Assembly (NCBI RefSeq): GCF_019795295.1
Contig: NZ_JAIMCG010000001.1
Location: 1-64,000 of the forward strand
DNA length: 64,000 nt
Source of the DNA: Cupriavidus sp. AU9028
Lineage (GTDB): Bacteria; Pseudomonadota; Gammaproteobacteria; Burkholderiales; Burkholderiaceae
Direction of reading: 5' to 3'
Position 1 is the first letter of the stretch. Each line of letters opens with the position of its first letter. This document shows positions 1-64,000 of the stretch, one piece after another. Under the pieces are notes generated by a model. The model was not told the DNA's origin. It saw only the letters and a list, made by a program, of their open reading frames with translations, and did not search any database. A program made the position numbers and the translations under genes.

Positions 1-153
1 CAACCGTACGGGTTGCAAGAAAGAACGGTCCGACCCAGATCCCAGCGCTCTCCCACGGGCTTGAGGTCCCAGAGGGCAGTCGGGCTACTGAGCCGGTCCA
101 AATCCCAACCATTAAGATACAAGGGCAGCCGACCGAAGCGGTCGACTTGCCGA

Positions 154-1338
154 TCAGCCCTTGCGCCCCAGCCGCCAGAGCGAAGTCGTCTCCGCCGCGC
201 GCGCCGCATGCAGCGGGTCTTCGGCATCGCTGGCACGCGAATGCCGCGGCTTGATGTCGATGCGCCCCAGCACGGCCAGTCCCGCGCCGTCGATCCATTC
301 CATCAGCGCCTCTCGCGTGCGCAGCTGCAAATGCTCGGCAAGGTCGGACAGGATCAGCCAGCCTTCGCCACCCTCGTCCAGATGACCGGCCAGACCGGAC
401 AGGAAACCGCGCAGCATGCGGCTGTCCGGATCGTAGATGGCATGCTCGATGGGCGCGTTGGCGCGCGCCGGGACCCAGGGCGGATTGCAGACGATCAGCG
501 GCGCCTGTCCCTCGGGAAACAGGTCGGCCCGCACGATCTCGACTTGTCCTGCCAGCCCCAGTCTGGCGATGTTCTCGCCGGCGCAGCCCAGCGCCCGCGG
601 GTCCTGGTCCGTCGCGACGACCCGCTTGACGCCCCGACGAGCGAGCATCGCGGCAATCACGCCGGTGCCGGTGCCGATGTCGAAGGCGAGAGACCGCGCT
701 GTCATTGCCCTGGGCAGCGGCGCCTGGGCGATCAGATCGACGTACTCGCCGCGCACCGGCGAAAACACGCCATACCAGGGATGGATCCGCTCCCCGAGCG
801 CCGGCACGGGTACGCCCTTCTTGCGCCATTCATGTGCACCGATCAGCCCGAGCAGCTCGCGCATCGACGCGACATAGGGCTGGTCGGCTGCGCCATAGGC
901 CTCGGCGCAGGCCTCCCGCACGTCCGGCGCCCGCCGCAGCGGTACCGTGTGGTCGGCGTCGAACGGCAGCAACAGCATGGCCAGCGTGCGGGCACGTTGC
1001 GCCTGCGCCTGCCTGTGCAGGTGGAAGGCCTGTGCGGGCGAGGCGGGGGGCGCGGCCGACTTCGCCTGCCGCTGGGCACGCCGCGGCTTGCGCTCGGTGC
1101 GGCGGGCCATGGCCTGTAGCAATTGCCGCGCATTGTGATAATCGCCGCGCCAGAGGAGGGCCGTTCCCTCGCATGCCAGCCGGTAGGCGGTGTCGGCATC
1201 GGTACGGTCGTCGGCGATGACCACGCGCCGAGGCGGCGGCATATTGGCCTCCGAACGCCAGCGGGCGTGGTGCGTCTGCCCGTCTTCTTCCCAGTGCAGC
1301 ATCGGCTGGGCGTCGTCGGCGGGCCGGTCCTGGTTCAT
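154..1338 (-). CDS. class I SAM-dependent methyltransferase (HemK/PrmC-like fold)
   Basis: 394 aa. The C-terminal half is a Rossmann-fold methyltransferase: a glycine-rich SAM loop (DIGTGTGVIAAML) and, downstream, the NPPW motif (VCNPPWVPA) typical of enzymes that methylate amide or exocyclic amino nitrogens, such as PrmC. The N-terminal ~170 residues are Arg/Ala-rich and resemble nothing I can name. The substrate cannot be read from sequence. The ATG at 1338 is used here; a GTG at 1359 would overlap the cysB stop (GTGA), so translational coupling to cysB is possible and the start is uncertain. It lies directly downstream of cysB on the same strand. Confidence 0.75.
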   Translation of the reverse strand: MNQDRPADDAQPMLHWEEDGQTHHARWRSEANMPPPRRVVIADDRTDADTAYRLACEGTALLWRGDYHNARQLLQAMARRTERKPRRAQRQAKSAAPPASPAQAFHLHRQAQAQRARTLAMLLLPFDADHTVPLRRAPDVREACAEAYGAADQPYVASMRELLGLIGAHEWRKKGVPVPALGERIHPWYGVFSPVRGEYVDLIAQAPLPRAMTARSLAFDIGTGTGVIAAMLARRGVKRVVATDQDPRALGCAGENIARLGLAGQVEIVRADLFPEGQAPLIVCNPPWVPARANAPIEHAIYDPDSRMLRGFLSGLAGHLDEGGEGWLILSDLAEHLQLRTREALMEWIDGAGLAVLGRIDIKPRHSRASDAEDPLHAARAAETTSLWRLGRKG

Positions 1339-1355
1339 TTGCGTCACGGCTTGGG

Positions 1356-2297
1356 TCACAGTTCGTAGGCCTCGTGGTCGCCGGACATCGCCTGCTCGAC
1401 GAGCTTGCGGTTCAGCGTCGGCGAAAACAGCTCGATAAAGGTATAAACGAAGCTGCGCAGATAGGCGCCCTGCTTGACGGCCAGATGCGTCACATTGGTG
1501 CCGAACAGGTGGCCGACCGGGATGCCGCGCAGGCCGCGGTCCCGCTCCGGATCGAAGGCGACCCCGGCGACGATGCCGATGCCCAGGCCGATCTCGACAT
1601 AGGTCTTGATGACGTCCGCGTCGATCGCTTCGAGCACGATGTCCGGCTTGAGCTGGCGCAGCTCGAACGCCTTGTCGATCTTCGGGCGACCGGCGAAGTT
1701 CGGGTCGTAGGTGATGATGGGATAGCCCATCAGGTCTTCCAGCGAGATGTGCGCCTTTTCCAGCAGCGGATGGTCGGGCGGCGTCACCACGGTGTGCTGC
1801 CACTGATAACCGGGCAGGGAGACCAGATTCTTGTCGCGGGAGACGCCTTCGGTCGCAATGGCAATGTCAGCCTGGTCGTGCAGCACCATGTCGGCAATCT
1901 GCGCGGGATTGCCCTGCTGAATCGACAGGCGGACCTTCGGGTAGCGCTTGGTGAACTCGCCAATCACGCGGGGGAGGGCGTAGCGCGCCTGCGTATGGGT
2001 GGTGGCAATGGTGAAGTTGCCCTGGTCCTGTGCGGCGTAGTCCTTGCCGACCCGCTTCAGGCTCTCGACCTCCTGCAGGATCTTCTCTACCGAGACGAGG
2101 ATTCGGCGGCCGGGCTCGGTCAGGCTGCGAATCCGCTTGCCGTGGCGCGTGAAGATGTCGACGCCCAGCTCCTCTTCCAGCTCGATAATCGCCTTCGATA
2201 CGCCCGGTTGTGACGTATATAGCGCTTTCGCGGCCTCGGTAAGGTTGAAATTCTGTCGGACGGCCTCGCGTACGAAGCGAAATTGGTGGAGGTTCAT
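1356..2297 (-). CDS. cysB: CysB-type LysR transcriptional regulator of sulfur assimilation
   Basis: 313 aa, normal LysR length. The N-terminal winged helix-turn-helix (about residues 1-60, with LTEAAKALYTSQPGVSKAI) is followed by a periplasmic-binding-protein-like effector domain. The 'NFNLTEAAKALYTSQPGVS' recognition region and 'TTHTQARYALP' are close to CysB/Cbl. In enteric bacteria CysB activates sulfate assimilation genes with N-acetylserine as inducer. Here it is divergent from the TauE-cysI-DUF934-cysHDN run, so control of that cluster is the natural inference. The methyltransferase gene follows with little or no gap. Confidence 0.93.
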   Translation of the reverse strand: MNLHQFRFVREAVRQNFNLTEAAKALYTSQPGVSKAIIELEEELGVDIFTRHGKRIRSLTEPGRRILVSVEKILQEVESLKRVGKDYAAQDQGNFTIATTHTQARYALPRVIGEFTKRYPKVRLSIQQGNPAQIADMVLHDQADIAIATEGVSRDKNLVSLPGYQWQHTVVTPPDHPLLEKAHISLEDLMGYPIITYDPNFAGRPKIDKAFELRQLKPDIVLEAIDADVIKTYVEIGLGIGIVAGVAFDPERDRGLRGIPVGHLFGTNVTHLAVKQGAYLRSFVYTFIELFSPTLNRKLVEQAMSGDHEAYEL

Positions 2298-2454
2298 ATA
2301 TCCGCGTCCGTATAAACAAACAACTTCTTATTAGTTTGAGATATGAGGCCAGTTTATTACGATTTGCGGACTTTGTTAATGAACGGCTAGTCCCCGTGCG
2401 CCCAACGTAGCTCCCGGCGCCGCACGTGAAGGGGACGCCACTCGGTGCGCCCCC
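2298..2454. promoter_or_regulatory. divergent intergenic region between cysB and the sulfur assimilation cluster
   Basis: 157 bp between divergent start codons. The cysB-proximal half (about 2300-2385) is markedly AT-richer than its surroundings and should hold both promoters and any CysB site. I cannot define a specific -35/-10 pair or operator with confidence. Confidence 0.4.
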
Positions 2455-3228
2455 ATGTCCCTGGCCTTTACCGTTTCCGGTCTGCTGGTAGGCGTCCTCG
2501 TCGGTCTGACCGGCGTGGGCGGGGGCTCGCTGATGACGCCGCTGCTGACGCTGCTGTTCGGCTTTTCGCCGGCGACCGCGGTCGGCACCGACCTGGCCTT
2601 TGCGGCCATCACCAAGAGTTTCGGCACCCTTGCCCACCGCGCTCACGGCCATGTGCAGTGGCATGTCGTGCGGCGCCTGTGCCTGGGCAGCCTGCCCACC
2701 GCGCTGATCACCATTCTCGTGCTCAAGAGCGCCGGCGAGCTCGACGCGGGATGGTTGCATGCCATTCGCGTGTCGATCGGCGTGTCGGTGATCCTGACGG
2801 TGCTGTCGCTGCTGTTCCGCCGCCAGTTGCTGGAGTGGCTGGCCCGCAATCCCCGTTTTCAGCTGGAAGGCCGCCGTCAGGCGATTGCCACCGTCCTGGT
2901 TGGCGCGGTGATCGGCGTGCTGGTCACCGTGTCGTCGATCGGTGCTGGCGCCGTCGGCGCGACGCTGATCCTGCTGCTGTACCCGAACATGAAGCCGGCG
3001 CAGGTCGCCGGCACCGATATCGCCTACGCGGTGCCCCTGACCGCGCTGGCGGGCCTGGGCCACGTCTGGCTGGGCACCGTCGACTGGAACCTGCTGCTGG
3101 CCCTGCTGGTCGGCTCCATCCCCGGCATCTGGCTTGGCACGCAGCTCTCGCGCGCGCTGCCCGAGCGGCTGGTGCGCGGCGCGCTTGCCACCACGCTGAC
3201 GCTGGTGGCGATCAAGCTGGTTTCCTGA
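2455..3228 (+). CDS. TauE/SafE family sulfite/sulfur-compound membrane permease
   Basis: 257 aa, strongly hydrophobic with about seven or eight predicted membrane segments. It shows the two internally repeated glycine-rich motifs of the TauE/SafE family (GLTGVGGGSLMTPLLTLL near residue 18 and a second GAGAVGATLILLLY region near 165). Family members export sulfite or sulfoacetate, or carry other anions. Being first in a cluster that makes sulfite, it may relieve sulfite stress or move an oxyanion; direction and substrate are not proven. ATG chosen at 2455, 52 bp upstream of cysI. Confidence 0.85.
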   Translation: MSLAFTVSGLLVGVLVGLTGVGGGSLMTPLLTLLFGFSPATAVGTDLAFAAITKSFGTLAHRAHGHVQWHVVRRLCLGSLPTALITILVLKSAGELDAGWLHAIRVSIGVSVILTVLSLLFRRQLLEWLARNPRFQLEGRRQAIATVLVGAVIGVLVTVSSIGAGAVGATLILLLYPNMKPAQVAGTDIAYAVPLTALAGLGHVWLGTVDWNLLLALLVGSIPGIWLGTQLSRALPERLVRGALATTLTLVAIKLVS

Positions 3229-3280
3229 GCGCGGGCACGAACAACAACGCATCCAACGCATACTGAACGGACCTCACACC

Positions 3281-4969
3281 ATGTATCAGTACGACCAATA
3301 TGACCAGCGCATCGTCGAAGAGCGCGTGGCCCAGTTTCGTGACCAGGTGCGCCGCCGCCTGTCGGGCGAACTGACCGAGGAAGAGTTCCTGCCGCTGCGC
3401 CTGCAGAACGGCCTCTATCTGCAACGCCACGCCTATATGTTGCGCGTGGCGATTCCCTATGGCCTGCTGGCATCGCGGCAGCTGCGCATGCTGGCGCATC
3501 TGGCGCGTGACTACGACCGTGGCTACGGTCACTTCTCCACGCGGCAGAACATCCAGTACAACTGGATGGAGCTGGAGCGCGTGCCCGATGCGCTGGCCGA
3601 CCTGGCCTCGGTGCAGATGCATGCGATCCAGACCTCGGGCAACTGCGTGCGCAATATCACTACCGACCACTTCGCCGGCGTCGCGCCGGACGAGGCGGTG
3701 GATCCGCGCCCGCTGGCCGAACTGCTGCGCCAGTGGAGCACCTTCCAGCCGGAGTTCGCCTTCCTGCCGCGCAAGTTCAAGATCGCCATTTCCGCTTCCG
3801 CGGACGACCGTGCGGTGGTCCAGATGCACGACATCGGCGTCTATGCCTATCGCAATGCGCAAGGCGAGCTGCGCCTGCGCATCCTCGCCGGTGGCGGCCT
3901 GGGCCGCACGCCGATTCTCGGCTCGATCATCAAGGACGACCTGCCGTGGCAGCACATGCTGACCTATATCGAATCGGCGATCCGGGTCTACAACCGCTAT
4001 GGCCGCCGCGACAACAAGTACAAGGCGCGCATCAAGATCCTGGTCAAGGCACTCGGCGTGGAGAAGTTTGCCGAGGAAGTCGAGGCCGAATGGCAGCACA
4101 GCAAGGATGGTCCGGCCACGCTGACGCAGGCCGAGTTCGACCGCGTTGCCGCCCAGTTCGCGCCGCCCGCCTACGACAAGCTGCCTGACACCGACGCCAG
4201 CTTTGAAAAGCACCTGCTGGAAGACAAGGCGTTTGCCCGCTGGGTGCGCCGCAGCGTGCATGGTCACAAGGCGCCCGGCTACGCCGCGGTCACGCTGTCG
4301 ACCAAGCCCGGCATCGCCGCGCCTCCGGGCGATGTCACCGCCGAGCAGATGGAGCTGGTGGCCGACTGGGCCGACCGTTTCGGCTACGGCGAACTGCGCG
4401 TCGCGCACGAGCAGAACCTGGTGCTGCCGGACGTGCGCAAGCGCGACGTGTACACCCTGTGGCAGCTCGCGCGCGATGCGGGCCTTGCCACCGCCAACAT
4501 CGGCCTGCTGACCGACATCATCGCCTGCCCGGGCGGCGACTTCTGCTCGCTGGCCAACGCGAAGTCGATCCCGATCGCGCAGGCCATTCAGCAGCGCTTC
4601 GAGGATCTGGACTTCGTCCATGACCTGGGCGAGATCTCGCTGAACATCTCGGGCTGCATCAACGCCTGCGGCCACCACCACGTCGGCAATATCGGCGTGC
4701 TGGGCGTCGACAAGGATGGCGAGGAGTGGTACCAGGTCACGCTCGGCGGCGCCCAGGGCAACCAGACCGCGCTGGGCAAGGTGATCGGGCCCTCGTTCAA
4801 GGCCGAGGAAATGCCCGACGTGGTCAGCCGCATTATCGAGACCTTCGTCGAGCACCGCATCGAGGACGAGCGTTTCATCGAGACGCTGACGCGAATCGGC
4901 ATCGCGCCGTTCAAGGAACGCGTCTACGCCGACAAGCGCAACGACCGGCGCGAACGCGCCGAGGCGTAA
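3281..4969 (+). CDS. cysI: sulfite (nitrite/sulfite) reductase haemoprotein, siroheme/[4Fe-4S]
   Basis: 562 aa, the length of CysI beta subunits. The siroheme/Fe-S cysteines are visible as C416-X5-C422 (ACPGGDFC) and C459-X3-C463 (SGCINACGHHH). The ferredoxin-like half-domains and an 'HFSTRQNIQYNW' substrate/siroheme region near residue 86 are also present. It catalyses six-electron reduction of sulfite to sulfide in the cytoplasm. No flavoprotein subunit (CysJ) follows; DUF934 comes next, as in many beta-proteobacteria and pseudomonads, so the electron donor is unknown. Operon: a 22-bp gap to the DUF934 start. Confidence 0.93.
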   Translation: MYQYDQYDQRIVEERVAQFRDQVRRRLSGELTEEEFLPLRLQNGLYLQRHAYMLRVAIPYGLLASRQLRMLAHLARDYDRGYGHFSTRQNIQYNWMELERVPDALADLASVQMHAIQTSGNCVRNITTDHFAGVAPDEAVDPRPLAELLRQWSTFQPEFAFLPRKFKIAISASADDRAVVQMHDIGVYAYRNAQGELRLRILAGGGLGRTPILGSIIKDDLPWQHMLTYIESAIRVYNRYGRRDNKYKARIKILVKALGVEKFAEEVEAEWQHSKDGPATLTQAEFDRVAAQFAPPAYDKLPDTDASFEKHLLEDKAFARWVRRSVHGHKAPGYAAVTLSTKPGIAAPPGDVTAEQMELVADWADRFGYGELRVAHEQNLVLPDVRKRDVYTLWQLARDAGLATANIGLLTDIIACPGGDFCSLANAKSIPIAQAIQQRFEDLDFVHDLGEISLNISGCINACGHHHVGNIGVLGVDKDGEEWYQVTLGGAQGNQTALGKVIGPSFKAEEMPDVVSRIIETFVEHRIEDERFIETLTRIGIAPFKERVYADKRNDRRERAEA

Positions 4970-4991
4970 GGAACCCGCGGAGAGAATGCAA

Positions 4992-5570
4992 ATGGCAAAG
5001 ATCATCAAGCTGCAAGCCGGCGCCGACGGCAAGGCCACCGTGCCGGCCATCGTCGAGGACGCATGGACCGTGCTGCGTGGGGAAGAGGGTGCTGCCCCGA
5101 CCGATGAGCAGATCGCGGCCGCCGCTGCCGGCGACGCATCCGTACTGTTCCCGTTGGCCGTGTGGAAGGCACACCGCGACGGCCTGCTGGCCAACCGCGC
5201 CGTGGAAACTACCGGCATCTGGCTCGCGCCGGACGATGAGCCCGCGGACGCCGAGAGCGAGTTCGGCCGCATCGCGGTGCTCGCGGTGGACTTCCCGGTA
5301 TTCCGCGACGGCCGCGGCTTTTCGACGGCTTACCTGCTGCGCAGCCGCTACGGCTGGAAGGGCGAGCTGCGCGCCATCGGCGACGTGCTGCGTGACCAGC
5401 TGAACTTCATGAAGCGCTGCGGCTTCGATGCATTCGCCGTGCGCGCGGACAAGAACATCGAGGACGCGATCAAGGGCTTCAGCGAATTCACCGTGGCCTA
5501 CCAGGCAGCGGTCGACGAGCCGCTGCCGCTGTTCCGCCGGGCCCGTACCGCGCAGAAGGAAACGGCATGA
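4992..5570 (+). CDS. DUF934 protein of the sulfite-reductase operon
   Basis: 192 aa soluble protein of the DUF934 family (conserved core around residues 90-160: AVDFPVFRDGRGFS..LRSRYGWKGELRAIGDVLRDQLNFMKRCGFDAF). Its function is not established; it is almost always encoded next to cysI. Two ATGs are in frame at 4986 and 4992. The GGAGAGA at 4979-4985 touches the first but sits 6 nt from the second, so 4992 (MAKIIKLQAG) is preferred. Its stop overlaps the cysH start (ATGA), indicating coupled translation. Confidence 0.85.
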   Translation: MAKIIKLQAGADGKATVPAIVEDAWTVLRGEEGAAPTDEQIAAAAAGDASVLFPLAVWKAHRDGLLANRAVETTGIWLAPDDEPADAESEFGRIAVLAVDFPVFRDGRGFSTAYLLRSRYGWKGELRAIGDVLRDQLNFMKRCGFDAFAVRADKNIEDAIKGFSEFTVAYQAAVDEPLPLFRRARTAQKETA

Positions 5571-6391
5571 GCGCGATTCCTGTGGCGATTCCCGTCGTGC
5601 CGCTGGCCGAGGGTGCGGGCGAAGCCGCGGCCCCGGTATCGGTACTGCGCCCGTCGCTGTGGACGCCGCCTGCGTATGACGGCAGCGAAGCCGAGCTGGA
5701 TCGCAAGGAGCGCGAGCTGAACGCGCGCCTTGCCGAGATCGCGGCGCGATTCTACCGGGCGCGCTTCGCCTCCAGCCTGGCGGCCGAAGACATGGTGATT
5801 ACCGACGCGATCCTGCGTGGGCCCGAAGCCGTGCGCTCGGGCATCCGCGTCTTCACGCTGGAAACGGGTCGGCTGCACGCCGAGACGCTGGCGATGCTGG
5901 ACGAGGTGAAGGCGCGCTATGGCTATGACATCGAGCGCTTCACGCCGGACCCGGATGCGGTTGCCGCCTATGTCGAGCGCCACGGGCTGAACGCCTTCTA
6001 CGACGGCGTCGAGATGCGCAAGCAGTGCTGCGGCATCCGCAAGGTCGAGCCACTGAACCGGGCGCTGTCGCATGCCGATGCCTGGCTGACCGGCCAGCGC
6101 CGCGAGCAGGCCGTCACGCGCACCGAGCTGCCGTTCGAGGAACAGGACGAGGCGCGCGGCATCCCCAAGTTCAATCCGCTGGCGGACTGGACCGAGGCCG
6201 AAGTCTGGGCCTACCTGCGGCGCCACGCGGTGCCGGTGAACGCGCTGCACGCCAAGGGCTATCCCAGCATCGGCTGCGAGCCCTGTACCCGTGCCGTGCG
6301 CGCGGGCGAGGATCTGCGCGCGGGACGCTGGTGGTGGGAAAGCCGCGACTCCAAGGAGTGCGGCCTGCATGAACAGAACATCAAGCATTGA
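5567..6391 (+). CDS. cysH: assimilatory adenylyl-sulfate (APS) reductase
   Basis: 274 aa. Reduces APS (thioredoxin-dependent) to sulfite. The [4Fe-4S] cysteines that separate APS from PAPS reductases are present: C154-C155 (KQCCGIRK) and C237-X2-C240 (SIGCEPC). The catalytic C265 is in the C-terminal ECGLH tail. These cysteines, with no cysC kinase in the cluster, argue for direct APS reduction. The first ~40 residues are Ala/Pro-rich and poorly conserved. The start overlaps the DUF934 stop by 4 nt; cysD follows within 8 nt. Confidence 0.93.
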   Translation: MSAIPVAIPVVPLAEGAGEAAAPVSVLRPSLWTPPAYDGSEAELDRKERELNARLAEIAARFYRARFASSLAAEDMVITDAILRGPEAVRSGIRVFTLETGRLHAETLAMLDEVKARYGYDIERFTPDPDAVAAYVERHGLNAFYDGVEMRKQCCGIRKVEPLNRALSHADAWLTGQRREQAVTRTELPFEEQDEARGIPKFNPLADWTEAEVWAYLRRHAVPVNALHAKGYPSIGCEPCTRAVRAGEDLRAGRWWWESRDSKECGLHEQNIKH

Positions 6392-6398
6392 GGCCAAG

Positions 6399-7373
6399 AT
6401 GGGCATCATGAACGAACTTCAGGCGAACGCGGCGCAAGCACGCGATGTCGCCCACCTGACCACGGTACAGAACGACCATCTGGACCGGCTCGAGGCCGAG
6501 TCGATCTACATCATCCGCGAGGTGGTGGCCGAATGCCGCAATCCGGCGCTGCTGTTCTCCGGCGGCAAGGATTCCATCGTGATGCTGCATCTCGCGCTCA
6601 AGGCGTTCCGCCTGGGTGAGCGCAAGATCGAGCTGCCGTTTCCGCTGGTGCATATCGACACGGGCCACAACTATCCGGAAGTGATCGCCTTCCGCGACCA
6701 GCGCGTGGCGGAAATCGGCGCGCGGCTGGTGGTCGGCCACGTCGAGGACTCGATCAAGCGCGGCACGGTGCGCCTGCGCAAGGAAACCGACTCACGCAAC
6801 GCCGCGCAGGCGGTCACGCTGCTGGAAACCATCGAGGCGCACCAGTATGACGCTCTGATGGGCGGCGCCCGCCGCGACGAGGAGAAGGCGCGCGCCAAGG
6901 AGCGGATCTTCTCGTTCCGGGACGAGTTTGGCCAATGGGATCCGAAGGCCCAGCGCCCCGAGCTGTGGAGCCTGTACAACGCGCGCATGGCCGCGGGTGA
7001 GCAGATGCGGGTGTTCCCGATTTCCAACTGGACCGAGCTGGACGTGTGGCAGTACATCGCGCGCGAGAACCTGGCGCTGCCGCCGATCTATTACGCGCAT
7101 CAGCGCGAGGTGGTGCGGCGCAACGGTCTGCTGGTGCCGGTCACGCCGATCACGCCCAAGCAGGACGGCGACCAGAGCGAAGTGCTGTCGGTCCGCTTCC
7201 GGACCGTTGGCGACATCAGCTGCACCTGCCCGGTGGCCAGCACGGCGGCAACGCCCATCGACATCATCGCGGAAACCGCGGTGACGGAAATCACCGAGCG
7301 CGGCGCCACGCGGATGGACGACCAGACCAGCGAGGCGTCGATGGAACGCCGCAAGAAGGAAGGCTACTTCTGA
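6399..7373 (+). CDS. cysD: sulfate adenylyltransferase subunit 2 (ATP sulfurylase, small subunit)
   Basis: 324 aa. The adenylyl-transferring subunit of ATP sulfurylase, partner of CysN; makes APS from sulfate and ATP. It carries the PP-loop SGGKDS at residues 54-59 and the family C-terminus ending RRKKEGYF. ATGs at 6399 and 6408 are both possible; 6399 is used, 7 bp after the cysH stop. It is followed after 14 bp by cysN. Confidence 0.94.
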   Translation: MGIMNELQANAAQARDVAHLTTVQNDHLDRLEAESIYIIREVVAECRNPALLFSGGKDSIVMLHLALKAFRLGERKIELPFPLVHIDTGHNYPEVIAFRDQRVAEIGARLVVGHVEDSIKRGTVRLRKETDSRNAAQAVTLLETIEAHQYDALMGGARRDEEKARAKERIFSFRDEFGQWDPKAQRPELWSLYNARMAAGEQMRVFPISNWTELDVWQYIARENLALPPIYYAHQREVVRRNGLLVPVTPITPKQDGDQSEVLSVRFRTVGDISCTCPVASTAATPIDIIAETAVTEITERGATRMDDQTSEASMERRKKEGYF

Positions 7374-7387
7374 ACAGGATTTGCATC

Positions 7388-8692
7388 ATGACGAACCAGG
7401 CCACCCCCCAGGGGCTTCTCCGCTTCATTACCGCCGGCTCGGTGGACGACGGCAAGAGCACGCTGATCGGCCGCCTGCTGTTCGACAGCAAGGCGGTGCT
7501 GTCGGATCAGCTCAGCGCCCTCGCCAACGCGCGCAACAAGCGCACCGCTGGCGAACAGATCGATTTCTCGCTGCTGACCGACGGCCTCGAAGCCGAGCGC
7601 GAGCAGGGCATCACCATCGACGTTGCGTATCGCTATTTCTCGACCGCGCGCCGCAAGTTCATCATCGCGGATACCCCCGGCCATGAGCAGTACACCCGCA
7701 ACATGGTGACCGGCGCCTCCACGGCGCATGCGGCCATCGTGCTGATCGACGCGACGCGCGTCACGGTCGAGAACGGCCGCGCGCAGCTGCTGGCGCAGAC
7801 CAAGCGCCACTCCGCGATCGTGCGTCTGCTGGAACTGCAGCACGTGATCGTCGCGGTCAACAAGATGGACCTGGTCGACTACAGCGAGCAGCGCTTCGAC
7901 GAGATTCGCGCCGCCTATGGCGAACTGGCCAGCCAGCTCGGCCTGCGCGACGTGCGCTACGTACCGGTCTCCGCGCTGCGGGGCGACAACATCGTGCACG
8001 CCAGCGAGGCGATGCCGTGGTACCAGGGCGAGCCGCTGCTGCAGCTGCTGGAAGACCTCACGGTCGAAGACAGCGCATCGCGCGACGAGACGGCCCTGCG
8101 TTTCCCGGTACAGCTGGTGATCCGCCAGGACGGCGCGCAGGCCGACGACTTCCGCGGCTACGCGGGACGCGTCGAGGCGGGCACCGTGCGAATCGGCCAG
8201 AGGGTGCGCGTGCTGCCCGCCAACCGCGAAGCGGAGGTGGCCGAAGTGCTGACGCCCAACGGCGCCGCCGAGTCGGCCGCTGCCGGAGAAACCGTCACGG
8301 TGCGCCTGAGCGAAGATGTGGACGTGTCGCGCGGCGATATGTTCGTCGCCGCGGAGAGCGAGCCCAATGCCGCCCGCAAGCTGCAGGCGGACCTGTGCTG
8401 GTTCGATGACGCCGCGCTGAACCCGGCGCGCAAATACGTGCTCAAGCACACCACGGCCAGCGTGTTCGCGCGGGTGTCCGCGGTGGAGCGCGTGCTCGAC
8501 GTGCATACGCTGTCGCACGAAACCGGCCGTCACGACATCGGCCTGAACGATATCGGCTCCGTGCAGATCACGCTGCAAAAGCCGGTGGTGTGCGACACCT
8601 ACAGCGCCAACCCGGCCACCGGCGCCTTCGTGCTGATCGACGAGACCACGAATCACACCGTGGCCGCGGGCATGATCCGTGCATATTCCTGA
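7388..8692 (+). CDS. cysN: sulfate adenylyltransferase subunit 1 (GTPase)
   Basis: 434 aa. An EF-Tu-like GTPase that drives ATP sulfurylation. G1 GSVDDGKST at residues 17-25, G3 DTPGHE at 95-100 and G4 NKMD at 158-161 are intact, followed by beta-barrel domains II and III. There is no C-terminal APS-kinase (CysC) extension, consistent with a pathway that goes straight from APS to sulfite. The ATG at 7388 follows a CAGGA ribosome-binding site. Confidence 0.94.
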   Translation: MTNQATPQGLLRFITAGSVDDGKSTLIGRLLFDSKAVLSDQLSALANARNKRTAGEQIDFSLLTDGLEAEREQGITIDVAYRYFSTARRKFIIADTPGHEQYTRNMVTGASTAHAAIVLIDATRVTVENGRAQLLAQTKRHSAIVRLLELQHVIVAVNKMDLVDYSEQRFDEIRAAYGELASQLGLRDVRYVPVSALRGDNIVHASEAMPWYQGEPLLQLLEDLTVEDSASRDETALRFPVQLVIRQDGAQADDFRGYAGRVEAGTVRIGQRVRVLPANREAEVAEVLTPNGAAESAAAGETVTVRLSEDVDVSRGDMFVAAESEPNAARKLQADLCWFDDAALNPARKYVLKHTTASVFARVSAVERVLDVHTLSHETGRHDIGLNDIGSVQITLQKPVVCDTYSANPATGAFVLIDETTNHTVAAGMIRAYS

Positions 8693-8727
8693 AGCACGAA
8701 CCTGACGGACGACACGAGGAGCAGCAA

Positions 8728-9489
8728 ATGGGCAAGGTCTACCTGATCGGCGCCGGTCCCGGCGCCGCAGACCTCATTACGGTGCGCGGTGCACGGATTC
8801 TGGGCGAGGCCCAGGTGGTGCTGCACGACGCGCTGGTTTCGCCCGAGATGCTGCAGTGGTGTCCGCAGGCGCAGTTGATCGAGGTCGGCAAGCGCTGCGG
8901 CAAGCGCTCGACCGCGCAGCGCTTCATCAACCGGCAGATCGTCGATCTCGCCGGCAAGCATGAGCGCGTGGTGCGCCTGAAGGGCGGTGATCCGATGCTG
9001 TTCGGGCGCGCCGACGAAGAGCTGCAGGCGCTGGAGGAAGCCGGGATCGAGTACGAGATTGTGCCCGGCATCACCGCCGCGCTGGCCGCCGCATCGGCCA
9101 TCGCCCGGCCGCTGACGCGCCGGGGCATCGCCCGCAGCGTCGCCTTTGCCACGCAGGCCAAGGCGCCGGACACCGAGGACGCCCAGCTGGACGCCAGTGC
9201 CGACACGCTGGTCTACTACATGGGCCGCGACCAGGCCGCCGCCATCGCCGCGCGCCTGATCGGGCAGGGCCGCTCGCCGGCCACGCCGGCATGGGTGGTC
9301 GAGGCCGCATCGACCCCGCATCAGCGCAGCCGCCAGTTCACGCTGCGGCAGATGGCCGCCGGCGAAGCGGCCGCCTGGATCGATCCCGAGCATCCCAGCC
9401 TGCTGATGATTGGCGAGGCGCTGGGCATGCGCGCCTGCGAGGCTGCGCCAGAGGGACTGGACGCCGCCCGCGAGTCCCGCGCCGCCTGA
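8728..9489 (+). CDS. cobA: uroporphyrinogen-III C-methyltransferase (SUMT)
   Basis: 253 aa. Methylates uroporphyrinogen III twice to precorrin-2, the branch point to siroheme and cobalamin. Signature features are the N-terminal [14 protein letters not shown] (residues 8-21) and [10 protein letters not shown] (85-94). It is a stand-alone SUMT without the CysG oxidase/ferrochelatase domain. Placed last in the cys cluster behind a clear GAGGAG site (8715-8721), its most likely role is siroheme supply for CysI. Not to be confused with the cobalamin adenosyltransferase, also called CobA in Salmonella, which here is cobO. Confidence 0.93.
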
Positions 9490-9584
9490 TCCTGGCCGGG
9501 CCGGGGACATTTCCCCGGCGTGCTCCCTGCAAGACCGGCCATTTCCGGTATAAGGTTGCTAGCAGCCGTTGCCGGAGTCGAGCC

Positions 9585-10361
9585 ATGTCCTGGTCCCCCA
9601 GCCAATACCTCCAGTTCGAGGACGAACGCACCCGCCCGGTGCGTGACCTGCTCGCGGCCGTGCCCGAGCCGCCGGCGGACCGCGTCGCGCGCGTGGCCGA
9701 TCTCGGCTGCGGTCCCGGCAACTCCACGGAACTGCTCGCCGCCCGTTTCCCTGGTGCCGACCTCGTCGGCATCGACAACTCGCCAGACATGATCGCCGCT
9801 GCCCGGCAGCGCTTGCCCCAGGTCCGCTTCGATCTCGCCGACATTGCCGCCTGGCAGCCGCCCCACGCCTTCGATCTGTTGCTTGCCAATGCCTCGCTGC
9901 AGTGGGTGCCCGAACACGAGCGCCTGATGCCCGCACTCGCTGCGAGCCTGGAGGAGGGCGGCACGCTTGCCATCCAGATGCCGGACAACCTGGAGGAGCC
10001 GGCACACCGGCTGATGCGCACCGTCGCCGCACAGGGCGAGTGGGCCGCGGCGCTGGCCGATGCGGTGCAGGCGCGCACGGTGCTGCCGCCCGCGGGCTGG
10101 TATTACGACCTGCTCCGCCCGCTATGCAGGCGGGTCGATATCTGGCGTACCGTCTATCATCATCCGCTGGCTGGCGCCCCTGCCGCGGTCGAGTGGTTCA
10201 AGGGGTCGGGGCTGCGGCCATTCCTGCAGCGGCTGGACGAGGCGCAACAGGCGGGCTTTCTGGCCCGCTATACCGATGCGCTGGCGATGGCCTACCCAAT
10301 TCGCGCGGACGGCACGTTGCTGTTGCCGTTCCCGAGACTGTTCATCGTGGCGACGCGCTGA
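9585..10361 (+). CDS. tam: trans-aconitate 2-methyltransferase
   Basis: 258 aa, the usual Tam length. SAM-dependent methyltransferase with motif [20 protein letters not shown] (from about residue 37), acidic motif II ending VGIDNS, and the Tam-typical start [18 protein letters not shown]. It methyl-esterifies trans-aconitate, a spontaneous inhibitor arising from cis-aconitate. The ATG at 9585 gives the conserved N-terminus. It converges with cbiX and has no obvious functional link to the neighbouring genes. Confidence 0.9.
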
Positions 10362-10385
10362 CAAGCCGGCACGCCCACCGTCATT

Positions 10386-10820
10386 TCAGCGGGCCGGCGA
10401 GGCAAGGAGAAGTTCGGCGCTGCAATAGGCGGCGATCGCGTCCAGCACGCTGTCGGCTTCGCCCACGGCCTGGGCACAGGCAATTCGCACATCGGGAAGC
10501 GCGGCCCGGCACTCGTCCAGCAGTGCCGGCAGATCGCGGCGCAGATGACCGCCCTGACCGAAGAACACCGGCACCACCAGCATGTCGCGCACGCCTTCGC
10601 CGGCGAGCTCGCGCAGCACGTCGGGCAGGGCAGGTGTCATCAGTTCGAGAAAGGCCAGGCGTACGGCATGACCGGGCAGGGATGCGGCCAGACGGGCTTG
10701 CAGGCGATCGAACGGCTCGCGCCAGCGCACGTCCCGGGCCCCGTGGGCGAACAGGACGAGTGCGCGGGCTGGCGGCTTGCCGCCTGCCTGGCTGGTGTGG
10801 ATGGCGCTGGAGATCGTCAT
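10386..10820 (-). CDS. cbiX: short CbiX/SirB-type sirohydrochlorin chelatase
   Basis: 144 aa, the length of the small single-domain CbiX-S proteins that act as homodimers. Metal-binding candidates are H26 (LFAHGARD), E59 and H92 (GQGGHLRRD). The family inserts Co2+ (cobalamin) or Fe2+ (siroheme) into sirohydrochlorin; sequence alone does not decide which. It lies about 0.9 kb from cobA, so it may complete siroheme synthesis for CysI. Start ATG at 10820; upstream are palindromic repeats and lptG. Confidence 0.82.
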   Translation of the reverse strand: MTISSAIHTSQAGGKPPARALVLFAHGARDVRWREPFDRLQARLAASLPGHAVRLAFLELMTPALPDVLRELAGEGVRDMLVVPVFFGQGGHLRRDLPALLDECRAALPDVRIACAQAVGEADSVLDAIAAYCSAELLLASPAR

Positions 10821-10841
10821 GCGGTTTCCCTTGGTATGCTG

Positions 10842-11024
10842 CCCTCTCCCCCGGCCCCTCTCCCGCAAGCGGGCGAGGGGAGCAAACCAGCGGCGCTGGA
10901 TCGACTGCCGGTTCTCGTTCCTCTCCCGCAAGCTGGCGAGGGGAGCAGAACAGTGATGCTGCACAATCTGCCGGTTTTCTCCCCTCTCCCGCTTGCGGGA
11001 GAGGGGCGGGGGAGAGGGCCGCCG
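10842..11024. repeat. cluster of GC-rich palindromic intergenic repeats (about 3 copies)
   Basis: Three copies of a CTCTCCCGCAAGCGGGCGAGGGGAG-like palindrome lie at about 10855-10885, 10919-10946 and 10981-11008, separated by related spacers ending CTGCCGGTT. Most copies form a hairpin (CCTCTCCCGC / GCGGGAGAGG). The same element family recurs between recA and recX. The block sits in the gap between lptG and cbiX, so it may act as a transcript end or an mRNA-stabilising structure. Confidence 0.8.
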
Positions 11025-11031
11025 GGAGTCT

Positions 11032-12180
11032 CTAGTGCCGGTCCACCCAGCGCAGCGCCGTCAGCGCCACCAGCAGATACAGCGTGCCCGGCAGCAGCGC
11101 CGACACGATCGGCGGCCACGTATGCAGCAGCCCCACATGCGAGAACAGCGTGTTGGACAGGTGGAACGACAGCCCCAGCATGATGCCGCCGAACACCTTG
11201 ACGCCGACCGCCCCGGCACGCGCATGCAGGTAGGCGAAGGGCAGCGCCAGCGCCACCATCACGAACAGGGTCAGCGGGTAGACCACCTTCTTCCAGAAGG
11301 CGATCTCGTAGCGCTGCGTATCCTGCTTGTTGTCGCGCAGGTGGCGGATATAGCGGAACAGGTCCAGCGTGGACATGCGTTCCGGCGTGACGAGCAGGAC
11401 CGAGAGGATCTGCGGCGTCAGCTCCGACACCATTCGCATGTTGCCGAACGACTCGCGCGTGGCGCGAAACGCCGCCGCCAGGGGGTCGCGGTTGCCTCCT
11501 GCATTGGCGGCTTCGGCGAAGCGAGTCTCCGTCACCTTCGACAGCTGCCACGACTGGTTGCCCTCGTAGTGACCTTCCTCCGCTACGCGAATCACGCTGA
11601 GCCGATAGTCGCTGTCGAACTCGTAGATGGTGATGCCGTTGATCGACTGGTCCGGCCGCAGCCCGGCGACGTTGACAAAGCGCGTCAGCTCGCCGCCGTT
11701 GGCATCGCGGGCGCGGTCCTTGACCCAGACGCCCGAGCGGAACCCGGACGACACCGTGGCGCCGAGCGAGTCGAGCTTGACCTTCTGCGCATACTGCTCG
11801 GTCTGCGGCCCGATGAACTCGCCGAACAGGAAGGTGGCGATCGCCAGCGGCACCGCCAGCTTGAACAGCGAGAACAGCGCCTGCCGGGTATTCAACCCGG
11901 CCACCCGGAAGATCGTGAACTCGGACTGGCTTGCCAGTTGCGAGAAGACGTAGATCGCGCTGATCAGCGCCGCGATCGGCAGCACCTCGTAGATCCGCGT
12001 CGGCGCCTGCAGCACCACGTGGAAGAAGGCGATCAGCGAGGTATAGCCGCCAGTGACGTTCTCCAGCTCGTTGAGCATGTCGAAGAACACGAACAGCGCC
12101 AGCACCGCGAACAGGATGAAGGCGAAGACGCTATAGATCAGCCGGGCAAAATAGCGCTCGTAGACGTGCAGCACCCTCAT
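11032..12180 (-). CDS. lptG: LPS export ABC transporter permease LptG
   Basis: 382 aa. Inner-membrane permease of the LptB2FGC machine that extracts lipopolysaccharide. Three N-terminal membrane segments (about residues 12-34, 60-80 and 98-120), a periplasmic beta-jellyroll region (about 130-270) and three C-terminal segments match YjgP/YjgQ proteins. The ATG at 12180 overlaps the lptF stop by 4 nt, so the two genes are translationally coupled. The order lptF-lptG, divergent from pepA, is standard in this group. Confidence 0.93.
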   Translation of the reverse strand: MRVLHVYERYFARLIYSVFAFILFAVLALFVFFDMLNELENVTGGYTSLIAFFHVVLQAPTRIYEVLPIAALISAIYVFSQLASQSEFTIFRVAGLNTRQALFSLFKLAVPLAIATFLFGEFIGPQTEQYAQKVKLDSLGATVSSGFRSGVWVKDRARDANGGELTRFVNVAGLRPDQSINGITIYEFDSDYRLSVIRVAEEGHYEGNQSWQLSKVTETRFAEAANAGGNRDPLAAAFRATRESFGNMRMVSELTPQILSVLLVTPERMSTLDLFRYIRHLRDNKQDTQRYEIAFWKKVVYPLTLFVMVALALPFAYLHARAGAVGVKVFGGIMLGLSFHLSNTLFSHVGLLHTWPPIVSALLPGTLYLLVALTALRWVDRH

Positions 12181-13298
12181 GCGGCTTCTCCCGCGCGCAG
12201 CCGGCGGCGCAGGCCGAACACCGCGCGCCATCCGCCCAGCGCGAACTTCTGCCGGTAGCGGAACAGCATCACCGCGCCGAGGAAGGCCAGCAGGTGGAAC
12301 GGCCACCATGCCATCGCGAACGGCAGCGAGCCGGAGCGCACCCAGGCCTGCGACAGGTTGATCAGGTTGCTGTAGGTCAGGTAGATCAGCACGGCAAACA
12401 CCAGGGGGGTATAGCGGCCGAGCCGGGGATTGACATAGGCGAGCGGGATGGCGATCAGCACGAAATTGAAGGCGAGGATCGGCAGCGACAGCCGCCAGAT
12501 CAGCTCACCGAGATTCTCGTTGGTGGGATTGCGCAGCAGTTCCATGGTCGGCCGGCTCTTGACCGGCAGCGTGGCATCGGTCTCGGGCGGCTTGCTGTCG
12601 ACCTTGACTGCGTAGCGGTCGAATTCCACGATGCGGTAGTCCAGCTTGCCGGGCGTGCCGGCGTAGCGACGGCCGTCTTCCATCACCACCAGCCGGTCGC
12701 CGTTCGGCATGGTCTCGAACTGACCCTGGTGCGCCAGCGCGACGCCGATCTCGCCCGCCTCCGAATTGGCCACGAAGACGTTGCGGGCGTGCCGCATGTC
12801 GCCGTCGATGCTCTCGATGAACAGGACGTAGTTGGCATTGGCCGGCTCGATGAAGCGGCCCGCGGCGATCATCGACAGCACGCCGCGCTGCTGGAAGCGG
12901 TCACGGAACAGCGCGCTCTGCTGGTTGGCCCAGGGCCAGGCGAAGGCGCCCAGGAACAGCGCCAGCACCACGAAGGGCGCGGCGAACTGCAACACCGGCT
13001 TGATGAAGTCGCGCAGGGACAGGCCGGCCGAGAACCAGACCACCATCTCGGAGTCCTTGTACCAGCGCGTCAGCACGATCAGCGTCGAGATGAACAGCGT
13101 CGCGCACAGCAGGATCGACAGGTAGCCGAGCGCGGCCAGGCCGATCAGCATCAGGACGTCGTTCGGGCTGGCACGGCCGGTCGCGGCCATGCCGAGAATG
13201 CGGATCACGAGCGAGGTCAGCATGAATGTCAGCATGACCAGGAACACCGCCCCGGCGGTGTAGGCGAGCTCGCGACGCAAGGCTTGTTGGAAAATCAT
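12177..13298 (-). CDS. lptF: LPS export ABC transporter permease LptF
   Basis: 373 aa. Partner of LptG with the same six-segment plus periplasmic-domain layout. The N-terminal MIFQQALRRELAYTAGAVFLV and the C-terminal segments around 'LAFNFVLIAIPLAYVNPRLGRY' are typical of LptF. Its stop overlaps the lptG start. It is divergent from pepA across a 194-bp gap. Confidence 0.93.
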   Translation of the reverse strand: MIFQQALRRELAYTAGAVFLVMLTFMLTSLVIRILGMAATGRASPNDVLMLIGLAALGYLSILLCATLFISTLIVLTRWYKDSEMVVWFSAGLSLRDFIKPVLQFAAPFVVLALFLGAFAWPWANQQSALFRDRFQQRGVLSMIAAGRFIEPANANYVLFIESIDGDMRHARNVFVANSEAGEIGVALAHQGQFETMPNGDRLVVMEDGRRYAGTPGKLDYRIVEFDRYAVKVDSKPPETDATLPVKSRPTMELLRNPTNENLGELIWRLSLPILAFNFVLIAIPLAYVNPRLGRYTPLVFAVLIYLTYSNLINLSQAWVRSGSLPFAMAWWPFHLLAFLGAVMLFRYRQKFALGGWRAVFGLRRRLRAGEAA

Positions 13299-13492
13299 GC
13301 GAAGTCGGTTCCAGGCGGCGAGTCAGCGCGGCGAGCGGCGGCCGGAAGCTCGGATGGGGCTGCGGACATGACAACGTCGGCGCCTGCGGGCCTGCGGCGG
13401 CCAGTCGCTGCTCGTGACTGCCAGAAGTTCGCGAAGCAAAATCGCGGATAATGGAGGCTTTCGTCCTAAACGAGCCCCTGGAAGGAAGCGCG

Positions 13493-15049
13493 ATGGAATT
13501 TAGCACAAAAGCCCTGGATTTGAGCAAAGCTGGCCAGAATGGTTTCCTGGCGAGCAGGACCGACTGCCTGGTGGTCGGAATGTTCGAAGGCCAGAGCTTG
13601 AGTGGGGTGGCCAAGGCGCTCGATACCGCAACCAGGGGCCTTGTCACGCGGCTGGTCAAGCTGGGCGATTTCGAAGGCAAGCGCGGCTCGCACCTGCTGC
13701 TGCACGAGGTCGCCGGGATCGGCGCCACCCGCGTGCTGCTGGTCGGCCTGGGCAAGGAAGCCGAGTTTGGCGACAAGGCCTTCGCCGAGGCGGCCCGTAC
13801 GGCTCTGCGTGCTCTGAACGGCACGCGAGCCGCCAACGTGATCTGGTGCCTGGCCCAGTCCATGCCGCAGCTGCCGCAGGTCCCGGCCCAGGGCGCGGCC
13901 CACGACGTGCAATGGCGGGTCATCACCACCATCGCGCTGATCCGCGAGGCCGGCTACCGGCTGCTCGAGCGCCATCCCGAACTGCGCCGCAACGGCGCCA
14001 AGGCGGCCGACAAGCCGTTCGGCCTGCGCAAGGTCGTGCTGACGGTGGACGCCGCAGAGGCCAAGGTTGCCGCCCAGGCGGTGGTGCGCGGCATGGCCAT
14101 CGCCAACGGCGTCGAGTTGACCAAGGATCTGGGCAACCTGCCCTCCAACATCTGCACGCCGACGTACCTGGCCGATACCGCCCGCGGCATCGCCCGCCGC
14201 TTCAAGCTGAAGGTGGAAGTGCTCGGCCGCAAGCAGATCGAGGCGCTGAAGATGGGCGCCTTCCTGGCGGTCACCAAGGGCGCCGCCGAGCCGCCCCAGT
14301 TCATCGTGCTGCGCTACGACGGCGCGGGCGTGCGCCAGGCACCGGTGGTGCTGGTGGGCAAGGGCATCACCTTCGATACCGGTGGCATTTCGCTGAAGCC
14401 GGGCGAGGGCATGGACGAGATGAAGTACGACATGTGCGGGGCCGCCTCGGTGCTGGGCACCATCCAGGCGGTGGCCGAGATGGGCCTGAAGCTCAATGTC
14501 GTGGCCATCATCCCGACCTGCGAGAACATGCCAAGCGGCACGGCGACCAAGCCGGGCGACGTGGTCACCAGCATGTCGGGCCAGACCATCGAGATCCTGA
14601 ATACCGACGCGGAAGGCCGGCTGATCCTGTGCGATGCGCTGACCTACGCCGAGCGCTTCAAGCCCGCGGCCGTGGTTGACGTGGCCACCCTGACCGGCGC
14701 CTGCATCATTGCGCTGGGCCACCACAACACCGGTCTCTATGCGCGCAGCGACGCGCTCGCCGACCAGCTGCTGCAGGCCGGACGCAAGTCGCTCGACACC
14801 GCCTGGCGCATGCCGCTGGACGACGAGTACCAGGAGCAGCTGAAGTCCAACTTCGCCGACATGGCCAACATCGGCGGCCGCCCGGCGGGCAGCGTCACCG
14901 CGGCCTGCTTCCTGGCGCGCTTCACCGACAAGTACGACTGGGCTCACCTCGATATCGCGGGCACTGCCTGGAAGAGCGGGGCGGCCAAGGGCGCAACGGG
15001 CCGCCCGGTGCCGATGCTGACCCAGTTCCTGATGGATCGGGCTGGCTGA
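13493..15049 (+). CDS. pepA: leucyl aminopeptidase (cytosol aminopeptidase)
   Basis: 518 aa. M17 zinc/manganese aminopeptidase that removes N-terminal residues in the cytoplasm. The metal and catalytic residues line up with E. coli PepA shifted by about 20: K290, D295 ([11 protein letters not shown]), D313, and D372 and E374 in the signature NTDAEGRL (370-377). The start at 13493 is preferred over the in-frame ATG at 13451 because a strong GGAAGGA lies just ahead of it. holC follows, as is usual in beta- and gamma-proteobacteria. Confidence 0.95.
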
Positions 15050-15056
15050 TGCCCAT

Positions 15057-15085
15057 GCCCCGGGCAGCATGCCGCTGCCCGGGGC
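15057..15085 (+). other. perfect 12-bp stem-loop between pepA and holC
   Basis: GCCCCGGGCAGC (15057-15068) pairs perfectly with GCTGCCCGGGGC (15074-15085) around the 5-nt loop ATGCC. There is no following U-tract, so it is not a classic intrinsic terminator; an mRNA-stabilising or partial attenuation role ahead of holC is possible. Confidence 0.7.
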
Positions 15086-15104
15086 AATCGCAACCTCCCC
15101 TGTC

Positions 15105-15539
15105 ATGACGCGCATCGACTTCCACAGCAACGTCCCCGACAAGCTCGCCTACGTATGCCGACTGGTCCGCAAGGCCTACGGTGCTGGCCAGAAGATGGTG
15201 GTCCACGCCGAGCCGGAGGTGCTGGCGCGGCTGGACGGGCAGCTGTGGACCTTCTCCGCGCTGGACTTCCTTCCGCACTGCGGCGTCGACAGCCCGCAGG
15301 CCGGACAAACGCCGATCCTGCTCGCCGCGACGCTCGAGGCGGCGCCGCATCACGAACTGCTGATCAACCTGTCCGCCGACACGCCGCGCGGCTTTGCCAC
15401 CTTCGAGCGCATGATCGAAGTCGTCGGCGCCGACGAGCAGGACCGTACCGCCGGGCGCGAACGCTATCGGCAATACCGCGAACGGGGCTATCCGCTGGCG
15501 CACCACGACCTGGCCGCAGGGGCGGAATCGCGGCGCTAG
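15105..15539 (+). CDS. holC: DNA polymerase III subunit chi
   Basis: 144 aa. HolC family: begins MTRIDFHSNVPDKLAYVCRLVRKAY with the conserved 'WTFSALDFLPHC' core. The chi subunit links the clamp loader (through psi) to single-strand binding protein. The ATG at 15105 gives the canonical N-terminus. It is downstream of pepA, the usual arrangement. Confidence 0.92.
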   Translation: MTRIDFHSNVPDKLAYVCRLVRKAYGAGQKMVVHAEPEVLARLDGQLWTFSALDFLPHCGVDSPQAGQTPILLAATLEAAPHHELLINLSADTPRGFATFERMIEVVGADEQDRTAGRERYRQYRERGYPLAHHDLAAGAESRR

Positions 15540-15672
15540 CCCGCGCCATCGAATGGCGCCTCGATTATCCTCATCGAGCGGCGTCCACAATGTTGATTTC
15601 CGCGCAGGTTTCCGCAAGAACGTAGCCAATGGGCTGGCATTGTCTGGGCTTCACAGCTCATCGAACGATGCC

Positions 15673-16494
15673 ATGCGCTACGACACTGCGGAAGTACCCG
15701 GCGGGGGATGCTCGCCGTACTTCAGCCCGCCGTATTCCCCACTTTACCTCGTCCCCCCTGCCTGGAACGACTGGCATTGCGCGCAGGACCTGCTGCCCTA
15801 CGACACGGGTAGCAACGGCCGCCAGCACGACGCGTCCTACAAGCTGCTGTTTTCGTTTCGAGAGATGGTCGCCGACCTGATCCGCGGCTTCCTGCCCGAT
15901 GGAGGGCGCGCGGCGCTGGATTTCGACTCGCTGGAACCGGTCTCGTCCAACTTCATATCGGATCAGTTGCGGCAAGGCTGCAGTGACGCCGTATGGCGCA
16001 TCGATGTGGAGGGGCGCAACACGCCGCTGTACCTGCTGCTGGAATTTCAGAGCCGCTACGACCCCACCATGCCGGCTCGCATGCTCAGCTATGTCGGACT
16101 GTTCTATCGCGATCTGGGCCGCCGCGTCGGGTCTGGCCATTCGTCGCGCTATCCGCCCGTATTGCCTATCGTGCTTTACAACGGCGCGCGGCCGTGGCGC
16201 GGGCCGACGGATATCCACCGCCTGATCCGGCAAGCCCCCGCGTTCGCAGCGGATCACCAGCCCCGGTTGACCTATGTCCTGATCGACGCGAGGCGCTATG
16301 ACGACGCCGACCTCGCTTCACGTCGCAATCTGCTGGCGGCGGTCATGCGCCTTGAAAAGGGCCGCTCCGCCGAGGAGCTCGCTGCAGCCGCACAGCTGGC
16401 CTGCGAACTGGCCGCTCATAACCCGAGCCTGGACCGGGCCCTGTCTGCCTGGCTCGTCTCGCTGTTCCGCAGGGAAAGCGAAGGCAGAGTCTAA
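15673..16494 (+). CDS. Rpn/YhgA-like recombination-promoting nuclease (putative transposase, PF04754-type)
   Basis: 273 aa from the ATG at 15673; the frame is open back to 15553, and I see no good ribosome-binding site for either start. HDASYKLLFSFREMVADLIRGF at about residues 52-73 is the hallmark N-terminal motif of Rpn proteins, and the PD-(D/E)XK-like strand YLLLEFQSRYDPTMP follows near 127. Rpn proteins are DNA nucleases reported to stimulate RecA-independent recombination. The usual C-terminal coiled coil and DUF4351 domain are absent and instead occur as separate downstream genes. Likely accessory DNA. Confidence 0.78.
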   Translation: MRYDTAEVPGGGCSPYFSPPYSPLYLVPPAWNDWHCAQDLLPYDTGSNGRQHDASYKLLFSFREMVADLIRGFLPDGGRAALDFDSLEPVSSNFISDQLRQGCSDAVWRIDVEGRNTPLYLLLEFQSRYDPTMPARMLSYVGLFYRDLGRRVGSGHSSRYPPVLPIVLYNGARPWRGPTDIHRLIRQAPAFAADHQPRLTYVLIDARRYDDADLASRRNLLAAVMRLEKGRSAEELAAAAQLACELAAHNPSLDRALSAWLVSLFRRESEGRV

Positions 16495-16527
16495 TTGTCC
16501 GATGTCCACAACTTGATGGAGGTAACG

Positions 16528-16923
16528 ATGGCACTGTCACCAAGGTTTGAACGTTGGGGGAGGGAGTACGCGGCGGTCCAGATTGCCGAGAGGGACCGCG
16601 CGTTGGAGAGGGCAGAGGCGGAAAGGGCGAGGGCAGAGGCGGAAGGGGCGAGGGCAGAGGCGGAAGGGGCGAGGGCAGGGGCGGAAAGGGCGAGGGCAGA
16701 GGCGGAAAGGGCGAGAGCAGAGGCGGAAAGGGCGAGGGCAGAGTCTCTACAGGAGCAGCTTGCGAAGGCGCTCTGCGCTTTGCTTCGCGTCAAATTCGGT
16801 TCTCTGCCGGCCGGGATGGTGCTACGCATCGAGTCCGCTACGCCGGGGCAGTTGCAATCGTGGGCTGACAACGCTATCGACGCCGCCTCATTGGAAGAGG
16901 TGTTCGAGCAAGACCGGTTATGA
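16528..16923 (+). CDS. DUF4351 protein with an expanded 7-residue coiled-coil repeat
   Basis: 131 aa. GGAGG at 16518-16522 precedes the ATG at 16528, deciding the start over the upstream in-frame TTG and ATG codons. Residues 1-30 (MALSPRFERWGREYAAVQIAE..) lead into about six heptads of the type AERARAE (about residues 29-71). The C-terminal half is a DUF4351 domain (RVKFGSLPAGMVLRIESATP). In Rpn-family proteins this coiled coil plus DUF4351 normally forms the C-terminus. Function unknown. It is 33 bp from the Rpn gene and probably co-transcribed. Confidence 0.78.
   Translation: MALSPRFERWGREYAAVQIAERDRALERAEAERARAEAEGARAEAEGARAGAERARAEAERARAEAERARAESLQEQLAKALCALLRVKFGSLPAGMVLRIESATPGQLQSWADNAIDAASLEEVFEQDRL
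16614..16742 (+). repeat. 21-bp tandem repeat (about six copies) encoding heptads
   Basis: The unit GAAAGGGCGAGGGCAGAGGCG (with A/G variation at two or three positions) is repeated in phase about six times. 21 bp equals seven codons, so gain or loss of copies changes coiled-coil length without breaking the frame. It is purine-rich on the coding strand. The tandem paralogue at 17008 lacks the array. Confidence 0.9.
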
Positions 16924-17007
16924 GGGATGGGAAGGACCGGGCCCGGGTGGAGCGAGCGCAAATCAAGGGGTCTTACCGTCAGACGCCAGGAACGGATGGA
17001 GGTAGAA

Positions 17008-17295
17008 ATGGCACTGTCGCCGAGGTTCGAACGTTGGGGAAGGGAGTACGCTGCGGTGCAGGTCGCCGAGAGGGACCGGGCGCTGGAGAGGGCGGAGGAG
17101 GCGAGCCGACTCGTTCAGGCGCTACAGCAGCAGCTCCCGAAGGCGCTCTGCGCATTGCTTCGCGTCAAATTCGGTTCTCTGCCGGCCGGGATGGTACGAC
17201 GCATCGAGTCCGCTACGCCGGATCAGTTGCAATCGTGGGCTGACAACGCAATCGACGCCGCCTCATTGGAAGAGGTGTTCGAGCAGGACCGGTAA
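17008..17295 (+). CDS. DUF4351 protein, tandem paralogue without the heptad array
   Basis: 95 aa. Nearly identical to the preceding gene at both ends (MALSPRFERWGREYAAVQ and the DUF4351 region to EEVFEQDR). The repeat is replaced by the short EEASRLVQALQQQLPKALC stretch. The ribosome-binding site (GGAGGTA before ATGGCACTGTC) is duplicated too, showing that the duplication unit of about 480 bp included the upstream signal. It converges with ilvD. Function unknown. Confidence 0.75.
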   Translation: MALSPRFERWGREYAAVQVAERDRALERAEEASRLVQALQQQLPKALCALLRVKFGSLPAGMVRRIESATPDQLQSWADNAIDAASLEEVFEQDR

Positions 17296-17355
17296 TCCAG
17301 CCACCCCATACCTTCCTGCTCGACGGCTGGCCGCTACGCCGGGCGGCACGCCCCC

Positions 17356-19029
17356 TCAATCCGTCACCGCCCCCTTGCTCGCACTGGACGCCAGCTTCGA
17401 GAACTTGGCCAGCACGCCGCGGTGATAACGCGGCGCGGGCGGCTTCCATGCCGCGCGCCGCCGCGCAAGCTCTTCATCGCTGACATTCAATTGCAGCAGC
17501 AACTGGTGCGCGTCGATGGTAATCGAGTCGCCTTCCTGCACGAGTCCGATGGTCCCGCCGACAAACGCCTCCGGCGCCACGTGGCCAACCACCATTCCCC
17601 AGGTCCCGCCCGAGAAGCGGCCATCGGTGATGAAGCCGACGGATTCACCCAGCCCCTTGCCGATGATCGCTGACGTCGGCGCCAGCATTTCCGGCATGCC
17701 GGGTCCGCCCTTGGGGCCGAGATAGCGCAGCACCAGCACGTCGCCCGCGCGGATCTGATCGGCGAGGATCGCATCCATCGCGCTCTGCTCGTCGTCGAAC
17801 ACACGCGCCGGCCCGGTGATGACGGGATGCTTCAGGCCGGTGATCTTCGCGACCGCGCCTTCTTCCGCCAGATTGCCCTTGAGGATGGCGAGATGGCCCT
17901 GCTTGTACAGCGCCTTGTCGATAGGCAGGATCACTTCCTGATCGGCGCGCGGCTGGGCGGGAACGTGTTCCAGTCCCTCCGCCAGGGTGCGGCCGGTAAT
18001 GGTCAGGCAGTCCCCATGCAGCAGACCGGCATCGAGCAGGATCTTCATCACCTGCGGAATCCCGCCCGCCCGATGCAGATCGGTGGCGACATATTGGCCC
18101 GACGGCTTGAGGTTGCAGATCACCGGCACCTTGCGGCGAATGCGCTCGAAGTCGTCGATGGTCCATTCCACTTCCGCTGCATGCGCGATGGCCAGATAGT
18201 GCAGCACCGCGTTGGTGGAGCCGCCGGTCGCCATGATGAGGCTGACCGCGTTCTCGATGGACCGACGGTTGATGATGTCGCGCGGCTTGATGTCGCGCTT
18301 GATGGCTTCGACCAGCACGCCCGCCGACTCCGCCGCGCTGTCGACCTTCTCCTGGTCCGGGTTGGCCATCGTCGAGGAATACAGCAGCGCCATGCCCAGC
18401 GCCTCGAAGGACGAGCTCATGGTGTTGGCCGTATACATGCCACCGCAGGACCCGGTCGAGGGGCAGGCATTGCGCTCGACGCCTTCGAAGTCTTCCTGGC
18501 TCATTCGCCCGGCGGTGAACTCGCCCACCGCCTCGAAGGAGGAGACGATGGTCAGGTCCTTGCCTTTCCAGTTGCCGGGCTTGATCGTGCCGCCATAGAC
18601 GTAGATGCCCGGCACATTGGTCCGTGCCAGCGCGATCATGCCGCCGGGCATGTTCTTGTCGCAGCCGCCGATCACCACCACGCCGTCCATCCACTGGCCT
18701 TGCGCCGCCGTCTCGATGCAGTCGGCAATGACCTCGCGCGAGATCAACGAGTACTTCATGCCTTCGGTGCCCATCGACATGCCATCGGAAATCGTCGGCG
18801 TGCCGAAGATCTGCGGATTGGCGCCCGCCGCACGAATGGCCTCCACGGCCGCGTCCGCGAGCTTCTGCAGCCCGGCATTGCAGGGAGTGATGGTGGAGTG
18901 CCCGTTGGCGATGCCCACCATCGGCTTGTCGAAGTCTTCCTTCTGGTAGCCGAGGGCGTAGTACATCGAGCGATTGGGCGAGCGGGCCACGCCTTGCGTG
19001 ATGTTCTGCGAGCGCCTGTTGTATGCCAT
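17356..19029 (-). CDS. ilvD: dihydroxy-acid dehydratase
   Basis: 557 aa. Penultimate step of valine/isoleucine synthesis and also pantothenate supply. Fe-S ligands C50 (TPCNAG), C123 ([10 protein letters not shown]) and C195 ([16 protein letters not shown]) are all present. The ATG at 19029 gives the canonical [13 protein letters not shown] start with GGAGA upstream. It is divergent from lgt. The in-frame extension upstream of 19029 is not used. Confidence 0.95.
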
Positions 19030-19283
19030 GGTGTCTCCGGGGATGTTGCGCATGGTCGCGCCGCCGGCACCATCGCCGGGTGCCCGCCACGCTTTGGTGA
19101 ACGCCAGCATGCCGGCTGCAATATCACGTGTCAAATATATTATTCCGACGATATCCGGCGCCCGGACTGGCTCTCCGGCGCAGCATCGCGCGCTTTCATG
19201 ACATCATTACCGGTTACCATCCGCGCCACGCGCGCTCGTGCCGGCGCTCTTGCAAGAATCCAAGACAGAGGTCCACACCACTC

Positions 19284-20087
19284 ATGCTGATTCATCCGAA
19301 CTTCGATCCGGTAGCCATCCATCTGGGACCCCTGGCGATTCGCTGGTACGGCTTGATGTACCTGGCCGGGTTCCTGATGTTTCTCGGATTCGGCCGGCTT
19401 CGCCTGCGACAGCCGCATATCGCGGGTCAGGGCTGGGTCGCCCGGGACCTGGACGACATGCTGTTCTTCGGCGTGCTGGGCGTGATCCTGGGCGGTCGGC
19501 TCGGCTACGTGCTGTTCTACAAGCCGTCGTTCTACCTGTCCAACCCGCTCGAGATCTTCAAGGTGTGGGAGGGCGGCATGGCCTTCCACGGTGGCTTCCT
19601 TGGCGTGGTGGTGGCGATGTGGCTGTTCGCGCGTCTGCGCGGGCGGCACTGGATGGAAGTGACGGACTTCATCGCCCCGATGATCCCCTGCGGCCTGGCC
19701 GCCGGGCGCCTGGGCAACTTCATCAACGGCGAACTGTGGGGACGGCCCACCGACGTGCCCTGGGGCATGGTTTTCCCGCAGGCGGGAGACAACATCGCAC
19801 GCCATCCGTCCCAGCTTTATCAGTTCGCCGGCGAAGGGGTCGCGCTGTTCGTGCTGTTGTGGCTGTATTCGCGCCATCCGCGCCCGATGGGCGCGGTGTC
19901 GGGCGCGTTCCTGCTCGGCTACGGCGTGTTCCGCTTCCTGGCGGAATTCGCGCGCGAGCCGGACAACTTCCTGGGCCTGCTGGCGCTCAACTTCTCGATG
20001 GGGCAGTGGTTGAGCCTGCCGATGATCCTTGCCGGCGCCGCCCTGATGTGGTGGTCCTACCGCCGCCAGCCGCAGATCGCGGCCTGA
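19284..20087 (+). CDS. lgt: prolipoprotein diacylglyceryl transferase
   Basis: 267 aa, seven predicted membrane segments. Transfers diacylglycerol to the lipobox cysteine of prolipoproteins in the inner membrane. The Lgt signature [14 protein letters not shown] (residues 141-154) and the conserved HGG motif (102-104) are intact. Start ATG at 19284 ([12 protein letters not shown]), matching family N-termini. The divergent neighbour is ilvD, a common pairing in Cupriavidus/Ralstonia. Confidence 0.95.
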
Positions 20088-20347
20088 TCCTGCCGTTCCG
20101 GGCGGCGTCGGCCGGCGCCGCCCAAGCTCCTTCCCGTGCGCTCAAGGGGCGGCTTTTCCGCCGCCGCGCGCACCGCCAGTTCCCAAGCCTGACCTCGCTT
20201 GTGCCGGAGCCGAACGGCCTCGGCAGGGTAAACACGCGCCTCGCTTGGCCGAAAATTCCTTGCAAAGCGGTCCGTTATCCATAATTATGAATTACAGCAG
20301 TCGCCCGCCCTGGGCGGCCGCCCGACGCCAGACCCCACCGAGACAGC

Positions 20348-21070
20348 ATGCGAATCATCCGCCAGGCCCTGTATCTCGAAGTTGCCGACCGGCTGCGCCA
20401 GATGATCGACGAGCGCTTGCTGGAGCCCGGCGCGTGGATCGACGAGGCGGCGCTGGCGACCACGCTGGGCATCTCCCGCACGCCGCTGCGCGAGGCGCTC
20501 AAGGTGCTGGCCGCCGAAGGCATGGTGCGGCTGGAACCCCACCGCGGCTGCTTCGTCAACAAGCTCTCCGAGCAGGACCTGGACGAGATCTTCCCGCTGA
20601 TGGCGCTGCTCGAAGGGCGCTGCGCCTATGAGGCCGCGGTGCACGCGACCGCCGCCGATCTCGAGGCGCTGGAGGGCCTGCACGAGGAGCTGGCGCGCCA
20701 TGCCCGCGAAGGGCGCATCGACGCCTATTACGAGGCCAACTACCAGATCCACGAAGCCATCCAGCGGCTGGCCGGCAACCGTTGGCTGTCCGGCCTGATC
20801 GGCGACCTGCGCAAGGTGCTGCGGTTGTCCCGGCACAAGAGCCTGCAGTTGCCGGGCCGCATCGCCGAGTCCTGTGCCGAGCATCTGTCGGTGTTCGCCG
20901 CGCTCAAGGCGCACGATCCCGAAGGGGCGGAGGCAATGATGAAGACGCATCTGCTGCGCCAGCGCATGGCGCTCAAGACGCTGAACGCCGCGGCTGCCGA
21001 ACCGCCGGCCGCGCCCCAGCACCGGCGGGGTGGCGGGCTGCGCCTCGCGGCCAAGGAGCAGGACGGCTAG
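20348..21070 (+). CDS. GntR-family (FadR/FCD subfamily) transcriptional regulator
   Basis: 240 aa. N-terminal winged helix (about residues 5-72, with LGISRTPLREALKVLAAEGMV) and an all-helical FCD effector domain (about 80-215) with candidate metal-binding histidines (around residues 138, 187 and 198). It stands immediately upstream of the malonyl-CoA decarboxylase gene, so a MatR-like role in malonate-responsive control is inferred. The AT-rich stretch at 20275-20300 probably contains its promoter. Confidence 0.85.
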   Translation: MRIIRQALYLEVADRLRQMIDERLLEPGAWIDEAALATTLGISRTPLREALKVLAAEGMVRLEPHRGCFVNKLSEQDLDEIFPLMALLEGRCAYEAAVHATAADLEALEGLHEELARHAREGRIDAYYEANYQIHEAIQRLAGNRWLSGLIGDLRKVLRLSRHKSLQLPGRIAESCAEHLSVFAALKAHDPEGAEAMMKTHLLRQRMALKTLNAAAAEPPAAPQHRRGGGLRLAAKEQDG

Positions 21071-21126
21071 CTTCGGAAGTCCTATTTCCCTTTCTTTCGC
21101 AACCTTTCTTGCCCGGCAGGTAATAC

Positions 21127-22647
21127 ATGACCGCATTCGATACTGGAGACAAGACCCTCGTCGCCCCGCTGGGTGTCAACGAGACCGCAGCGGGGGAAGC
21201 GAGCGATACCTTGCTGGCCCGGTTCGGCCGCTGGTGGAGCCGCAAGGGGGGCTCCCCGGAAACCAAGGTCACGCGCGACGCCAAGGCGCGCGCGACGCAG
21301 CCGGCGACGTTGCCGACGCGGGTGCTGCGCCGCCAGCAGGACCAGCTGCGCCAGTGCTTCGATGCCCGCCTGACCGACAGTGCCGCCAATGCCGCGGCGC
21401 AGGCCTGGCGTGAGGAGTACGAGTCCGCCGACGAAGCGCACCGGCAGGCGATGCTCGGGGTGCTGGCGGAAGTCGCCGGCAACGGCAACCAGTCCGGCAG
21501 TGCCGGGGCCGCGCCCCCCTCCGGTTCGGGCCTGACCCACGCGCTGTCCAACGCCCGCATCCGTTTCTTCAAGCGCATCTCCGGCCTGCACGGCAAGGGC
21601 CCGGCGACGGCCTGCGGCTTGCACTTCCTGATCCACCTGCGTGCCGACATGCTGCGCTGGAACAAGCGCATCGTCGGCCTGGGCGCACTCGACGAAGACC
21701 TGGAAGCGCTGCTGTCGAACTGGTTCGATGTCGGCCTGCTGGAACTGCAGCCGATCACCTGGGATTCACCGGCCTCGCTGCTGGAGAAGCTGATCCGCTA
21801 CGAGGCCGTGCATGAGATCGCCTCATGGGCCGACCTGCGCAACCGGCTCGATTCGGACCGCCGCTGCTACGCGTTCTTCCACCCCCGCATTCCGCGCGAG
21901 CCGCTGATCTTCGTCGAGGTGGCCTTCGTCCCCGAGATGGCGGCGGACGTGCACAGCCTGCTGGACGAAGCCGCGCCGCAGGAGGACCTGCGCCGGATCA
22001 AATGGGCGATCTTCTACTCGATTTCCAATACACAGCAGGGTCTGCGCGGCGTCAGCTTCGGCAACTTCCTGCTCAAGCGGGTCATCGAGGAATTGCAGCG
22101 CGAGTTTCCCAAGCTCAAGCAGTTCGCCACGCTCTCGCCAATCCCGGGTTTTGCCGAGTGGCTCAAGAAGCAGGACGGCGATACCGTGGCGAAGCTGTTG
22201 AGCCCGAAATGCCTGCAGCGCTGGCAGCAGCGCGCTGGCGAGGCCGGGGGCAATACCGACGGCAGGGACACGGCAGCCCAGGGTGGGGCGGCGCAGCCGG
22301 CGCCCGTGCCGACCTCGGGTGCGGAATGGCTGGCGGCACTGCCTGCCGGGTCCGACGATCCCCTGGTGCGCGACACCGCGATGACGCTCGCCGCCCACTT
22401 CCTGGTGCGCGAGCGCAAGGGCGGCCTGCCCGCCGATCCGGTGGCGCGCTTTCACCTGGGCAATGGGGCCTGCGTGGAGCGCCTGAACTGGAGCGCCGAT
22501 TTGTCGCCCAAGGGCCGCGCGCAGTCGTGCGGCATGATGGTCAATTACGTCTACGTGCCCGAGGCGCTCGACGACAATCTGGCCAAGCTGGGCGAAGGCA
22601 ACCCGCGCATCAGCCGCTCGATTGGCAAGCTGCTGACGCGGACCTGA
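21127..22647 (+). CDS. matA: malonyl-CoA decarboxylase
   Basis: 506 aa. Converts malonyl-CoA to acetyl-CoA and CO2. The N-terminal helical domain (about residues 60-200) is followed by a GNAT-like catalytic domain containing FYSISNTQQGLRGVSFG (about 297-312, the family's catalytic serine region) and the catalytic histidine H443 in ARFHLGNGAC. The first ~50 residues are variable. Together with matB it forms a malonate to malonyl-CoA to acetyl-CoA route. Confidence 0.93.
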   Translation: MTAFDTGDKTLVAPLGVNETAAGEASDTLLARFGRWWSRKGGSPETKVTRDAKARATQPATLPTRVLRRQQDQLRQCFDARLTDSAANAAAQAWREEYESADEAHRQAMLGVLAEVAGNGNQSGSAGAAPPSGSGLTHALSNARIRFFKRISGLHGKGPATACGLHFLIHLRADMLRWNKRIVGLGALDEDLEALLSNWFDVGLLELQPITWDSPASLLEKLIRYEAVHEIASWADLRNRLDSDRRCYAFFHPRIPREPLIFVEVAFVPEMAADVHSLLDEAAPQEDLRRIKWAIFYSISNTQQGLRGVSFGNFLLKRVIEELQREFPKLKQFATLSPIPGFAEWLKKQDGDTVAKLLSPKCLQRWQQRAGEAGGNTDGRDTAAQGGAAQPAPVPTSGAEWLAALPAGSDDPLVRDTAMTLAAHFLVRERKGGLPADPVARFHLGNGACVERLNWSADLSPKGRAQSCGMMVNYVYVPEALDDNLAKLGEGNPRISRSIGKLLTRT

Positions 22648-22812
22648 GCAAGCGGGCGGCGGGAATCCTGCAAGACACGCCCGGCGCCATGGCGCCGCGG
22701 CGGCATAAAGCTGGTCGGTAGACAGGTTGATGAAAGGGGCCGCCATCAGGCTGGGGTGGCGGACCCGGCTTCGCTTCCAGCCGAACCACAATACATACAA
22801 GGAGACATCACC

Positions 22813-23796
22813 ATGGTACGTCGTCAGTTCTTGCTGGCAGCGCGCATTCTCACGCTCGCGGCAGGCGCGGCCCTGCTGGCACCGGCCATGGCGGCCGACC
22901 CCTGGCCGTCCAAGCCGGTCACCGTCATCGTGCCGTTTCCCGCCGGCGGGGGCACCGATGCCTTCGCCCGTCCGCTGATGGCCCAGCTCTCCAAGCAGCT
23001 GGGCAAGCAGTTCGTGATCGACAATCGGGGCGGCGCGGGCGGCACCGTCGGCGCCAGCCTCGCGTCCAAGGCCGCCCCTGACGGCTACACCATCTTCATC
23101 GGCGGCGCCCATCACGTGATCGCGCCGTCGTTCTACAAGAAGCTCGACTACGACATCGAGAAGGACTTCGTTCCGATCACGGTCATCGCGCAGCCGCCGC
23201 AGGTGGTGGTCGTCAATCCGAAGGTCCAGGCCAACACGCTGCAGGAGCTGATCGCCTATGCGAAGCAGAACCCCGGCAAGCTGAACTACGGTTCGGCGGG
23301 CAACGGTTCCTCGCACCATCTGGCCGGCGAGCTGTTCAAGCTGCAGACCAAGACCTTCATCACCCATATCCCCTACAAGGGGGCCGGCCCGGCGCTTTCC
23401 GACCTGATTGCCGGTCAGGTGGATATCGTCTATGACGGCCTGGGGTCCTCGGCGCAACACATTCGCTCGGGCAAGATCAAGGCGCTCGCCGTGGCTGCGC
23501 CGAAGCGCTCGCCGGCGTTCCCCAACGTGCCGACCGCGGCGGAAGCCGGCGTGCCCAACTACGAAGTCTCGACCTGGTACGCCATGTGGGCGCCGAAGGG
23601 CACGCCCAAGGACATCACCGACAAGCTGTATGCCGAAGTCACCAAGGCGCTGAACTCGCCCGAGATGAAGCAGATCTGGCTGAACAACGGCTCGGAGACG
23701 CCGCAGTTCACGCAGCAGCAGTTCGCGCAGTTCCAGGAGGCCGAGATCAAGCGCTGGGCGCAGGTGGTCCAGCAATCCGGCGCAAAGATGGACTGA
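22813..23796 (+). CDS. Bug/TctC-type tripartite tricarboxylate transporter substrate-binding protein
   Basis: 327 aa. Signal peptide about 1-27 (MVRRQFLLAARILTLAAGAALL..AMA). The mature protein starts DPWPSKPVTVIVPFPAGGGTD, the classic Bug-family beginning, with GGAGGTVGA.. and HVPY-like (THIPYKGAGPA) motifs. It should bind a carboxylate in the periplasm; malonate is the contextual guess. No TctA/TctB membrane genes are adjacent, a frequent situation for Bug proteins in Burkholderiales. The start at 22813 follows AAGGAGACA. Confidence 0.88.
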   Translation: MVRRQFLLAARILTLAAGAALLAPAMAADPWPSKPVTVIVPFPAGGGTDAFARPLMAQLSKQLGKQFVIDNRGGAGGTVGASLASKAAPDGYTIFIGGAHHVIAPSFYKKLDYDIEKDFVPITVIAQPPQVVVVNPKVQANTLQELIAYAKQNPGKLNYGSAGNGSSHHLAGELFKLQTKTFITHIPYKGAGPALSDLIAGQVDIVYDGLGSSAQHIRSGKIKALAVAAPKRSPAFPNVPTAAEAGVPNYEVSTWYAMWAPKGTPKDITDKLYAEVTKALNSPEMKQIWLNNGSETPQFTQQQFAQFQEAEIKRWAQVVQQSGAKMD

Positions 23797-23839
23797 ACGC
23801 GATGCGTCGAACCGTCGAGAGCCAGGCAGGGGGAAAGCC

Positions 23840-24619
23840 GTGAGTGGCACCGTTTCCATCGAACGGGAGGACGAGATCGCCTTCGTCACGCTGGCCAATC
23901 CCGGCAAGCTGAACGCCATCTCGGTGACCATGTGGCAGTCGCTGGCCGGCGCTTTCGAGCGCCTGTCGGCCGACCGCAGCCTGCGTTGCGTGGTGCTGCG
24001 CGGGGCCGACGGCAATTTCGCCGCCGGCGCCGACATCGCGGAGTTTCCGCAGGTGCGCGGCGATTTCGATTCGGTGCGCGCCTATCATCTCTCGACGCTG
24101 GCGCCCGCCCTGCGGGCGATCGCGCAGTGCGTGCATCCGACCGTGGCGGCCATCGAGGGCGTCTGTGTCGGCGGCGGGCTGGAGATCGCCTGCCAGTGCG
24201 ACCTGCGCATCGCCGCGGAGGGCAGCCGTTTCGGCGTGCCGATCAACAAGCTGGGCTTTCCGATGGCGCCCGACGAGCTGCGCGGACTGCTGGCGCTGGC
24301 CGGGCGCGCGGCGACGCTCGAGATCCTGCTCGAAGGGCGCGTCTTCGACGCCCAGGAGGCGCTGGCCAAAGGCCTGCTGACGCGCGTGGTGGCGGCCGCC
24401 GACCTGCCCGCGCAGGCGCTCGCCACCGCCCGTCGCATCGTCGCCGGGGCGCCGCTGGCCGCCCGCATCAACAAGCTCACCATCCGGCGCCTGACCCCCG
24501 AGCCGGAGCCGCTGTCGGAGGAGGAACTGCGCGCGCATTTCTCCTATGCCGACAGCGCCGACCACCAGGAGGGCGTCAGCGCGTTTCTTGCGCGACGACC
24601 GCCGCGTTTCAAGGGGTGA
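23840..24619 (+). CDS. enoyl-CoA hydratase/isomerase family protein
   Basis: 259 aa crotonase-fold protein. Oxyanion-hole motifs are present: GADGNFAAGADIAEF (about residues 55-69) and CVGGGLEIACQCDLRIA (about 110-126). Helical C-terminus. The GTG start at 23840 follows GGGGGAAA. Substrate unknown: placed between a binding protein and malonyl-CoA synthetase, it may act on a CoA ester from malonate or a related dicarboxylate, but the sequence does not tell. Confidence 0.85.
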   Translation: MSGTVSIEREDEIAFVTLANPGKLNAISVTMWQSLAGAFERLSADRSLRCVVLRGADGNFAAGADIAEFPQVRGDFDSVRAYHLSTLAPALRAIAQCVHPTVAAIEGVCVGGGLEIACQCDLRIAAEGSRFGVPINKLGFPMAPDELRGLLALAGRAATLEILLEGRVFDAQEALAKGLLTRVVAAADLPAQALATARRIVAGAPLAARINKLTIRRLTPEPEPLSEEELRAHFSYADSADHQEGVSAFLARRPPRFKG

Positions 24620-24681
24620 CGGCGGCGGCCAGCCCGCGCCGTCCATCCCCGCATCCTTTTTGTTGCTCTTGCCGATTGACC

Positions 24682-26232
24682 ATGAACGCCAACCTGTTCG
24701 CCCTGTTCGAATCCCGTTTCCCTGCCGATCGCGATGCCTGCTGCATCGAGACGCATGACGGCCTCTACTACAGCTGGAACGACCTCGATCGCGCCACCGC
24801 CAAGCTGGCCAACCTGCTCGTTTCGCTGGACCTGCCGGAAGGCTCGCGCGTCGCGGTCCAGGTGGAGAAGTCGCCCGAGGCGCTGTTCCTGTACCTGGCG
24901 ACGCTGCGCGCGGGCTATGTCTACCTGCCGCTGAACACCGCCTACCAGGAAGCAGAAATCGATTACTTCATCGGCAACGCCGAGCCGGCCGTGGTCGTCT
25001 GCAGCACCGCCAACTTCGGCTGGGTCTCCAGGATCGCCTTCAGGCATGGCACCCGCAACGTGTTCTCGCTGGATGAGGACCGCGCGGGCACGTTGCTGGA
25101 ACGGGCGTCCTCCCAGCCGGACCGCTTTGACACGGTACAGCGCAATGCCGACGACCTCGCCGCGATCCTGTACACCTCCGGCACCACCGGCCGCAGCAAG
25201 GGGGCCATGCTCAGCCATGGCAACCTGTCGTCCAACGCGCTGACGCTGCACCAGGCCTGGGGCTGGCGCAGCGACGACGTGCTGCTGCACATGCTGCCGA
25301 TCTTCCACGTGCACGGCCTGTTCGTCGCCTCGCATGGCGCGCTGCTGGCCGGCGCGAAGATGATCTGGGCGCCGAAGCTCGACATGAACCAGCTGCTCGA
25401 ATACCTGCCGCGCTCCACCGTGATGATGGGCGTGCCGACCTACTACGTGCGGATGCTGCAGGAACCGCGCTTCACGGCCGAGACCTGCCGCAACATGCGG
25501 CTGTTCATCTCGGGCTCGGCGCCGCTGCTGCTGGAGACCTTCGATGCCTTCCGCGAGCGCTCGGGCCACACCATCCTGGAGCGCTACGGCATGAGCGAAA
25601 CCGTGATGCTGGTGTCGAACCCATACGACAAGGCCGAAGGCGAGCGCATCGGCGGCACGGTGGGCCGCCCGCTGCCCGGTGTGCAGGTTCGCGTGGTCAA
25701 CGACGAGGGCAAGCCGTGCCCGGTGGGCGAGATCGGCAATGTCGAGGTCAAGGGCCCGAACGTGTTCCAGGGCTATTGGCGCATGCCCGAGAAGACGCGC
25801 GAGGAGTTCACCGCGGACGGCTGGTTCAAGACCGGCGACGTGGGCCGCTTCGGCGGCGCCATTGTCGGCATGTCGGGCGAGCGCAAGGTGCCGGACGACT
25901 ACCTGACCATCGTTGGCCGCAGCAAGGACCTGATCATCTCCGGCGGCTATAACGTTTATCCGAAGGAGATCGAGAGCTTCCTCGATGAAATGCCGGGCGT
26001 GCAGGAAAGCGCGGTGATCGGCGTGCCGCACGCGGACTTCGGCGAAGCGGTGATTGCAGTGGTGGTCGGCAAGCCGGGCGCGCAGCTGGACGAAGCGGCG
26101 CTGATCGGCACGCTGAAGCACCGCATCGCCAACTTCAAGGTGCCCAAGCGCATCCATGTCGTGCCCGAGCTGCCGCGCAACACGATGGGCAAGGTACAGA
26201 AAAACGTGCTGCGCCAGCAGTTCGGCGGCTGA
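24682..26232 (+). CDS. matB: malonyl-CoA synthetase (acyl-CoA ligase)
   Basis: 516 aa. ANL-superfamily ligase making malonyl-CoA from malonate, CoA and ATP. A3/P-loop YTSGTTGRSKGA (164-175), A5 ERYGMSET, A8 hinge region and catalytic K504 (NTMGKVQKNVL) are visible. Between the A7 aspartate (TGDVGRF) and TIVGRSKDLI there are about 12 residues more than I expect from MatB proteins (about residues 390-403). It converges with the UdgX gene with only 4 bp between the stops. Confidence 0.88.
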   Translation: MNANLFALFESRFPADRDACCIETHDGLYYSWNDLDRATAKLANLLVSLDLPEGSRVAVQVEKSPEALFLYLATLRAGYVYLPLNTAYQEAEIDYFIGNAEPAVVVCSTANFGWVSRIAFRHGTRNVFSLDEDRAGTLLERASSQPDRFDTVQRNADDLAAILYTSGTTGRSKGAMLSHGNLSSNALTLHQAWGWRSDDVLLHMLPIFHVHGLFVASHGALLAGAKMIWAPKLDMNQLLEYLPRSTVMMGVPTYYVRMLQEPRFTAETCRNMRLFISGSAPLLLETFDAFRERSGHTILERYGMSETVMLVSNPYDKAEGERIGGTVGRPLPGVQVRVVNDEGKPCPVGEIGNVEVKGPNVFQGYWRMPEKTREEFTADGWFKTGDVGRFGGAIVGMSGERKVPDDYLTIVGRSKDLIISGGYNVYPKEIESFLDEMPGVQESAVIGVPHADFGEAVIAVVVGKPGAQLDEAALIGTLKHRIANFKVPKRIHVVPELPRNTMGKVQKNVLRQQFGG

Positions 26233-26236
26233 TCGC

Positions 26237-27736
26237 TCATCCGGCCAGTTCCCGGCCGCGCGCGATCGCGGCGGCGATCGCCGCGACGATCTCCTCGCGC
26301 CTGGCGTCGTCATCGACACGCAGCGCGTAGGAGGGGTGCCAGGTGGCGATCAGCCATGCGTCGGCCAGGCGCACCGGCTCCTGCATATAGTCGCGCAGGC
26401 TGGCCTTGCGGTGCAGGACCGCGCCCAGCGCGGTCCCACCGAGCGTAACGATGACGGTGGGCCGCAACCGGGTCCGTTCCTCGTCCAGCCAGTGCGCGCA
26501 CGCTTCCACTTCCTGCTGGGCCGGCGTCTTGTGCAGACGCCGCTTGCCCCGGGCGATCCATTTGAAATGCTTGACCGCGTTGGTCAGATAGACCGTGTCG
26601 GCGCCCACGCCGGCGCGGCGCAGCGCATCCTCCAGTACCTTGCCAGCGGGGCCGACGAAGGCGCGGCCCATCAGGTCTTCCTGATCGCCGGGCTGCTCGC
26701 CGACGAGCATCAGGCGCGCCGCGTCGGGGCCGCGACCGGGTACCGCCTGGGTAGCATGGCGCCACAGCTCGCAGCGCCGGCAGGCGTCCAGCGATGATGG
26801 AATTTCCCGCACCGGCTGCGCGCGCTGCGCGTCCACCGCGACCTGCTTGCCCGGCATGCTGCCAACCGCGTTGGCCTGCCCGACGCGCCGGGCGCCGTTG
26901 CGCGCTTCGGCGACCATCGACGGGATCAGTCTGCCTTCGGGCAAGCCCTTCCAGAAGCGCACCGGCATATGCTGCTGCAGTGCCGCCTCGTTCAGCCGCG
27001 CGGGATTGAAGATGCTGCGATAGTAGGCGAGCCACATCGCTTCGACCTGGTCTGCGCCGGCGTCGGCGCGCAACGACGCGGCATCGCTGGCCGTGTCGGC
27101 GGCGGCGTTGGCGTATTGCAGCGTCTTGCCGTCCCACAGCGCGCTGCCCTGCGGTGTGCCGATCCACCAGGTGGTCATCCCCATCCGGCGTGCGAAGTGA
27201 TCGGCCGCCCAGGCCAGCACGTCATGTTCGGGTTCGTACCACGCCAGGTATTCCGGTACCGCACCGTTGTCGCGACGGTGGAATCGCACATAGGCGATCA
27301 TGTCGTGCTTGGCCCGGCGCACCGATTTGGCCATGCCGTACAGCCGCGCGCCATCCTCGTCGGCGGCGGAGGCCACCGCCCGGTCGCCCTGGTACCAGCG
27401 CCACAACACGCGGTAGAGAAAGGCCCAGCGCTGGGGGGAGCGGTACAGCGCCGCGTCCTGCAGCAGGGCAGCCAGTTCCTTCGAGATCCGCACGTCGGGA
27501 AGAGGGCGGTCAACCCCGCGCTCGTCCTGCTTGCTCGAGTCCGCCAGTACTGCCGAGGCACCGGGGGAGGTGTACTCCAGGCCCAACTGCTGCCCGCCCA
27601 ATGCCTCGGCGTCGCGCCGATCCGACCATTGCACCGCCTCCGGCGGCCAGCCTGACGCCAGTGCACGCAACGCCTGCGCGCGCCAATCCGGGTAGCCGCC
27701 TTCGACGATCAGGACCGGGCCGCCGCGATGCGTCAC
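26237..27736 (-). CDS. TIGR03915-like DNA metabolism domain fused to a UdgX-type uracil-DNA glycosylase
   Basis: 499 aa fusion. Residues 1 to ~290 match the TIGR03915 'probable DNA metabolism protein' that accompanies the radical SAM partner (for example LYRVLWRWYQGD..MAKSVRRAKHDMIAYVRFH). Residues ~312-499 are a UDG-superfamily domain: Fe-S cysteines C319-X2-C322 and C413, active-site GEQPGDQEDL (346-355), and the UdgX hallmark KRRLHKTP (398-405), in which H402 corresponds to the histidine that captures the uracil abasic site covalently in mycobacterial UdgX. HPSY at 467-470. The GTG start at 27736 overlaps the upstream stop (GTGA), so it is coupled to the radical SAM gene and under its LexA box. 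Confidence 0.88.
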   Translation of the reverse strand: MTHRGGPVLIVEGGYPDWRAQALRALASGWPPEAVQWSDRRDAEALGGQQLGLEYTSPGASAVLADSSKQDERGVDRPLPDVRISKELAALLQDAALYRSPQRWAFLYRVLWRWYQGDRAVASAADEDGARLYGMAKSVRRAKHDMIAYVRFHRRDNGAVPEYLAWYEPEHDVLAWAADHFARRMGMTTWWIGTPQGSALWDGKTLQYANAAADTASDAASLRADAGADQVEAMWLAYYRSIFNPARLNEAALQQHMPVRFWKGLPEGRLIPSMVAEARNGARRVGQANAVGSMPGKQVAVDAQRAQPVREIPSSLDACRRCELWRHATQAVPGRGPDAARLMLVGEQPGDQEDLMGRAFVGPAGKVLEDALRRAGVGADTVYLTNAVKHFKWIARGKRRLHKTPAQQEVEACAHWLDEERTRLRPTVIVTLGGTALGAVLHRKASLRDYMQEPVRLADAWLIATWHPSYALRVDDDARREEIVAAIAAAIARGRELAG

Positions 27737-28944
27737 AGCAGGGACAGCTGCACGGGAGCCGGCGAAAGGGCTCGCCGCAACTGCTCGGAGGGCGGGTCCC
27801 CCACGCCGGGCCGGTAATCCTGTACGACCACGAACGGCTTGAGCTTGTCCATCGGGCAGCGCAGTCGCACCAGGTCTTGCCAGCGCACGGCGCGGGCACG
27901 GCGCAGCTCGACGATCCGCCTCGCATTGCGCATGCCGATGCCGGGCACCCGCGCAATCAGCCGTTGCGGCGCGCGGTTCAGATCGACCGGGAACGCGTCG
28001 CGGTGCGACAGCGCCCAGGCCAGCTTCGGGTCGATGTCCAGTGGCAGGTCGCCCTCGTTCTCCAGCAGTTCCTCGGCGCGGAATCCGTAGCCGCGCATCA
28101 GGAAGTCGGCCTGGTAAAGCCGGTGCTCGCGCAGCAGCGGCGGTGCCTTGGCTGGCAGCGCCGACGGACTGTCCGGAATCGGGCTGAACGCGGAGTAGTA
28201 CACCCGCTTGAGCTTGTAGGCGCCGTACAGGGTTTGCGCGGTCTGCAGGATCGTGCGGTCGCTGGCGTCGTCGGCGCCGACGATCATCTGCGTGCTTTGC
28301 CCCGCCGGCGCGCGCACATCGGCGCGCTTGTCATGCTCGGCTTCTTCCTGCGCCAGGCGAATCGACCCCATCGCCCGCTTGATGGTGTGCGCGTTTTTCT
28401 CCGGTGCCAACCGCTGCAGGCCGCCGTCGGTCGGCAGTTCGATATTGACGCTGAGACGGTCGGCATGGCGGCCCGCCTCCGCAATCAATGCCGGGTCGGC
28501 ATCCGGGATGGTTTTCAGATGGATATAGCCGCGGAACTGATGCTCCTCCCGCAGCGAGCGGGCCACCTGCACCAGCTGCTCCATCGTGTAGTTGGCGCTG
28601 CGGATGATGCCGGAACTGAGGAACAGGCCGTCGATGTAGTTGCGGCGGTAGAAGTCGAGCGTCAGGTTGACGACTTCCTGCGGCAGGAAGCGGGCGCGCG
28701 GCACATTGCTGGAGCGCCGGTTGACGCAATACTGGCAATCGTACTGACAGAAGTTGGTCAGCAGGATCTTCAGCAGCGACACGCAGCGGCCATCCGGCGT
28801 GAAGCTATGGCAGATGCCGGCGCCGGTGCTCGCGCCAAGGCCGGGGCCGCCCAGCGAATCCCGCTTGGGCGCGCCGCTGCTGGCGCACGAGGCGTCGTAC
28901 TTCGCCGCATCCGCGAGGATTTCGAGCTTGGTGAGCAGTTCCAT
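27733..28944 (-). CDS. putative DNA modification/repair radical SAM protein (TIGR03916-like)
   Basis: 403 aa. Radical SAM cluster C66-X3-C70-X2-C73 (NFCQYDCQYCVN) in a TIM-barrel domain, preceded by a conserved N-terminus with C20, C45 and C54. The C-terminal region has a helix-hairpin-helix (IARVPGIGMRNARRIVELR, about 329-347), a DNA-binding motif. Family reaction unknown; members are almost always paired with the TIGR03915/UdgX gene that follows here. The ATG at 28944 lies 10 bp downstream of a perfect LexA box, so SOS induction is predicted. Confidence 0.88.
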   Translation of the reverse strand: MELLTKLEILADAAKYDASCASSGAPKRDSLGGPGLGASTGAGICHSFTPDGRCVSLLKILLTNFCQYDCQYCVNRRSSNVPRARFLPQEVVNLTLDFYRRNYIDGLFLSSGIIRSANYTMEQLVQVARSLREEHQFRGYIHLKTIPDADPALIAEAGRHADRLSVNIELPTDGGLQRLAPEKNAHTIKRAMGSIRLAQEEAEHDKRADVRAPAGQSTQMIVGADDASDRTILQTAQTLYGAYKLKRVYYSAFSPIPDSPSALPAKAPPLLREHRLYQADFLMRGYGFRAEELLENEGDLPLDIDPKLAWALSHRDAFPVDLNRAPQRLIARVPGIGMRNARRIVELRRARAVRWQDLVRLRCPMDKLKPFVVVQDYRPGVGDPPSEQLRRALSPAPVQLSLL

Positions 28945-28954
28945 CTGCGTGAGA

Positions 28955-28970
28955 CTGTATGGATATACAG
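28955..28970 (-). promoter_or_regulatory. LexA (SOS) box over the radical SAM/UdgX promoter
   Basis: CTGTATGGATATACAG fits the consensus CTGT-N8-ACAG exactly, with flanking A and TA extending the palindrome. On the minus strand a TATAAT -10 hexamer (plus-strand positions 28972-28977) directly precedes it. LexA would cover the -10 to +1 region and block transcription of the gene starting at 28944. The match is read directly; regulation is inferred. Confidence 0.85.
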
Positions 28971-28993
28971 TATTATACGCAGATCCGGCAGCG

Positions 28994-29203
28994 TCACCGT
29001 ACCTTCTTCAACGCCTCTTCCTTGTGAATCGCCGACTTGCCGCTGCGGGCGCTTTTCACTTCATATTGCGGCTCGTCCGGCGATGCCTTGGCGACGTGCC
29101 CGCCCGCACGGGCGGTCCCGGTCACCTTGCGCGTCACCGTGCCTTCCGTGCTGCCCTGCGAAGTATTCCACTTCACCTTGTCGCCCTTGCTCAGCGTGGC
29201 CAT
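28994..29203 (-). CDS. DUF2945 small Tudor-like protein
   Basis: 69 aa basic protein: MATLSKGDKVKWNTSQGSTEG, then TVTRKVTG and a conserved YEVKS..GK.AIHKEEAL end. This matches the DUF2945 'hypervirulence-associated TUDOR domain' family, whose function is unknown. The ATG at 29203 has AGGAGA 5 nt upstream; the in-frame codon at 29257 lacks this. Confidence 0.82.
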   Translation of the reverse strand: MATLSKGDKVKWNTSQGSTEGTVTRKVTGTARAGGHVAKASPDEPQYEVKSARSGKSAIHKEEALKKVR

Positions 29204-29293
29204 GTCGCTCTCCTTTGCCGCGGGCGGCTCGCTGCCGCCCCGCGGAAAAGGAAGCAATGACCATGCCGCGGCAAGGATGCCGGGAGCGGGGCC

Positions 29294-30001
29294 TCAGCGC
29301 AGCATCTGCACCGAGCCGTTGACCGTCACCGTCACCTGCGCCTTGCCACCCTCCATCGGCACCGGCGCGGCTTCGGCCATCATCGCCTTGGCCGCATAGG
29401 CGCGTGGCATCGGCGGCTGCATGCCGGTTTCGCCGACCTGCACATGGCGCACCGTGTAGCTGCCGTAGCCGAACAGCTTGGTGGTCGCCTCGGCCTTGTT
29501 GCGGAAGGCGGCAACCGCCTGCTCGGTCAGGGTCCGTTCAGCCGCCAGGCGCGCCTCGCGCGACAGCGAGAAGCTGATGTTCTGCACCTGCATCTGGTTG
29601 GCCAGTTCGCCGGCCAGCCGCGACGCCGCGCTGAAGTCGCGCGACTGCAGCACGACCTCGGCGCGCCCGCGCCACGTGCTGATGCGGCCGTTGCGGTCGG
29701 TACTCGGGTAGATGGTGAATCCGCCAGATTCGGCCTGGATGCCGGTGATACGCTTGGCCTGCGCAATGACCTGCTGCGCCTTGGCCGACAGCGACGACGA
29801 GATTGCCGCCGGTTCCGCGCCTTCCTGCTCGGCGGCGAGCGTGACGCGGACCACGTCCGTCGGTACCTCGGACTGGGCCTCCGCGGACAAGGTCAGCACC
29901 CCGGCGGGGGGCTGCCAGCCCTCCGGCGGCACCGGCATGGGCTGCGCGGTGGCGGCCAGCGCAGTGGTCCCGAGCAGGGAGGCGGCAAGCAGTTGCTTCA
30001 T
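29294..30001 (-). CDS. SIMPL domain (DUF541) periplasmic protein
   Basis: 235 aa. Signal peptide about 1-20 (MKQLLAASLLGTTALAATAQ), then a SIMPL/DUF541 domain beginning GVLTLSAEAQSEVPTDVVRVTLAAE. Related proteins (YggE and others) are periplasmic and linked to oxidative-stress protection or outer-membrane complexes; no enzymatic activity is known. Stop at 29294; a 71-bp gap separates it from the upstream TauE-like gene on the same strand. Confidence 0.85.
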   Translation of the reverse strand: MKQLLAASLLGTTALAATAQPMPVPPEGWQPPAGVLTLSAEAQSEVPTDVVRVTLAAEQEGAEPAAISSSLSAKAQQVIAQAKRITGIQAESGGFTIYPSTDRNGRISTWRGRAEVVLQSRDFSAASRLAGELANQMQVQNISFSLSREARLAAERTLTEQAVAAFRNKAEATTKLFGYGSYTVRHVQVGETGMQPPMPRAYAAKAMMAEAAPVPMEGGKAQVTVTVNGSVQMLR

Positions 30002-30072
30002 GGGATCTCCATCAGAATCGCAATGGGAGTCAGACGCGCGAGCCTCGCGTGGGGTTCCCGGCACATTGGAAA

Positions 30073-30885
30073 TCAGAACGTGCGCCAGGCCTTCCACAGC
30101 ATGTAGGCGGCCAGGCAGAACAGCATGCCCGAGAACACGCGCTTGAGCCGCACCACGTCCATCCGGTGGGCCGTGCGGGCCCCGAGCGGGGCGGTCAGCA
30201 CGCTGGCTACGGCGACCACGGCGAGCGCGGGCAGATAGACATAGCCGACCGACCCGGTCGGCAGGCCGGTCTGCTGCAGGCCGCTCCAGACATAGCCGAT
30301 CACGCTGGCGACCGCGATCGGAAAGCCCAGCGCGGCGGAGGTTGCCACGGCATTGTGGATCGGCACATTGCACCAGGTCATGAACGGCACGGAAACGAAA
30401 CCGCCGCCGGCACCGACCAGGCTCGACAGAAATCCGATGAAGGTTCCCGCGCCGACCATGCCGGGGGCGCCGGGCAGCTGCCGGCTCGCGGGCGGCTTGC
30501 GATTGCGCAGCATTTGCCAGGCGGAGAAACCGACGAAGACGGCGAACAGCAGCGACAGCCAGCCGGTCTTCAGGGCCGCGAACACCTTGCCGCCGCCGAT
30601 GATGCCGCCGATCACAATGCCCGGTGCCAGGGCCAGCACCACGTTCCACTTCACCGCGCCACGCTTGTGGTGCGCGCGGACGGAAGACAGGGACGTGAAC
30701 AGGATGGTGGACATCGAGGTGGCGATCGCCATATGGACGATCGCCTCTTGCGGAAAGGCCAGCGCGGTGAACAGCAGCGTCAGGAACGGCACCATGATCA
30801 TGCCGCCTCCCACGCCGAGCAGGCCGGCGCAGAAGCCGGTGAATGCGCCAAGGGCCAGCAGCGGGGGAATCAGGGAAAGGTTCAT
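30073..30885 (-). CDS. TauE/SafE family membrane permease (second copy)
   Basis: 270 aa, seven or eight hydrophobic segments. The paired glycine motifs of the family are evident: GLLGVGGGMIMVPFL (about residues 21-35) and SLVGAGGGFVSVPFM (about 155-169). It differs clearly from the permease at 2455. Substrate unknown, an organosulfur or oxyanion exporter by family. EVE and 6S RNA lie upstream. Confidence 0.85.
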   Translation of the reverse strand: MNLSLIPPLLALGAFTGFCAGLLGVGGGMIMVPFLTLLFTALAFPQEAIVHMAIATSMSTILFTSLSSVRAHHKRGAVKWNVVLALAPGIVIGGIIGGGKVFAALKTGWLSLLFAVFVGFSAWQMLRNRKPPASRQLPGAPGMVGAGTFIGFLSSLVGAGGGFVSVPFMTWCNVPIHNAVATSAALGFPIAVASVIGYVWSGLQQTGLPTGSVGYVYLPALAVVAVASVLTAPLGARTAHRMDVVRLKRVFSGMLFCLAAYMLWKAWRTF

Positions 30886-30971
30886 TGGAAGGTTGTCTCG
30901 CTCGATTTTGTTATGGGAATGATCACGCCGCGCCTTTCCATCGGTCGGCGGCGGGGGAAGTCAGGGGGATG

Positions 30972-31478
<507 letters not shown>

Positions 31479-31649
31479 GGATGCGCGAAAGCGGATGCGG
31501 AACGCAAAAGCACGACGGGAAGCGCAAAGCATACCGTGAAAGCGGGGCTTCCGCCTGCAACGGCAGGGAAGGCGCGGGGAAAGGCGGAGAGAGGAAAGGC
31601 AGGGAAGGGGGCGTGCCGCGGCGACTGCCGGGGGCAAGAGGCCGGGGAC

Positions 31650-31683
31650 AAAAAGAAAGGGCGGTGGTTCATCACCACCGCCC
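31650..31683 (-). terminator. intrinsic terminator of 6S RNA
   Basis: On the minus strand GGGCGGTGGT - GATGA - ACCACCGCCC forms a 10-bp stem followed by TTTCTTTTT. It immediately follows the 6S RNA and precedes the EVE gene by about 170 bp. Confidence 0.88.
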
Positions 31684-31860
31684 TCTGCATGGGTCCCCGC
31701 CTCGGCCGTTAGGTCGGCATCCTGAACCCAAGTGAGGTTCAGTGTGGCAGCGGAAGCCGCATTTCGGGTACATCGCTTACTCAGGGAGCCCAGGCGTGAC
31801 CTGGGCTATGAATACCGCGACGCGCTCGCCCACACGGCATCATCCCGCACCATGCTATGC
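31684..31860 (-). ncRNA. ssrS: 6S RNA
   Basis: About 177 nt in the canonical place downstream of zapA. Closing-stem segments GCATGG (plus 31850-31855) and CCCATGC (plus 31687-31693) pair. The central segments resemble known 6S RNAs: CCCTGAGTAAGCGATG on the 5' side, and CACACTGAACCTCACTTGGGTTCAGGATG-like sequence on the 3' side. 6S mimics an open promoter and binds sigma-70 RNA polymerase. Ends are estimated to within about 10 nt; the family call is from sequence pattern and synteny. Confidence 0.88.
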
Positions 31861-32243
31861 ATATCGGTTCAAGGAATTATGACCTTCGCGAACCAGGCAG
31901 GGAAACTGTCAAACGTCTGGCCTCCGCTGGTGCTGCTGTCGGAGACATCCATCGGGATGCCAGAGGTTTGCCGTTTCGGCTTGCTGCTCCGGTTTGACGG
32001 AGCAGCGTGCTGGGAGTTCTGACACTTCGCAAAAAAATCGACGGCGAAATTGCGATGCATCTGTGGTCCCGCGACTGCTTGCCGGTGCAGTGGCTCCACT
32101 ATACACGCCTGCGTCGGCGAGTCAAAGCGGGCCTCCGCGCGTCGTTACATTTCCCCGACGCACCTGGTGGACGAGCGGCAGCACAAGCACATCCGTGCTG
32201 CCGGAACGTCCGCCATGCCCGCCGGCTATAGGCATACGCGCGC
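31861..32243. other. 383-bp gap between 6S RNA and zapA
   Basis: No coding frame here has a plausible start and family match. The part next to 31870-31915 should hold the 6S promoter on the minus strand (a TTGACA at 31913-31908 is visible, but no well-spaced -10). The rest shows no structure I can name. Confidence 0.4.
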
Positions 32244-32588
32244 TCAGATGGGCTCGTTCTGCACTGCCGTGCCGACGTGCGCATACTGCCGCAGTGCTTC
32301 GTCGGCCCGGTCATTGAGCTCCTGGATTCGTGCACGAATGGCATCGACCGGGATGGCGCCGTCCTCGACCTGCTTGCGACGCATCGCCAGCAGATCGGAG
32401 GCAATGCTGATGGCCGCCATCACGGCGACGCGCTCGACGCCTTTGGCCGCCGCGCCGGCCTTCATCCGCATCATCTGTTCATCGACCAGCGCCACCGCTT
32501 CCAGCAGTGCCGCCTCGTTCTCGGGGGCGATGGCGAAGCGATAGGGCTGGCCCGCGATGGTCACTTCAATCTGCTTGTTGCCGCTCAT
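32244..32588 (-). CDS. zapA: cell division protein ZapA
   Basis: 114 aa. Begins with MSGNKQIEVTIAGQPYRFAIAPENE, the ZapA N-terminal globular domain, followed by a long C-terminal helix. ZapA tetramers bundle FtsZ filaments at midcell. The start overlaps the upstream stop (ATGA), and 6S RNA follows downstream as in many proteobacteria. Confidence 0.92.
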   Translation of the reverse strand: MSGNKQIEVTIAGQPYRFAIAPENEAALLEAVALVDEQMMRMKAGAAAKGVERVAVMAAISIASDLLAMRRKQVEDGAIPVDAIRARIQELNDRADEALRQYAHVGTAVQNEPI

Positions 32589-32917
32589 GCGTGTTCTCCG
32601 GGGGCGTGGGCGCCATTGTCAGGATGGCCTGGCTGCGTCAGCGCCTCTTCCGCGCCGATCAGCTCCATTTGCCGGGTGTCGCTGGCCGTGGGCAGCTTGT
32701 CGAGAATCGACTGGATGCGAACCTGCGCCTCCTCGATCTTGATATGCAGCAGTTCGCGATCCGCTGCCATCGCTTCGCGCTCGCTGCGCAGCTGGGCCGC
32801 CTCGCCCTGCAGCCGCTCGATTTCGTCGCGCAGCCGCTGGTTTTCGGCTGCCAGCGTATCGGCGTGATGCAGCACGCGGCCGATTTTTGCGGCGAGTTGT
32901 TCAAGTTCGGTGAGCAT
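32585..32917 (-). CDS. ZapB-like coiled-coil protein (TIGR02449-type)
   Basis: 110 aa, almost entirely coiled coil up to about residue 85 (LTELEQLAAKIGRVLHHADTLAAENQRLRDEIERL..), then an acidic/Pro tail. Small coiled-coil proteins of this kind upstream of zapA are taken as ZapB analogues in divisome assembly. It overlaps zapA by 4 nt. Confidence 0.8.
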   Translation of the reverse strand: MLTELEQLAAKIGRVLHHADTLAAENQRLRDEIERLQGEAAQLRSEREAMAADRELLHIKIEEAQVRIQSILDKLPTASDTRQMELIGAEEALTQPGHPDNGAHAPGEHA

Positions 32918-33162
32918 AAACGCCTGTGTGTCCGATGGTCTCAGTTATCCCGCGATTTTAGCCGATCGACAGGGTGCGTACGGGGAATTCCCGTCGCCCG
33001 GCCGAGGGCGCGGGACCGTCTGTGACCCGCGCAACCCCACGAAAGTTGCATGTCTTTTCGTGTGGCATGCCGCACTGCCGTCCCGGGATGAGGCCATGTC
33101 GGCTTTCCGGCCAAGACCGCTTGCCATTGACGCGGCATGCCGAACTCCCTACACTCACGCGC
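32918..33162. other. intergenic region before the B12 riboswitch
   Basis: 245 bp between the divergent ZapB-like gene and the riboswitch. It must contain the promoters for both directions. I see no gene and no distinctive structure. Confidence 0.4.
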
Positions 33163-33416
33163 GTTTTCAGGTGCTCGCAATCCCACCTCGCCTGGGATTG
33201 CAGTTAAACGGGAAACAGGAAGCTCCACCGCGTCGGCCCAATTCGCCTCGGACGCGCCGGGCCAACCTGTGCTGCCCCCGCAACGGTAAGCGACCGCGTT
33301 CGCCGCCATGCCCTCCGGACATGGCACCGGCATCGCATCACGCCCTTCAAGCCACTGAGCCTGCGCTCGGGAAGGCGGGCGTCGAGAGGGTCGCCAGCCC
33401 GGATACCGGCCTGGAA
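33163..33416 (+). promoter_or_regulatory. cobalamin (B12) riboswitch ahead of btuB
   Basis: Conserved elements appear in order: TTTTCAGGTGCTCGC (from 33164), AACGGGAAACAGG, the hallmark GCTGCCCCCGCAACGGTAAG (33271-33290), AGCCACTG (B12 box, about 33350-33357), CGGGAAGGCG, and the closing AGCCCGGATACCGGCC (33396-33411). Adenosylcobalamin binding normally represses the downstream gene. A GGTCCG...CGGACC hairpin at about 33463-33482, just ahead of the btuB start, may be the expression platform. The switch could govern the whole btuB-btuCD-cobOTSC run. Confidence 0.93.
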
Positions 33417-33506
33417 AGTGGCCGGCGCCGCGGCATGCTGCAGCCGGTCCCATGCCAGACGGTCCGCGGGGGAACGGACCAGGCTACACCACCTGTTTTT
33501 CATACC

Positions 33507-35414
33507 ATGCCTGTATTGCCCAACCGGCGCCGCCCGCTTTCGCGGGATCGCGGCCTGACCTCGGCCATCCGCGCGCCCGGCGCGCTGGCCCTGCCGCTGG
33601 CTTCTCTCGTTCTTGCCGGCTATCCGGCGTCCCACGCGCACGCACAGGCGGCACAGTCGCCAGTCCTCGAGCCCGTGGTGGTCAGTGCTTCGCGGACTGC
33701 CGAGCCGCTGGAGGAGGCGCTGCCGCATACCACCGTCATCACCCAGCAGGACATCGCCAATACGCAGGCGCCGGACCTGCGCTCGCTGCTGCGCACCCAG
33801 GCCGGGGTCGAGCTGACCACCAATGGCGGCATGGGCGCCAATACCTCGCTGTTCCTGCGTGGCGCCAACTCGAACCAGACGCTGATCCTGATCGACGGCG
33901 TGCGCATTGCGTCGGCCAGCAGCGGCACCGCGCAACTGGCAAACATCCTGCCGGACGAGATCGATCGCATCGAAGTGGTGCGCGGTAACGTCTCCGCGCT
34001 GTACGGCTCGGACGCCATCGGCGGTGTGGTGCAGATCTTCACCAGGAGCGGGGCAGGCAAGGCGCCAGGCGCGAATGCGCAGGTCGAATACGGCAGCGAC
34101 AATACGCGCCGCGCCACTGCCGGCTACGGTGGACAGGTCGGCGACACGTCGTTCAACCTGACCGGCTCGATCTACCGCACCGACGGCTTCTCGGCGATCA
34201 ACACGGCGCAGCAGCCGCGCGCCAATCCGAACAACAATCCCTACGAGAACAAGAGCGTCACGGGCCAGGTGCGGCACCGCTTCGGCCAGGACTGGGAGGC
34301 CGGCATCAGCGGCTACTACTCGCGCAGCGAGCTGTCGTACGACAATTCCTTCGGCCGGCCGACGGACGTGCTGTGGATGGACAGCGAGCTCTACACGCTG
34401 TCCGCGTTCGCGAAGGGGAAGCTGACGCCCGACTGGACCACGGAGTTCCGCGTCGCGCAAAGCGAGGACCGCACCTCCAACACGCTGAACGGCCTGCCGG
34501 ATGGCACCTTCAACACGCGCACGCGGCAGTACACCTGGCAGAACGAGTACGCGCTGAACCGCGCGCACCAGCTGCAGTTCGGCGCGGAGTACATGCAGCA
34601 GTCGTTCGATTCCGATTCGTACGGCGCGCCGAACCGCAATGTGGCCTCCGTCCTTGCCGGGTACAAGGGCCGGGTGGGTGCGCACCAGCTGCAACTGAAC
34701 GTCCGCAACGACCACTACTCGGATTTCGGCGACAAGGCGAGCTACTACGCGGGATACGGCTACAACGTGACGCCCGCCTTCAAGCTGACGGCCAGCGCGA
34801 GCAATGCCTTCCGCGCGCCGACCTTCAACGAGCTCTATTTCCCGAACTACGGTCAGCCGGGCCTGCAGCCGGAGCGTGCGCGCTCGCTGGAAGTGGGCAT
34901 GCAGTACGATACGCCGCAAACCGGTCTGCTGCGCGTGACGGCGTTCCGCACCCGCTACGACAACCTGATCACCTCGGCGTTGCAACCGAGCGGCCTCTAT
35001 CTGGCGGAGAACGTCAATCGCGCCAAGGTGGAGGGCATCGAGCTGTCGTGGCGCGCGAAGGTGATGGGCAACGACGTGGGTGCCAGCGTGACGTTCCAGA
35101 ATCCGGTGGACGAGCAGAGCAACACCATGCTGCTGCGTCGTGCCCGGCGCCATGCGGCGCTCGACCTTGGCCGCCAGATGGGCAAGTTCCGCCTGGGCGG
35201 GCAGTGGATCGTCTCCTCCGAGCGCAACGACAGCGGCGGCCGTACGCTCGGCGGCTACGGCATCTTCAACCTGAACGCTCGCTATGACATCGACAGGCAG
35301 TGGTTCATCGGCGCGCGCGTCGAGAACCTGTTCGACAAGGACTACCAGCTCACCTACCCGTACAACACGCAAGGGCGGGCGGCGTTCGTCACGCTGGGAT
35401 GGCGCCAGCGGTAA
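33507..35414 (+). CDS. btuB: TonB-dependent vitamin B12 outer-membrane receptor
   Basis: 635 aa. Signal peptide region to about residue 47 (ending ASHAHAQA), a TonB box-like EPVVVSASRTAEPL, plug domain (about 60-175, including SLFLRGANSNQTLILIDGVR and EVVRGNVSALYGSDAIGG), then a 22-strand-type barrel. The B12 riboswitch upstream and btuCD downstream identify the ligand as a cobamide. The ATG at 33507 is preferred because the open frame upstream overlaps the riboswitch. The start has no strong ribosome-binding site, consistent with riboswitch control. Confidence 0.93.
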   Translation: MPVLPNRRRPLSRDRGLTSAIRAPGALALPLASLVLAGYPASHAHAQAAQSPVLEPVVVSASRTAEPLEEALPHTTVITQQDIANTQAPDLRSLLRTQAGVELTTNGGMGANTSLFLRGANSNQTLILIDGVRIASASSGTAQLANILPDEIDRIEVVRGNVSALYGSDAIGGVVQIFTRSGAGKAPGANAQVEYGSDNTRRATAGYGGQVGDTSFNLTGSIYRTDGFSAINTAQQPRANPNNNPYENKSVTGQVRHRFGQDWEAGISGYYSRSELSYDNSFGRPTDVLWMDSELYTLSAFAKGKLTPDWTTEFRVAQSEDRTSNTLNGLPDGTFNTRTRQYTWQNEYALNRAHQLQFGAEYMQQSFDSDSYGAPNRNVASVLAGYKGRVGAHQLQLNVRNDHYSDFGDKASYYAGYGYNVTPAFKLTASASNAFRAPTFNELYFPNYGQPGLQPERARSLEVGMQYDTPQTGLLRVTAFRTRYDNLITSALQPSGLYLAENVNRAKVEGIELSWRAKVMGNDVGASVTFQNPVDEQSNTMLLRRARRHAALDLGRQMGKFRLGGQWIVSSERNDSGGRTLGGYGIFNLNARYDIDRQWFIGARVENLFDKDYQLTYPYNTQGRAAFVTLGWRQR

Positions 35415-35450
35415 GGCCACGCGGGTAGCGCGGTCCTGGCAGTGGCAGCG

Positions 35451-36488
35451 ATGACCGGCATGCCCGCGCAGCGCACGTCCGGCATGCGCCGGGCGCTGGG
35501 AATCTGGACGCTGCTGGCCCTTGCCGGGCTGGCGGCGTTCGTGCTCTCGCTTGCCATTGGCAGCGCCGGGCTGTCGCTACCCCAGGTCTGGTCGGCGCTC
35601 ACCGGCGGGGCGGACGGCGGCGACACCGCGGCGGCCATCGTGCGCGAGCTGCGGCTGCCCCGCGCCGCCGCGGCGTACTGCTGCGGCGCGCTGCTCGCGC
35701 TCTCCGGCGCGCTGATGCAGGTGCTGGTGCGCAATCCGCTCGCCGAGCCCTATGTGCTGGGGGTGTCCGGCGGCGCGTCCACCGGCGCGCTGCTGGCGAT
35801 GCTGGCCGCGTGGCCGTTGTGGACGGTGCAGGCGGGGGCGGCGCTTGGCGCGCTGCTGTCGATGGCACTGCTCGCCATGCTGGCACGCCGCGATCTGCTG
35901 CATCCGCACGTGCAGGGCGGCCACCACGAGACAGGTTCGCGGCTGCTGCTGACCGGGGTGATCCTGGCGGCGGGCTGGGGCGCCATCATCACGCTGATCC
36001 TGAGCATCGCTCCCGAAGCGCGGCTGCGCGGCATGCTGTTCTGGCTGACCGGCGACCTGAGCGGTACGTCCAGCTACGGCATGGCACTGGCGGCTCTGGT
36101 CGCGGCGCTCGGGCTGGCGATGCCGATGGCGCGTTCGCTGAACGTCATGCTGCTGGGCGAGACCGTTGCGCGCGCGCTGGGCGTACGCGCGGAACGCGTG
36201 CGTCTGTCGGTATTCCTGCTGGCCTCCGTGGCGATCGGCGTTTCCATTACCACCGCCGGCTCGATCGGCTTTGTCGGGCTGGTGGTGCCGCATCTGGTGC
36301 GGCTTGCCTGCGGCAACGACCAGCGCCTGCTGCTGCCGGCTTCGGCCCTGCTCGGTGGCGTGCTGCTGACGGTGGCCGATCTGATCGCGCGCACCGTTAT
36401 TGCCCCCAGCCAGCTGCCGGTCGGCGTCATCACCGCGCTGCTCGGCGTGCCCACCTTCCTGTTCCTGCTGCTGCGGAGGCAACGATGA
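35451..36488 (+). CDS. btuC: cobalamin ABC transporter permease (FecCD family)
   Basis: 345 aa, about ten membrane segments. FecCD signatures include RLPRAAAAYCCGALLALSGALMQ (about 70-92), NPLAEPYVLGVSGGAS and the cytoplasmic loop GSIGFVGLVVPH (about 270-281) that contacts the ATPase. GTG at 35442 and ATGs at 35451 and 35460 are all possible; ribosome-binding sites are weak. It overlaps btuD by 4 nt. Confidence 0.9.
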   Translation: MTGMPAQRTSGMRRALGIWTLLALAGLAAFVLSLAIGSAGLSLPQVWSALTGGADGGDTAAAIVRELRLPRAAAAYCCGALLALSGALMQVLVRNPLAEPYVLGVSGGASTGALLAMLAAWPLWTVQAGAALGALLSMALLAMLARRDLLHPHVQGGHHETGSRLLLTGVILAAGWGAIITLILSIAPEARLRGMLFWLTGDLSGTSSYGMALAALVAALGLAMPMARSLNVMLLGETVARALGVRAERVRLSVFLLASVAIGVSITTAGSIGFVGLVVPHLVRLACGNDQRLLLPASALLGGVLLTVADLIARTVIAPSQLPVGVITALLGVPTFLFLLLRRQR

Positions 36489-37321
36489 GCGAGACGGCTG
36501 ACTGGCGCCTGCCCGCGACCGCTTGCCCGCGGCTGACGGTGCACGAGCTCGCCTTGCGGGCCGGACGCCGTACCCTGGTGTCGGCGCTCGACATGACGGT
36601 GAACGCCGGCGAGCTGTGGTGCGTGGTCGGACCGAATGGGGTGGGCAAGTCCACCTTGATGTCGGTGCTCGCAGGCCTTCGGCAGGCCGAGGCGGGCCAG
36701 GTGCGCCTTGACGGTGACGCGCTGGCCGCACTGGCGCGGCATGCGCCGGACGATCTGGCCCGGCGGCGCGCCTACCTGCCACAGGCCGTGCATGACACCT
36801 TCTCCATGTCGGTGCGCGACGCCGTGCGCATCGGCCGCTTCCCGCATCTGTCGGGATGGGGGTGGACCGACCTGCAGGACGAGGCGGTGGTGCAAGCGCT
36901 GCTGGCGGAATTCGACCTGCTCGCGCTGCAGGCGCGCGACGTGATGACGTTGTCCGGCGGCGAGCGCCAGCGCGTGTCGCTGGCCACGCTGCTGGCCCAG
37001 CAGGCGCCACTGCTGCTGCTCGACGAGCCCCTCGCGCACCTGGACCTGCGTCACCAGATCCAGGTGCTGGACACCCTGGCACGGCTGGCGCGCGCCGGCC
37101 GCCATGCCGTCGTGCTGATCGTGCACGACCTCAACCTCGCCCGGCGCTACGCCACCCACGCGCTGCTGATGGGGGAAGATGGCCGTTGCCTGCAGGGCCC
37201 GGCGGCCTCGGTGCTGACGCCGGAGCATTGCTCGCGTGCGCTCGGCACGACCATCGTCAGCGTTGCCGATGGCGCCCATACCGCATTGATTGCCAATGGC
37301 CAGAACTGGCCCACCCGCTGA
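36485..37321 (+). CDS. btuD: cobalamin ABC transporter ATP-binding protein
   Basis: 278 aa. Walker A GPNGVGKST (49-57), Q-loop LPQ (98-100), signature LSGGERQRV (156-164), Walker B LLLLDEP (176-182) and the switch histidine in IVHDLN. Energises import of cobamides with BtuC and BtuF. The start overlaps the btuC stop; cobO follows 4 nt after its stop. Confidence 0.92.
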   Translation: MSETADWRLPATACPRLTVHELALRAGRRTLVSALDMTVNAGELWCVVGPNGVGKSTLMSVLAGLRQAEAGQVRLDGDALAALARHAPDDLARRRAYLPQAVHDTFSMSVRDAVRIGRFPHLSGWGWTDLQDEAVVQALLAEFDLLALQARDVMTLSGGERQRVSLATLLAQQAPLLLLDEPLAHLDLRHQIQVLDTLARLARAGRHAVVLIVHDLNLARRYATHALLMGEDGRCLQGPAASVLTPEHCSRALGTTIVSVADGAHTALIANGQNWPTR

Positions 37322-37325
37322 AACG

Positions 37326-37997
37326 ATGGAACACGACAAGGACATTCCGGCTCCGGCCGATGACGCTGCGCATGACGCTGCCGATAACGCCGCAGATAAT
37401 GGCCGCGACGCTCGCCACAAGGCGCGCATGGTGCGCAAGAAGGACGTGGTCGATGCGAAGATCGCCGCGGCGCAACAGGACCGCGGCGTCATCGTGGTCA
37501 ATACCGGCAATGGAAAGGGAAAGTCGAGCTCGGGGTTCGGCATGGTGATGCGCGCGCTCGGCCACGGCATGCAGGCCGGCGTGGTGCAGTTCATCAAGGG
37601 TGCCATCCCCACCGGCGAGGAACTGTTCCTGCGCCAGTACGCACCGCATTGCCGCTTCCATGTCATGGGAGAGGGCTACACCTGGGAAACGCAGGATCGC
37701 GCGCGCGATGTTGCCAAGGCGGAAGCGGCGTGGGAAGTCGCCCGCGCGATGCTGCGCGACGAGGCGGTCGAGCTGGTGCTGCTCGACGAGCTGAACATCG
37801 CCTTGAAGCTGCATTACCTTGACACCGACACCGTCATCGAAGACCTGCTCGCCCGCCCGCCAATGCAGCATGTGGTGATCACCGGGCGCGGCGCGCCGCA
37901 GGCGTTGCTGGACGTGGCCGATACCGTTACCGACATGACGCTGGTGCGCCATGCCTTCCAGCAAGGCGTGCGGGCGCAGCGCGGCGTTGAAATGTAG
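37326..37997 (+). CDS. cobO: cob(I)yrinic acid a,c-diamide adenosyltransferase (CobO/BtuR type)
   Basis: 223 aa. P-loop NTGNGKGKSSSGFG (59-72) and the conserved 'LLDELNIAL' and VVITGRGAP motifs of the CobA/CobO/BtuR adenosyltransferases. Transfers the 5'-deoxyadenosyl group from ATP to Co(I) corrinoids, needed for both salvage and de novo synthesis. The first ~30 residues are an Asp/Ala-rich leader. Confidence 0.93.
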   Translation: MEHDKDIPAPADDAAHDAADNAADNGRDARHKARMVRKKDVVDAKIAAAQQDRGVIVVNTGNGKGKSSSGFGMVMRALGHGMQAGVVQFIKGAIPTGEELFLRQYAPHCRFHVMGEGYTWETQDRARDVAKAEAAWEVARAMLRDEAVELVLLDELNIALKLHYLDTDTVIEDLLARPPMQHVVITGRGAPQALLDVADTVTDMTLVRHAFQQGVRAQRGVEM

Positions 37998-38012
37998 GAG
38001 CTTCCCCTTACC

Positions 38013-39104
38013 ATGCGTTCCCGTTCCCGCCTCCCGGTGCCGCGCATCGCCCCGCCGGACGACGCGATCCGCCCTGCGTTGCAGGCTGCCATCGACCAGA
38101 AGACCAAGCCGGTCGGGGCGCTGGGGCAGCTGGAGTCGCTGGCGCTTCGCCTCGGCCTGATCCAGCAGACCCTGCAGCCGGAACTGCGCAGGCCCGCCGT
38201 GCTGGTGTTCGCCGCCGACCATGGCATCGCGCGCGCCGGCGTCAGCGCCTACCCGGCGGAGGTCACCGCCCAGATGGTGCGCAACTTCATCGCGGGTGGC
38301 GCGGCCATCAACGTATTCGCGCGCCAGCACGGCTTCGCGCTGGAAGTGGTGGACGCCGGCATCCTCGCCCCGCTGCGGGACCCGGCCGGATGGATCGACT
38401 GCCGGATGGGCGCGGGCACCGCCAGTTTCCTCGACGGACCGGCGATGCCGGTCGAGACGGCAAGGGCGGCCCTCGAGGCTGGCATGGGCCGCGTGGCGTA
38501 CCAGGCCGCGCAGGGGACCAACGTGATCTGCGTCGGCGAAATGGGCATCGGCAACACATCGTCGGCGGCCTGCCTGACCAGCGTGCTGGCCGGCATTGCG
38601 CTGGACGAGTGCGTGGGCGCGGGCACGGGTCTGGACGCGGCGGGCCTGCAGCGCAAGCGCGACGTTCTCGCGCAGGCGTTGCGGCGCCATGCTGGCCTCT
38701 CGGCGCCCGATGCCGATCCGGTCCAGGTGCTGGCGGCGCTCGGCGGCTTCGAGATCGCGATGATGGCCGGAGCGTTTCTGGAGGCGGCATCCCGCCGCAT
38801 GGTGATCGTGGTGGACGGCTTCATTGCTTCGGCCGCGCTGCTGGTCGCCCAGCGGATCGCGCCGCACGTGCTGCACTACTGCGTGTTCTCGCATCGCTCG
38901 CATGAACGCGGACACGGTGCCCTGCTCGCGCACTTCCAGGCGCAGCCGTTGCTCGCGCTGGACCTGCGGCTGGGCGAGGGGACTGGCGCGGCGCTGGCCT
39001 ATCCGTTGCTGGTGTCCGCGGTGGCCTTCCTGCGCGAGATGGCGACCTTCGGCTCGGCGGCCGTCAGCACCGCGGTGGCGCCCGGCGGCAGCGCCGCGGC
39101 CTGA
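38013..39104 (+). CDS. cobT: nicotinate-nucleotide--dimethylbenzimidazole phosphoribosyltransferase
   Basis: 363 aa. Activates the lower-ligand base to its alpha-ribotide. It shows KPVGALGQLE near the N-terminus, FAADHGIARAGVSAYP (about 69-84), GEMGIGNTSSAA, and the catalytic glutamate E322 in LGEGTGAALAYPLL. Fifteen bp separate it from cobO, with AGGAG upstream. Confidence 0.94.
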   Translation: MRSRSRLPVPRIAPPDDAIRPALQAAIDQKTKPVGALGQLESLALRLGLIQQTLQPELRRPAVLVFAADHGIARAGVSAYPAEVTAQMVRNFIAGGAAINVFARQHGFALEVVDAGILAPLRDPAGWIDCRMGAGTASFLDGPAMPVETARAALEAGMGRVAYQAAQGTNVICVGEMGIGNTSSAACLTSVLAGIALDECVGAGTGLDAAGLQRKRDVLAQALRRHAGLSAPDADPVQVLAALGGFEIAMMAGAFLEAASRRMVIVVDGFIASAALLVAQRIAPHVLHYCVFSHRSHERGHGALLAHFQAQPLLALDLRLGEGTGAALAYPLLVSAVAFLREMATFGSAAVSTAVAPGGSAAA

Positions 39105-39115
39105 GCGGGGCGGCG

Positions 39116-39925
39116 ATGGCGGACGATCCCCAGGCCTCGGCGAGCCGGTCGAACTCGCGGGCCCGACAGGAACTGCGCATCTTCCTGACGGCGCTGGGCT
39201 ATTTCACCCGCGTGCCGATTCCCGCCTGGGTGGGTTTTCATCCGGAGGATCTGCATGCGTCGGCGCGGCACTTCCCGCTGGTCGGCGTGATGGTCGGCAT
39301 GGCGGGCGCGCTGGCGACACACCTTGGGCTGGGCTGGTGGCCGCTACCGGTGGCGGTGCTGCTTGGCATGGCCACCACGCTGCTGCTGACCGGTGCCTTC
39401 CATGAAGATGGTCTGGCCGACAGCGCCGATGCGTTCGGCGGGGGCTGGCAGCGCGAGGACGTGCTGCGCATCATGCACGATTCCCGCATCGGCACGTTCG
39501 GCGCGCTGGCGCTGGGCATGGCGCTGCTGCTCAAGTGGCAACTGCTGGTGGCGCTCGCCGGGCAGGCGGGCGCGGGCACGATGCTGCTGGCGCTGGTCGG
39601 CGCGCACGGCGCAAGTCGCGCCATGGCGGTCAGCCTGCTGGCGACGCTCGAGTACGTGCGGCCGGAGGGCAAGGCCAAGCCCGTGGCCCAGCGGCTGGGC
39701 GGCAAGGGGCTGCTGTTCGCGCTGCTGTGCGGCGCGGCGCCCCTGCTGGCGCTCGGGCCCGGCTTCCTGCTCGCCACGGTCGCGCTGCTGGCGCTGCTGC
39801 GGCTGGCGCTGGGCCGCTACTTTGTCCGCCGCATCGGCGGCTATACCGGCGATTGCCTGGGCATGGCGCAGCAGTTGGGCGAGTTGCTGGTGTATCTGCT
39901 GGCGGCGGCATGGACCTGGTCCTGA
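39116..39925 (+). CDS. cobS: adenosylcobinamide-GDP ribazoletransferase (cobalamin synthase)
   Basis: 269 aa integral membrane enzyme. Joins alpha-ribazole phosphate to adenosylcobinamide-GDP. Conserved ALGYFTRVPIP near the N-terminus and the metal-binding FHEDGLADSADAFGGG (about 96-111) with RIMHDSRIGTFG are present. About six hydrophobic segments. It overlaps the cobC start by 16 nt. Confidence 0.93.
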   Translation: MADDPQASASRSNSRARQELRIFLTALGYFTRVPIPAWVGFHPEDLHASARHFPLVGVMVGMAGALATHLGLGWWPLPVAVLLGMATTLLLTGAFHEDGLADSADAFGGGWQREDVLRIMHDSRIGTFGALALGMALLLKWQLLVALAGQAGAGTMLLALVGAHGASRAMAVSLLATLEYVRPEGKAKPVAQRLGGKGLLFALLCGAAPLLALGPGFLLATVALLALLRLALGRYFVRRIGGYTGDCLGMAQQLGELLVYLLAAAWTWS

Positions 39926-40548
39926 TCCGGCACGCCCGGCCTGCCTGCGGCAGCGACGTCTGCTACGGCGCGCTGGAGGTGGCGCTGGCTGTGCCGATGG
40001 CTCCCTCTGGCGAGCACATCCGGGACGCCGCCCATGCTGCCGCGCAATCGTGGGCAATGCCGGCGCCCAGCGCAATCCTGGCCAGTCCGGCCCTGCGCGC
40101 CAGAGACACCGCCGATGCGGTGGCACAGGCGTGGCACCGTGCCGGCCACGGCAACGTGTCGGTCCGCCACGAGCCGCGCCTGCGCGAAATGGACTTCGGC
40201 CGATGGGAAGGGCGGCGCTGGGATGCGGTATCCCGCGACGAGCTCGACCAGTGGGCTGCCGATCTGCTCGATGCCCGCCCGCACGGCGGCGAGAGCGCAC
40301 GCCAGGCGATGTGCCGGGTAACGGCCTGGGCGGATCAGCTGATGCAGGGGGATCCGCAGGACGGAGGCAGCCTGTGGGTGGTCGGCCACGCTGGCCCGAT
40401 GCGGCTGCTTGCCGCGCACTGGCTTGGGCTGCCGTTGGCGCAGCTCCTGCAATGGCGTCTGGACTGGGGAGCGAGCTGCGGCTTCCGTCTCGCTGCCGGG
40501 GCGGGGCCGCAGGCGCGCCTGTTGTGGTGGAACCGGGCGCCGGCATGA
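39910..40548 (+). CDS. cobC: alpha-ribazole phosphatase (histidine phosphatase family)
   Basis: 212 aa. Phosphoglycerate-mutase fold with the RHG-type motif LIRHARP (H8 catalytic), a second arginine/glutamate region REMDFGRWEG, and the later histidine in VVGHAGPMR. Removes phosphate from alpha-ribazole-P or cobalamin-P. The ATG at 39910 is the natural start and lies within the end of cobS. It converges with btuF. Confidence 0.9.
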   Translation: MDLVLIRHARPACGSDVCYGALEVALAVPMAPSGEHIRDAAHAAAQSWAMPAPSAILASPALRARDTADAVAQAWHRAGHGNVSVRHEPRLREMDFGRWEGRRWDAVSRDELDQWAADLLDARPHGGESARQAMCRVTAWADQLMQGDPQDGGSLWVVGHAGPMRLLAAHWLGLPLAQLLQWRLDWGASCGFRLAAGAGPQARLLWWNRAPA

Positions 40549-40569
40549 GGGCGCCGTCATCGCCGGCGG

Positions 40570-41535
40570 CTAGTGCGCGGGCCGGCGCGACCTGGCGGTT
40601 TCCAGATGCTCGCACAGCGCCGCGGTGGCATCGACCGCGCGCGGTCCCGCGCGATTGAGCAGATCGCCGTCAATGGTGAACAGGTTGCCGCGGGCGACCG
40701 CAGTCAGCTGCTTCCAGCGCATCCATTGCGAGAAGTCCCCCAGCGGCTGATCCGACCGGGTGGCGCCCATCGACGCGGCCAGCATCGCTTCAGGATTGCG
40801 CGCGAGCACCGCTTCCGGCGACACGGTCGGCACCAGCGGTGCCTGATCGGCGAAGACATTGCGCCCCCCGCAGACTTCCAGCATTTCGCTGACCAGATGC
40901 TGCCCGTTCAGTGTCATCAGCGGCTGCTGCCAGACCTGGTAGAACACCGTGACGGCCGGGCGGGCGGCGTAGCGCTGCCGCAGCGAGGCGACGCGCTCGC
41001 GCAGCGCCGTGGCGGCCTGCTGCGCCGCCGGCGCGGTCCCCAGCAGGATGCCGAGTTTCTCCAGATTCCGCGCGATGTCGTCCAGCCGCCGGGGCTCGCT
41101 GTGGAACACCGGAATTCCCAGCCCGCGCAGCTGCTCGATCTGCTTCCTGGCATTGCCGTGGCGCCACAGCACGATCAGATCCGGTTTCAAGGCGGCAATC
41201 CGCTCCAGATCCAGTGCCTTGTTGTCGCCCACGCGCGGGATGTCGCGCGCCGCCGGGGGGTAGTCGCTGTAGTGCACGGTGCCGACGATGCGTGCGCCTG
41301 CGCCGGCGGCATAGATCAGTTCGGTGGCGTGCGGCGCCAGCGAGACGATGCGCTGCGCGGCGACGGGCAGCGTGACGGTCTGGCCGATATCGTCAACGGT
41401 GGAGACCGTGGCACGGGCGGGAGCGGCGATGGCGAGCGTTGCGGCCAGCGCAGCGGCAAGCAGCGCCTTCGGCGCGGCGCGCGGTCGTGTCCAGGCAAAG
41501 GGGTGAGCGGGCATGGCGAACTCGGGGCGGATCAT
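40570..41535 (-). CDS. btuF: cobalamin ABC transporter periplasmic binding protein
   Basis: 321 aa. Signal peptide (about 1-43, ending APARA), then a TroA/BtuF-type class III binding protein: TVDDIGQTVTLPVAAQRIVSLAPHATELIYAAGAG, and LIVLWRHGNARKQIEQL. It supplies BtuCD, which is encoded on the opposite strand of the same locus. Its ATG overlaps the cobD stop (ATGA), showing coupling in the cobU-cbiB-cobD-btuF operon. Confidence 0.9.
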   Translation of the reverse strand: MIRPEFAMPAHPFAWTRPRAAPKALLAAALAATLAIAAPARATVSTVDDIGQTVTLPVAAQRIVSLAPHATELIYAAGAGARIVGTVHYSDYPPAARDIPRVGDNKALDLERIAALKPDLIVLWRHGNARKQIEQLRGLGIPVFHSEPRRLDDIARNLEKLGILLGTAPAAQQAATALRERVASLRQRYAARPAVTVFYQVWQQPLMTLNGQHLVSEMLEVCGGRNVFADQAPLVPTVSPEAVLARNPEAMLAASMGATRSDQPLGDFSQWMRWKQLTAVARGNLFTIDGDLLNRAGPRAVDATAALCEHLETARSRRPAH

Positions 41536-42614
41536 CGATGTGCCGATGCGTCTTGCAGCGCGCCGCGCATGCCGTCCGCGAGACGCGACCAGGCGGCATC
41601 GCTGTCGGGAGGCAGTCCGAGCCGAAGGCTCGGACTGCCGGCAGGGCGGCCGGAGGCCGCTGCGGGCGGCTTGTCGAAGAGCCGGGTCCAGATGCCGCGG
41701 CGCGCTAGCGCCTCGTGAATCCGTGGGGCCTCGGCATGCGCGAACCAGGCAAACAGCGGCACCGTGACCGGCGCCAGGCCATGCGCGTGCAGCAGCCCGT
41801 CCAGGCGTTGGCTGGCGGATTGGAGCCGGCCGCGGGTCGCGGCCTGCCACCGCAAATCGTTCAGCGCCAGCCGGGCGACCGCGCGAGCGGGACCGGAGAC
41901 GCTCCAGTGTCCGAGGCGTTGCGCCAGTTGCCGCAGCAGCGTGGGGGACGCCAGCACGAAGCCGCAGCGCACGCCTGCCAGTCCATAGAACTTGCCCAGC
42001 GAGCGCAGCACGACCAGGCCCTCGCGGCCGCTGTGCGCCGCCACCGACAGCTGCGGCATGGCGTCGGCGAACGCTTCGTCCACCAGCAGCGTGCCGCCTC
42101 GCGCGGCGAGCGCGTCGTGCCACATCAGCAGGCGCTCCGGCGGGATACAGCGCCCGGTGGGATTGTTCGGATTGACCACCACCAGATGGTCGAGCCGTCC
42201 CGCGAGGGTGGAATCGGCAAAGTCCGCTTCGTCCAGCCACACCACTTGGTGCCCCGCGCCCGCAAAGGCCGGCGCGTACTCGCTGTAGCCAAGCCCGGCG
42301 ATGCCGGTCCTGCCTGGCGGCAGCAGGGCGGGCACCAGCCGGATCGCGGCCTGCGAGCCCGCCACGGGCAGCGCGGCAGGCGCGCCGTAGGCGGTGGCGG
42401 CCAGCTCGGCCAGCCCGTCGTCGTCCTGCGGCAGTCGCTGCCAGCAATCGGCGGGTAGCGGCGGCACCGGATAGCCGTCGGGATTGATGCCGGTGGACAG
42501 GTCCAGCCAGTCCGCTGGCGCACGCCCGTAGCGCTGGGACGCGCGCAGCAGGTCCCCGCCGTGGCGGATTGGCGCCGCGGTCTGCGCCGGGTCTTCGCCG
42601 ATTCGCACCGTCAT
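41532..42614 (-). CDS. cobD: threonine-phosphate decarboxylase (histidinol-phosphate-aminotransferase fold)
   Basis: 360 aa PLP enzyme (called CobC in the Pseudomonas nomenclature). PLP lysine K208 in SLGKFYGLAG, PLP-contact VVNPNNPTGR and the N-terminal LSTGINPDGYPVP characteristic of this subgroup. Makes (R)-1-aminopropan-2-ol phosphate for the nucleotide loop. Start overlaps the cbiB stop, stop overlaps the btuF start. Confidence 0.9.
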   Translation of the reverse strand: MTVRIGEDPAQTAAPIRHGGDLLRASQRYGRAPADWLDLSTGINPDGYPVPPLPADCWQRLPQDDDGLAELAATAYGAPAALPVAGSQAAIRLVPALLPPGRTGIAGLGYSEYAPAFAGAGHQVVWLDEADFADSTLAGRLDHLVVVNPNNPTGRCIPPERLLMWHDALAARGGTLLVDEAFADAMPQLSVAAHSGREGLVVLRSLGKFYGLAGVRCGFVLASPTLLRQLAQRLGHWSVSGPARAVARLALNDLRWQAATRGRLQSASQRLDGLLHAHGLAPVTVPLFAWFAHAEAPRIHEALARRGIWTRLFDKPPAAASGRPAGSPSLRLGLPPDSDAAWSRLADGMRGALQDASAHR

Positions 42615-43708
42615 GCCGGCACTCCCGCCGCCAGCCGCGCCAGGCCCAGTGCGAACAGCACCGCCAGCCACAGGCTCAGGGTGCGGCGCACCAGCTCCAG
42701 GCTGGCGCGGATATGCGAGGCGGTCGGCGCGGCGCCGGTGCCCAGCGGCGGACGCTCTTCCCACTGGCCGTGATAGCGCGCGGGACCGCCCAGCCTGACA
42801 CCGAGTGCTCCGGCTCCGGCCGCCATCACCGGCCCGGCGTTCGGACTCGACCACGCCGGGGCCTGCCTGCGCCAGCAATGCAGCGCCTGGCCGGTGGCGC
42901 CCAGCAGCGCATACGACAGGGCGGTGAGGCGGGCAGGCGCCAGATTGAGCAGGTCGTCGAGGCGTGCGGCGGCCCAGCCGAAATCGCGCAGCGCGTCGGT
43001 CCGGTAGCCCCACATCGCATCCAGCGTATTGGCAAGGCGGTAAGCGATGGCGGCGGGGGCGCCGCCCAGGGCGAACCAAAATACCGCGCCGAATACCGCG
43101 TCGTTGCCGTTCTCCAGCGCGGATTCGCATGCCGCCCGCGCCAACGCTTCGGCGTCGGCATCGGCGGTATCGCGCGAGACGATGCGCGCGGTCAGGACGC
43201 GGGCGAGCGGCAGGTCAGCCTCGCGCAAGGCCTGGGCGATCGGGGCGATATGTTCGCGCAGGCTGCGGGCGCCGAGTGCCAGGTAGAGCCCAGCCGCGTG
43301 CAGCAGCCAGCCAAGCCAGGGATCGAGCCGGCTGCACAGCGCGATCAGCGCCGCGCTGGCGATCGCGGGAACGCCAACCAGCGCGAGCCAGGCAACGGCC
43401 CCCAGCAGCCGGCGCGATGAAGCCGAGCGCGGCCGTCCAGCGGCATCCTCGCGCCGGTTCAGGCGCCGCTCCAGCACGGTGGCAAGCTGTCCGAATCCGC
43501 TGAGCGGATGCCAGCGGCGCGGCTCGCCCAGCAGGGCATCGAGCGCGACCGCGGCGAGGGCGGCAGCGGCGACGGACAGCGCCAGCGCGTCGCCATGCCG
43601 AAGGAGCGCGAGGGCCTGCGCGATGGCGCCGGCCGCGTCAAATGCGATATCGGGAGCGACAAGTGCCGGCGTGGCGGGCCACAGCACTTGCCATGGCCAG
43701 CTCACCAT
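42611..43708 (-). CDS. cbiB: adenosylcobinamide-phosphate synthase
   Basis: 365 aa membrane protein. Attaches the aminopropanol arm to adenosylcobyric acid. Conserved DALLGEPRRWHPLSGFG (about 57-73), SRDTADADAEALARAACESALENGNDAVFGAVFW (about 186-219) and NTLDAMWGYRT are present. It overlaps cobU by 7 nt and cobD by 4 nt. Confidence 0.92.
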   Translation of the reverse strand: MVSWPWQVLWPATPALVAPDIAFDAAGAIAQALALLRHGDALALSVAAAALAAVALDALLGEPRRWHPLSGFGQLATVLERRLNRREDAAGRPRSASSRRLLGAVAWLALVGVPAIASAALIALCSRLDPWLGWLLHAAGLYLALGARSLREHIAPIAQALREADLPLARVLTARIVSRDTADADAEALARAACESALENGNDAVFGAVFWFALGGAPAAIAYRLANTLDAMWGYRTDALRDFGWAAARLDDLLNLAPARLTALSYALLGATGQALHCWRRQAPAWSSPNAGPVMAAGAGALGVRLGGPARYHGQWEERPPLGTGAAPTASHIRASLELVRRTLSLWLAVLFALGLARLAAGVPA

Positions 43709-44379
43709 GCGGGATCGGGGCCCTTGACGGCGACCGGGAGCCCGGCGACCAGCAGGCGGACCCGGTCGGCCAGCGCGGCCAGCTTCTGGTTCAGCCGTCC
43801 CAGTTCGTCCACATAGAAGCGGCTGACCGAGCCCATCGGCACGACGCCCAGGCCGATCTCGTTCGACACCAGCACCACGTGCCCGGGCAGCGTGGGCAGG
43901 GCGGCGAGCAGCGCGTCGGTTTCCTCGGTGAAGGCCGGCGGCGGCGTGATCAGGCCGTGTTCGGGGTACGGTTTGTTGTCGAGGAACAGCAGGTTGTTGA
44001 GCCACAACGTGATGCAGTCGACCACGATGCAGCCCTCCCGGCGCGCATGCGCGTACAGCGCGTCGGCGAGATGCACCGGCTCTTCGACCACTTGCCAGTC
44101 GGGCGGGCGGCGCGCGCGGTGCAGGGCAATGCGCAGCTGCATCTCCTCGTCCGCCACGTCGTCGTCCGCAAGGGCGGTGGCGATGTAGGTCACTGGCCCG
44201 CCGGTGATTGTCGCGTGGTCGGTCGCGATCTGCTCGGCATAGTGGCTCTTGCCCGAGCGGGCGCCGCCCAGCACCAGCGTCAACTGACGCGGGCCGTGGG
44301 AGATCGGACCGGGAATCGGGCTGGATACCGGGCGCGGGGCAATGTCCGCGTCCGCGGAGGGGTCGGAGGCCGTGCTCAT
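43702..44379 (-). CDS. cobU: adenosylcobinamide kinase/adenosylcobinamide-phosphate guanylyltransferase
   Basis: 225 aa. RecA-like fold with P-loop LGGARSGKSHYAEQ (37-50). H46, next to the loop, matches the guanylylated histidine of the family. VVDCITLWLNNLLF and VSNEIGLGVVPMG are conserved CobU/CobP motifs. A ~30-residue Ser/Pro-rich leader precedes the domain. Divergent from cobQ across 81 bp. Confidence 0.93.
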   Translation of the reverse strand: MSTASDPSADADIAPRPVSSPIPGPISHGPRQLTLVLGGARSGKSHYAEQIATDHATITGGPVTYIATALADDDVADEEMQLRIALHRARRPPDWQVVEEPVHLADALYAHARREGCIVVDCITLWLNNLLFLDNKPYPEHGLITPPPAFTEETDALLAALPTLPGHVVLVSNEIGLGVVPMGSVSRFYVDELGRLNQKLAALADRVRLLVAGLPVAVKGPDPAW

Positions 44380-44460
44380 CCGCGTATTGTAGCGGGCGCT
44401 TTCCGCGATGCCAGCCCGATATGCGATGGGTGAGTTGGGGGGCGATGCGATAATCCCGCC

Positions 44461-46032
44461 ATGCCACCGACTGCTCCCCGTTCCCCTTTCAGCGCACCGC
44501 CGCCATTGCCTGGGGGCATGCGCGGTACCCTGATGATCCAGGGCACGACGTCCGATGCCGGCAAGAGTACGGTGGTGGCAGGCCTGTGCCGCCTGCTCGC
44601 CCGCGACGGCATCAGCGTCGCGCCGTTCAAGCCGCAGAACATGGCGCTGAACAGCGCGGTCACCGCGGACGGCGGGGAGATCGGCCGGGCGCAGGCGCTG
44701 CAGGCGTTCGCTGCCGGCCTGCAGCCCCACACCGACATGAATCCCGTGCTGCTCAAGCCCAGCAGCGACATCGGCGCGCAGGTCATCATCCACGGACACG
44801 CCCGCTTCGATCTCGATGCACGCGCCTATCACGACTACAAGCCGGTCGCGATGCAGGCCGTGCTCGCCTCGCACCAGCGGCTGCGTGCCCGCCATGATGT
44901 GGTGCTGGTCGAAGGCGCCGGCAGCCCGGCCGAAGTGAACCTGCGCGACCGCGATATCGCCAACATGGGGTTTGCCGAGCGGGTGGATTGCCCGGTCGTG
45001 CTGGTGGCGGATATCGACCGGGGCGGTGTCTTTGCCCACCTGGTCGGCACGCTCGCATGCCTGTCGGAAAGCGAGCGCGGCCGTATCAAGGGGTTCCTGA
45101 TCAATCGCTTTCGCGGCGACCTGTCGCTGCTGCAGCCCGGGCTGGACTGGCTCGAGCAGCAGACCGGCAAGCCGGTGTTCGGCGTGCTGCCGTACCTGCA
45201 CGGCTTGCAACTCGATGCCGAGGACGCCATCGCCACTCAAACCGGCAGCGTGTCAGCGGCGGGCGAGCGCCTGCGCGTCGTCGTGCCGGTCCTGCCGCGC
45301 ATCTCCAACCACACCGACTTCGACGCGCTGCGCGCCAATCCGCAAGTCGATCTGCGCTTCGTCGGCCCCGGCACGGCGATTCCGCCCGCGGACCTGATCG
45401 TCCTGCCTGGCAGCAAGAGCGTGCGGGCGGATCTGGCGTTCCTGCGCGAGCACGGTTGGGAGCGCGCGCTGCTGCGGCATCTGCGTTATGGTGGCAAGGT
45501 CATCGGCATCTGCGGCGGCATGCAGATGCTGGGACGCCGGATCGACGATCCCCATGGGCTGGAGGGGGCGCCCGGCACCAGCGCGGGCCTCGGCCTGCTG
45601 GAAATGGAAACGGTGTTGCAGCCGCACAAGCAGTTGCGGCAGGTGCAAGGCGTGCTATCGCTGCCGGGCGAGGAAGCGGGCGCGCCGGTGCAGGGATACG
45701 AGATCCACATGGGGGTGACGACCGGCCCCGCGCTGGCACGGCCCCCACTGCGATTGCAGGGCGAGGACCCGGACGGTCGCCCGGATGGCGCCTTGTCGGA
45801 GGACGGGCAGATTCTCGCCACCTATGTCCACGGCTTGTTCGACCATCCCGAGGCAAGTGCTGCACTGCTGCGCTGGTGCGGTCAGGTCCAGGCGAGCGGC
45901 ATTGACCTCGCCGCCAGCCGCGACAGGTCGTTGCACCAGCTCGCCGACACCATCGCCGCGCACGTCGATGTGGCGGCGATGCTGGCGCCTCTGCAGCAAG
46001 AGCGGAGCGGTATTTCAGCGAAAGCACGCTGA
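44461..46032 (+). CDS. cobQ: adenosylcobyric acid synthase (glutamine-hydrolysing)
   Basis: 523 aa. Amidates four side chains of adenosylcobyrinic acid a,c-diamide. The N-terminal dethiobiotin-synthetase-like ATPase ([14 protein letters not shown], about 28-41; [13 protein letters not shown]) is joined to a class I amidotransferase domain with nucleophile C351 ([10 protein letters not shown]) and catalytic histidine H457 (YVHGLFDHP). Its presence implies that ring-synthesis genes or imported incomplete corrinoids feed the pathway, because no earlier ring genes lie in the window. Confidence 0.94.
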
Positions 46033-46043
46033 TTTCCGCTTCT

Positions 46044-46055
46044 TGCACTAGTGCA
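46044..46055. promoter_or_regulatory. 12-bp palindrome upstream of the WYL regulator
   Basis: TGCACTAGTGCA is a perfect dyad in the 206-bp gap between cobQ and the WYL gene. It could be an operator for a homodimeric regulator, but nothing beyond symmetry supports this. The remainder of the gap is AT-richer around 46165-46175 and shows no gene. Confidence 0.3.
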
Positions 46056-46238
46056 GGCAGTGCAGGGCGGCTTTGGCCACTATGAGTGTCAATTGCGCTC
46101 CATAGGCTGTTGGCTTGACAGACTGAAGGGGGTTGGACGGTGACAGAATCGTTGGTTCACGTATTTTTTTGTTAGCCACTACGATCACGCGCGATAGGCT
46201 CCGCGGCTTGTTGATGACAGCTATGGACCTTGCGCCTC

Positions 46239-47267
46239 ATGCCTCTTCATTCCGATACGCAACTTGACCTTGCCATCCACGCCGTACTCTTCGACGGCCA
46301 TCAGCCCGACGTCTGGCTGACCACCGCTGCCGTCGCGGAAGCATTGGAGCTGCCGCGGCAGCGGCGCCCACGAACCGAGACGGTCCAGCAGCGGCTCACG
46401 CTGATGCTGGCGGAGCGGCAGGTGGCATGCCGCATCGAGGGCGGCGAACTGGTGTGGCGACGCAGCAGCGGTACCGGCCGGGCGCTCGCCGATGCCGCGA
46501 CGTGGCTCAATGACGACGAAGCGCTCGCCTTGCAGGCACTCAGGCGATTCTGCCACCGCCAGCTACTGACCGCGCTAATCTCGCCGCTGCAAGGCCTGTT
46601 CGATGCGGCAGAGGCGCGCTTGATGCGCAGCGGGCGCGATGGCGGCAACTGCGCGGTCGCCTGGCACAAGAAGATCATGCTGCTCGAGCGCACCACGCCG
46701 CTGATTCCGCCGCGCCTGAGCGATGCCGTGCTGGTGCCGGTGATGACCGCGCTGTTCGAGGAGCGGCAGCTGGAAGTGGTCTACCGGCCCCGCAACGGCC
46801 GGACCCAGCGAAAATGCCTGATGCCGCTCGGGCTGATAGAGCGCGCGTCGATCGTCCATCTGGTGGCCCTCGAGGCTGACAAGGCCGAGCCGGTCTGCCT
46901 GCAGATGGACCGCGTGCGCAGCGCCTTCGCCATGAAGGTCGGCTTCAGCTACCCGGATACCTTCTTTCTGCCGGAGTTCGTCAGCGATACCGAGCTGTTC
47001 GGACTCAAGTCGAAGGGCGCCATCCAGCTCGGCATGCGGTTCAAGAAGGGATATGGCGACATCGTCAGGGATGCACCCCTGTCGGCTGACCAGAGGCAGG
47101 AGGTTGGCACCGACGGCTCTCTCATCATCCACTGCACCACCGAATGGAACGACCGCCTGGTGCATTTTCTGCGCGGGTTCGGACCGATGGTGGAGGTGAT
47201 GGCGCCCTTGTCGCTGCGACGGATATTGGCAGCGGACGCGAGGCTGCTGTACCGGATGTACCACTAG
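46239..47267 (+). CDS. WYL-domain transcriptional regulator
   Basis: 342 aa. N-terminal region (about 1-90) contains a winged-helix-like segment; the middle (about 165-235) is a WYL domain (EERQLEVVYRPRNGRTQRKCLMPLGLIERASIVHLVAL), followed by a WCX-type C-terminal extension ending RRILAADARLLYRMYH. WYL proteins sense nucleic acids or small molecules and control DNA repair or defence genes. No target gene stands beside it here. The ATG at 46239 is preferred to the TTG at 46230; neither has a clear ribosome-binding site. Confidence 0.82.
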   Translation: MPLHSDTQLDLAIHAVLFDGHQPDVWLTTAAVAEALELPRQRRPRTETVQQRLTLMLAERQVACRIEGGELVWRRSSGTGRALADAATWLNDDEALALQALRRFCHRQLLTALISPLQGLFDAAEARLMRSGRDGGNCAVAWHKKIMLLERTTPLIPPRLSDAVLVPVMTALFEERQLEVVYRPRNGRTQRKCLMPLGLIERASIVHLVALEADKAEPVCLQMDRVRSAFAMKVGFSYPDTFFLPEFVSDTELFGLKSKGAIQLGMRFKKGYGDIVRDAPLSADQRQEVGTDGSLIIHCTTEWNDRLVHFLRGFGPMVEVMAPLSLRRILAADARLLYRMYH

Positions 47268-47296
47268 GCAGCGGCGGGGCGCATCGAAGCCCAAAG

Positions 47297-47331
47297 CAAA
47301 AAGCCGCGAACCCTTACGGGAACGCGGCTTC
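47297..47331 (-). terminator. intrinsic terminator of tRNA-Met
   Basis: On the minus strand AAGCCGCG pairs with CGCGGCTT (plus 47301-47330) and is followed by TTTTTGCTTT. It sits about 10 bp downstream of the tRNA 3' end. It may also serve the WYL gene from the other side, although the T-run there is weaker. Confidence 0.8.
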
Positions 47332-47341
47332 TGCTTGAAAC

Positions 47342-47418
<77 letters not shown>

Positions 47419-47497
47419 GACGAAGACCGCCATTATACGGGCCTCGGAACGGTTGTCAACACCTGTGCGCAAAAAAGTGCCGAACCGGTCCGGCCCC

Positions 47498-47536
47498 AAA
47501 AAAAGGCGGCGGTCCCTGTGAGGGAACCGCCGCTTC
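47498..47536 (-). terminator. intrinsic terminator of the MHS transporter gene
   Basis: Minus strand: GCGGCGGTTCCCT - CACA - GGGACCGCCGCC stem (plus 47505-47533) followed by seven T residues (plus 47498-47504). Located about 25 bp after the stop at 47560. Confidence 0.88.
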
Positions 47537-47559
47537 TTCTGGCCTTCAAGGCGACGGCA

Positions 47560-49260
47560 TCAGTCCCGGGCGTAGATATCCACGTCCTTGGTCTCGCGGA
47601 TGAACAGCGAGCCGATCACCAGCGTCAGGCCGGCGATGACGATCGGATACCACAGGCCGTAGTAGATGTTGCCGTTCTGCGCGACCAGGGCGAAGGAGAT
47701 GGTCGGCAGCAGCCCGCCGAACCAGCCGTTGCCGATGTGGTACGGCAGCGACATCGAGGTGTAGCGGATGCGGGTCGGGAACATTTCGACCAGCATGGCC
47801 GCGATCGGGCCGTACACCATCGTCACGTAGAGCACCAGGATGACCAGGATCACCAGCACCATCACGGTGTTCATCTGGGCCGGATCGGCCTTGGTCGGGT
47901 AACCGGCGGCCGACATCGCCGAGGCGACTTCCTTCTTGAAGGCGGCGATCCTTGCCGCGCTCTCCGGCTCGAAGCTGTGACCGGCGGCGACCAGCGACGC
48001 GTTGAAGGCCGGGATTTCCTTGTCGCCGATCTTCACGGTGGCAGTGGTGCCGGCGGGAGCCTCGACCACTTCATAGCTGGCCGACGACTGCGCCAGCGTG
48101 CGCTTGGCGATGTCGCAGGAGCTGCGGAAGTCGATCTCGCGGGCGATCGGGCTGCCCTGGAACGAGCACTGGCGCGGATCGGCGGTGACGACGATCTGTG
48201 CGGTCTGCTGGGCGCGCTCCAGCGCCGGGTTCGCGTAGTGAGTCAGCGCCTTGAACAGCGGGAAGTAGGTCAGCATGGCCAGCGCGCAGCCCCCCATGAT
48301 GATCCACTTGCGGCCGATCTTGTCCGACAGCGCGCCGAAGAAGATGAAGAACGGCGTGCCGATGACCAGGGCGCCGGCGATCAGCAGGTTGGCGGTCTTC
48401 GCGTCGACCTTCAGCACCTGCGTGAGGAAGAACAGCGCATAGAACTGGCCGGTGTACCAAACCACCGCCTGGCCGGCGGTCAGGCCGACCAGCGCCAGGA
48501 TGACGATCTTCAGGTTGCGCCACTGGCCGAAGGATTCGGTCAGCGGGGCCTTCGAGGTCTTGCCTTCGGCCTTCATCTTCTGGAAGGCCGGCGACTCGCT
48601 CATCGAAAGGCGGATATAGACCGAGACGCCCAGCAGCACGATCGAGAGCAGGAACGGAATGCGCCAGCCCCAGGTGTCGAAGGCCGGTCCGGTCAGCTCG
48701 CGACAGATCAGGATCACGATCAGGGACAGGAACAGGCCCATGGTGGCCGTGGTCTGGATCCACGAGGTATAGGAGCCGCGCTTGCCTTGCGGCGCGTGCT
48801 CGGCCACGTAGGTTGCGGCGCCGCCATACTCCCCGCCCAGCGCCAGGCCCTGCAGCATGCGCAGCAGGATCAGGATGATCGGAGCTGCCCAGCCGATCGT
48901 CGCGTAGCTGGGAAGCAGGCCGACGATGAAGGTGGACACGCCCATGATCAGGATGGTGATCAGGAAGGTGTACTTGCGGCCGATCATGTCGCCGAGGCGG
49001 CCAAACACCAGTGCGCCGAAGGGCCGCACAAGAAAGCCGGCCGCAAAGGCCAGCAGCGCGAAGATGAACGCCGAGGTCGGATCGAGCCCGGCGAAGAACT
49101 GCTTGGCGATGATCGCAGCCAGCGAGCCGTACAGGTAAAAGTCGTACCACTCGAAAACGGTGCCGAGCGACGAAGCGACGATGACTTTTCTTTCTTCGGC
49201 TGTCATCGCCGTGTTCTGCGCGCCGCCTCCCGGCATCGCGACGTTTTGGGCGTTTGCCAT
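47560..49260 (-). CDS. MFS transporter of the metabolite:H+ symporter (MHS) family with an enlarged loop
   Basis: 566 aa; MHS proteins are normally about 430-450 aa. Typical motifs are FEWYDFYLYGSLA (about 37-49), GRLGDMIGRKYT, RMLQGLALGGEYGGAATYVAEHAP and SDKIGRKW. The extra length is a mostly hydrophilic insert of about 118 residues (about 342-460, with two cysteines in RQCSF and RSSCD) between the two halves of the C-terminal bundle, where a periplasmic or cytoplasmic loop would lie. Relatives carry dicarboxylates, shikimate or osmolytes; substrate unknown. GGAGGAGAC precedes the start. Confidence 0.85.
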   Translation of the reverse strand: MANAQNVAMPGGGAQNTAMTAEERKVIVASSLGTVFEWYDFYLYGSLAAIIAKQFFAGLDPTSAFIFALLAFAAGFLVRPFGALVFGRLGDMIGRKYTFLITILIMGVSTFIVGLLPSYATIGWAAPIILILLRMLQGLALGGEYGGAATYVAEHAPQGKRGSYTSWIQTTATMGLFLSLIVILICRELTGPAFDTWGWRIPFLLSIVLLGVSVYIRLSMSESPAFQKMKAEGKTSKAPLTESFGQWRNLKIVILALVGLTAGQAVVWYTGQFYALFFLTQVLKVDAKTANLLIAGALVIGTPFFIFFGALSDKIGRKWIIMGGCALAMLTYFPLFKALTHYANPALERAQQTAQIVVTADPRQCSFQGSPIAREIDFRSSCDIAKRTLAQSSASYEVVEAPAGTTATVKIGDKEIPAFNASLVAAGHSFEPESAARIAAFKKEVASAMSAAGYPTKADPAQMNTVMVLVILVILVLYVTMVYGPIAAMLVEMFPTRIRYTSMSLPYHIGNGWFGGLLPTISFALVAQNGNIYYGLWYPIVIAGLTLVIGSLFIRETKDVDIYARD

Positions 49261-49489
49261 GTTGTCTCCTCCTACTGTTCAGGGGTCGTTCGCACGCCGG
49301 CGGGCGGTGCTCAGGCATGGCGCATGGCCCGCACCTTCCGGCCGTGGAATGCAGACGATTCTGGGAGGCGAAACTTACGGCGTTCTGACAGGGAGGGGCA
49401 GGGATTGCCCGGGGGTGGCGGGGCACGCGGCGCGCTGCTGGAGCTGCTGCACTGCAGTATCCGGCGGTGCGCCACAGCGGCGCCGGCGC
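49261..49489. other. gap between the DUF4212 gene and the MHS transporter gene
   Basis: 229 bp. No gene seen. It must contain the MHS transporter promoter, and it is where an SSS symporter gene would be expected after DUF4212. I recognise no remnant of one. Confidence 0.4.
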
Positions 49490-49834
49490 TCAGTGTCCGC
49501 GCCCCGGGCGGGAGGCAGCAGCGTCGCTGTCGTGGCGATATTCGTCACCATGGCCATGCGCTTCCGGCTCTGCACCCGCGAGCCGGTCGGCGCGATTCAT
49601 CCGCCAGGCGTAGATCGCCGCCATTGCCACGTAAAGCAGCAGCAGTCCCTGCGCACCGGCCCAGAACGAAAAGGGCCAGCCAAAGAAGTCGAAGCGCAGC
49701 TCGCGCGCATACCAGCTCAGGCAAAACGTGCTGCCGAACCACAAGGCGAGCAGCGCCACCGTCCAGCGCAGATTGACCTTCCACGGGGCAGTGGCGGGCC
49801 GGTGCGGCCCGAGGTCTGGCATCCGGCTTTCCAT
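49490..49834 (-). CDS. DUF4212 small membrane protein (sodium:solute symporter small subunit), orphan
   Basis: 114 aa with two membrane segments. WKVNLRWTVALLALWFGSTF and FFGWPFSFWAGAQGLLLLYVAMAAIYAWRMNRADR are the DUF4212/TIGR03647 core. Such proteins are normally encoded just before a VC_2705-type SSS symporter. No SSS gene follows here (229 bp later comes the convergent-orientation end of the upstream promoter region of the MHS gene), so it looks orphaned. The start overlaps the histidine kinase stop by 1 nt. The C-terminus is His/Asp/Arg-rich. Confidence 0.82.
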   Translation of the reverse strand: MESRMPDLGPHRPATAPWKVNLRWTVALLALWFGSTFCLSWYARELRFDFFGWPFSFWAGAQGLLLLYVAMAAIYAWRMNRADRLAGAEPEAHGHGDEYRHDSDAAASRPGRGH

Positions 49835-51357
49835 CAGGCGGGGTTCTCCACCGGCGGACGGTGCAGCGTGACAGATACCCGCGTGCCGGCGAGCGGCGGG
49901 GCATCCTGATAGACGTGGTCGTCGATGGCGACCTCGCCGCCGTGCTGCTGCACGATCTCGCGCACGATCGCCAGTCCCAGTCCGCTGCCTTCGGCGCTGG
50001 TGCCCAGCACCCGATAGAAGCGCTCCATCACGCGCTCGCGCTCGCCGGCCGGAATGCCCGGGCCGGTGTCCTCCACTTCGATGCGCGCCAGCGCCACCGC
50101 GCCGTCGTCGACGACCCGCACGGTAGCGTGGCCGCCCTGGGGCGTATAGCGGATGGCATTGTCGATCAGGTTGTTCAGCATCTCGGTCAGCATCAGCCGG
50201 TTGCCCATCACCAGCACCGGCGCATCCGGCGCGTCCAGGCCCAGGTCGATGCGCCGGGTCCAGGCGCGTGGCAGCCAGTCCTTGACGATCTCGCGCGCCA
50301 GTTCGGCGATGTCCATCGGCGCGAGCTTGCCCGCGCCGGCATAGTTTTCCATGCGGGCCAGCGCCAGCAGCTGGGTGACCAGGTGCGCCGTCCGCTCCGA
50401 GCTGCCGGCGATCTGCGCCAGTGAGCGGCGAAGTTCCTCGGGGGACTGCTCGCGCTGCGCCAGTTCGGCCTGCATGCGCAGCCCGGCAAGGGGCGTCTTC
50501 ATCTGATGGGCGGCATCGGCGATGAAGCGCTTCTGCGTCTGCACGGATTGCTCGAGCTGCTCCAGCAGTTCGTTGAACGAGGCGACCAGCGGGGTGATTT
50601 CCTGCGGGGCCGCCTGTTCGTCGATGGGGCTGGTGTCGCCGGGCTTGCGCGTACGGATGCGCTGCTGGATCGCGGTCAGCGGAGCGAGTCCTCGCGAGAG
50701 GCCGAACCAGACCAGCAGCACTGCCAGTGGCAGGATGACGAACTGCGGCAGGATGACGCCCTTGATGATCTCGTTGGCCAGGCGCGCACGCTTGTCCAGC
50801 GTTTCCGCGACCTGCACCAGCACCGGCTGGCCGCCCTTCCATTCCGGCAGTGCCACGTAGGTATAGGCGACGCGCACGTCGTTGCCGCCGATACGGTCAT
50901 CGCGCAGCGAGACCAGGCCCGCGTGCCCGCGGTCCTCCTCGTCGGGCAGCGGCAGGTCGGCGTCGCCGGCGACGAATTCGCCGCGGCGGCCCAGTACCTG
51001 GTAGTAGACCGCATCGGTCTCGTCGGCGCGCAGGATCTCCCGGGCGGACAGCGGCAGCTGCAGCGTCACCCGGCCATTGACCTCGCGCACCTGCTGGGAC
51101 AGCACGATGGCGCTCGATTCCAGCGCGCGATCATAGGGGCCGTTGGCGATCGACTTGGCAACCAGATAGGTGACGGCGATGCTCAGCGGCCACAGCAGCA
51201 GCAGCGGCGCCAGCATCCAGTCGAGGATCTCGCCGAACAGCGAGCGCGGCGGGGAGGGCGCGGCGTCGTCCTCCAGATGCGGAAGAATGTCGGCGAGGCT
51301 CGGGCCGGGAGCCGAAGGCGCCGGCGCCGGCTTTCGGCGAAGTCGCAGCGATTGCAT
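49834..51357 (-). CDS. TctE/QseC-type sensor histidine kinase
   Basis: 507 aa. Two membrane segments (about 46-68 and 202-222) flank a periplasmic 2CSK_N-like sensor domain. HisKA H-box FIADAAHQMKTPL with H284, N-box NNLIDNAIRYTP, and D/G boxes DTGPGIP and GSGLGLAIVREI are present. TctE-like kinases respond to carboxylates and control tripartite or sodium symporters; the neighbouring DUF4212 gene fits this. It lies downstream of the response regulator. Confidence 0.9.
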   Translation of the reverse strand: MQSLRLRRKPAPAPSAPGPSLADILPHLEDDAAPSPPRSLFGEILDWMLAPLLLLWPLSIAVTYLVAKSIANGPYDRALESSAIVLSQQVREVNGRVTLQLPLSAREILRADETDAVYYQVLGRRGEFVAGDADLPLPDEEDRGHAGLVSLRDDRIGGNDVRVAYTYVALPEWKGGQPVLVQVAETLDKRARLANEIIKGVILPQFVILPLAVLLVWFGLSRGLAPLTAIQQRIRTRKPGDTSPIDEQAAPQEITPLVASFNELLEQLEQSVQTQKRFIADAAHQMKTPLAGLRMQAELAQREQSPEELRRSLAQIAGSSERTAHLVTQLLALARMENYAGAGKLAPMDIAELAREIVKDWLPRAWTRRIDLGLDAPDAPVLVMGNRLMLTEMLNNLIDNAIRYTPQGGHATVRVVDDGAVALARIEVEDTGPGIPAGERERVMERFYRVLGTSAEGSGLGLAIVREIVQQHGGEVAIDDHVYQDAPPLAGTRVSVTLHRPPVENPA

Positions 51358-51418
51358 GGATGACTGGACGCCGTGGTGCGATCAGAGCCGCGGATGCGCC
51401 GACGGGCAAGCCACGGCT

Positions 51419-52180
51419 TCAGTGGGCGGCCGGGACGGCGGACAGTGCCGACGCTCCCGATCCATGGGCGCCGTTCGTGCCGGCGGCGGCGCCTGGAGAG
51501 GCGTCCGCCGCTCCCTGGAATTTCTCCAGGCAATAGCCGAGCCCGCGCACGGTGGCGATGCGGATGCCGCCGATCTCGATCTTCTTGCGCAACCGGTGCA
51601 CATAGACTTCGATCGCATTGTTGCTGACTTCCTCGCCCCATTCGCACAGGTGGTCGACCAGCTGCTCCTTCGACACCAGCCGGCCGCTGCGCGTGAGCAG
51701 GATTTCGAGCAGCCCGAGCTCGCGCGCCGACAGCTCGATCATCTGGTCGTTCAGATACGCGATCCGTCCCACCTGGTCGAAGGCCAGCGGCCCGTGCCGC
51801 ATCAGCGTGGCGCCGCCCCCGGTGCCGCGGCGCACCAGCGCCCGCACGCGCGCCTCCAGTTCCGACAGCGCAAAGGGCTTGGCCATGTAGTCGTCCGCGC
51901 CCAGGTCCAGCCCCTTGACGCGCTCGTCGACGCTGTCGGCGGCGGTCAGGATCAGCACCGGCATCATCGCGCCACGCGCACGCAGCCGCTTCAGCACCTC
52001 GAGGCCGGGCATTCGGGGCAGGCCCAGGTCCAGGATCAGCAGGTCGAAGGTCTGGGTGGAAAGCGCCGAATCGGCCTCCATGCCGTTGGCGACATGATCG
52101 ACCGCGTAGCCGGAGTGGCGCAGTGAGCGTGTCAGGCCGTCGGCCAGTACGTCGTCGTCCTCGGCGATCAGAATCCGCAT
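51419..52180 (-). CDS. OmpR-family response regulator
   Basis: 253 aa. Receiver domain with acidic pocket EDDD (7-10), phosphoacceptor D51 (LLILDLGLP) and K101 (YMAKPF); OmpR/PhoB winged helix about 125-225. A Gly/Ala-rich tail of about 28 residues is unusual but low-complexity. Paired with the kinase 61 bp downstream. Confidence 0.92.
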   Translation of the reverse strand: MRILIAEDDDVLADGLTRSLRHSGYAVDHVANGMEADSALSTQTFDLLILDLGLPRMPGLEVLKRLRARGAMMPVLILTAADSVDERVKGLDLGADDYMAKPFALSELEARVRALVRRGTGGGATLMRHGPLAFDQVGRIAYLNDQMIELSARELGLLEILLTRSGRLVSKEQLVDHLCEWGEEVSNNAIEVYVHRLRKKIEIGGIRIATVRGLGYCLEKFQGAADASPGAAAGTNGAHGSGASALSAVPAAH

Positions 52181-52250
52181 GGTAGTCTCCCCTGCGCTGG
52201 CGCCCGAACGCGCTCCCGGTGAGCGGCAAAGAAGGGGCTTGCCAAGCATA

Positions 52251-52266
52251 CTGTTTTTTTATACAG
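52251..52266 (+). promoter_or_regulatory. LexA (SOS) box upstream of recA
   Basis: CTGTTTTTTTATACAG fits CTGT-N8-ACAG exactly, embedded in the longer dyad TACTG...CAGTA. A possible -35 TTGCC at about 52239 and -10 TATACA overlap it. It lies 244 bp upstream of the recA start and 70 bp upstream of the divergent response regulator, so recA is the expected target. Confidence 0.85.
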
Positions 52267-52509
52267 TACCCGCTGATTCCGGGTCGGGTACCGGGGTTCG
52301 GCGCTGCCTGCGGTTCGGCGCTGCCGATCCGCCAACCGGCCCCCCCGGCGCAGCGGTCCACTGGCGTGGCTGCGGCGCGGGATTTGAGCCTCGGCTGATG
52401 GGCCTTGGCCAACTCCACCGTTAGGATTGCGTCGACCGGCGCGCGGGCCCGCAGGATGGGCGGCGCGTCATATGCGGCCTATTTATACACCATTGATGGA
52501 AGGACGACC
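52267..52509 (+). other. recA leader region
   Basis: About 240 bp between the LexA box/promoter and the recA start. It includes a near direct repeat GGTTCGGCGCTGCC at about 52294 and 52310. If transcription starts near the LexA box, recA has a long 5' untranslated leader; alternatively a second promoter near TATTTATACACC (about 52481-52492) is used. Confidence 0.45.
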
Positions 52510-53568
52510 ATGGCCATGGATGACGGCAAGAAGGGCGCGGGCGTGAGCGCCGAGAAGCAGAAGGCGCTGGCTGCCGCGCTCGCCCAGATCGAGAAGCAGT
52601 TCGGCAAGGGCTCGATCATGCGCATGGGCGACGGCGACGTCGAGAAGGATATCCAGGTCGTGTCGACCGGTTCGCTGGGCCTGGACATTGCGCTGGGCGT
52701 CGGTGGGCTGCCGCGCGGCCGGGTCGTCGAGATCTACGGGCCGGAATCGTCGGGCAAGACCACGCTGACGCTGCAGGTGGTCGCCGAGATGCAGAAGCTG
52801 GGCGGCACCTGCGCGTTCATCGACGCCGAGCATGCGCTGGACGTCAACTATGCCGGCAAGCTGGGCGTGGACGTGGGCGAGCTGCTGATCTCGCAGCCGG
52901 ACACCGGCGAACAGGCGTTGGAGATCGCCGATGCACTGGTGCGTTCCGGCTCGATCGACCTGATCGTCATCGACTCGGTGGCGGCGCTGGTGCCCAAGGC
53001 CGAAATCGAGGGCGAGATGGGCGATTCGCTGCCTGGCCTGCAGGCACGCCTGATGAGCCAGGCGCTGCGCAAGCTGACCGGCACCATCAAGCGCACCAAT
53101 TGCCTGGTGATCTTCATCAACCAGATCCGGATGAAGATCGGTGTGATGTTCGGTTCGCCGGAAACCACGACCGGCGGCAATGCGCTGAAGTTCTACGCCT
53201 CGGTGCGCCTGGACATCCGCCGGATCGGCTCGATCAAGAAGGGCGACGACGTCATCGGCAACGAAACCAAGGTCAAGGTGGTCAAGAACAAGGTCTCGCC
53301 GCCGTTCCGCGAGGCGTTCTTCGACATCCTCTACGGTGCCGGTATCTCGCGCCAGGGCGAAATCATCGACCTGGGCGTCGATGCCAAGATCGTCGAGAAG
53401 GCGGGCGCCTGGTACAGCTACAACGGCGAGAAAATTGGCCAGGGCAAGGACAACGCCCGCGAATTCCTGCGCGAGAATCCGGACATCGCCCAGGAAATCG
53501 AGAACAAGGTGCGCCAGGTGTATGGCGTGGTGCCGATGAACGGCACGCCCGCGCTGGCCGAAGAGTAA
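52510..53568 (+). CDS. recA: recombinase RecA
   Basis: 352 aa. Walker [10 protein letters not shown] (77-85), the DNA-binding loop L1 [23 protein letters not shown]2 region [26 protein letters not shown], and an acidic-tail C-terminus. Central to homologous recombination and to LexA cleavage. The ATG at 52510 follows AAGGACG; an ATG at 52516 is possible. Confidence 0.97.
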
Positions 53569-53584
53569 GCACGGCCCCCGGGCC

Positions 53585-53780
53585 CGCTTGCCCTCTCCCC
53601 CGACCCCTCTCCCGCAGGGGCGGGAGAGGGGAGCGAACCCACAGCGTTCGACAGGCCATCGGTCTGCTCCCCCCACGCGCCCGCGGCAGAGGGGCAAACC
53701 GGCAGCATCCGACAGGCCATCGGTTTGCTCCCCTCGCCCGCTTGCGGGAGAGGGGCCGGGGGAGAGGGCCTGCAGCGCCT
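53585..53780. repeat. cluster of GC-rich palindromic intergenic repeats between recA and recX
   Basis: Copies of the element seen at 10.8-11.0 kb: CCCCTCTCCCGCAGGGGCGGGAGAGGGG at about 53601-53630, a degenerate middle copy, and GCCCGCTTGCGGGAGAGGGG at about 53738-53757, separated by the direct repeat CGACAGGCCATCGGT (about 53648 and 53709). Hairpin-forming. It lengthens the recA-recX gap to 260 bp and may reduce read-through into recX. Confidence 0.8.
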
Positions 53781-53828
53781 CTTTACCCCACAACTGTGCA
53801 AATCGCCCCGCGGGCCTGACGCCTCGAC

Positions 53829-54326
53829 ATGCCCCGTCCCCCACTTTCCCTGAAGGCACGCGCCGTCGGCTACCTGTCCCGGCGGGAACACAGCCGCGCC
53901 GAACTGGCCCGCAAGCTGGCACCACACGCCGAATCCCCGGAGCAGCTCGAACAATTGCTGGACGCCCTGGAGCGCGAAAACTGGCTGTCCAATGCCCGCT
54001 TTGCCGAAAGTCTGCTGCACCGGCGCGCCTCGCGTTATGGCGCGGCCCGGGTACTGCAGGAAGCAAAGACACACCAGCTCGACGACGGGCAGATCTCCGA
54101 GTTGCGCGAACGGCTGCAGGCCAGCGAACTGGACCGTGCCATCGCGGTCTGGTCCCGTCGCTTCGGCGCGCCACCGACCGCAGTGGAGGAGCGCGCGCGC
54201 CAATTCCGCTTTCTCGCTGCACGCGGTTTCTCGCAGGCCATCATCGGGCGGGTCTTTCGGCTGGCCGAGGCCGGCGAGATCGGCAATGGCAAGTTGTATG
54301 ACGACGAGCCGGACAGCAACACCTGA
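53829..54326 (+). CDS. recX: regulatory protein RecX
   Basis: 165 aa, three tandem three-helix RecX repeats: SLKARAVGYLSRREHSRAELARKL (about 6-29), LDALERENWLSNARFAESLLHRRASRYGAARV and later FRFLAARGFSQAIIGRVFRL. RecX caps and disassembles RecA filaments. Located after recA as usual. Confidence 0.92.
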   Translation: MPRPPLSLKARAVGYLSRREHSRAELARKLAPHAESPEQLEQLLDALERENWLSNARFAESLLHRRASRYGAARVLQEAKTHQLDDGQISELRERLQASELDRAIAVWSRRFGAPPTAVEERARQFRFLAARGFSQAIIGRVFRLAEAGEIGNGKLYDDEPDSNT

Positions 54327-54490
54327 TTCCTGGGGTCTTGCCGGATCCCACTCGCTGGCGTGTTAAACTCCTCGGGTTTTCCGCAAGCGCGGTGCTTTTT
54401 CGCGTGCGTATTCCCCTGGGGACGTGCATGACGAGGTCGGGCGCCGTGCCGTGGAAGGCCTGCGCGTTTTCTTCGTTTTTGCCTGGTCTC

Positions 54491-55156
54491 ATGCCGCTTT
54501 CCACTCCCGTCAACCGCGCCTTGCGTCACCGCCGCGCCATCGCGGCCGAGGCCTATCTGCGCGACGATGGGCTGTGGGACATCGAGGCGCGGCTGACCGA
54601 CACCAAGCCCCGCGACATTCCGCTTGCCGGTGGCGGCGTCCGTCCGCAAGGACAGCCGCTGCACGATCTTTGGCTGCGCGTGACGATCGATCTGCAGATG
54701 AACGTGGTCGACGCGGATGCCTGCTCCGATTGGGTTCCCTATCCCGGTCACTGCGACACCATCGGGCCGGCGTACAAGTCACTGGTCGGCCTGAACCTGA
54801 TGCGCGGCTTTCGCAAGGCGGTGCGGGAACGGCTCGGCGGCGTCGCCGGCTGCACCCATTTGACCGAGCTGGCATCGGTGCTGCCCACCACGGCGATCCA
54901 GGCCTTCGCCGGAGATGTTTTCAAGATTCGCGACGGCGCCGAAGATGACGGCGAAAGCCAGCCTCCCTATCAGCTGCATGGCTGCCATGCGCTGCATTTC
55001 GAGGGAGAGGTGGTGCGTCAGTTTTATCCGCGCTGGTATGGCTACCAGCCGAAGCCGAAGAACGGGCCGGACCGGCCCGCGACGGCGAAGCCCGGGGAAG
55101 GGATACCCCCGGATACTGGGGAGCCGACGCAACGGTCGACCGGAACCTCGGGCTAA
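54491..55156 (+). CDS. DUF2889 protein
   Basis: 221 aa. DUF2889 family: begins with MPLSTPVNRALRHRRAIAAEAYLRDDGLWDIEARLTDTK and contains the conserved GCTHLTEL motif (about 117-124). Function unknown; in Cupriavidus, Ralstonia and Burkholderia it sits between recX and sucC as here. The C-terminal ~35 residues are low-complexity. Start ATG 54491. Confidence 0.85.
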   Translation: MPLSTPVNRALRHRRAIAAEAYLRDDGLWDIEARLTDTKPRDIPLAGGGVRPQGQPLHDLWLRVTIDLQMNVVDADACSDWVPYPGHCDTIGPAYKSLVGLNLMRGFRKAVRERLGGVAGCTHLTELASVLPTTAIQAFAGDVFKIRDGAEDDGESQPPYQLHGCHALHFEGEVVRQFYPRWYGYQPKPKNGPDRPATAKPGEGIPPDTGEPTQRSTGTSG

Positions 55157-55276
55157 GCGGATGGGCACGCAAGTGCCGACCTCCTGGCCAACCGGCGATT
55201 CCGGCCCACGTGTCACCACCCACGCTTTTTCATCCAACCATTTCTACCCATCACGCCTACCCGAAAGGAAACACGC

Positions 55277-56443
55277 ATGAATATCCATGAGTACCAAGGC
55301 AAGGAAATCCTGCGCAAATACAATGTGCCGGTTCCGCGCGGTATCCCCGCATTCTCGGTTGAAGAAGCGCTGAAGGCAGCGGAACAGCTCGGCGGCCCGG
55401 TCTGGGTCGTCAAGGCGCAGATCCACGCCGGCGGTCGCGGCAAGGGTGGTGGCGTGAAGGTGGCCAAGAGCCTGGACGAGGTGAAGACCTACGCCAGCAA
55501 CATCCTCGGCATGCAGCTGGTCACGCACCAGACCGGTCCGGAAGGCAAGAAGGTCAACCGCCTGCTGATCGAAGAAGGCGCCGACATCAAGAAGGAACTG
55601 TATGTGAGCCTGGTCGTGGACCGCGTCTCGCAACAGGTCGCGCTGATGGCTTCCAGCGAAGGCGGCATGGACATCGAGGAAGTCGCTGCCCACAGCCCGG
55701 AAAAGATCCACACGCTGATCATCGATCCGGCCGTCGGCCTGACCGATGCCGACGCTGACGACATCGCCCGCAAGATCGGCGTGCCCGACGCGAGCGTTGC
55801 GCAGGCGCGCCAGGCCCTGCAGGGTCTGTACAAGGCATTCTGGGATACCGATGCCTCGCTGGCTGAAATCAACCCGATGATCCTGACCGGCGACGGCAAG
55901 GTGATCGCGCTGGACGCCAAGTTCAACTTCGATTCGAACGCCCTGTTCCGTCATCCGGAAATCGTCGCCTACCGCGACCTGGACGAAGAAGATCCGGCTG
56001 AGATCGAAGCGTCGAAGTTCGACCTGGCCTACATCTCGCTGGACGGCAACATCGGCTGCCTGGTGAACGGCGCCGGCCTGGCCATGGCGACCATGGACAC
56101 CATCAAGCTGTTCGGCGGCGAGCCGGCCAACTTCCTCGACGTGGGCGGCGGCGCCACCACCGAGAAGGTGACCGAGGCGTTCAAGCTGATGCTGAAGAAC
56201 CCGAACGTGCAGGCCATCCTGGTCAACATCTTCGGCGGCATCATGCGCTGCGACGTGATCGCCGAAGGCGTGATCTCGGCTTCCAAGGCCGTGTCGCTGT
56301 CGGTGCCGCTGGTGGTCCGCATGAAGGGCACCAACGAAGATCTGGGCAAGAAGATGCTGGCCGAATCGGGTCTGCCGATCATCGCGGCCGACACCATGGA
56401 AGAAGCCGCCCAGAAGGTCGTGGCCGCTGCCGCCGGCAAGTAA
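55277..56443 (+). CDS. sucC: succinate--CoA ligase (ADP-forming) subunit beta
   Basis: 388 aa. ATP-grasp domain at the N-terminus ([38 protein letters not shown] about 45-60), then the CoA-ligase domain with GGGATTEKV and [13 protein letters not shown]-cycle step succinyl-CoA to succinate with ADP phosphorylation. AAAGGA upstream. Its operon partner sucD is 409 bp downstream instead of immediately adjacent because of an inserted GIY-YIG element. Confidence 0.96.
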
Positions 56444-56467
56444 GTACCACACGGGGAAGTCAGTCAT

Positions 56468-56500
56468 CGTCGTCCCCGCGCAGGCGGGGACCCAGCGTCT
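56468..56500 (+). repeat. left inverted palindromic repeat of the GIY-YIG island
   Basis: CGTCGTCCCCGCGCAGGCGGGGACCCAGCGTCT in two parts: the hairpin GTCCCCGC-gcag-GCGGGGAC, then the tail CCAGCGTCT. It is an imperfect inverted copy of the repeat at 56806-56838, oriented with the tail towards the nuclease gene. Confidence 0.88.
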
Positions 56501-56511
56501 TCACGGCTACC

Positions 56512-56805
56512 ATGCGCGACGCCTACTACGTGTATATGCTGGCAAGCCAGCGCAACGGAACGTTGTACACCGGCGTCACCTCGGATCTGCTCAAGCGGGT
56601 CTGGCAGCACAAGGAAGGCCTGGCTGACGGTTTCACCAAGCAGCACGGCGTCAAGCAGTTGGTCTGGTACGAGGTGCATTCGTCCGCGGAAGCGGCGATC
56701 ACCCGGGAGAAGCAGATCAAGAAATGGCGCCGCGACTGGAAGGTGAAGCTGATCGAGGACGGCAACCCCTACTGGAACGACTTGTACACCGGCCTAACCG
56801 CTTAA
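56512..56805 (+). CDS. small GIY-YIG nuclease domain protein
   Basis: 97 aa, a single GIY-YIG domain of the YhbQ/UPF0213-like kind. YYVYML (5-10) and LYTGVT (18-23) form the GIY-YIG strands; R29 (LLKRVWQH), H33, E66 ([10 protein letters not shown]) and N85 are the expected catalytic residues, so it looks active. It lies between sucC and sucD on the same strand, bounded by inverted palindromic repeats, with its stop abutting the right repeat. Probably a mobile or domesticated selfish element. Function of this subfamily unknown. Confidence 0.85.
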
Positions 56806-56838
56806 AGACACTGGGTCCCCGCCTTCGCGGGGACGACA
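56806..56838 (+). repeat. right inverted palindromic repeat of the GIY-YIG island
   Basis: Tail AGACACTGG followed by the hairpin GTCCCCGC-cttc-GCGGGGAC and GACA. Its reverse complement matches the left repeat at about 30 of 33 positions. I see no clear target-site duplication outside the pair. Confidence 0.88.
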
Positions 56839-56852
56839 GAGAGGAACCGCAA

Positions 56853-57734
56853 ATGAGTATCCTGATCAACAAAGACACCAAGGTCATCACCCAAGGTATT
56901 ACCGGCAAGACCGGCCAGTTCCACACCCGTGGCTGCCGCGACTATGCGAACGGCAAGAACTGCTTCGTGGCTGGCGTGAATCCGAAGAAGGCCGGCGAGG
57001 ACTTCGAGGGCATTCCCATCTACGCGAACGTCAAGGAAGCGAAGGAACAGACCGGCGCGACCGTGTCGGTCATCTACGTGCCGCCCGCTGGCGCCGCTGC
57101 CGCGATCTGGGAAGCCGTCGAGGCCGACCTGGACCTGGTGGTCTGCATTACCGAAGGCATTCCTGTCCGCGACATGATGGAAGTCAAGGACAAGATGCGC
57201 AAGCAGAACAAGAAGACCCTGCTGCTGGGACCGAACTGCCCGGGCCTGATCACCCCGGACGAAATCAAGATCGGCATCATGCCGGGCCACATCCACAAGA
57301 AGGGCCGCATCGGCGTGGTGTCGCGCTCGGGCACGCTGACCTATGAAGCCGTCGGTCAGCTGACCGCCCTGGGCCTGGGCCAGTCGTCGGCCGTGGGCAT
57401 CGGTGGTGACCCGATCAACGGTCTGAAGCACATCGACGTGATGAAGATGTTCAACGACGATCCGGATACGGATGCGGTCGTGATGATCGGCGAGATCGGC
57501 GGTCCGGACGAGGCGAATGCCGCCTACTGGATCAAGGAAAACATGAAGAAGCCGGTGGTCGGCTTTATCGCCGGCGTGACGGCGCCCCCGGGCAAGCGCA
57601 TGGGCCACGCTGGCGCGCTGATCTCGGGCGGTGCCGACACGGCCCAGGCCAAGCTGGAAATCATGGAATCCTGCGGCATCAAGGTGACCAAGAACCCGTC
57701 GGAGATGGGTCGCCTGCTGAAGTCGATCCTGTAA
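56853..57734 (+). CDS. sucD: succinate--CoA ligase (ADP-forming) subunit alpha
   Basis: 293 aa. CoA-binding Rossmann domain ([13 protein letters not shown]) and the phosphohistidine loop with H252 in [21 protein letters not shown] upstream (56839-56846), immediately outside the right palindromic repeat, so sucD retains its own ribosome-binding site despite the insertion. Confidence 0.96.
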
Positions 57735-57780
57735 TCGACTGACGCGCTCCTCCGCGCCGGCTTCGGCCGGATCGGCAATG

Positions 57781-57807
57781 AAGCCCCCGCTCTGTGCGGG
57801 GGCTTTG
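57781..57807 (+). terminator. intrinsic terminator after sucCD
   Basis: AAGCCCCCGC - TCTGT - GCGGGGGCTT stem of 10 bp followed by TGTCGTTT. About 47 bp after the sucD stop. Confidence 0.85.
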
Positions 57808-58008
57808 TCGTTTCTGCGCCACCGTGGAGCGGTCAGACGGCGACTACGTCATTTACGAAAGGTTCAATCGATTTTTTGAAATGGAATCGAAAGGTTGGCG
57901 GAGTACAAGACCATGTCTTGGGGGCCAGACAGGTGAAAGCACGCAGTCGCCGCGCCGCAGCCCGCGCAGATCGCGCCCCTGCCAACACAAGACATCGAGG
58001 AGCCATAC

Positions 58009-58704
58009 GTGGAATTGCTGTCGTCCACTTCATTCTGGATCGCCCTGGGATCCATCATCCTGACCAATATCATCCTGTCCGGCGACAACGCGGTGGTCAT
58101 CGCGCTCGCCTCGCGCAACCTGCCGCCCGCGCAGCAGAAGCGCGCGATCTTCTGGGGCAGTGCCGCCGCCATCATCCTGCGGGTGGTGCTGACGGTTGCC
58201 GCGGTCAAGCTGCTGACGCTGCCGTACCTGAAGATCGTCGGTGCGGTGCTGCTGGTCTACATCGGGGTGCAGCTGCTGACCGGCGATGACGACGAGGAAG
58301 GCCACGACGCCAAGGACAATATCTGGGGCGCGATCCGCACCATCCTGATCGCCGACCTGGTGATGTCGCTGGACAACGTGGTGGCAGTCGCCGCTGCCGC
58401 GCAGAAGGGGCCGGAAGGCAGCCAGCTGCCGCTGCTGGTGATCGGCCTGGGCCTGTCGATTCCGCTGATCGTGTTCGGCAGCACGCTGCTGCTGAAGGTG
58501 ATGGAGCGCTTCCCCGTCATCATCGTGCTGGGCGCAGCGCTGCTGGGCTACCTGGCCGGCGAGATGCTGGTCAGCGATCCGGTCGATGCCGCCTGGTTCG
58601 AAGTCCACGTGCCGCATGCCCACCTGGTGTTCGGCCTGATCGGTGCGGCGCTGGTGGTCGTGATCGGCAAGCTGCTGAAGAAGCGTAACGCACAGCTCGC
58701 CTGA
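58009..58704 (+). CDS. TerC family integral membrane protein (YjbE-type)
   Basis: 231 aa, about seven membrane segments. TerC motifs NIILSGDNAVVIALASRNLP (about 20-39) and LIADLVMSLDNVVAVAAAAQ (about 113-132) carry the paired acidic/asparagine residues thought to bind metal. Relatives export Mn2+. GTG start at 58009 behind CGAGGAG (57996-58002). Commonly located after sucCD in this group. Confidence 0.88.
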   Translation: MELLSSTSFWIALGSIILTNIILSGDNAVVIALASRNLPPAQQKRAIFWGSAAAIILRVVLTVAAVKLLTLPYLKIVGAVLLVYIGVQLLTGDDDEEGHDAKDNIWGAIRTILIADLVMSLDNVVAVAAAAQKGPEGSQLPLLVIGLGLSIPLIVFGSTLLLKVMERFPVIIVLGAALLGYLAGEMLVSDPVDAAWFEVHVPHAHLVFGLIGAALVVVIGKLLKKRNAQLA

Positions 58705-58744
58705 GCGGCGCAGCCGTCCGCCGGCATCGCGCGGGCGGCGGTCA

Positions 58745-58785
58745 AAAAAAAGCCGGCGTCCCCCGAGGACGCCGGCTTTTTTGTT
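58745..58785. terminator. bidirectional intrinsic terminator between terC and pgaD
   Basis: AGCCGGCGTCC / GGACGCCGGCT stem (58751-58777) with a run of A on the left and T on the right, so it can end both the terC transcript (plus) and the pga operon transcript (minus). Confidence 0.92.
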
Positions 58786-58801
58786 GGCAGCGACAGCGCC
58801 G

Positions 58802-59236
58802 CTACGCCAGTTGCACCTGCGCAATGGCGCCGTCCTCCCGATGCGCCACGATGGCGACCTTCGCGCGCTGCAGCTCCTGCAGCCGCTGGGGCGAGAGGGC
58901 GAAGCTGTCGGCCAGCTCGTCCTGGCGCAGGGCCGGCAATGGCCGCCGGCGGTCCATGCCGGAGAAGCGGTGCTGGTTGTATCGTGCCCAGGCCAGCAGC
59001 ACCACGCCGTTGATGGCCGCGACCACGGCATAGACGGTCAGGGTGCCCATGGTCGGCAGCATCGCTTCCCAGAAGGGCACGCCCGGCCCGCGCACCTCGG
59101 CGTGCCGCAGCACGGCCGCCAGGCCGGTGACGCACAGGTACACGAAGCCGAGCCAGGCCAGCGCGGTGAGCAGGGCGTCGAGCAGCCAGCCCGGGCGCGA
59201 ACGACGCGAATGAATGATCAGGTCTTGCGGATTCAT
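58802..59236 (-). CDS. pgaD: PNAG biosynthesis protein PgaD
   Basis: 144 aa. Two membrane segments (about 20-40 and 62-84) and a cytoplasmic C-terminal tail. It begins MNPQDLIIHSRRSRPGW and follows pgaC by 3 bp. PgaD is the small inner-membrane partner of the PgaC synthase and helps respond to c-di-GMP in E. coli. Identified by position plus topology, with modest sequence similarity. Confidence 0.88.
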   Translation of the reverse strand: MNPQDLIIHSRRSRPGWLLDALLTALAWLGFVYLCVTGLAAVLRHAEVRGPGVPFWEAMLPTMGTLTVYAVVAAINGVVLLAWARYNQHRFSGMDRRRPLPALRQDELADSFALSPQRLQELQRAKVAIVAHREDGAIAQVQLA

Positions 59237-59239
59237 GAC

Positions 59240-60571
59240 TTACCTCGCGGAGTGGATGCCGCGATCGGGACTGGTCCAGCGTGCCCGTTCGCGGCGGGAC
59301 TTGAGCATGACCTTGGGAAACGCCAGCAGGGTGCTGAGCATGCCGACCATCCAGAACGCCAGCGGATACCAGATGATCCAGACCATGGAGCGGCCCAGCC
59401 GCGGCTCGTAGCGCCGGTCGATCGCCGCGCTGATGGCGAACTGCAGCACGCAGACGGCGGCCAGCACCATGCCGGTGAAGCCGGGCGGGGCCAGCTTCTC
59501 GATGCGGATATTGGCGGGCAGTTCGACAAACAGGCCCAGCGTCCACAGTAGCAGCGACATCGCGAAGGTGAAGGCCCAGGCCGCCGACAGGCAGTACTCG
59601 GCCAGCAGCGGCCACAACCGCCGGTGGCGCCAGTTCCAGATCGATCGCACGTTCTTCAGGAAGACCTCGGCGCCGCCCTGCGCCCAGCGCAGCCGTTGCT
59701 TCCACAGCCCGCGCAGCGTCTCGGGCATCAGGATCCAGCACAGCGCACGCGGCTCGTAGAAGATCGACCAGTGATCGCGCTGCAGCTTCCAGCTGATGTC
59801 GATGTCCTCGGTGATCATGTCCAGGCTCCAGTAGCCCACCCGATCCAGCGCACGGCGGCGGAAGGCGGCGACCACGCCCGATACGGTGAACACCTGGCCG
59901 TAGACGCGCTGGGTGCGCTTGATCAGGCCGATGATCGAGGAGAATTCGCCGACCTGGATGCGCCCGATCAGCGTCGAGCGGGTACGGATGCGCGGGTTGC
60001 CCGTCACGGCGCCGACGCGGGGGTTGTCCACCATCGGTGCGACCAGATACGCGGCGGCGTCGGGGTCGAGCACGGCGTCGCCGTCGATGCAGACCAGATA
60101 CTCGCCGCGCGCCGCCAGGGCGCCCATGCGCAGCGCCATGGCCTTGCCCTGGTTATGGGCCAGATGAACCACCCGCAGCCGCGAATGCCGTGCCGCCAGG
60201 GTATCGAGCAGCGCGGCGGTGCCATCGCGCGAGCCGTCGTTGATGGCGATTACTTCGAAGTTGGCATAGCGCTGGCCAAGCGCGGCGAGCAGCGTTTCCT
60301 CGCCGTGTTGCTCCTCGTTGTAGCAGGGCACCAGGATGGAAATGAACGGTTCGCCGTTGACGGGCGGCGGTGTGCGGGTTTCATCCCAGCGCCACTTTCG
60401 CTCCCAGTGCCACCAGAAGTAGATGCCGCCCGCCATCCACAGCCCCGACATGAAGAGCGGATAGAAGAAGACGAACGCCAGCAGGATTTCGCCGGTGGCG
60501 ACCATGGCCAGCCCGAAGGGCAGGCCTAGCGCCACGCACAGAATGAAGAAGGCAAAGAGACGGTCGATCAT
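59240..60571 (-). CDS. pgaC: poly-beta-1,6-N-acetyl-D-glucosamine synthase
   Basis: 443 aa. GT2 family glycosyltransferase with N-terminal membrane segments and a C-terminal membrane cluster. [36 protein letters not shown] and the QRLRWAQGG processivity motif are intact. Polymerises UDP-GlcNAc and exports PNAG. The start at 60571 overlaps the pgaB stop by 4 nt. Confidence 0.94.
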
Positions 60572-62652
60572 GGCGCGGGGTACCAGTCGTTGGACAGCGC
60601 GGGCAGGATGGTCTCCAGGCGCGGCTGATTCTGATGGAAGTCGTCCGGGTAGTGGCCGAAGTTGCGGGCGCCGCGGCGCTGCAGGCGTTGCATCCAGCCG
60701 GCCAGCACCGCGCTGTCCACCGGCGGGGCGCCTTCGGCGCGCCAGTCGCGGCTCTGCAGTTCGAAAACGGTGCGGTCCAGTGCGCCGGGACGGCGCGCCA
60801 CGGCATCGACCACTGCGTCGAGCCAGGCGTTTTCGCGGCCAGCGGGCACGTTCTCCATCCACGGCATTGCCATCGGGGCGGTCCAGTCGTAGGCGCCGAG
60901 GAAGTCGTCCAGGTTCTGCGCGAACCACGCTTCGCTTTCCGGCTGCAGGATCGGCGCGGCGAAGATGTTGCGCGCGGTCTTGATCTTCGGGCCGCGTACC
61001 TTGCGTACGCGCGCCGTCAGTTCACTGGTGAAGTCCACCAGGGCGCGGCTCTTGAAGCGAGTCCAGCGCTGCATGGCGGCGGGATCCGCCCGCAGCGCCT
61101 CGATGCTGCCGGGCAGGCCGGCCTGGCGGTACGCGGCCAGCGCGCCGGCACTGGCGTCCTCGAAGTCGCTCAGCAGCGCATCGTCGTGGAACAGGATGCC
61201 GTCGAAGGCGGCGTGGCGCGCCAGGTCCTCGTACAGGTCGCCGATCCGTGCACGGGCGACCGGATCGAATGGCGACAGGCGCCGGTACTGTTTCGGGTCC
61301 ACGCTGGTCTGCCCGCTGGCCGGGTCCCAGCGCGTCACGCGCGCGATCGACGGGTCCAGATCGAAGCTGAGCACCGGCATCCACGCATAGACCGCAACGT
61401 CGGCACGCCGGGCCAGCTGCCATGCCACCCGGTTGAACAGGTCCGCGCGCATCGGCAGATGGCGGTTGGGAAAGTACAGCGAGCGGATCAGTCCGTCGCC
61501 GTCGGGGTCGGCGAAAGCCTGCAGGAAGACCGTGTTGATCTTCATCTCGAAGATCCGCTGCACGAGCTTGTCCAGGTTGCGTTCGAGCTGCGCCGGATCG
61601 GGATCGTAGACGTAGTCCAGATCGACATGGGCCAGGCGCATGGTGGGCAGGGCCTGCATATCGACCACCGAGCGCGCGAAGCTGCGCAAGCCGGGATCGT
61701 TGGCGACCAGCAGGCGCTGTGCCGACATCAGCCGGTCGACCGTGGCCAGACCGTCCTCCAGCGTGAAGGCCAGGCGATAGCCGTTCTCGCCGATGATCCG
61801 CAGCGAGGTGCCGCCTTCCGCCCCGTAGGGCCAGACCCAGGCGCGCACCGGTTTGCCGGTCGCGCGCTCGATCTTCGCGGTGATGCGCTTGACGTCGGCG
61901 CCGATCCGTTGCTCGAACGCGGCCTCCGACTCGTAGCGGCCAGTGGTGGGGTCGAACAGACGGGACGACGCGGCCGGCTGGGTGTTGCCCTGGGGATTGG
62001 CGACGATGCCGTAGTGCAGGTCATCGGTATGGGCGGCGATTTCGACCAGACCGCTTGCCGCGATCTCGCCCACCTGCTGCCAGGTCAGGAATCGCTCGCG
62101 CGCGGTCGGTGCCCCGCCGAAGTCCACCGGCTTGCCCTCGGGCGCGTCCAGCCACGCGCCGACGGGCGCCAGCACGGCGGGCCAGCGGTACGCCTTGAGG
62201 ATTGGCAGCACGCGCGTGTAGAAGCTGCGGTAGCCGTCGTCGAAGGTGAGCAGCACCGCGCGCTCGGGCAGCGGCGCGCCGCCTTGTTGCGCGGCAAGGA
62301 TCTGATCGACCGAGACGGCCTGGTAGCCGTTCTCGCGCAGCCAGGCAAGCTGGGCGATCAGATGGTCGGTGCGCACGCTCAGGTAAGCCTGGTCGGCGTC
62401 GGCGTCCTCGACATCGTGGTAGCCGAGCACCGCGACGTGATTGCGCGGCCAGGGCTGTTCGGCCCGCTCCACCGGGCGCTCGGCCGGTGCGGTGAAGCGC
62501 GGGATGTCCTTGGCGCAGGCGCCAAGCAGGAATGTTGCGCACAGCAGCAGCCACAGCAGCAGGGACCGCCATGCGGCGAGGGACCCGCGCGGCGCCTGCC
62601 GGCGACGCGGGGACGAGCAGCACCAATACGGGCGCAGCGTTGTCGCATTCAT
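60568..62652 (-). CDS. pgaB: PNAG N-deacetylase/hydrolase lipoprotein PgaB
   Basis: 694 aa. N-terminal signal with lipobox LLGAC (C46). Deacetylase (CE4) domain: GYHD (77-80, metal ligand) and LTFDDG (135-140). C-terminal GH153-type domain from about 340 ([34 protein letters not shown]..). Partially deacetylates PNAG in the periplasm for export. The N-terminus before the hydrophobic stretch is about 28 residues long and Arg-rich. 13 bp after pgaA. Confidence 0.94.
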
Positions 62653-62665
62653 GACAAGCCTCCGT

Positions 62666-64000
62666 TCAGAATCGATAAGTCAGGTCGAACACGATGCGCA
62701 GTTCGCGCTCGCGCCGGCCGTCGTAGGGGCGGCTGGTGCCGGTCACCGTGGCGCCGACATCGAACACGTCGCTGGTGCGAAAGCGCTGGCCGTAGCCGAG
62801 CAGCAGGATCGCGCCGGTGCCGTAGTCGCGCTGGCTGTAGGTACCGGCGCCGGCGAGGAACTGCTGTTCCCAGGCGGTTTCGTAATGGCGATAGAGTGTG
62901 TGCGTCAGCCGCAGCGAAGGCAGCACCGTCAGGTCCGCGCGCGGGTTGAAGTACGGTGTGTCGTTGCGGTTGTTGCGCGAGGTCCAGACATCGAGCAGCA
63001 GGTCGCCTTTCAGATGGGGAGCGGTATAGACGCGCTGGAAGCCGGTGATGCCGGCCTCCAGCCGGTCGTTGCCGTCGCTGAAGCGCGAGGGCGCCACGGT
63101 CAGCATCCATTCGGCGCGCTCGCTGTGGCGCCAGCGTGCATACGCCGATACCGTGTCGGCGTAGATCCCCTGATTGAGCGCGCGCAGCGGCGTGCCGGTC
63201 GAGCGGATTGCAGCCGAGGAGCCGACCTGCAGCCGGTCGCCAAGGTCGTATTCCGCCGACAGCCTGGCACCGGGCTTGCCGCCCTGTCCGTAGAAGTGCG
63301 TCGACACTTCCCCTTCAACCGTCAGGTCGCGCACGCGCCATTGCGCACCGGCACGGGCCCAGGTGTAGTCCACCGAGCCTTCCTGGAAGCGGCCGGTCGC
63401 ATATCCCACACCGGCGAAGGCGCGCCAGTCATAGGCGATCGGCGGGCTGTAGAGGATGGACTCGATGCCGAAGTTGCCGTTGCCGACCACCGCGCTGTCG
63501 TTGGCCAGACCGCGGTAGCCCTCGATGCGCAGTTCCGACTTGTTGTGCACGCGCCATTCCCGGTCCAGCCGCTGCGCGGAGAGGTCCTCGGGGAAGCGCG
63601 CCATGGTGTCGTCGCGCATCAGCTGTGCCTGGCGCCATTCCTGCAGCTCCAGCGCGGCATGTCCCTGCTGTACCTCGACCGACAGGCTGCGCGGCGACAG
63701 CGCTTCGGCCAGCTTCAATTCGTTCTCCGCGGCGCGCGGCCAATTGCGGGCGCGATAGACGTCGGCGAGCGCGGCGCGCAGCCCGGTGTGCCCCGGCGCC
63801 TTGCGCACCATCTCTTCCAGCCGCTGCTGGGCCTGGACCGTGTCGTCGGCTTGGCGCCGGGCCTGCGCCGCCACCATCTCGGCCTGCAGCCACAGGTCGC
63901 TACGCTGGCGCATCGGCTGACCGCGCGTCCACAGCCACGGACGCTGCTCGTCGCGCGCCTGGCGCACGGTGTCGCCAGCCGGGTCGAACGCCTCCGCTTC
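62666..64000 (-). CDS. pgaA: PNAG outer-membrane export porin PgaA (5' end missing)
   Basis: 444 aa of the C-terminal part; the frame is open to the window edge at 64000, so the signal peptide and most TPRs are outside. Visible: TPR-like helices (about the first 150 residues, including HTGLRAALADVYRARNWPRAAENELKLAE), then a 16-strand-type barrel ending with the aromatic-terminal FDLTYRF. PgaA pulls partially deacetylated PNAG across the outer membrane. First gene of the pgaABCD operon on the minus strand. Confidence 0.92.
   Translation of the reverse strand, partial: EAEAFDPAGDTVRQARDEQRPWLWTRGQPMRQRSDLWLQAEMVAAQARRQADDTVQAQQRLEEMVRKAPGHTGLRAALADVYRARNWPRAAENELKLAEALSPRSLSVEVQQGHAALELQEWRQAQLMRDDTMARFPEDLSAQRLDREWRVHNKSELRIEGYRGLANDSAVVGNGNFGIESILYSPPIAYDWRAFAGVGYATGRFQEGSVDYTWARAGAQWRVRDLTVEGEVSTHFYGQGGKPGARLSAEYDLGDRLQVGSSAAIRSTGTPLRALNQGIYADTVSAYARWRHSERAEWMLTVAPSRFSDGNDRLEAGITGFQRVYTAPHLKGDLLLDVWTSRNNRNDTPYFNPRADLTVLPSLRLTHTLYRHYETAWEQQFLAGAGTYSQRDYGTGAILLLGYGQRFRTSDVFDVGATVTGTSRPYDGRRERELRIVFDLTYRF

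Follow-up and report, generated by a model that had tools for sequence, protein, structure and literature searches.

What would call into action a radical SAM protein whose gene runs directly into that of a uracil-DNA glycosylase? The question is raised by a palindrome at the promoter of such a pair of genes in the window, by which we mean the whole stretch of 64,000 nt that was analysed. To judge from sequence and from its comparison among bacteria, DNA damage very probably induces the pair. The palindrome would be the operator through which LexA represses the operon, made of a radical SAM gene and a gene coding for a TIGR03915-UdgX fusion, and we infer binding, repression and induction with high confidence.

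TIGR03916 is the one NCBIfam match of the radical SAM protein (Table 1), which carries CxxxCxxC at residues 66-73 and has its closest relative in the named collection in Cupriavidus agavae (86% identity). A helix-hairpin-helix match near its C end (HHH_3, 25.4 bits) stays below the cut-off of 27. Compared with solved structures in a profile search, the protein gave a weak ComEA-related match (E 0.0066), and spore photoproduct lyase was absent from the two matches of that search. Besides CxxxCxxC, cysteines 20, 45 and 54 are invariant in 42 aligned sequences, and they possibly make a second metal site. In the fusion protein, the TIGR03915 (DUF4130) part scores 188.7 bits for a cut-off of 112.25 and the TIGR03914 (UdgX) part 238.5 bits, over its cut-off. 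GEQPG is found at 346, GKRRLH at 397 and HPSYALR at 467. The 30 matches listed among solved chains all fall on the UDG part and none on the TIGR03915 part, with top matches, all at 2.2e-43 to 2.4e-43, that include 6ail (Uracil DNA glycosylase X). As given in the available text of PMC10359453, the loop histidine of UdgX forms a bond to DNA and motif B reads HPS(S/A)(L/V)(L/V)R. Motif A (GEQPG) and an arginine loop ending in histidine are common to that enzyme and to the fusion. By contrast, motif B is partly different, HPSYALR coinciding with it only in HPS, L and R, and the domain is here fused to TIGR03915, whereas solved UdgX-type chains have some 205-229 residues.

Table 1. Features of the operon, its promoter and the recA region (positions in the window)
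Feature	Position	Strand	Remarks
TIGR03915 (DUF4130)-TIGR03914 (UdgX) fusion gene	26237..27736	-	499 aa; GTG start; 4-bp overlap with the radical SAM stop
TIGR03916 radical SAM gene	27733..28944	-	403 aa; 540.2 bits, cut-off 343.5
LexA-type operator CTGTATGGATATACAG	28955..28970	.	strict CTGT-N8-ACAG; predicted
Operator with flanks, TACTGTATATCCATACAGTC		-	
-10-like hexamer TATAAT	28977-28972	-	1 bp upstream of the operator; sequence match
Hva1_TUDOR gene	28994-29203	-	co-directional with the radical SAM gene; ends 49 bp before its ATG
Second strict box	52251..52266	.	ends 243 bp before recA
recA	52510..53565	+	TIGR02012, 570 bits

Read on the minus strand, the promoter runs TATAAT-A-CTGTATATCCATACAG-TCTCACGCAG-ATG, with the ATG at 28944 and a gap of 10 bp between operator and ATG; the transcription start would fall within the operator. 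This order of hexamer, box and start codon, the fit of the box to CTGT-N8-ACAG, the overlap of the radical SAM stop with the start of the next gene and the site of the same form before recA had all been noted in a preliminary description of the locus, and the sequence bears them out. The box meets the beta/gamma-type LexA operator CTGT-N8-ACAG; Table 1 of PMC9578287 gives the E. coli operator as TACTG(TA)5CAGTA. A consensus scan for sigma-70 promoters had no match on the minus strand at this place, so that the -10 is identified by its hexamer alone; the single match of the scan, at 9 of 12, falls on the plus strand, where it overlaps the box. It may be asked whether the box is real but LexA control minor, the pair being mainly expressed by read-through from the Hva1_TUDOR gene, which lies on the same strand at so short a distance, with no terminator-like site in 28850-29150. 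However, the -10 hexamer and the operator stand between both genes and orthologues retain the box, and we hold read-through to be an unlikely main source of expression. As for control by LexA at the operator, counting sites in the window is weak evidence on its own: there are two strict sites for 0.42 expected, and 8 of 100 shuffles of the window reach at least two.

The same caution applies to the whole genome (4.68 Mb in 42 contigs), where 25 strict CTGT-N8-ACAG sites are found against 21 for the reversed pattern, so that the bare pattern alone proves nothing. From this control, the chance of finding a site in any one stretch of 60 bp is about 2.7e-4. The genome has a single match to the LexA model, with two boxes at the lexA promoter. 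These two are among 12 of the 25 strict sites that stand at genes for LexA, RecA, the TIGR03916 protein, two ImuA proteins, an error-prone polymerase, helicases (one UvrD/PcrA-like, one of the YoaA/Rad3 type, the latter by weak matches), an SRAP protein, whose gene stands behind a small ORF, and a Glyoxalase_7 protein (two sites); one further site, on contig C38, precedes a hypothetical gene, and genes are thus assigned at 13 of the 25, while inspection of three more sites gave no identification. The exact 16-mer of the TIGR03916 operator is also present upstream of the SRAP unit and of the UvrD-like gene. Taken together, the boxes look like an ordinary SOS regulon into which the radical SAM/UdgX pair fits. 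The strict box at each of the two imuA genes (G000:C7 and G000:C22; L004, L012) suggests two translesion cassettes in one genome. Two adjoining strict boxes lie between the Glyoxalase_7 gene and a divergent hypothetical gene (L015:1501-1535), and this boxed gene may resemble the SOS-regulated mmcA of Caulobacter.

What carries the argument is the conservation of the box. Among 150 genomes drawn from the Burkholderiaceae, TIGR03916 was over the cut-off in 30, the window's genome included. The gene is patchy within the window's genus, being present in six and absent from eight of the 14 genomes listed. The preliminary description had proposed a scan of TIGR03916 promoters across the family, with absence of the motif counting against LexA control; the strict box precedes the gene in 30 of 30 genomes, starting 34-45 bp before the HMM match and lying about 9-17 bp from the start codon (as picked by the analyst among in-frame candidates). 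Two sets of control stretches of equal length from the same 30 loci gave 0/30 and 0/30, and base shuffles 0.0018 strict boxes per promoter. Around the box, TA before and T after are kept throughout the 30 genomes, 26 of which also have a final A. In the same genomes, the promoters of ung, a uracil-DNA glycosylase gene, have no box, strict or widened, in any of 29 cases (the thirtieth gene, split in genome G052, is omitted). Position and conservation in the whole family sample make the site more than chance. In two genomes of group g15 (L039, L044), an inverted repeat whose arms measure some 17-18 bp is centred on the box, as read by eye.

Beyond the family, draws at the level of order (200 genomes, 12 over cut-off), class (274, 7) and phylum (398, 84) yielded 86 further distinct genomes, once G221 had been dropped and excluded from the counts; its gene is split and has no box within the 250 bp read. 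In the other classes of the phylum, 54 of 54 genomes, Alphaproteobacteria to judge by named loci, carry GTTC-N7-GTTC or its complement at a distance before the HMM match that is mostly 28-60 bp (about 103 bp in one family), for a background of one in 581 windows. Among the 32 genomes of the same order or class, strict CTGT-N8-ACAG is present in 17 and its widened form, CTG[TG]-N8-[AC]CAG, in 22; the latter is weaker evidence, as its background is 19/651 windows compared with 4/651 for the strict form. Three genomes of family f26 have GWACGNNCGTAC before TIGR03916. All told, a LexA-type box is found in 101 of 116 genomes by the two strict patterns and in 110 by widened ones, the motif classes beyond the strict ones having been widened after inspection of the data. 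The six genomes without such a box are G206 and G597, which have a canonical LexA and yet no box, G679, and three of the Stenotrophomonas type. In a set of 80 named loci that overlaps the genome sample, one or the other strict form is present in 62. A gene tree of 196 rows, built by a quick method, requires ten changes of operator type compared with a shuffled mean of 75.2, and its well-supported branches force at least three for the GTTC label. With 63 open forks, unsure deep forks and operator labels assigned post hoc, this tree suggests that the operator type changed several times.

If LexA is the regulator, the operator at TIGR03916 may be expected to look like that at lexA itself. A LexA match (E <= 0.001) was found in 63 of 63 genomes sampled, over the cut-off in 59, the others being the three f26 genomes, which have a divergent LexA, and G679. 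With motif classes written after inspection, TIGR03916 and the resident lexA have promoters of one and the same class in 55 of 62 genomes: 48 of 55 outside the family and 7 of 7 within it. The 48 comprise 24 of GTTC-N7-GTTC, 21 of CTGT/G-N8 (one of them, G316, also fits the GWAC class) and three of GWAC. The discordant cases are G206 and G597 (no box), G613 and G934 (lexA promoter outside the class) and three f63 genomes. G513 has CTGT-N8-ACAC at the TIGR03916 gene and CTGG-N8-ACAC at lexA. In G679, which has no box at TIGR03916, the LexA model is matched at its C-terminal part only (62.8 bits); its copy of the gene (L075) is the highest-scoring TIGR03916 among the matches listed for the phylum draw, with 659 bits. 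The f26 loci (L046, L047, L049, L207-L209) combine a divergent LexA of 98-100 bits with GTAC-type palindromes at lexA and TIGR03916, which resemble the noncanonical betaproteobacterial motif. In Verrucomicrobia, TGTTC-N4-GAACA is present at both lexA promoters read, and TGTCC-N4-GAACA at one of the two TIGR03916 promoters, the other having none. A Rhodospirillales MAG has GAACAAACGTTC at TIGR03916 and GAAC-N7-GAAC at lexA; a Hansschlegelia genome and an Acetobacteraceae MAG have a full box at lexA and none at TIGR03916.

Another repressor of the S24 or phage type could recognize the same CTGT-N8-ACAG half sites in place of LexA: extra S24-type matches to the LexA model do occur in several genomes, and the available part of PMC8565304 describes SOS genes of Bacteroidetes as using non-LexA S24 repressors. 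Yet the window's genome has its single LexA-model match, and the motif agrees with the one at lexA from one motif type to the next, so that we consider such a substitute highly improbable. A fortuitous palindrome before a constitutive operon, such as the modest excess over the reversed pattern and the shuffles of the window might invite one to assume, is scarcely credible, since the class follows the resident lexA promoter in most genomes, and it is rejected on the ground of family conservation and of the ung control. Control by LexA, as the preliminary description interpreted the site, is therefore strongly supported by comparison, through the 30 boxes in 30 family genomes and a motif that mostly tracks the host's lexA promoter; the other part of that interpretation, the apparent absence of earlier reports, did not stand.

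We take COG4277 to be the TIGR03916 family. SOS control of the pair has precedents of the same kind; what is added here is the Burkholderiaceae, the co-variation with lexA, a predicted UdgX-type UDG and partners without a UDG domain. According to the accessible part of PMC8565304, SOS control is predicted in Bacteroidetes for a UDG operon, COG1573-COG4277, with earlier SOS regulation of such a system cited for Verrucomicrobia and Alphaproteobacteria. The accessible part of PMC3765255 assigns the domain of TIGR03915, DUF4130, to a network of SOS-associated genes with SplB-like radical SAM proteins and UDGs, and proposes that it is a mutagenesis-related enzyme that might modify thymines. The preliminary description knew of no published report linking the pair to LexA, and these papers do not bear out that there is none. 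In a literature search of partial coverage, the titles and beginnings of abstracts listed gave no report of the pair under LexA in Burkholderiaceae, and none joining UdgX with LexA; for TIGR03915, TIGR03916, DUF4130 or rSAM_link_UDG, PMC3765255 was the sole paper found, and for COG4277 only PMC8565304 appeared among the best 5 of 7,382 matches.

To go by the same excerpts, the COG1573-COG4277 operon is like the present one in that the local SOS repressor is predicted to control a UDG-domain gene together with its partner. It differs by its host group and operator; here the predicted UdgX-type UDG is joined to TIGR03915 in one protein, and SOS-type boxes persist in several relatives whose partner is devoid of the UDG domain. 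The domain association of PMC3765255 is the same as here, but its accessible text is a neighbourhood analysis that gives no LexA site for the pair. A further parallel is splB, a radical SAM repair gene under LexA in alpha- and betaproteobacteria, with boxes across differing LexA motifs and the same divergent-motif argument (PMC3323433, in the portion available). That paper deals with multi-chromosome betaproteobacteria and names splB and two hypothetical genes, and its main text, as available, contains neither 'uracil' nor 'radical SAM'; the gene studied here is TIGR03916, with a structure search in which spore photoproduct lyase did not appear. The predicted LexA control in nearly all sampled hosts would tell experimenters when the pair acts, and which strains and treatments suit its study. 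Among species kept in laboratories, a Pseudomonas putida record (L221) contains the gene, and the Caulobacter vibrioides control genome has a match.

In the undamaged cell, LexA sitting on the operator, over the transcription start of the two-gene operon, would block RNA polymerase. Upon damage, RecA on single-stranded DNA would trigger self-cleavage of LexA and the operon would be expressed. Uracil, or the abasic sites that arise from it, would then be captured covalently by the UdgX part, whose loop histidine is conserved. The radical SAM protein and TIGR03915 would together form a core modifying or repairing a damaged base. This division of labour, between capture by UdgX and modification or repair by the core, is a tentative proposal that we deem somewhat less probable than its contrary.

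The composition of the partner gene bears on these roles. Eight of eight partners scanned have TIGR03915, and two of the eight have UdgX. Partner ORFs were found automatically, 192 of them in 196 loci, and their counts are approximate, since some loci probably gave wrong or partial frames (20 of the 192 start at least 30 bp from the radical SAM stop and 33 are cut at the end of the locus). GEQPG is present in 133 of 192, and in all 133 a histidine closes the arginine loop (recognized by pattern in 123 and by eye in 10, of which one has a longer loop). Partners of about 280-325 aa without GEQPG are found in Pseudomonas, in Comamonadaceae-type (f49) and in f26 loci. As UDG-less partners occur in several lineages, the radical SAM protein and TIGR03915 make up the constant part, to which a UDG domain may or may not be added; the published label of 'UDG base-excision system' fits these lineages badly. 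Where present, the UDG part is predicted from its motifs to cross-link to DNA instead of turning over as a glycosylase.

The Xanthomonadaceae follow a different track. Their TIGR03916 gene has GTCTCA-N5-TGAGAC instead (with one mismatch in G888), and the three Stenotrophomonas-type genomes carry this palindrome there and not a LexA-type box. The lexA promoters examined there have TTAGTAGTAATACTACTAA, with a variant in Pseudoxanthomonas, and TGTACAAATGTACA stands at the additional lexA that Xanthomonas and Pseudoxanthomonas possess. GTCTCA-N5-TGAGAC occurs in 41 of 60 Xanthomonadaceae genomes, and the reversed pattern in none of 60, which is below the expectation from composition (about five sites in 60 genomes, by the analyst's reckoning). 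The palindrome was noted at L110, L111, L115, L232, L261, L263 and among L299-L380. Among the loci listed (30 of the 41 genomes, one site each), it precedes a DECH-box helicase gene in at least 11, TIGR03916 in at least five, mraZ in at least four (about 200-214 bp upstream) and recA and rmuC in at least one each. Two further listed loci had no Pfam match, and L359 and L377 were outside the Pfam scan. The palindrome perhaps marks a second repair regulon, toward which it points as a candidate. On a broader proposition we are evenly divided, namely that the radical SAM-TIGR03915 core would be a general damage-response module of Pseudomonadota, its operator rebuilt to suit each host's regulator, and that in Xanthomonadaceae it would have left LexA for a second DNA-damage regulon on GTCTCA-N5-TGAGAC, together with uvrA, the DECH-box helicase, rmuC and one genome's recA. 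Single cases among the loci listed stand before DUF763, AAA_15, dnaB (164 bp) and Cas_Csy1 genes. In Stenotrophomonas-type genomes, the palindrome is also found between uvrA and a divergent gene, read by eye as that of ribosomal protein L21.
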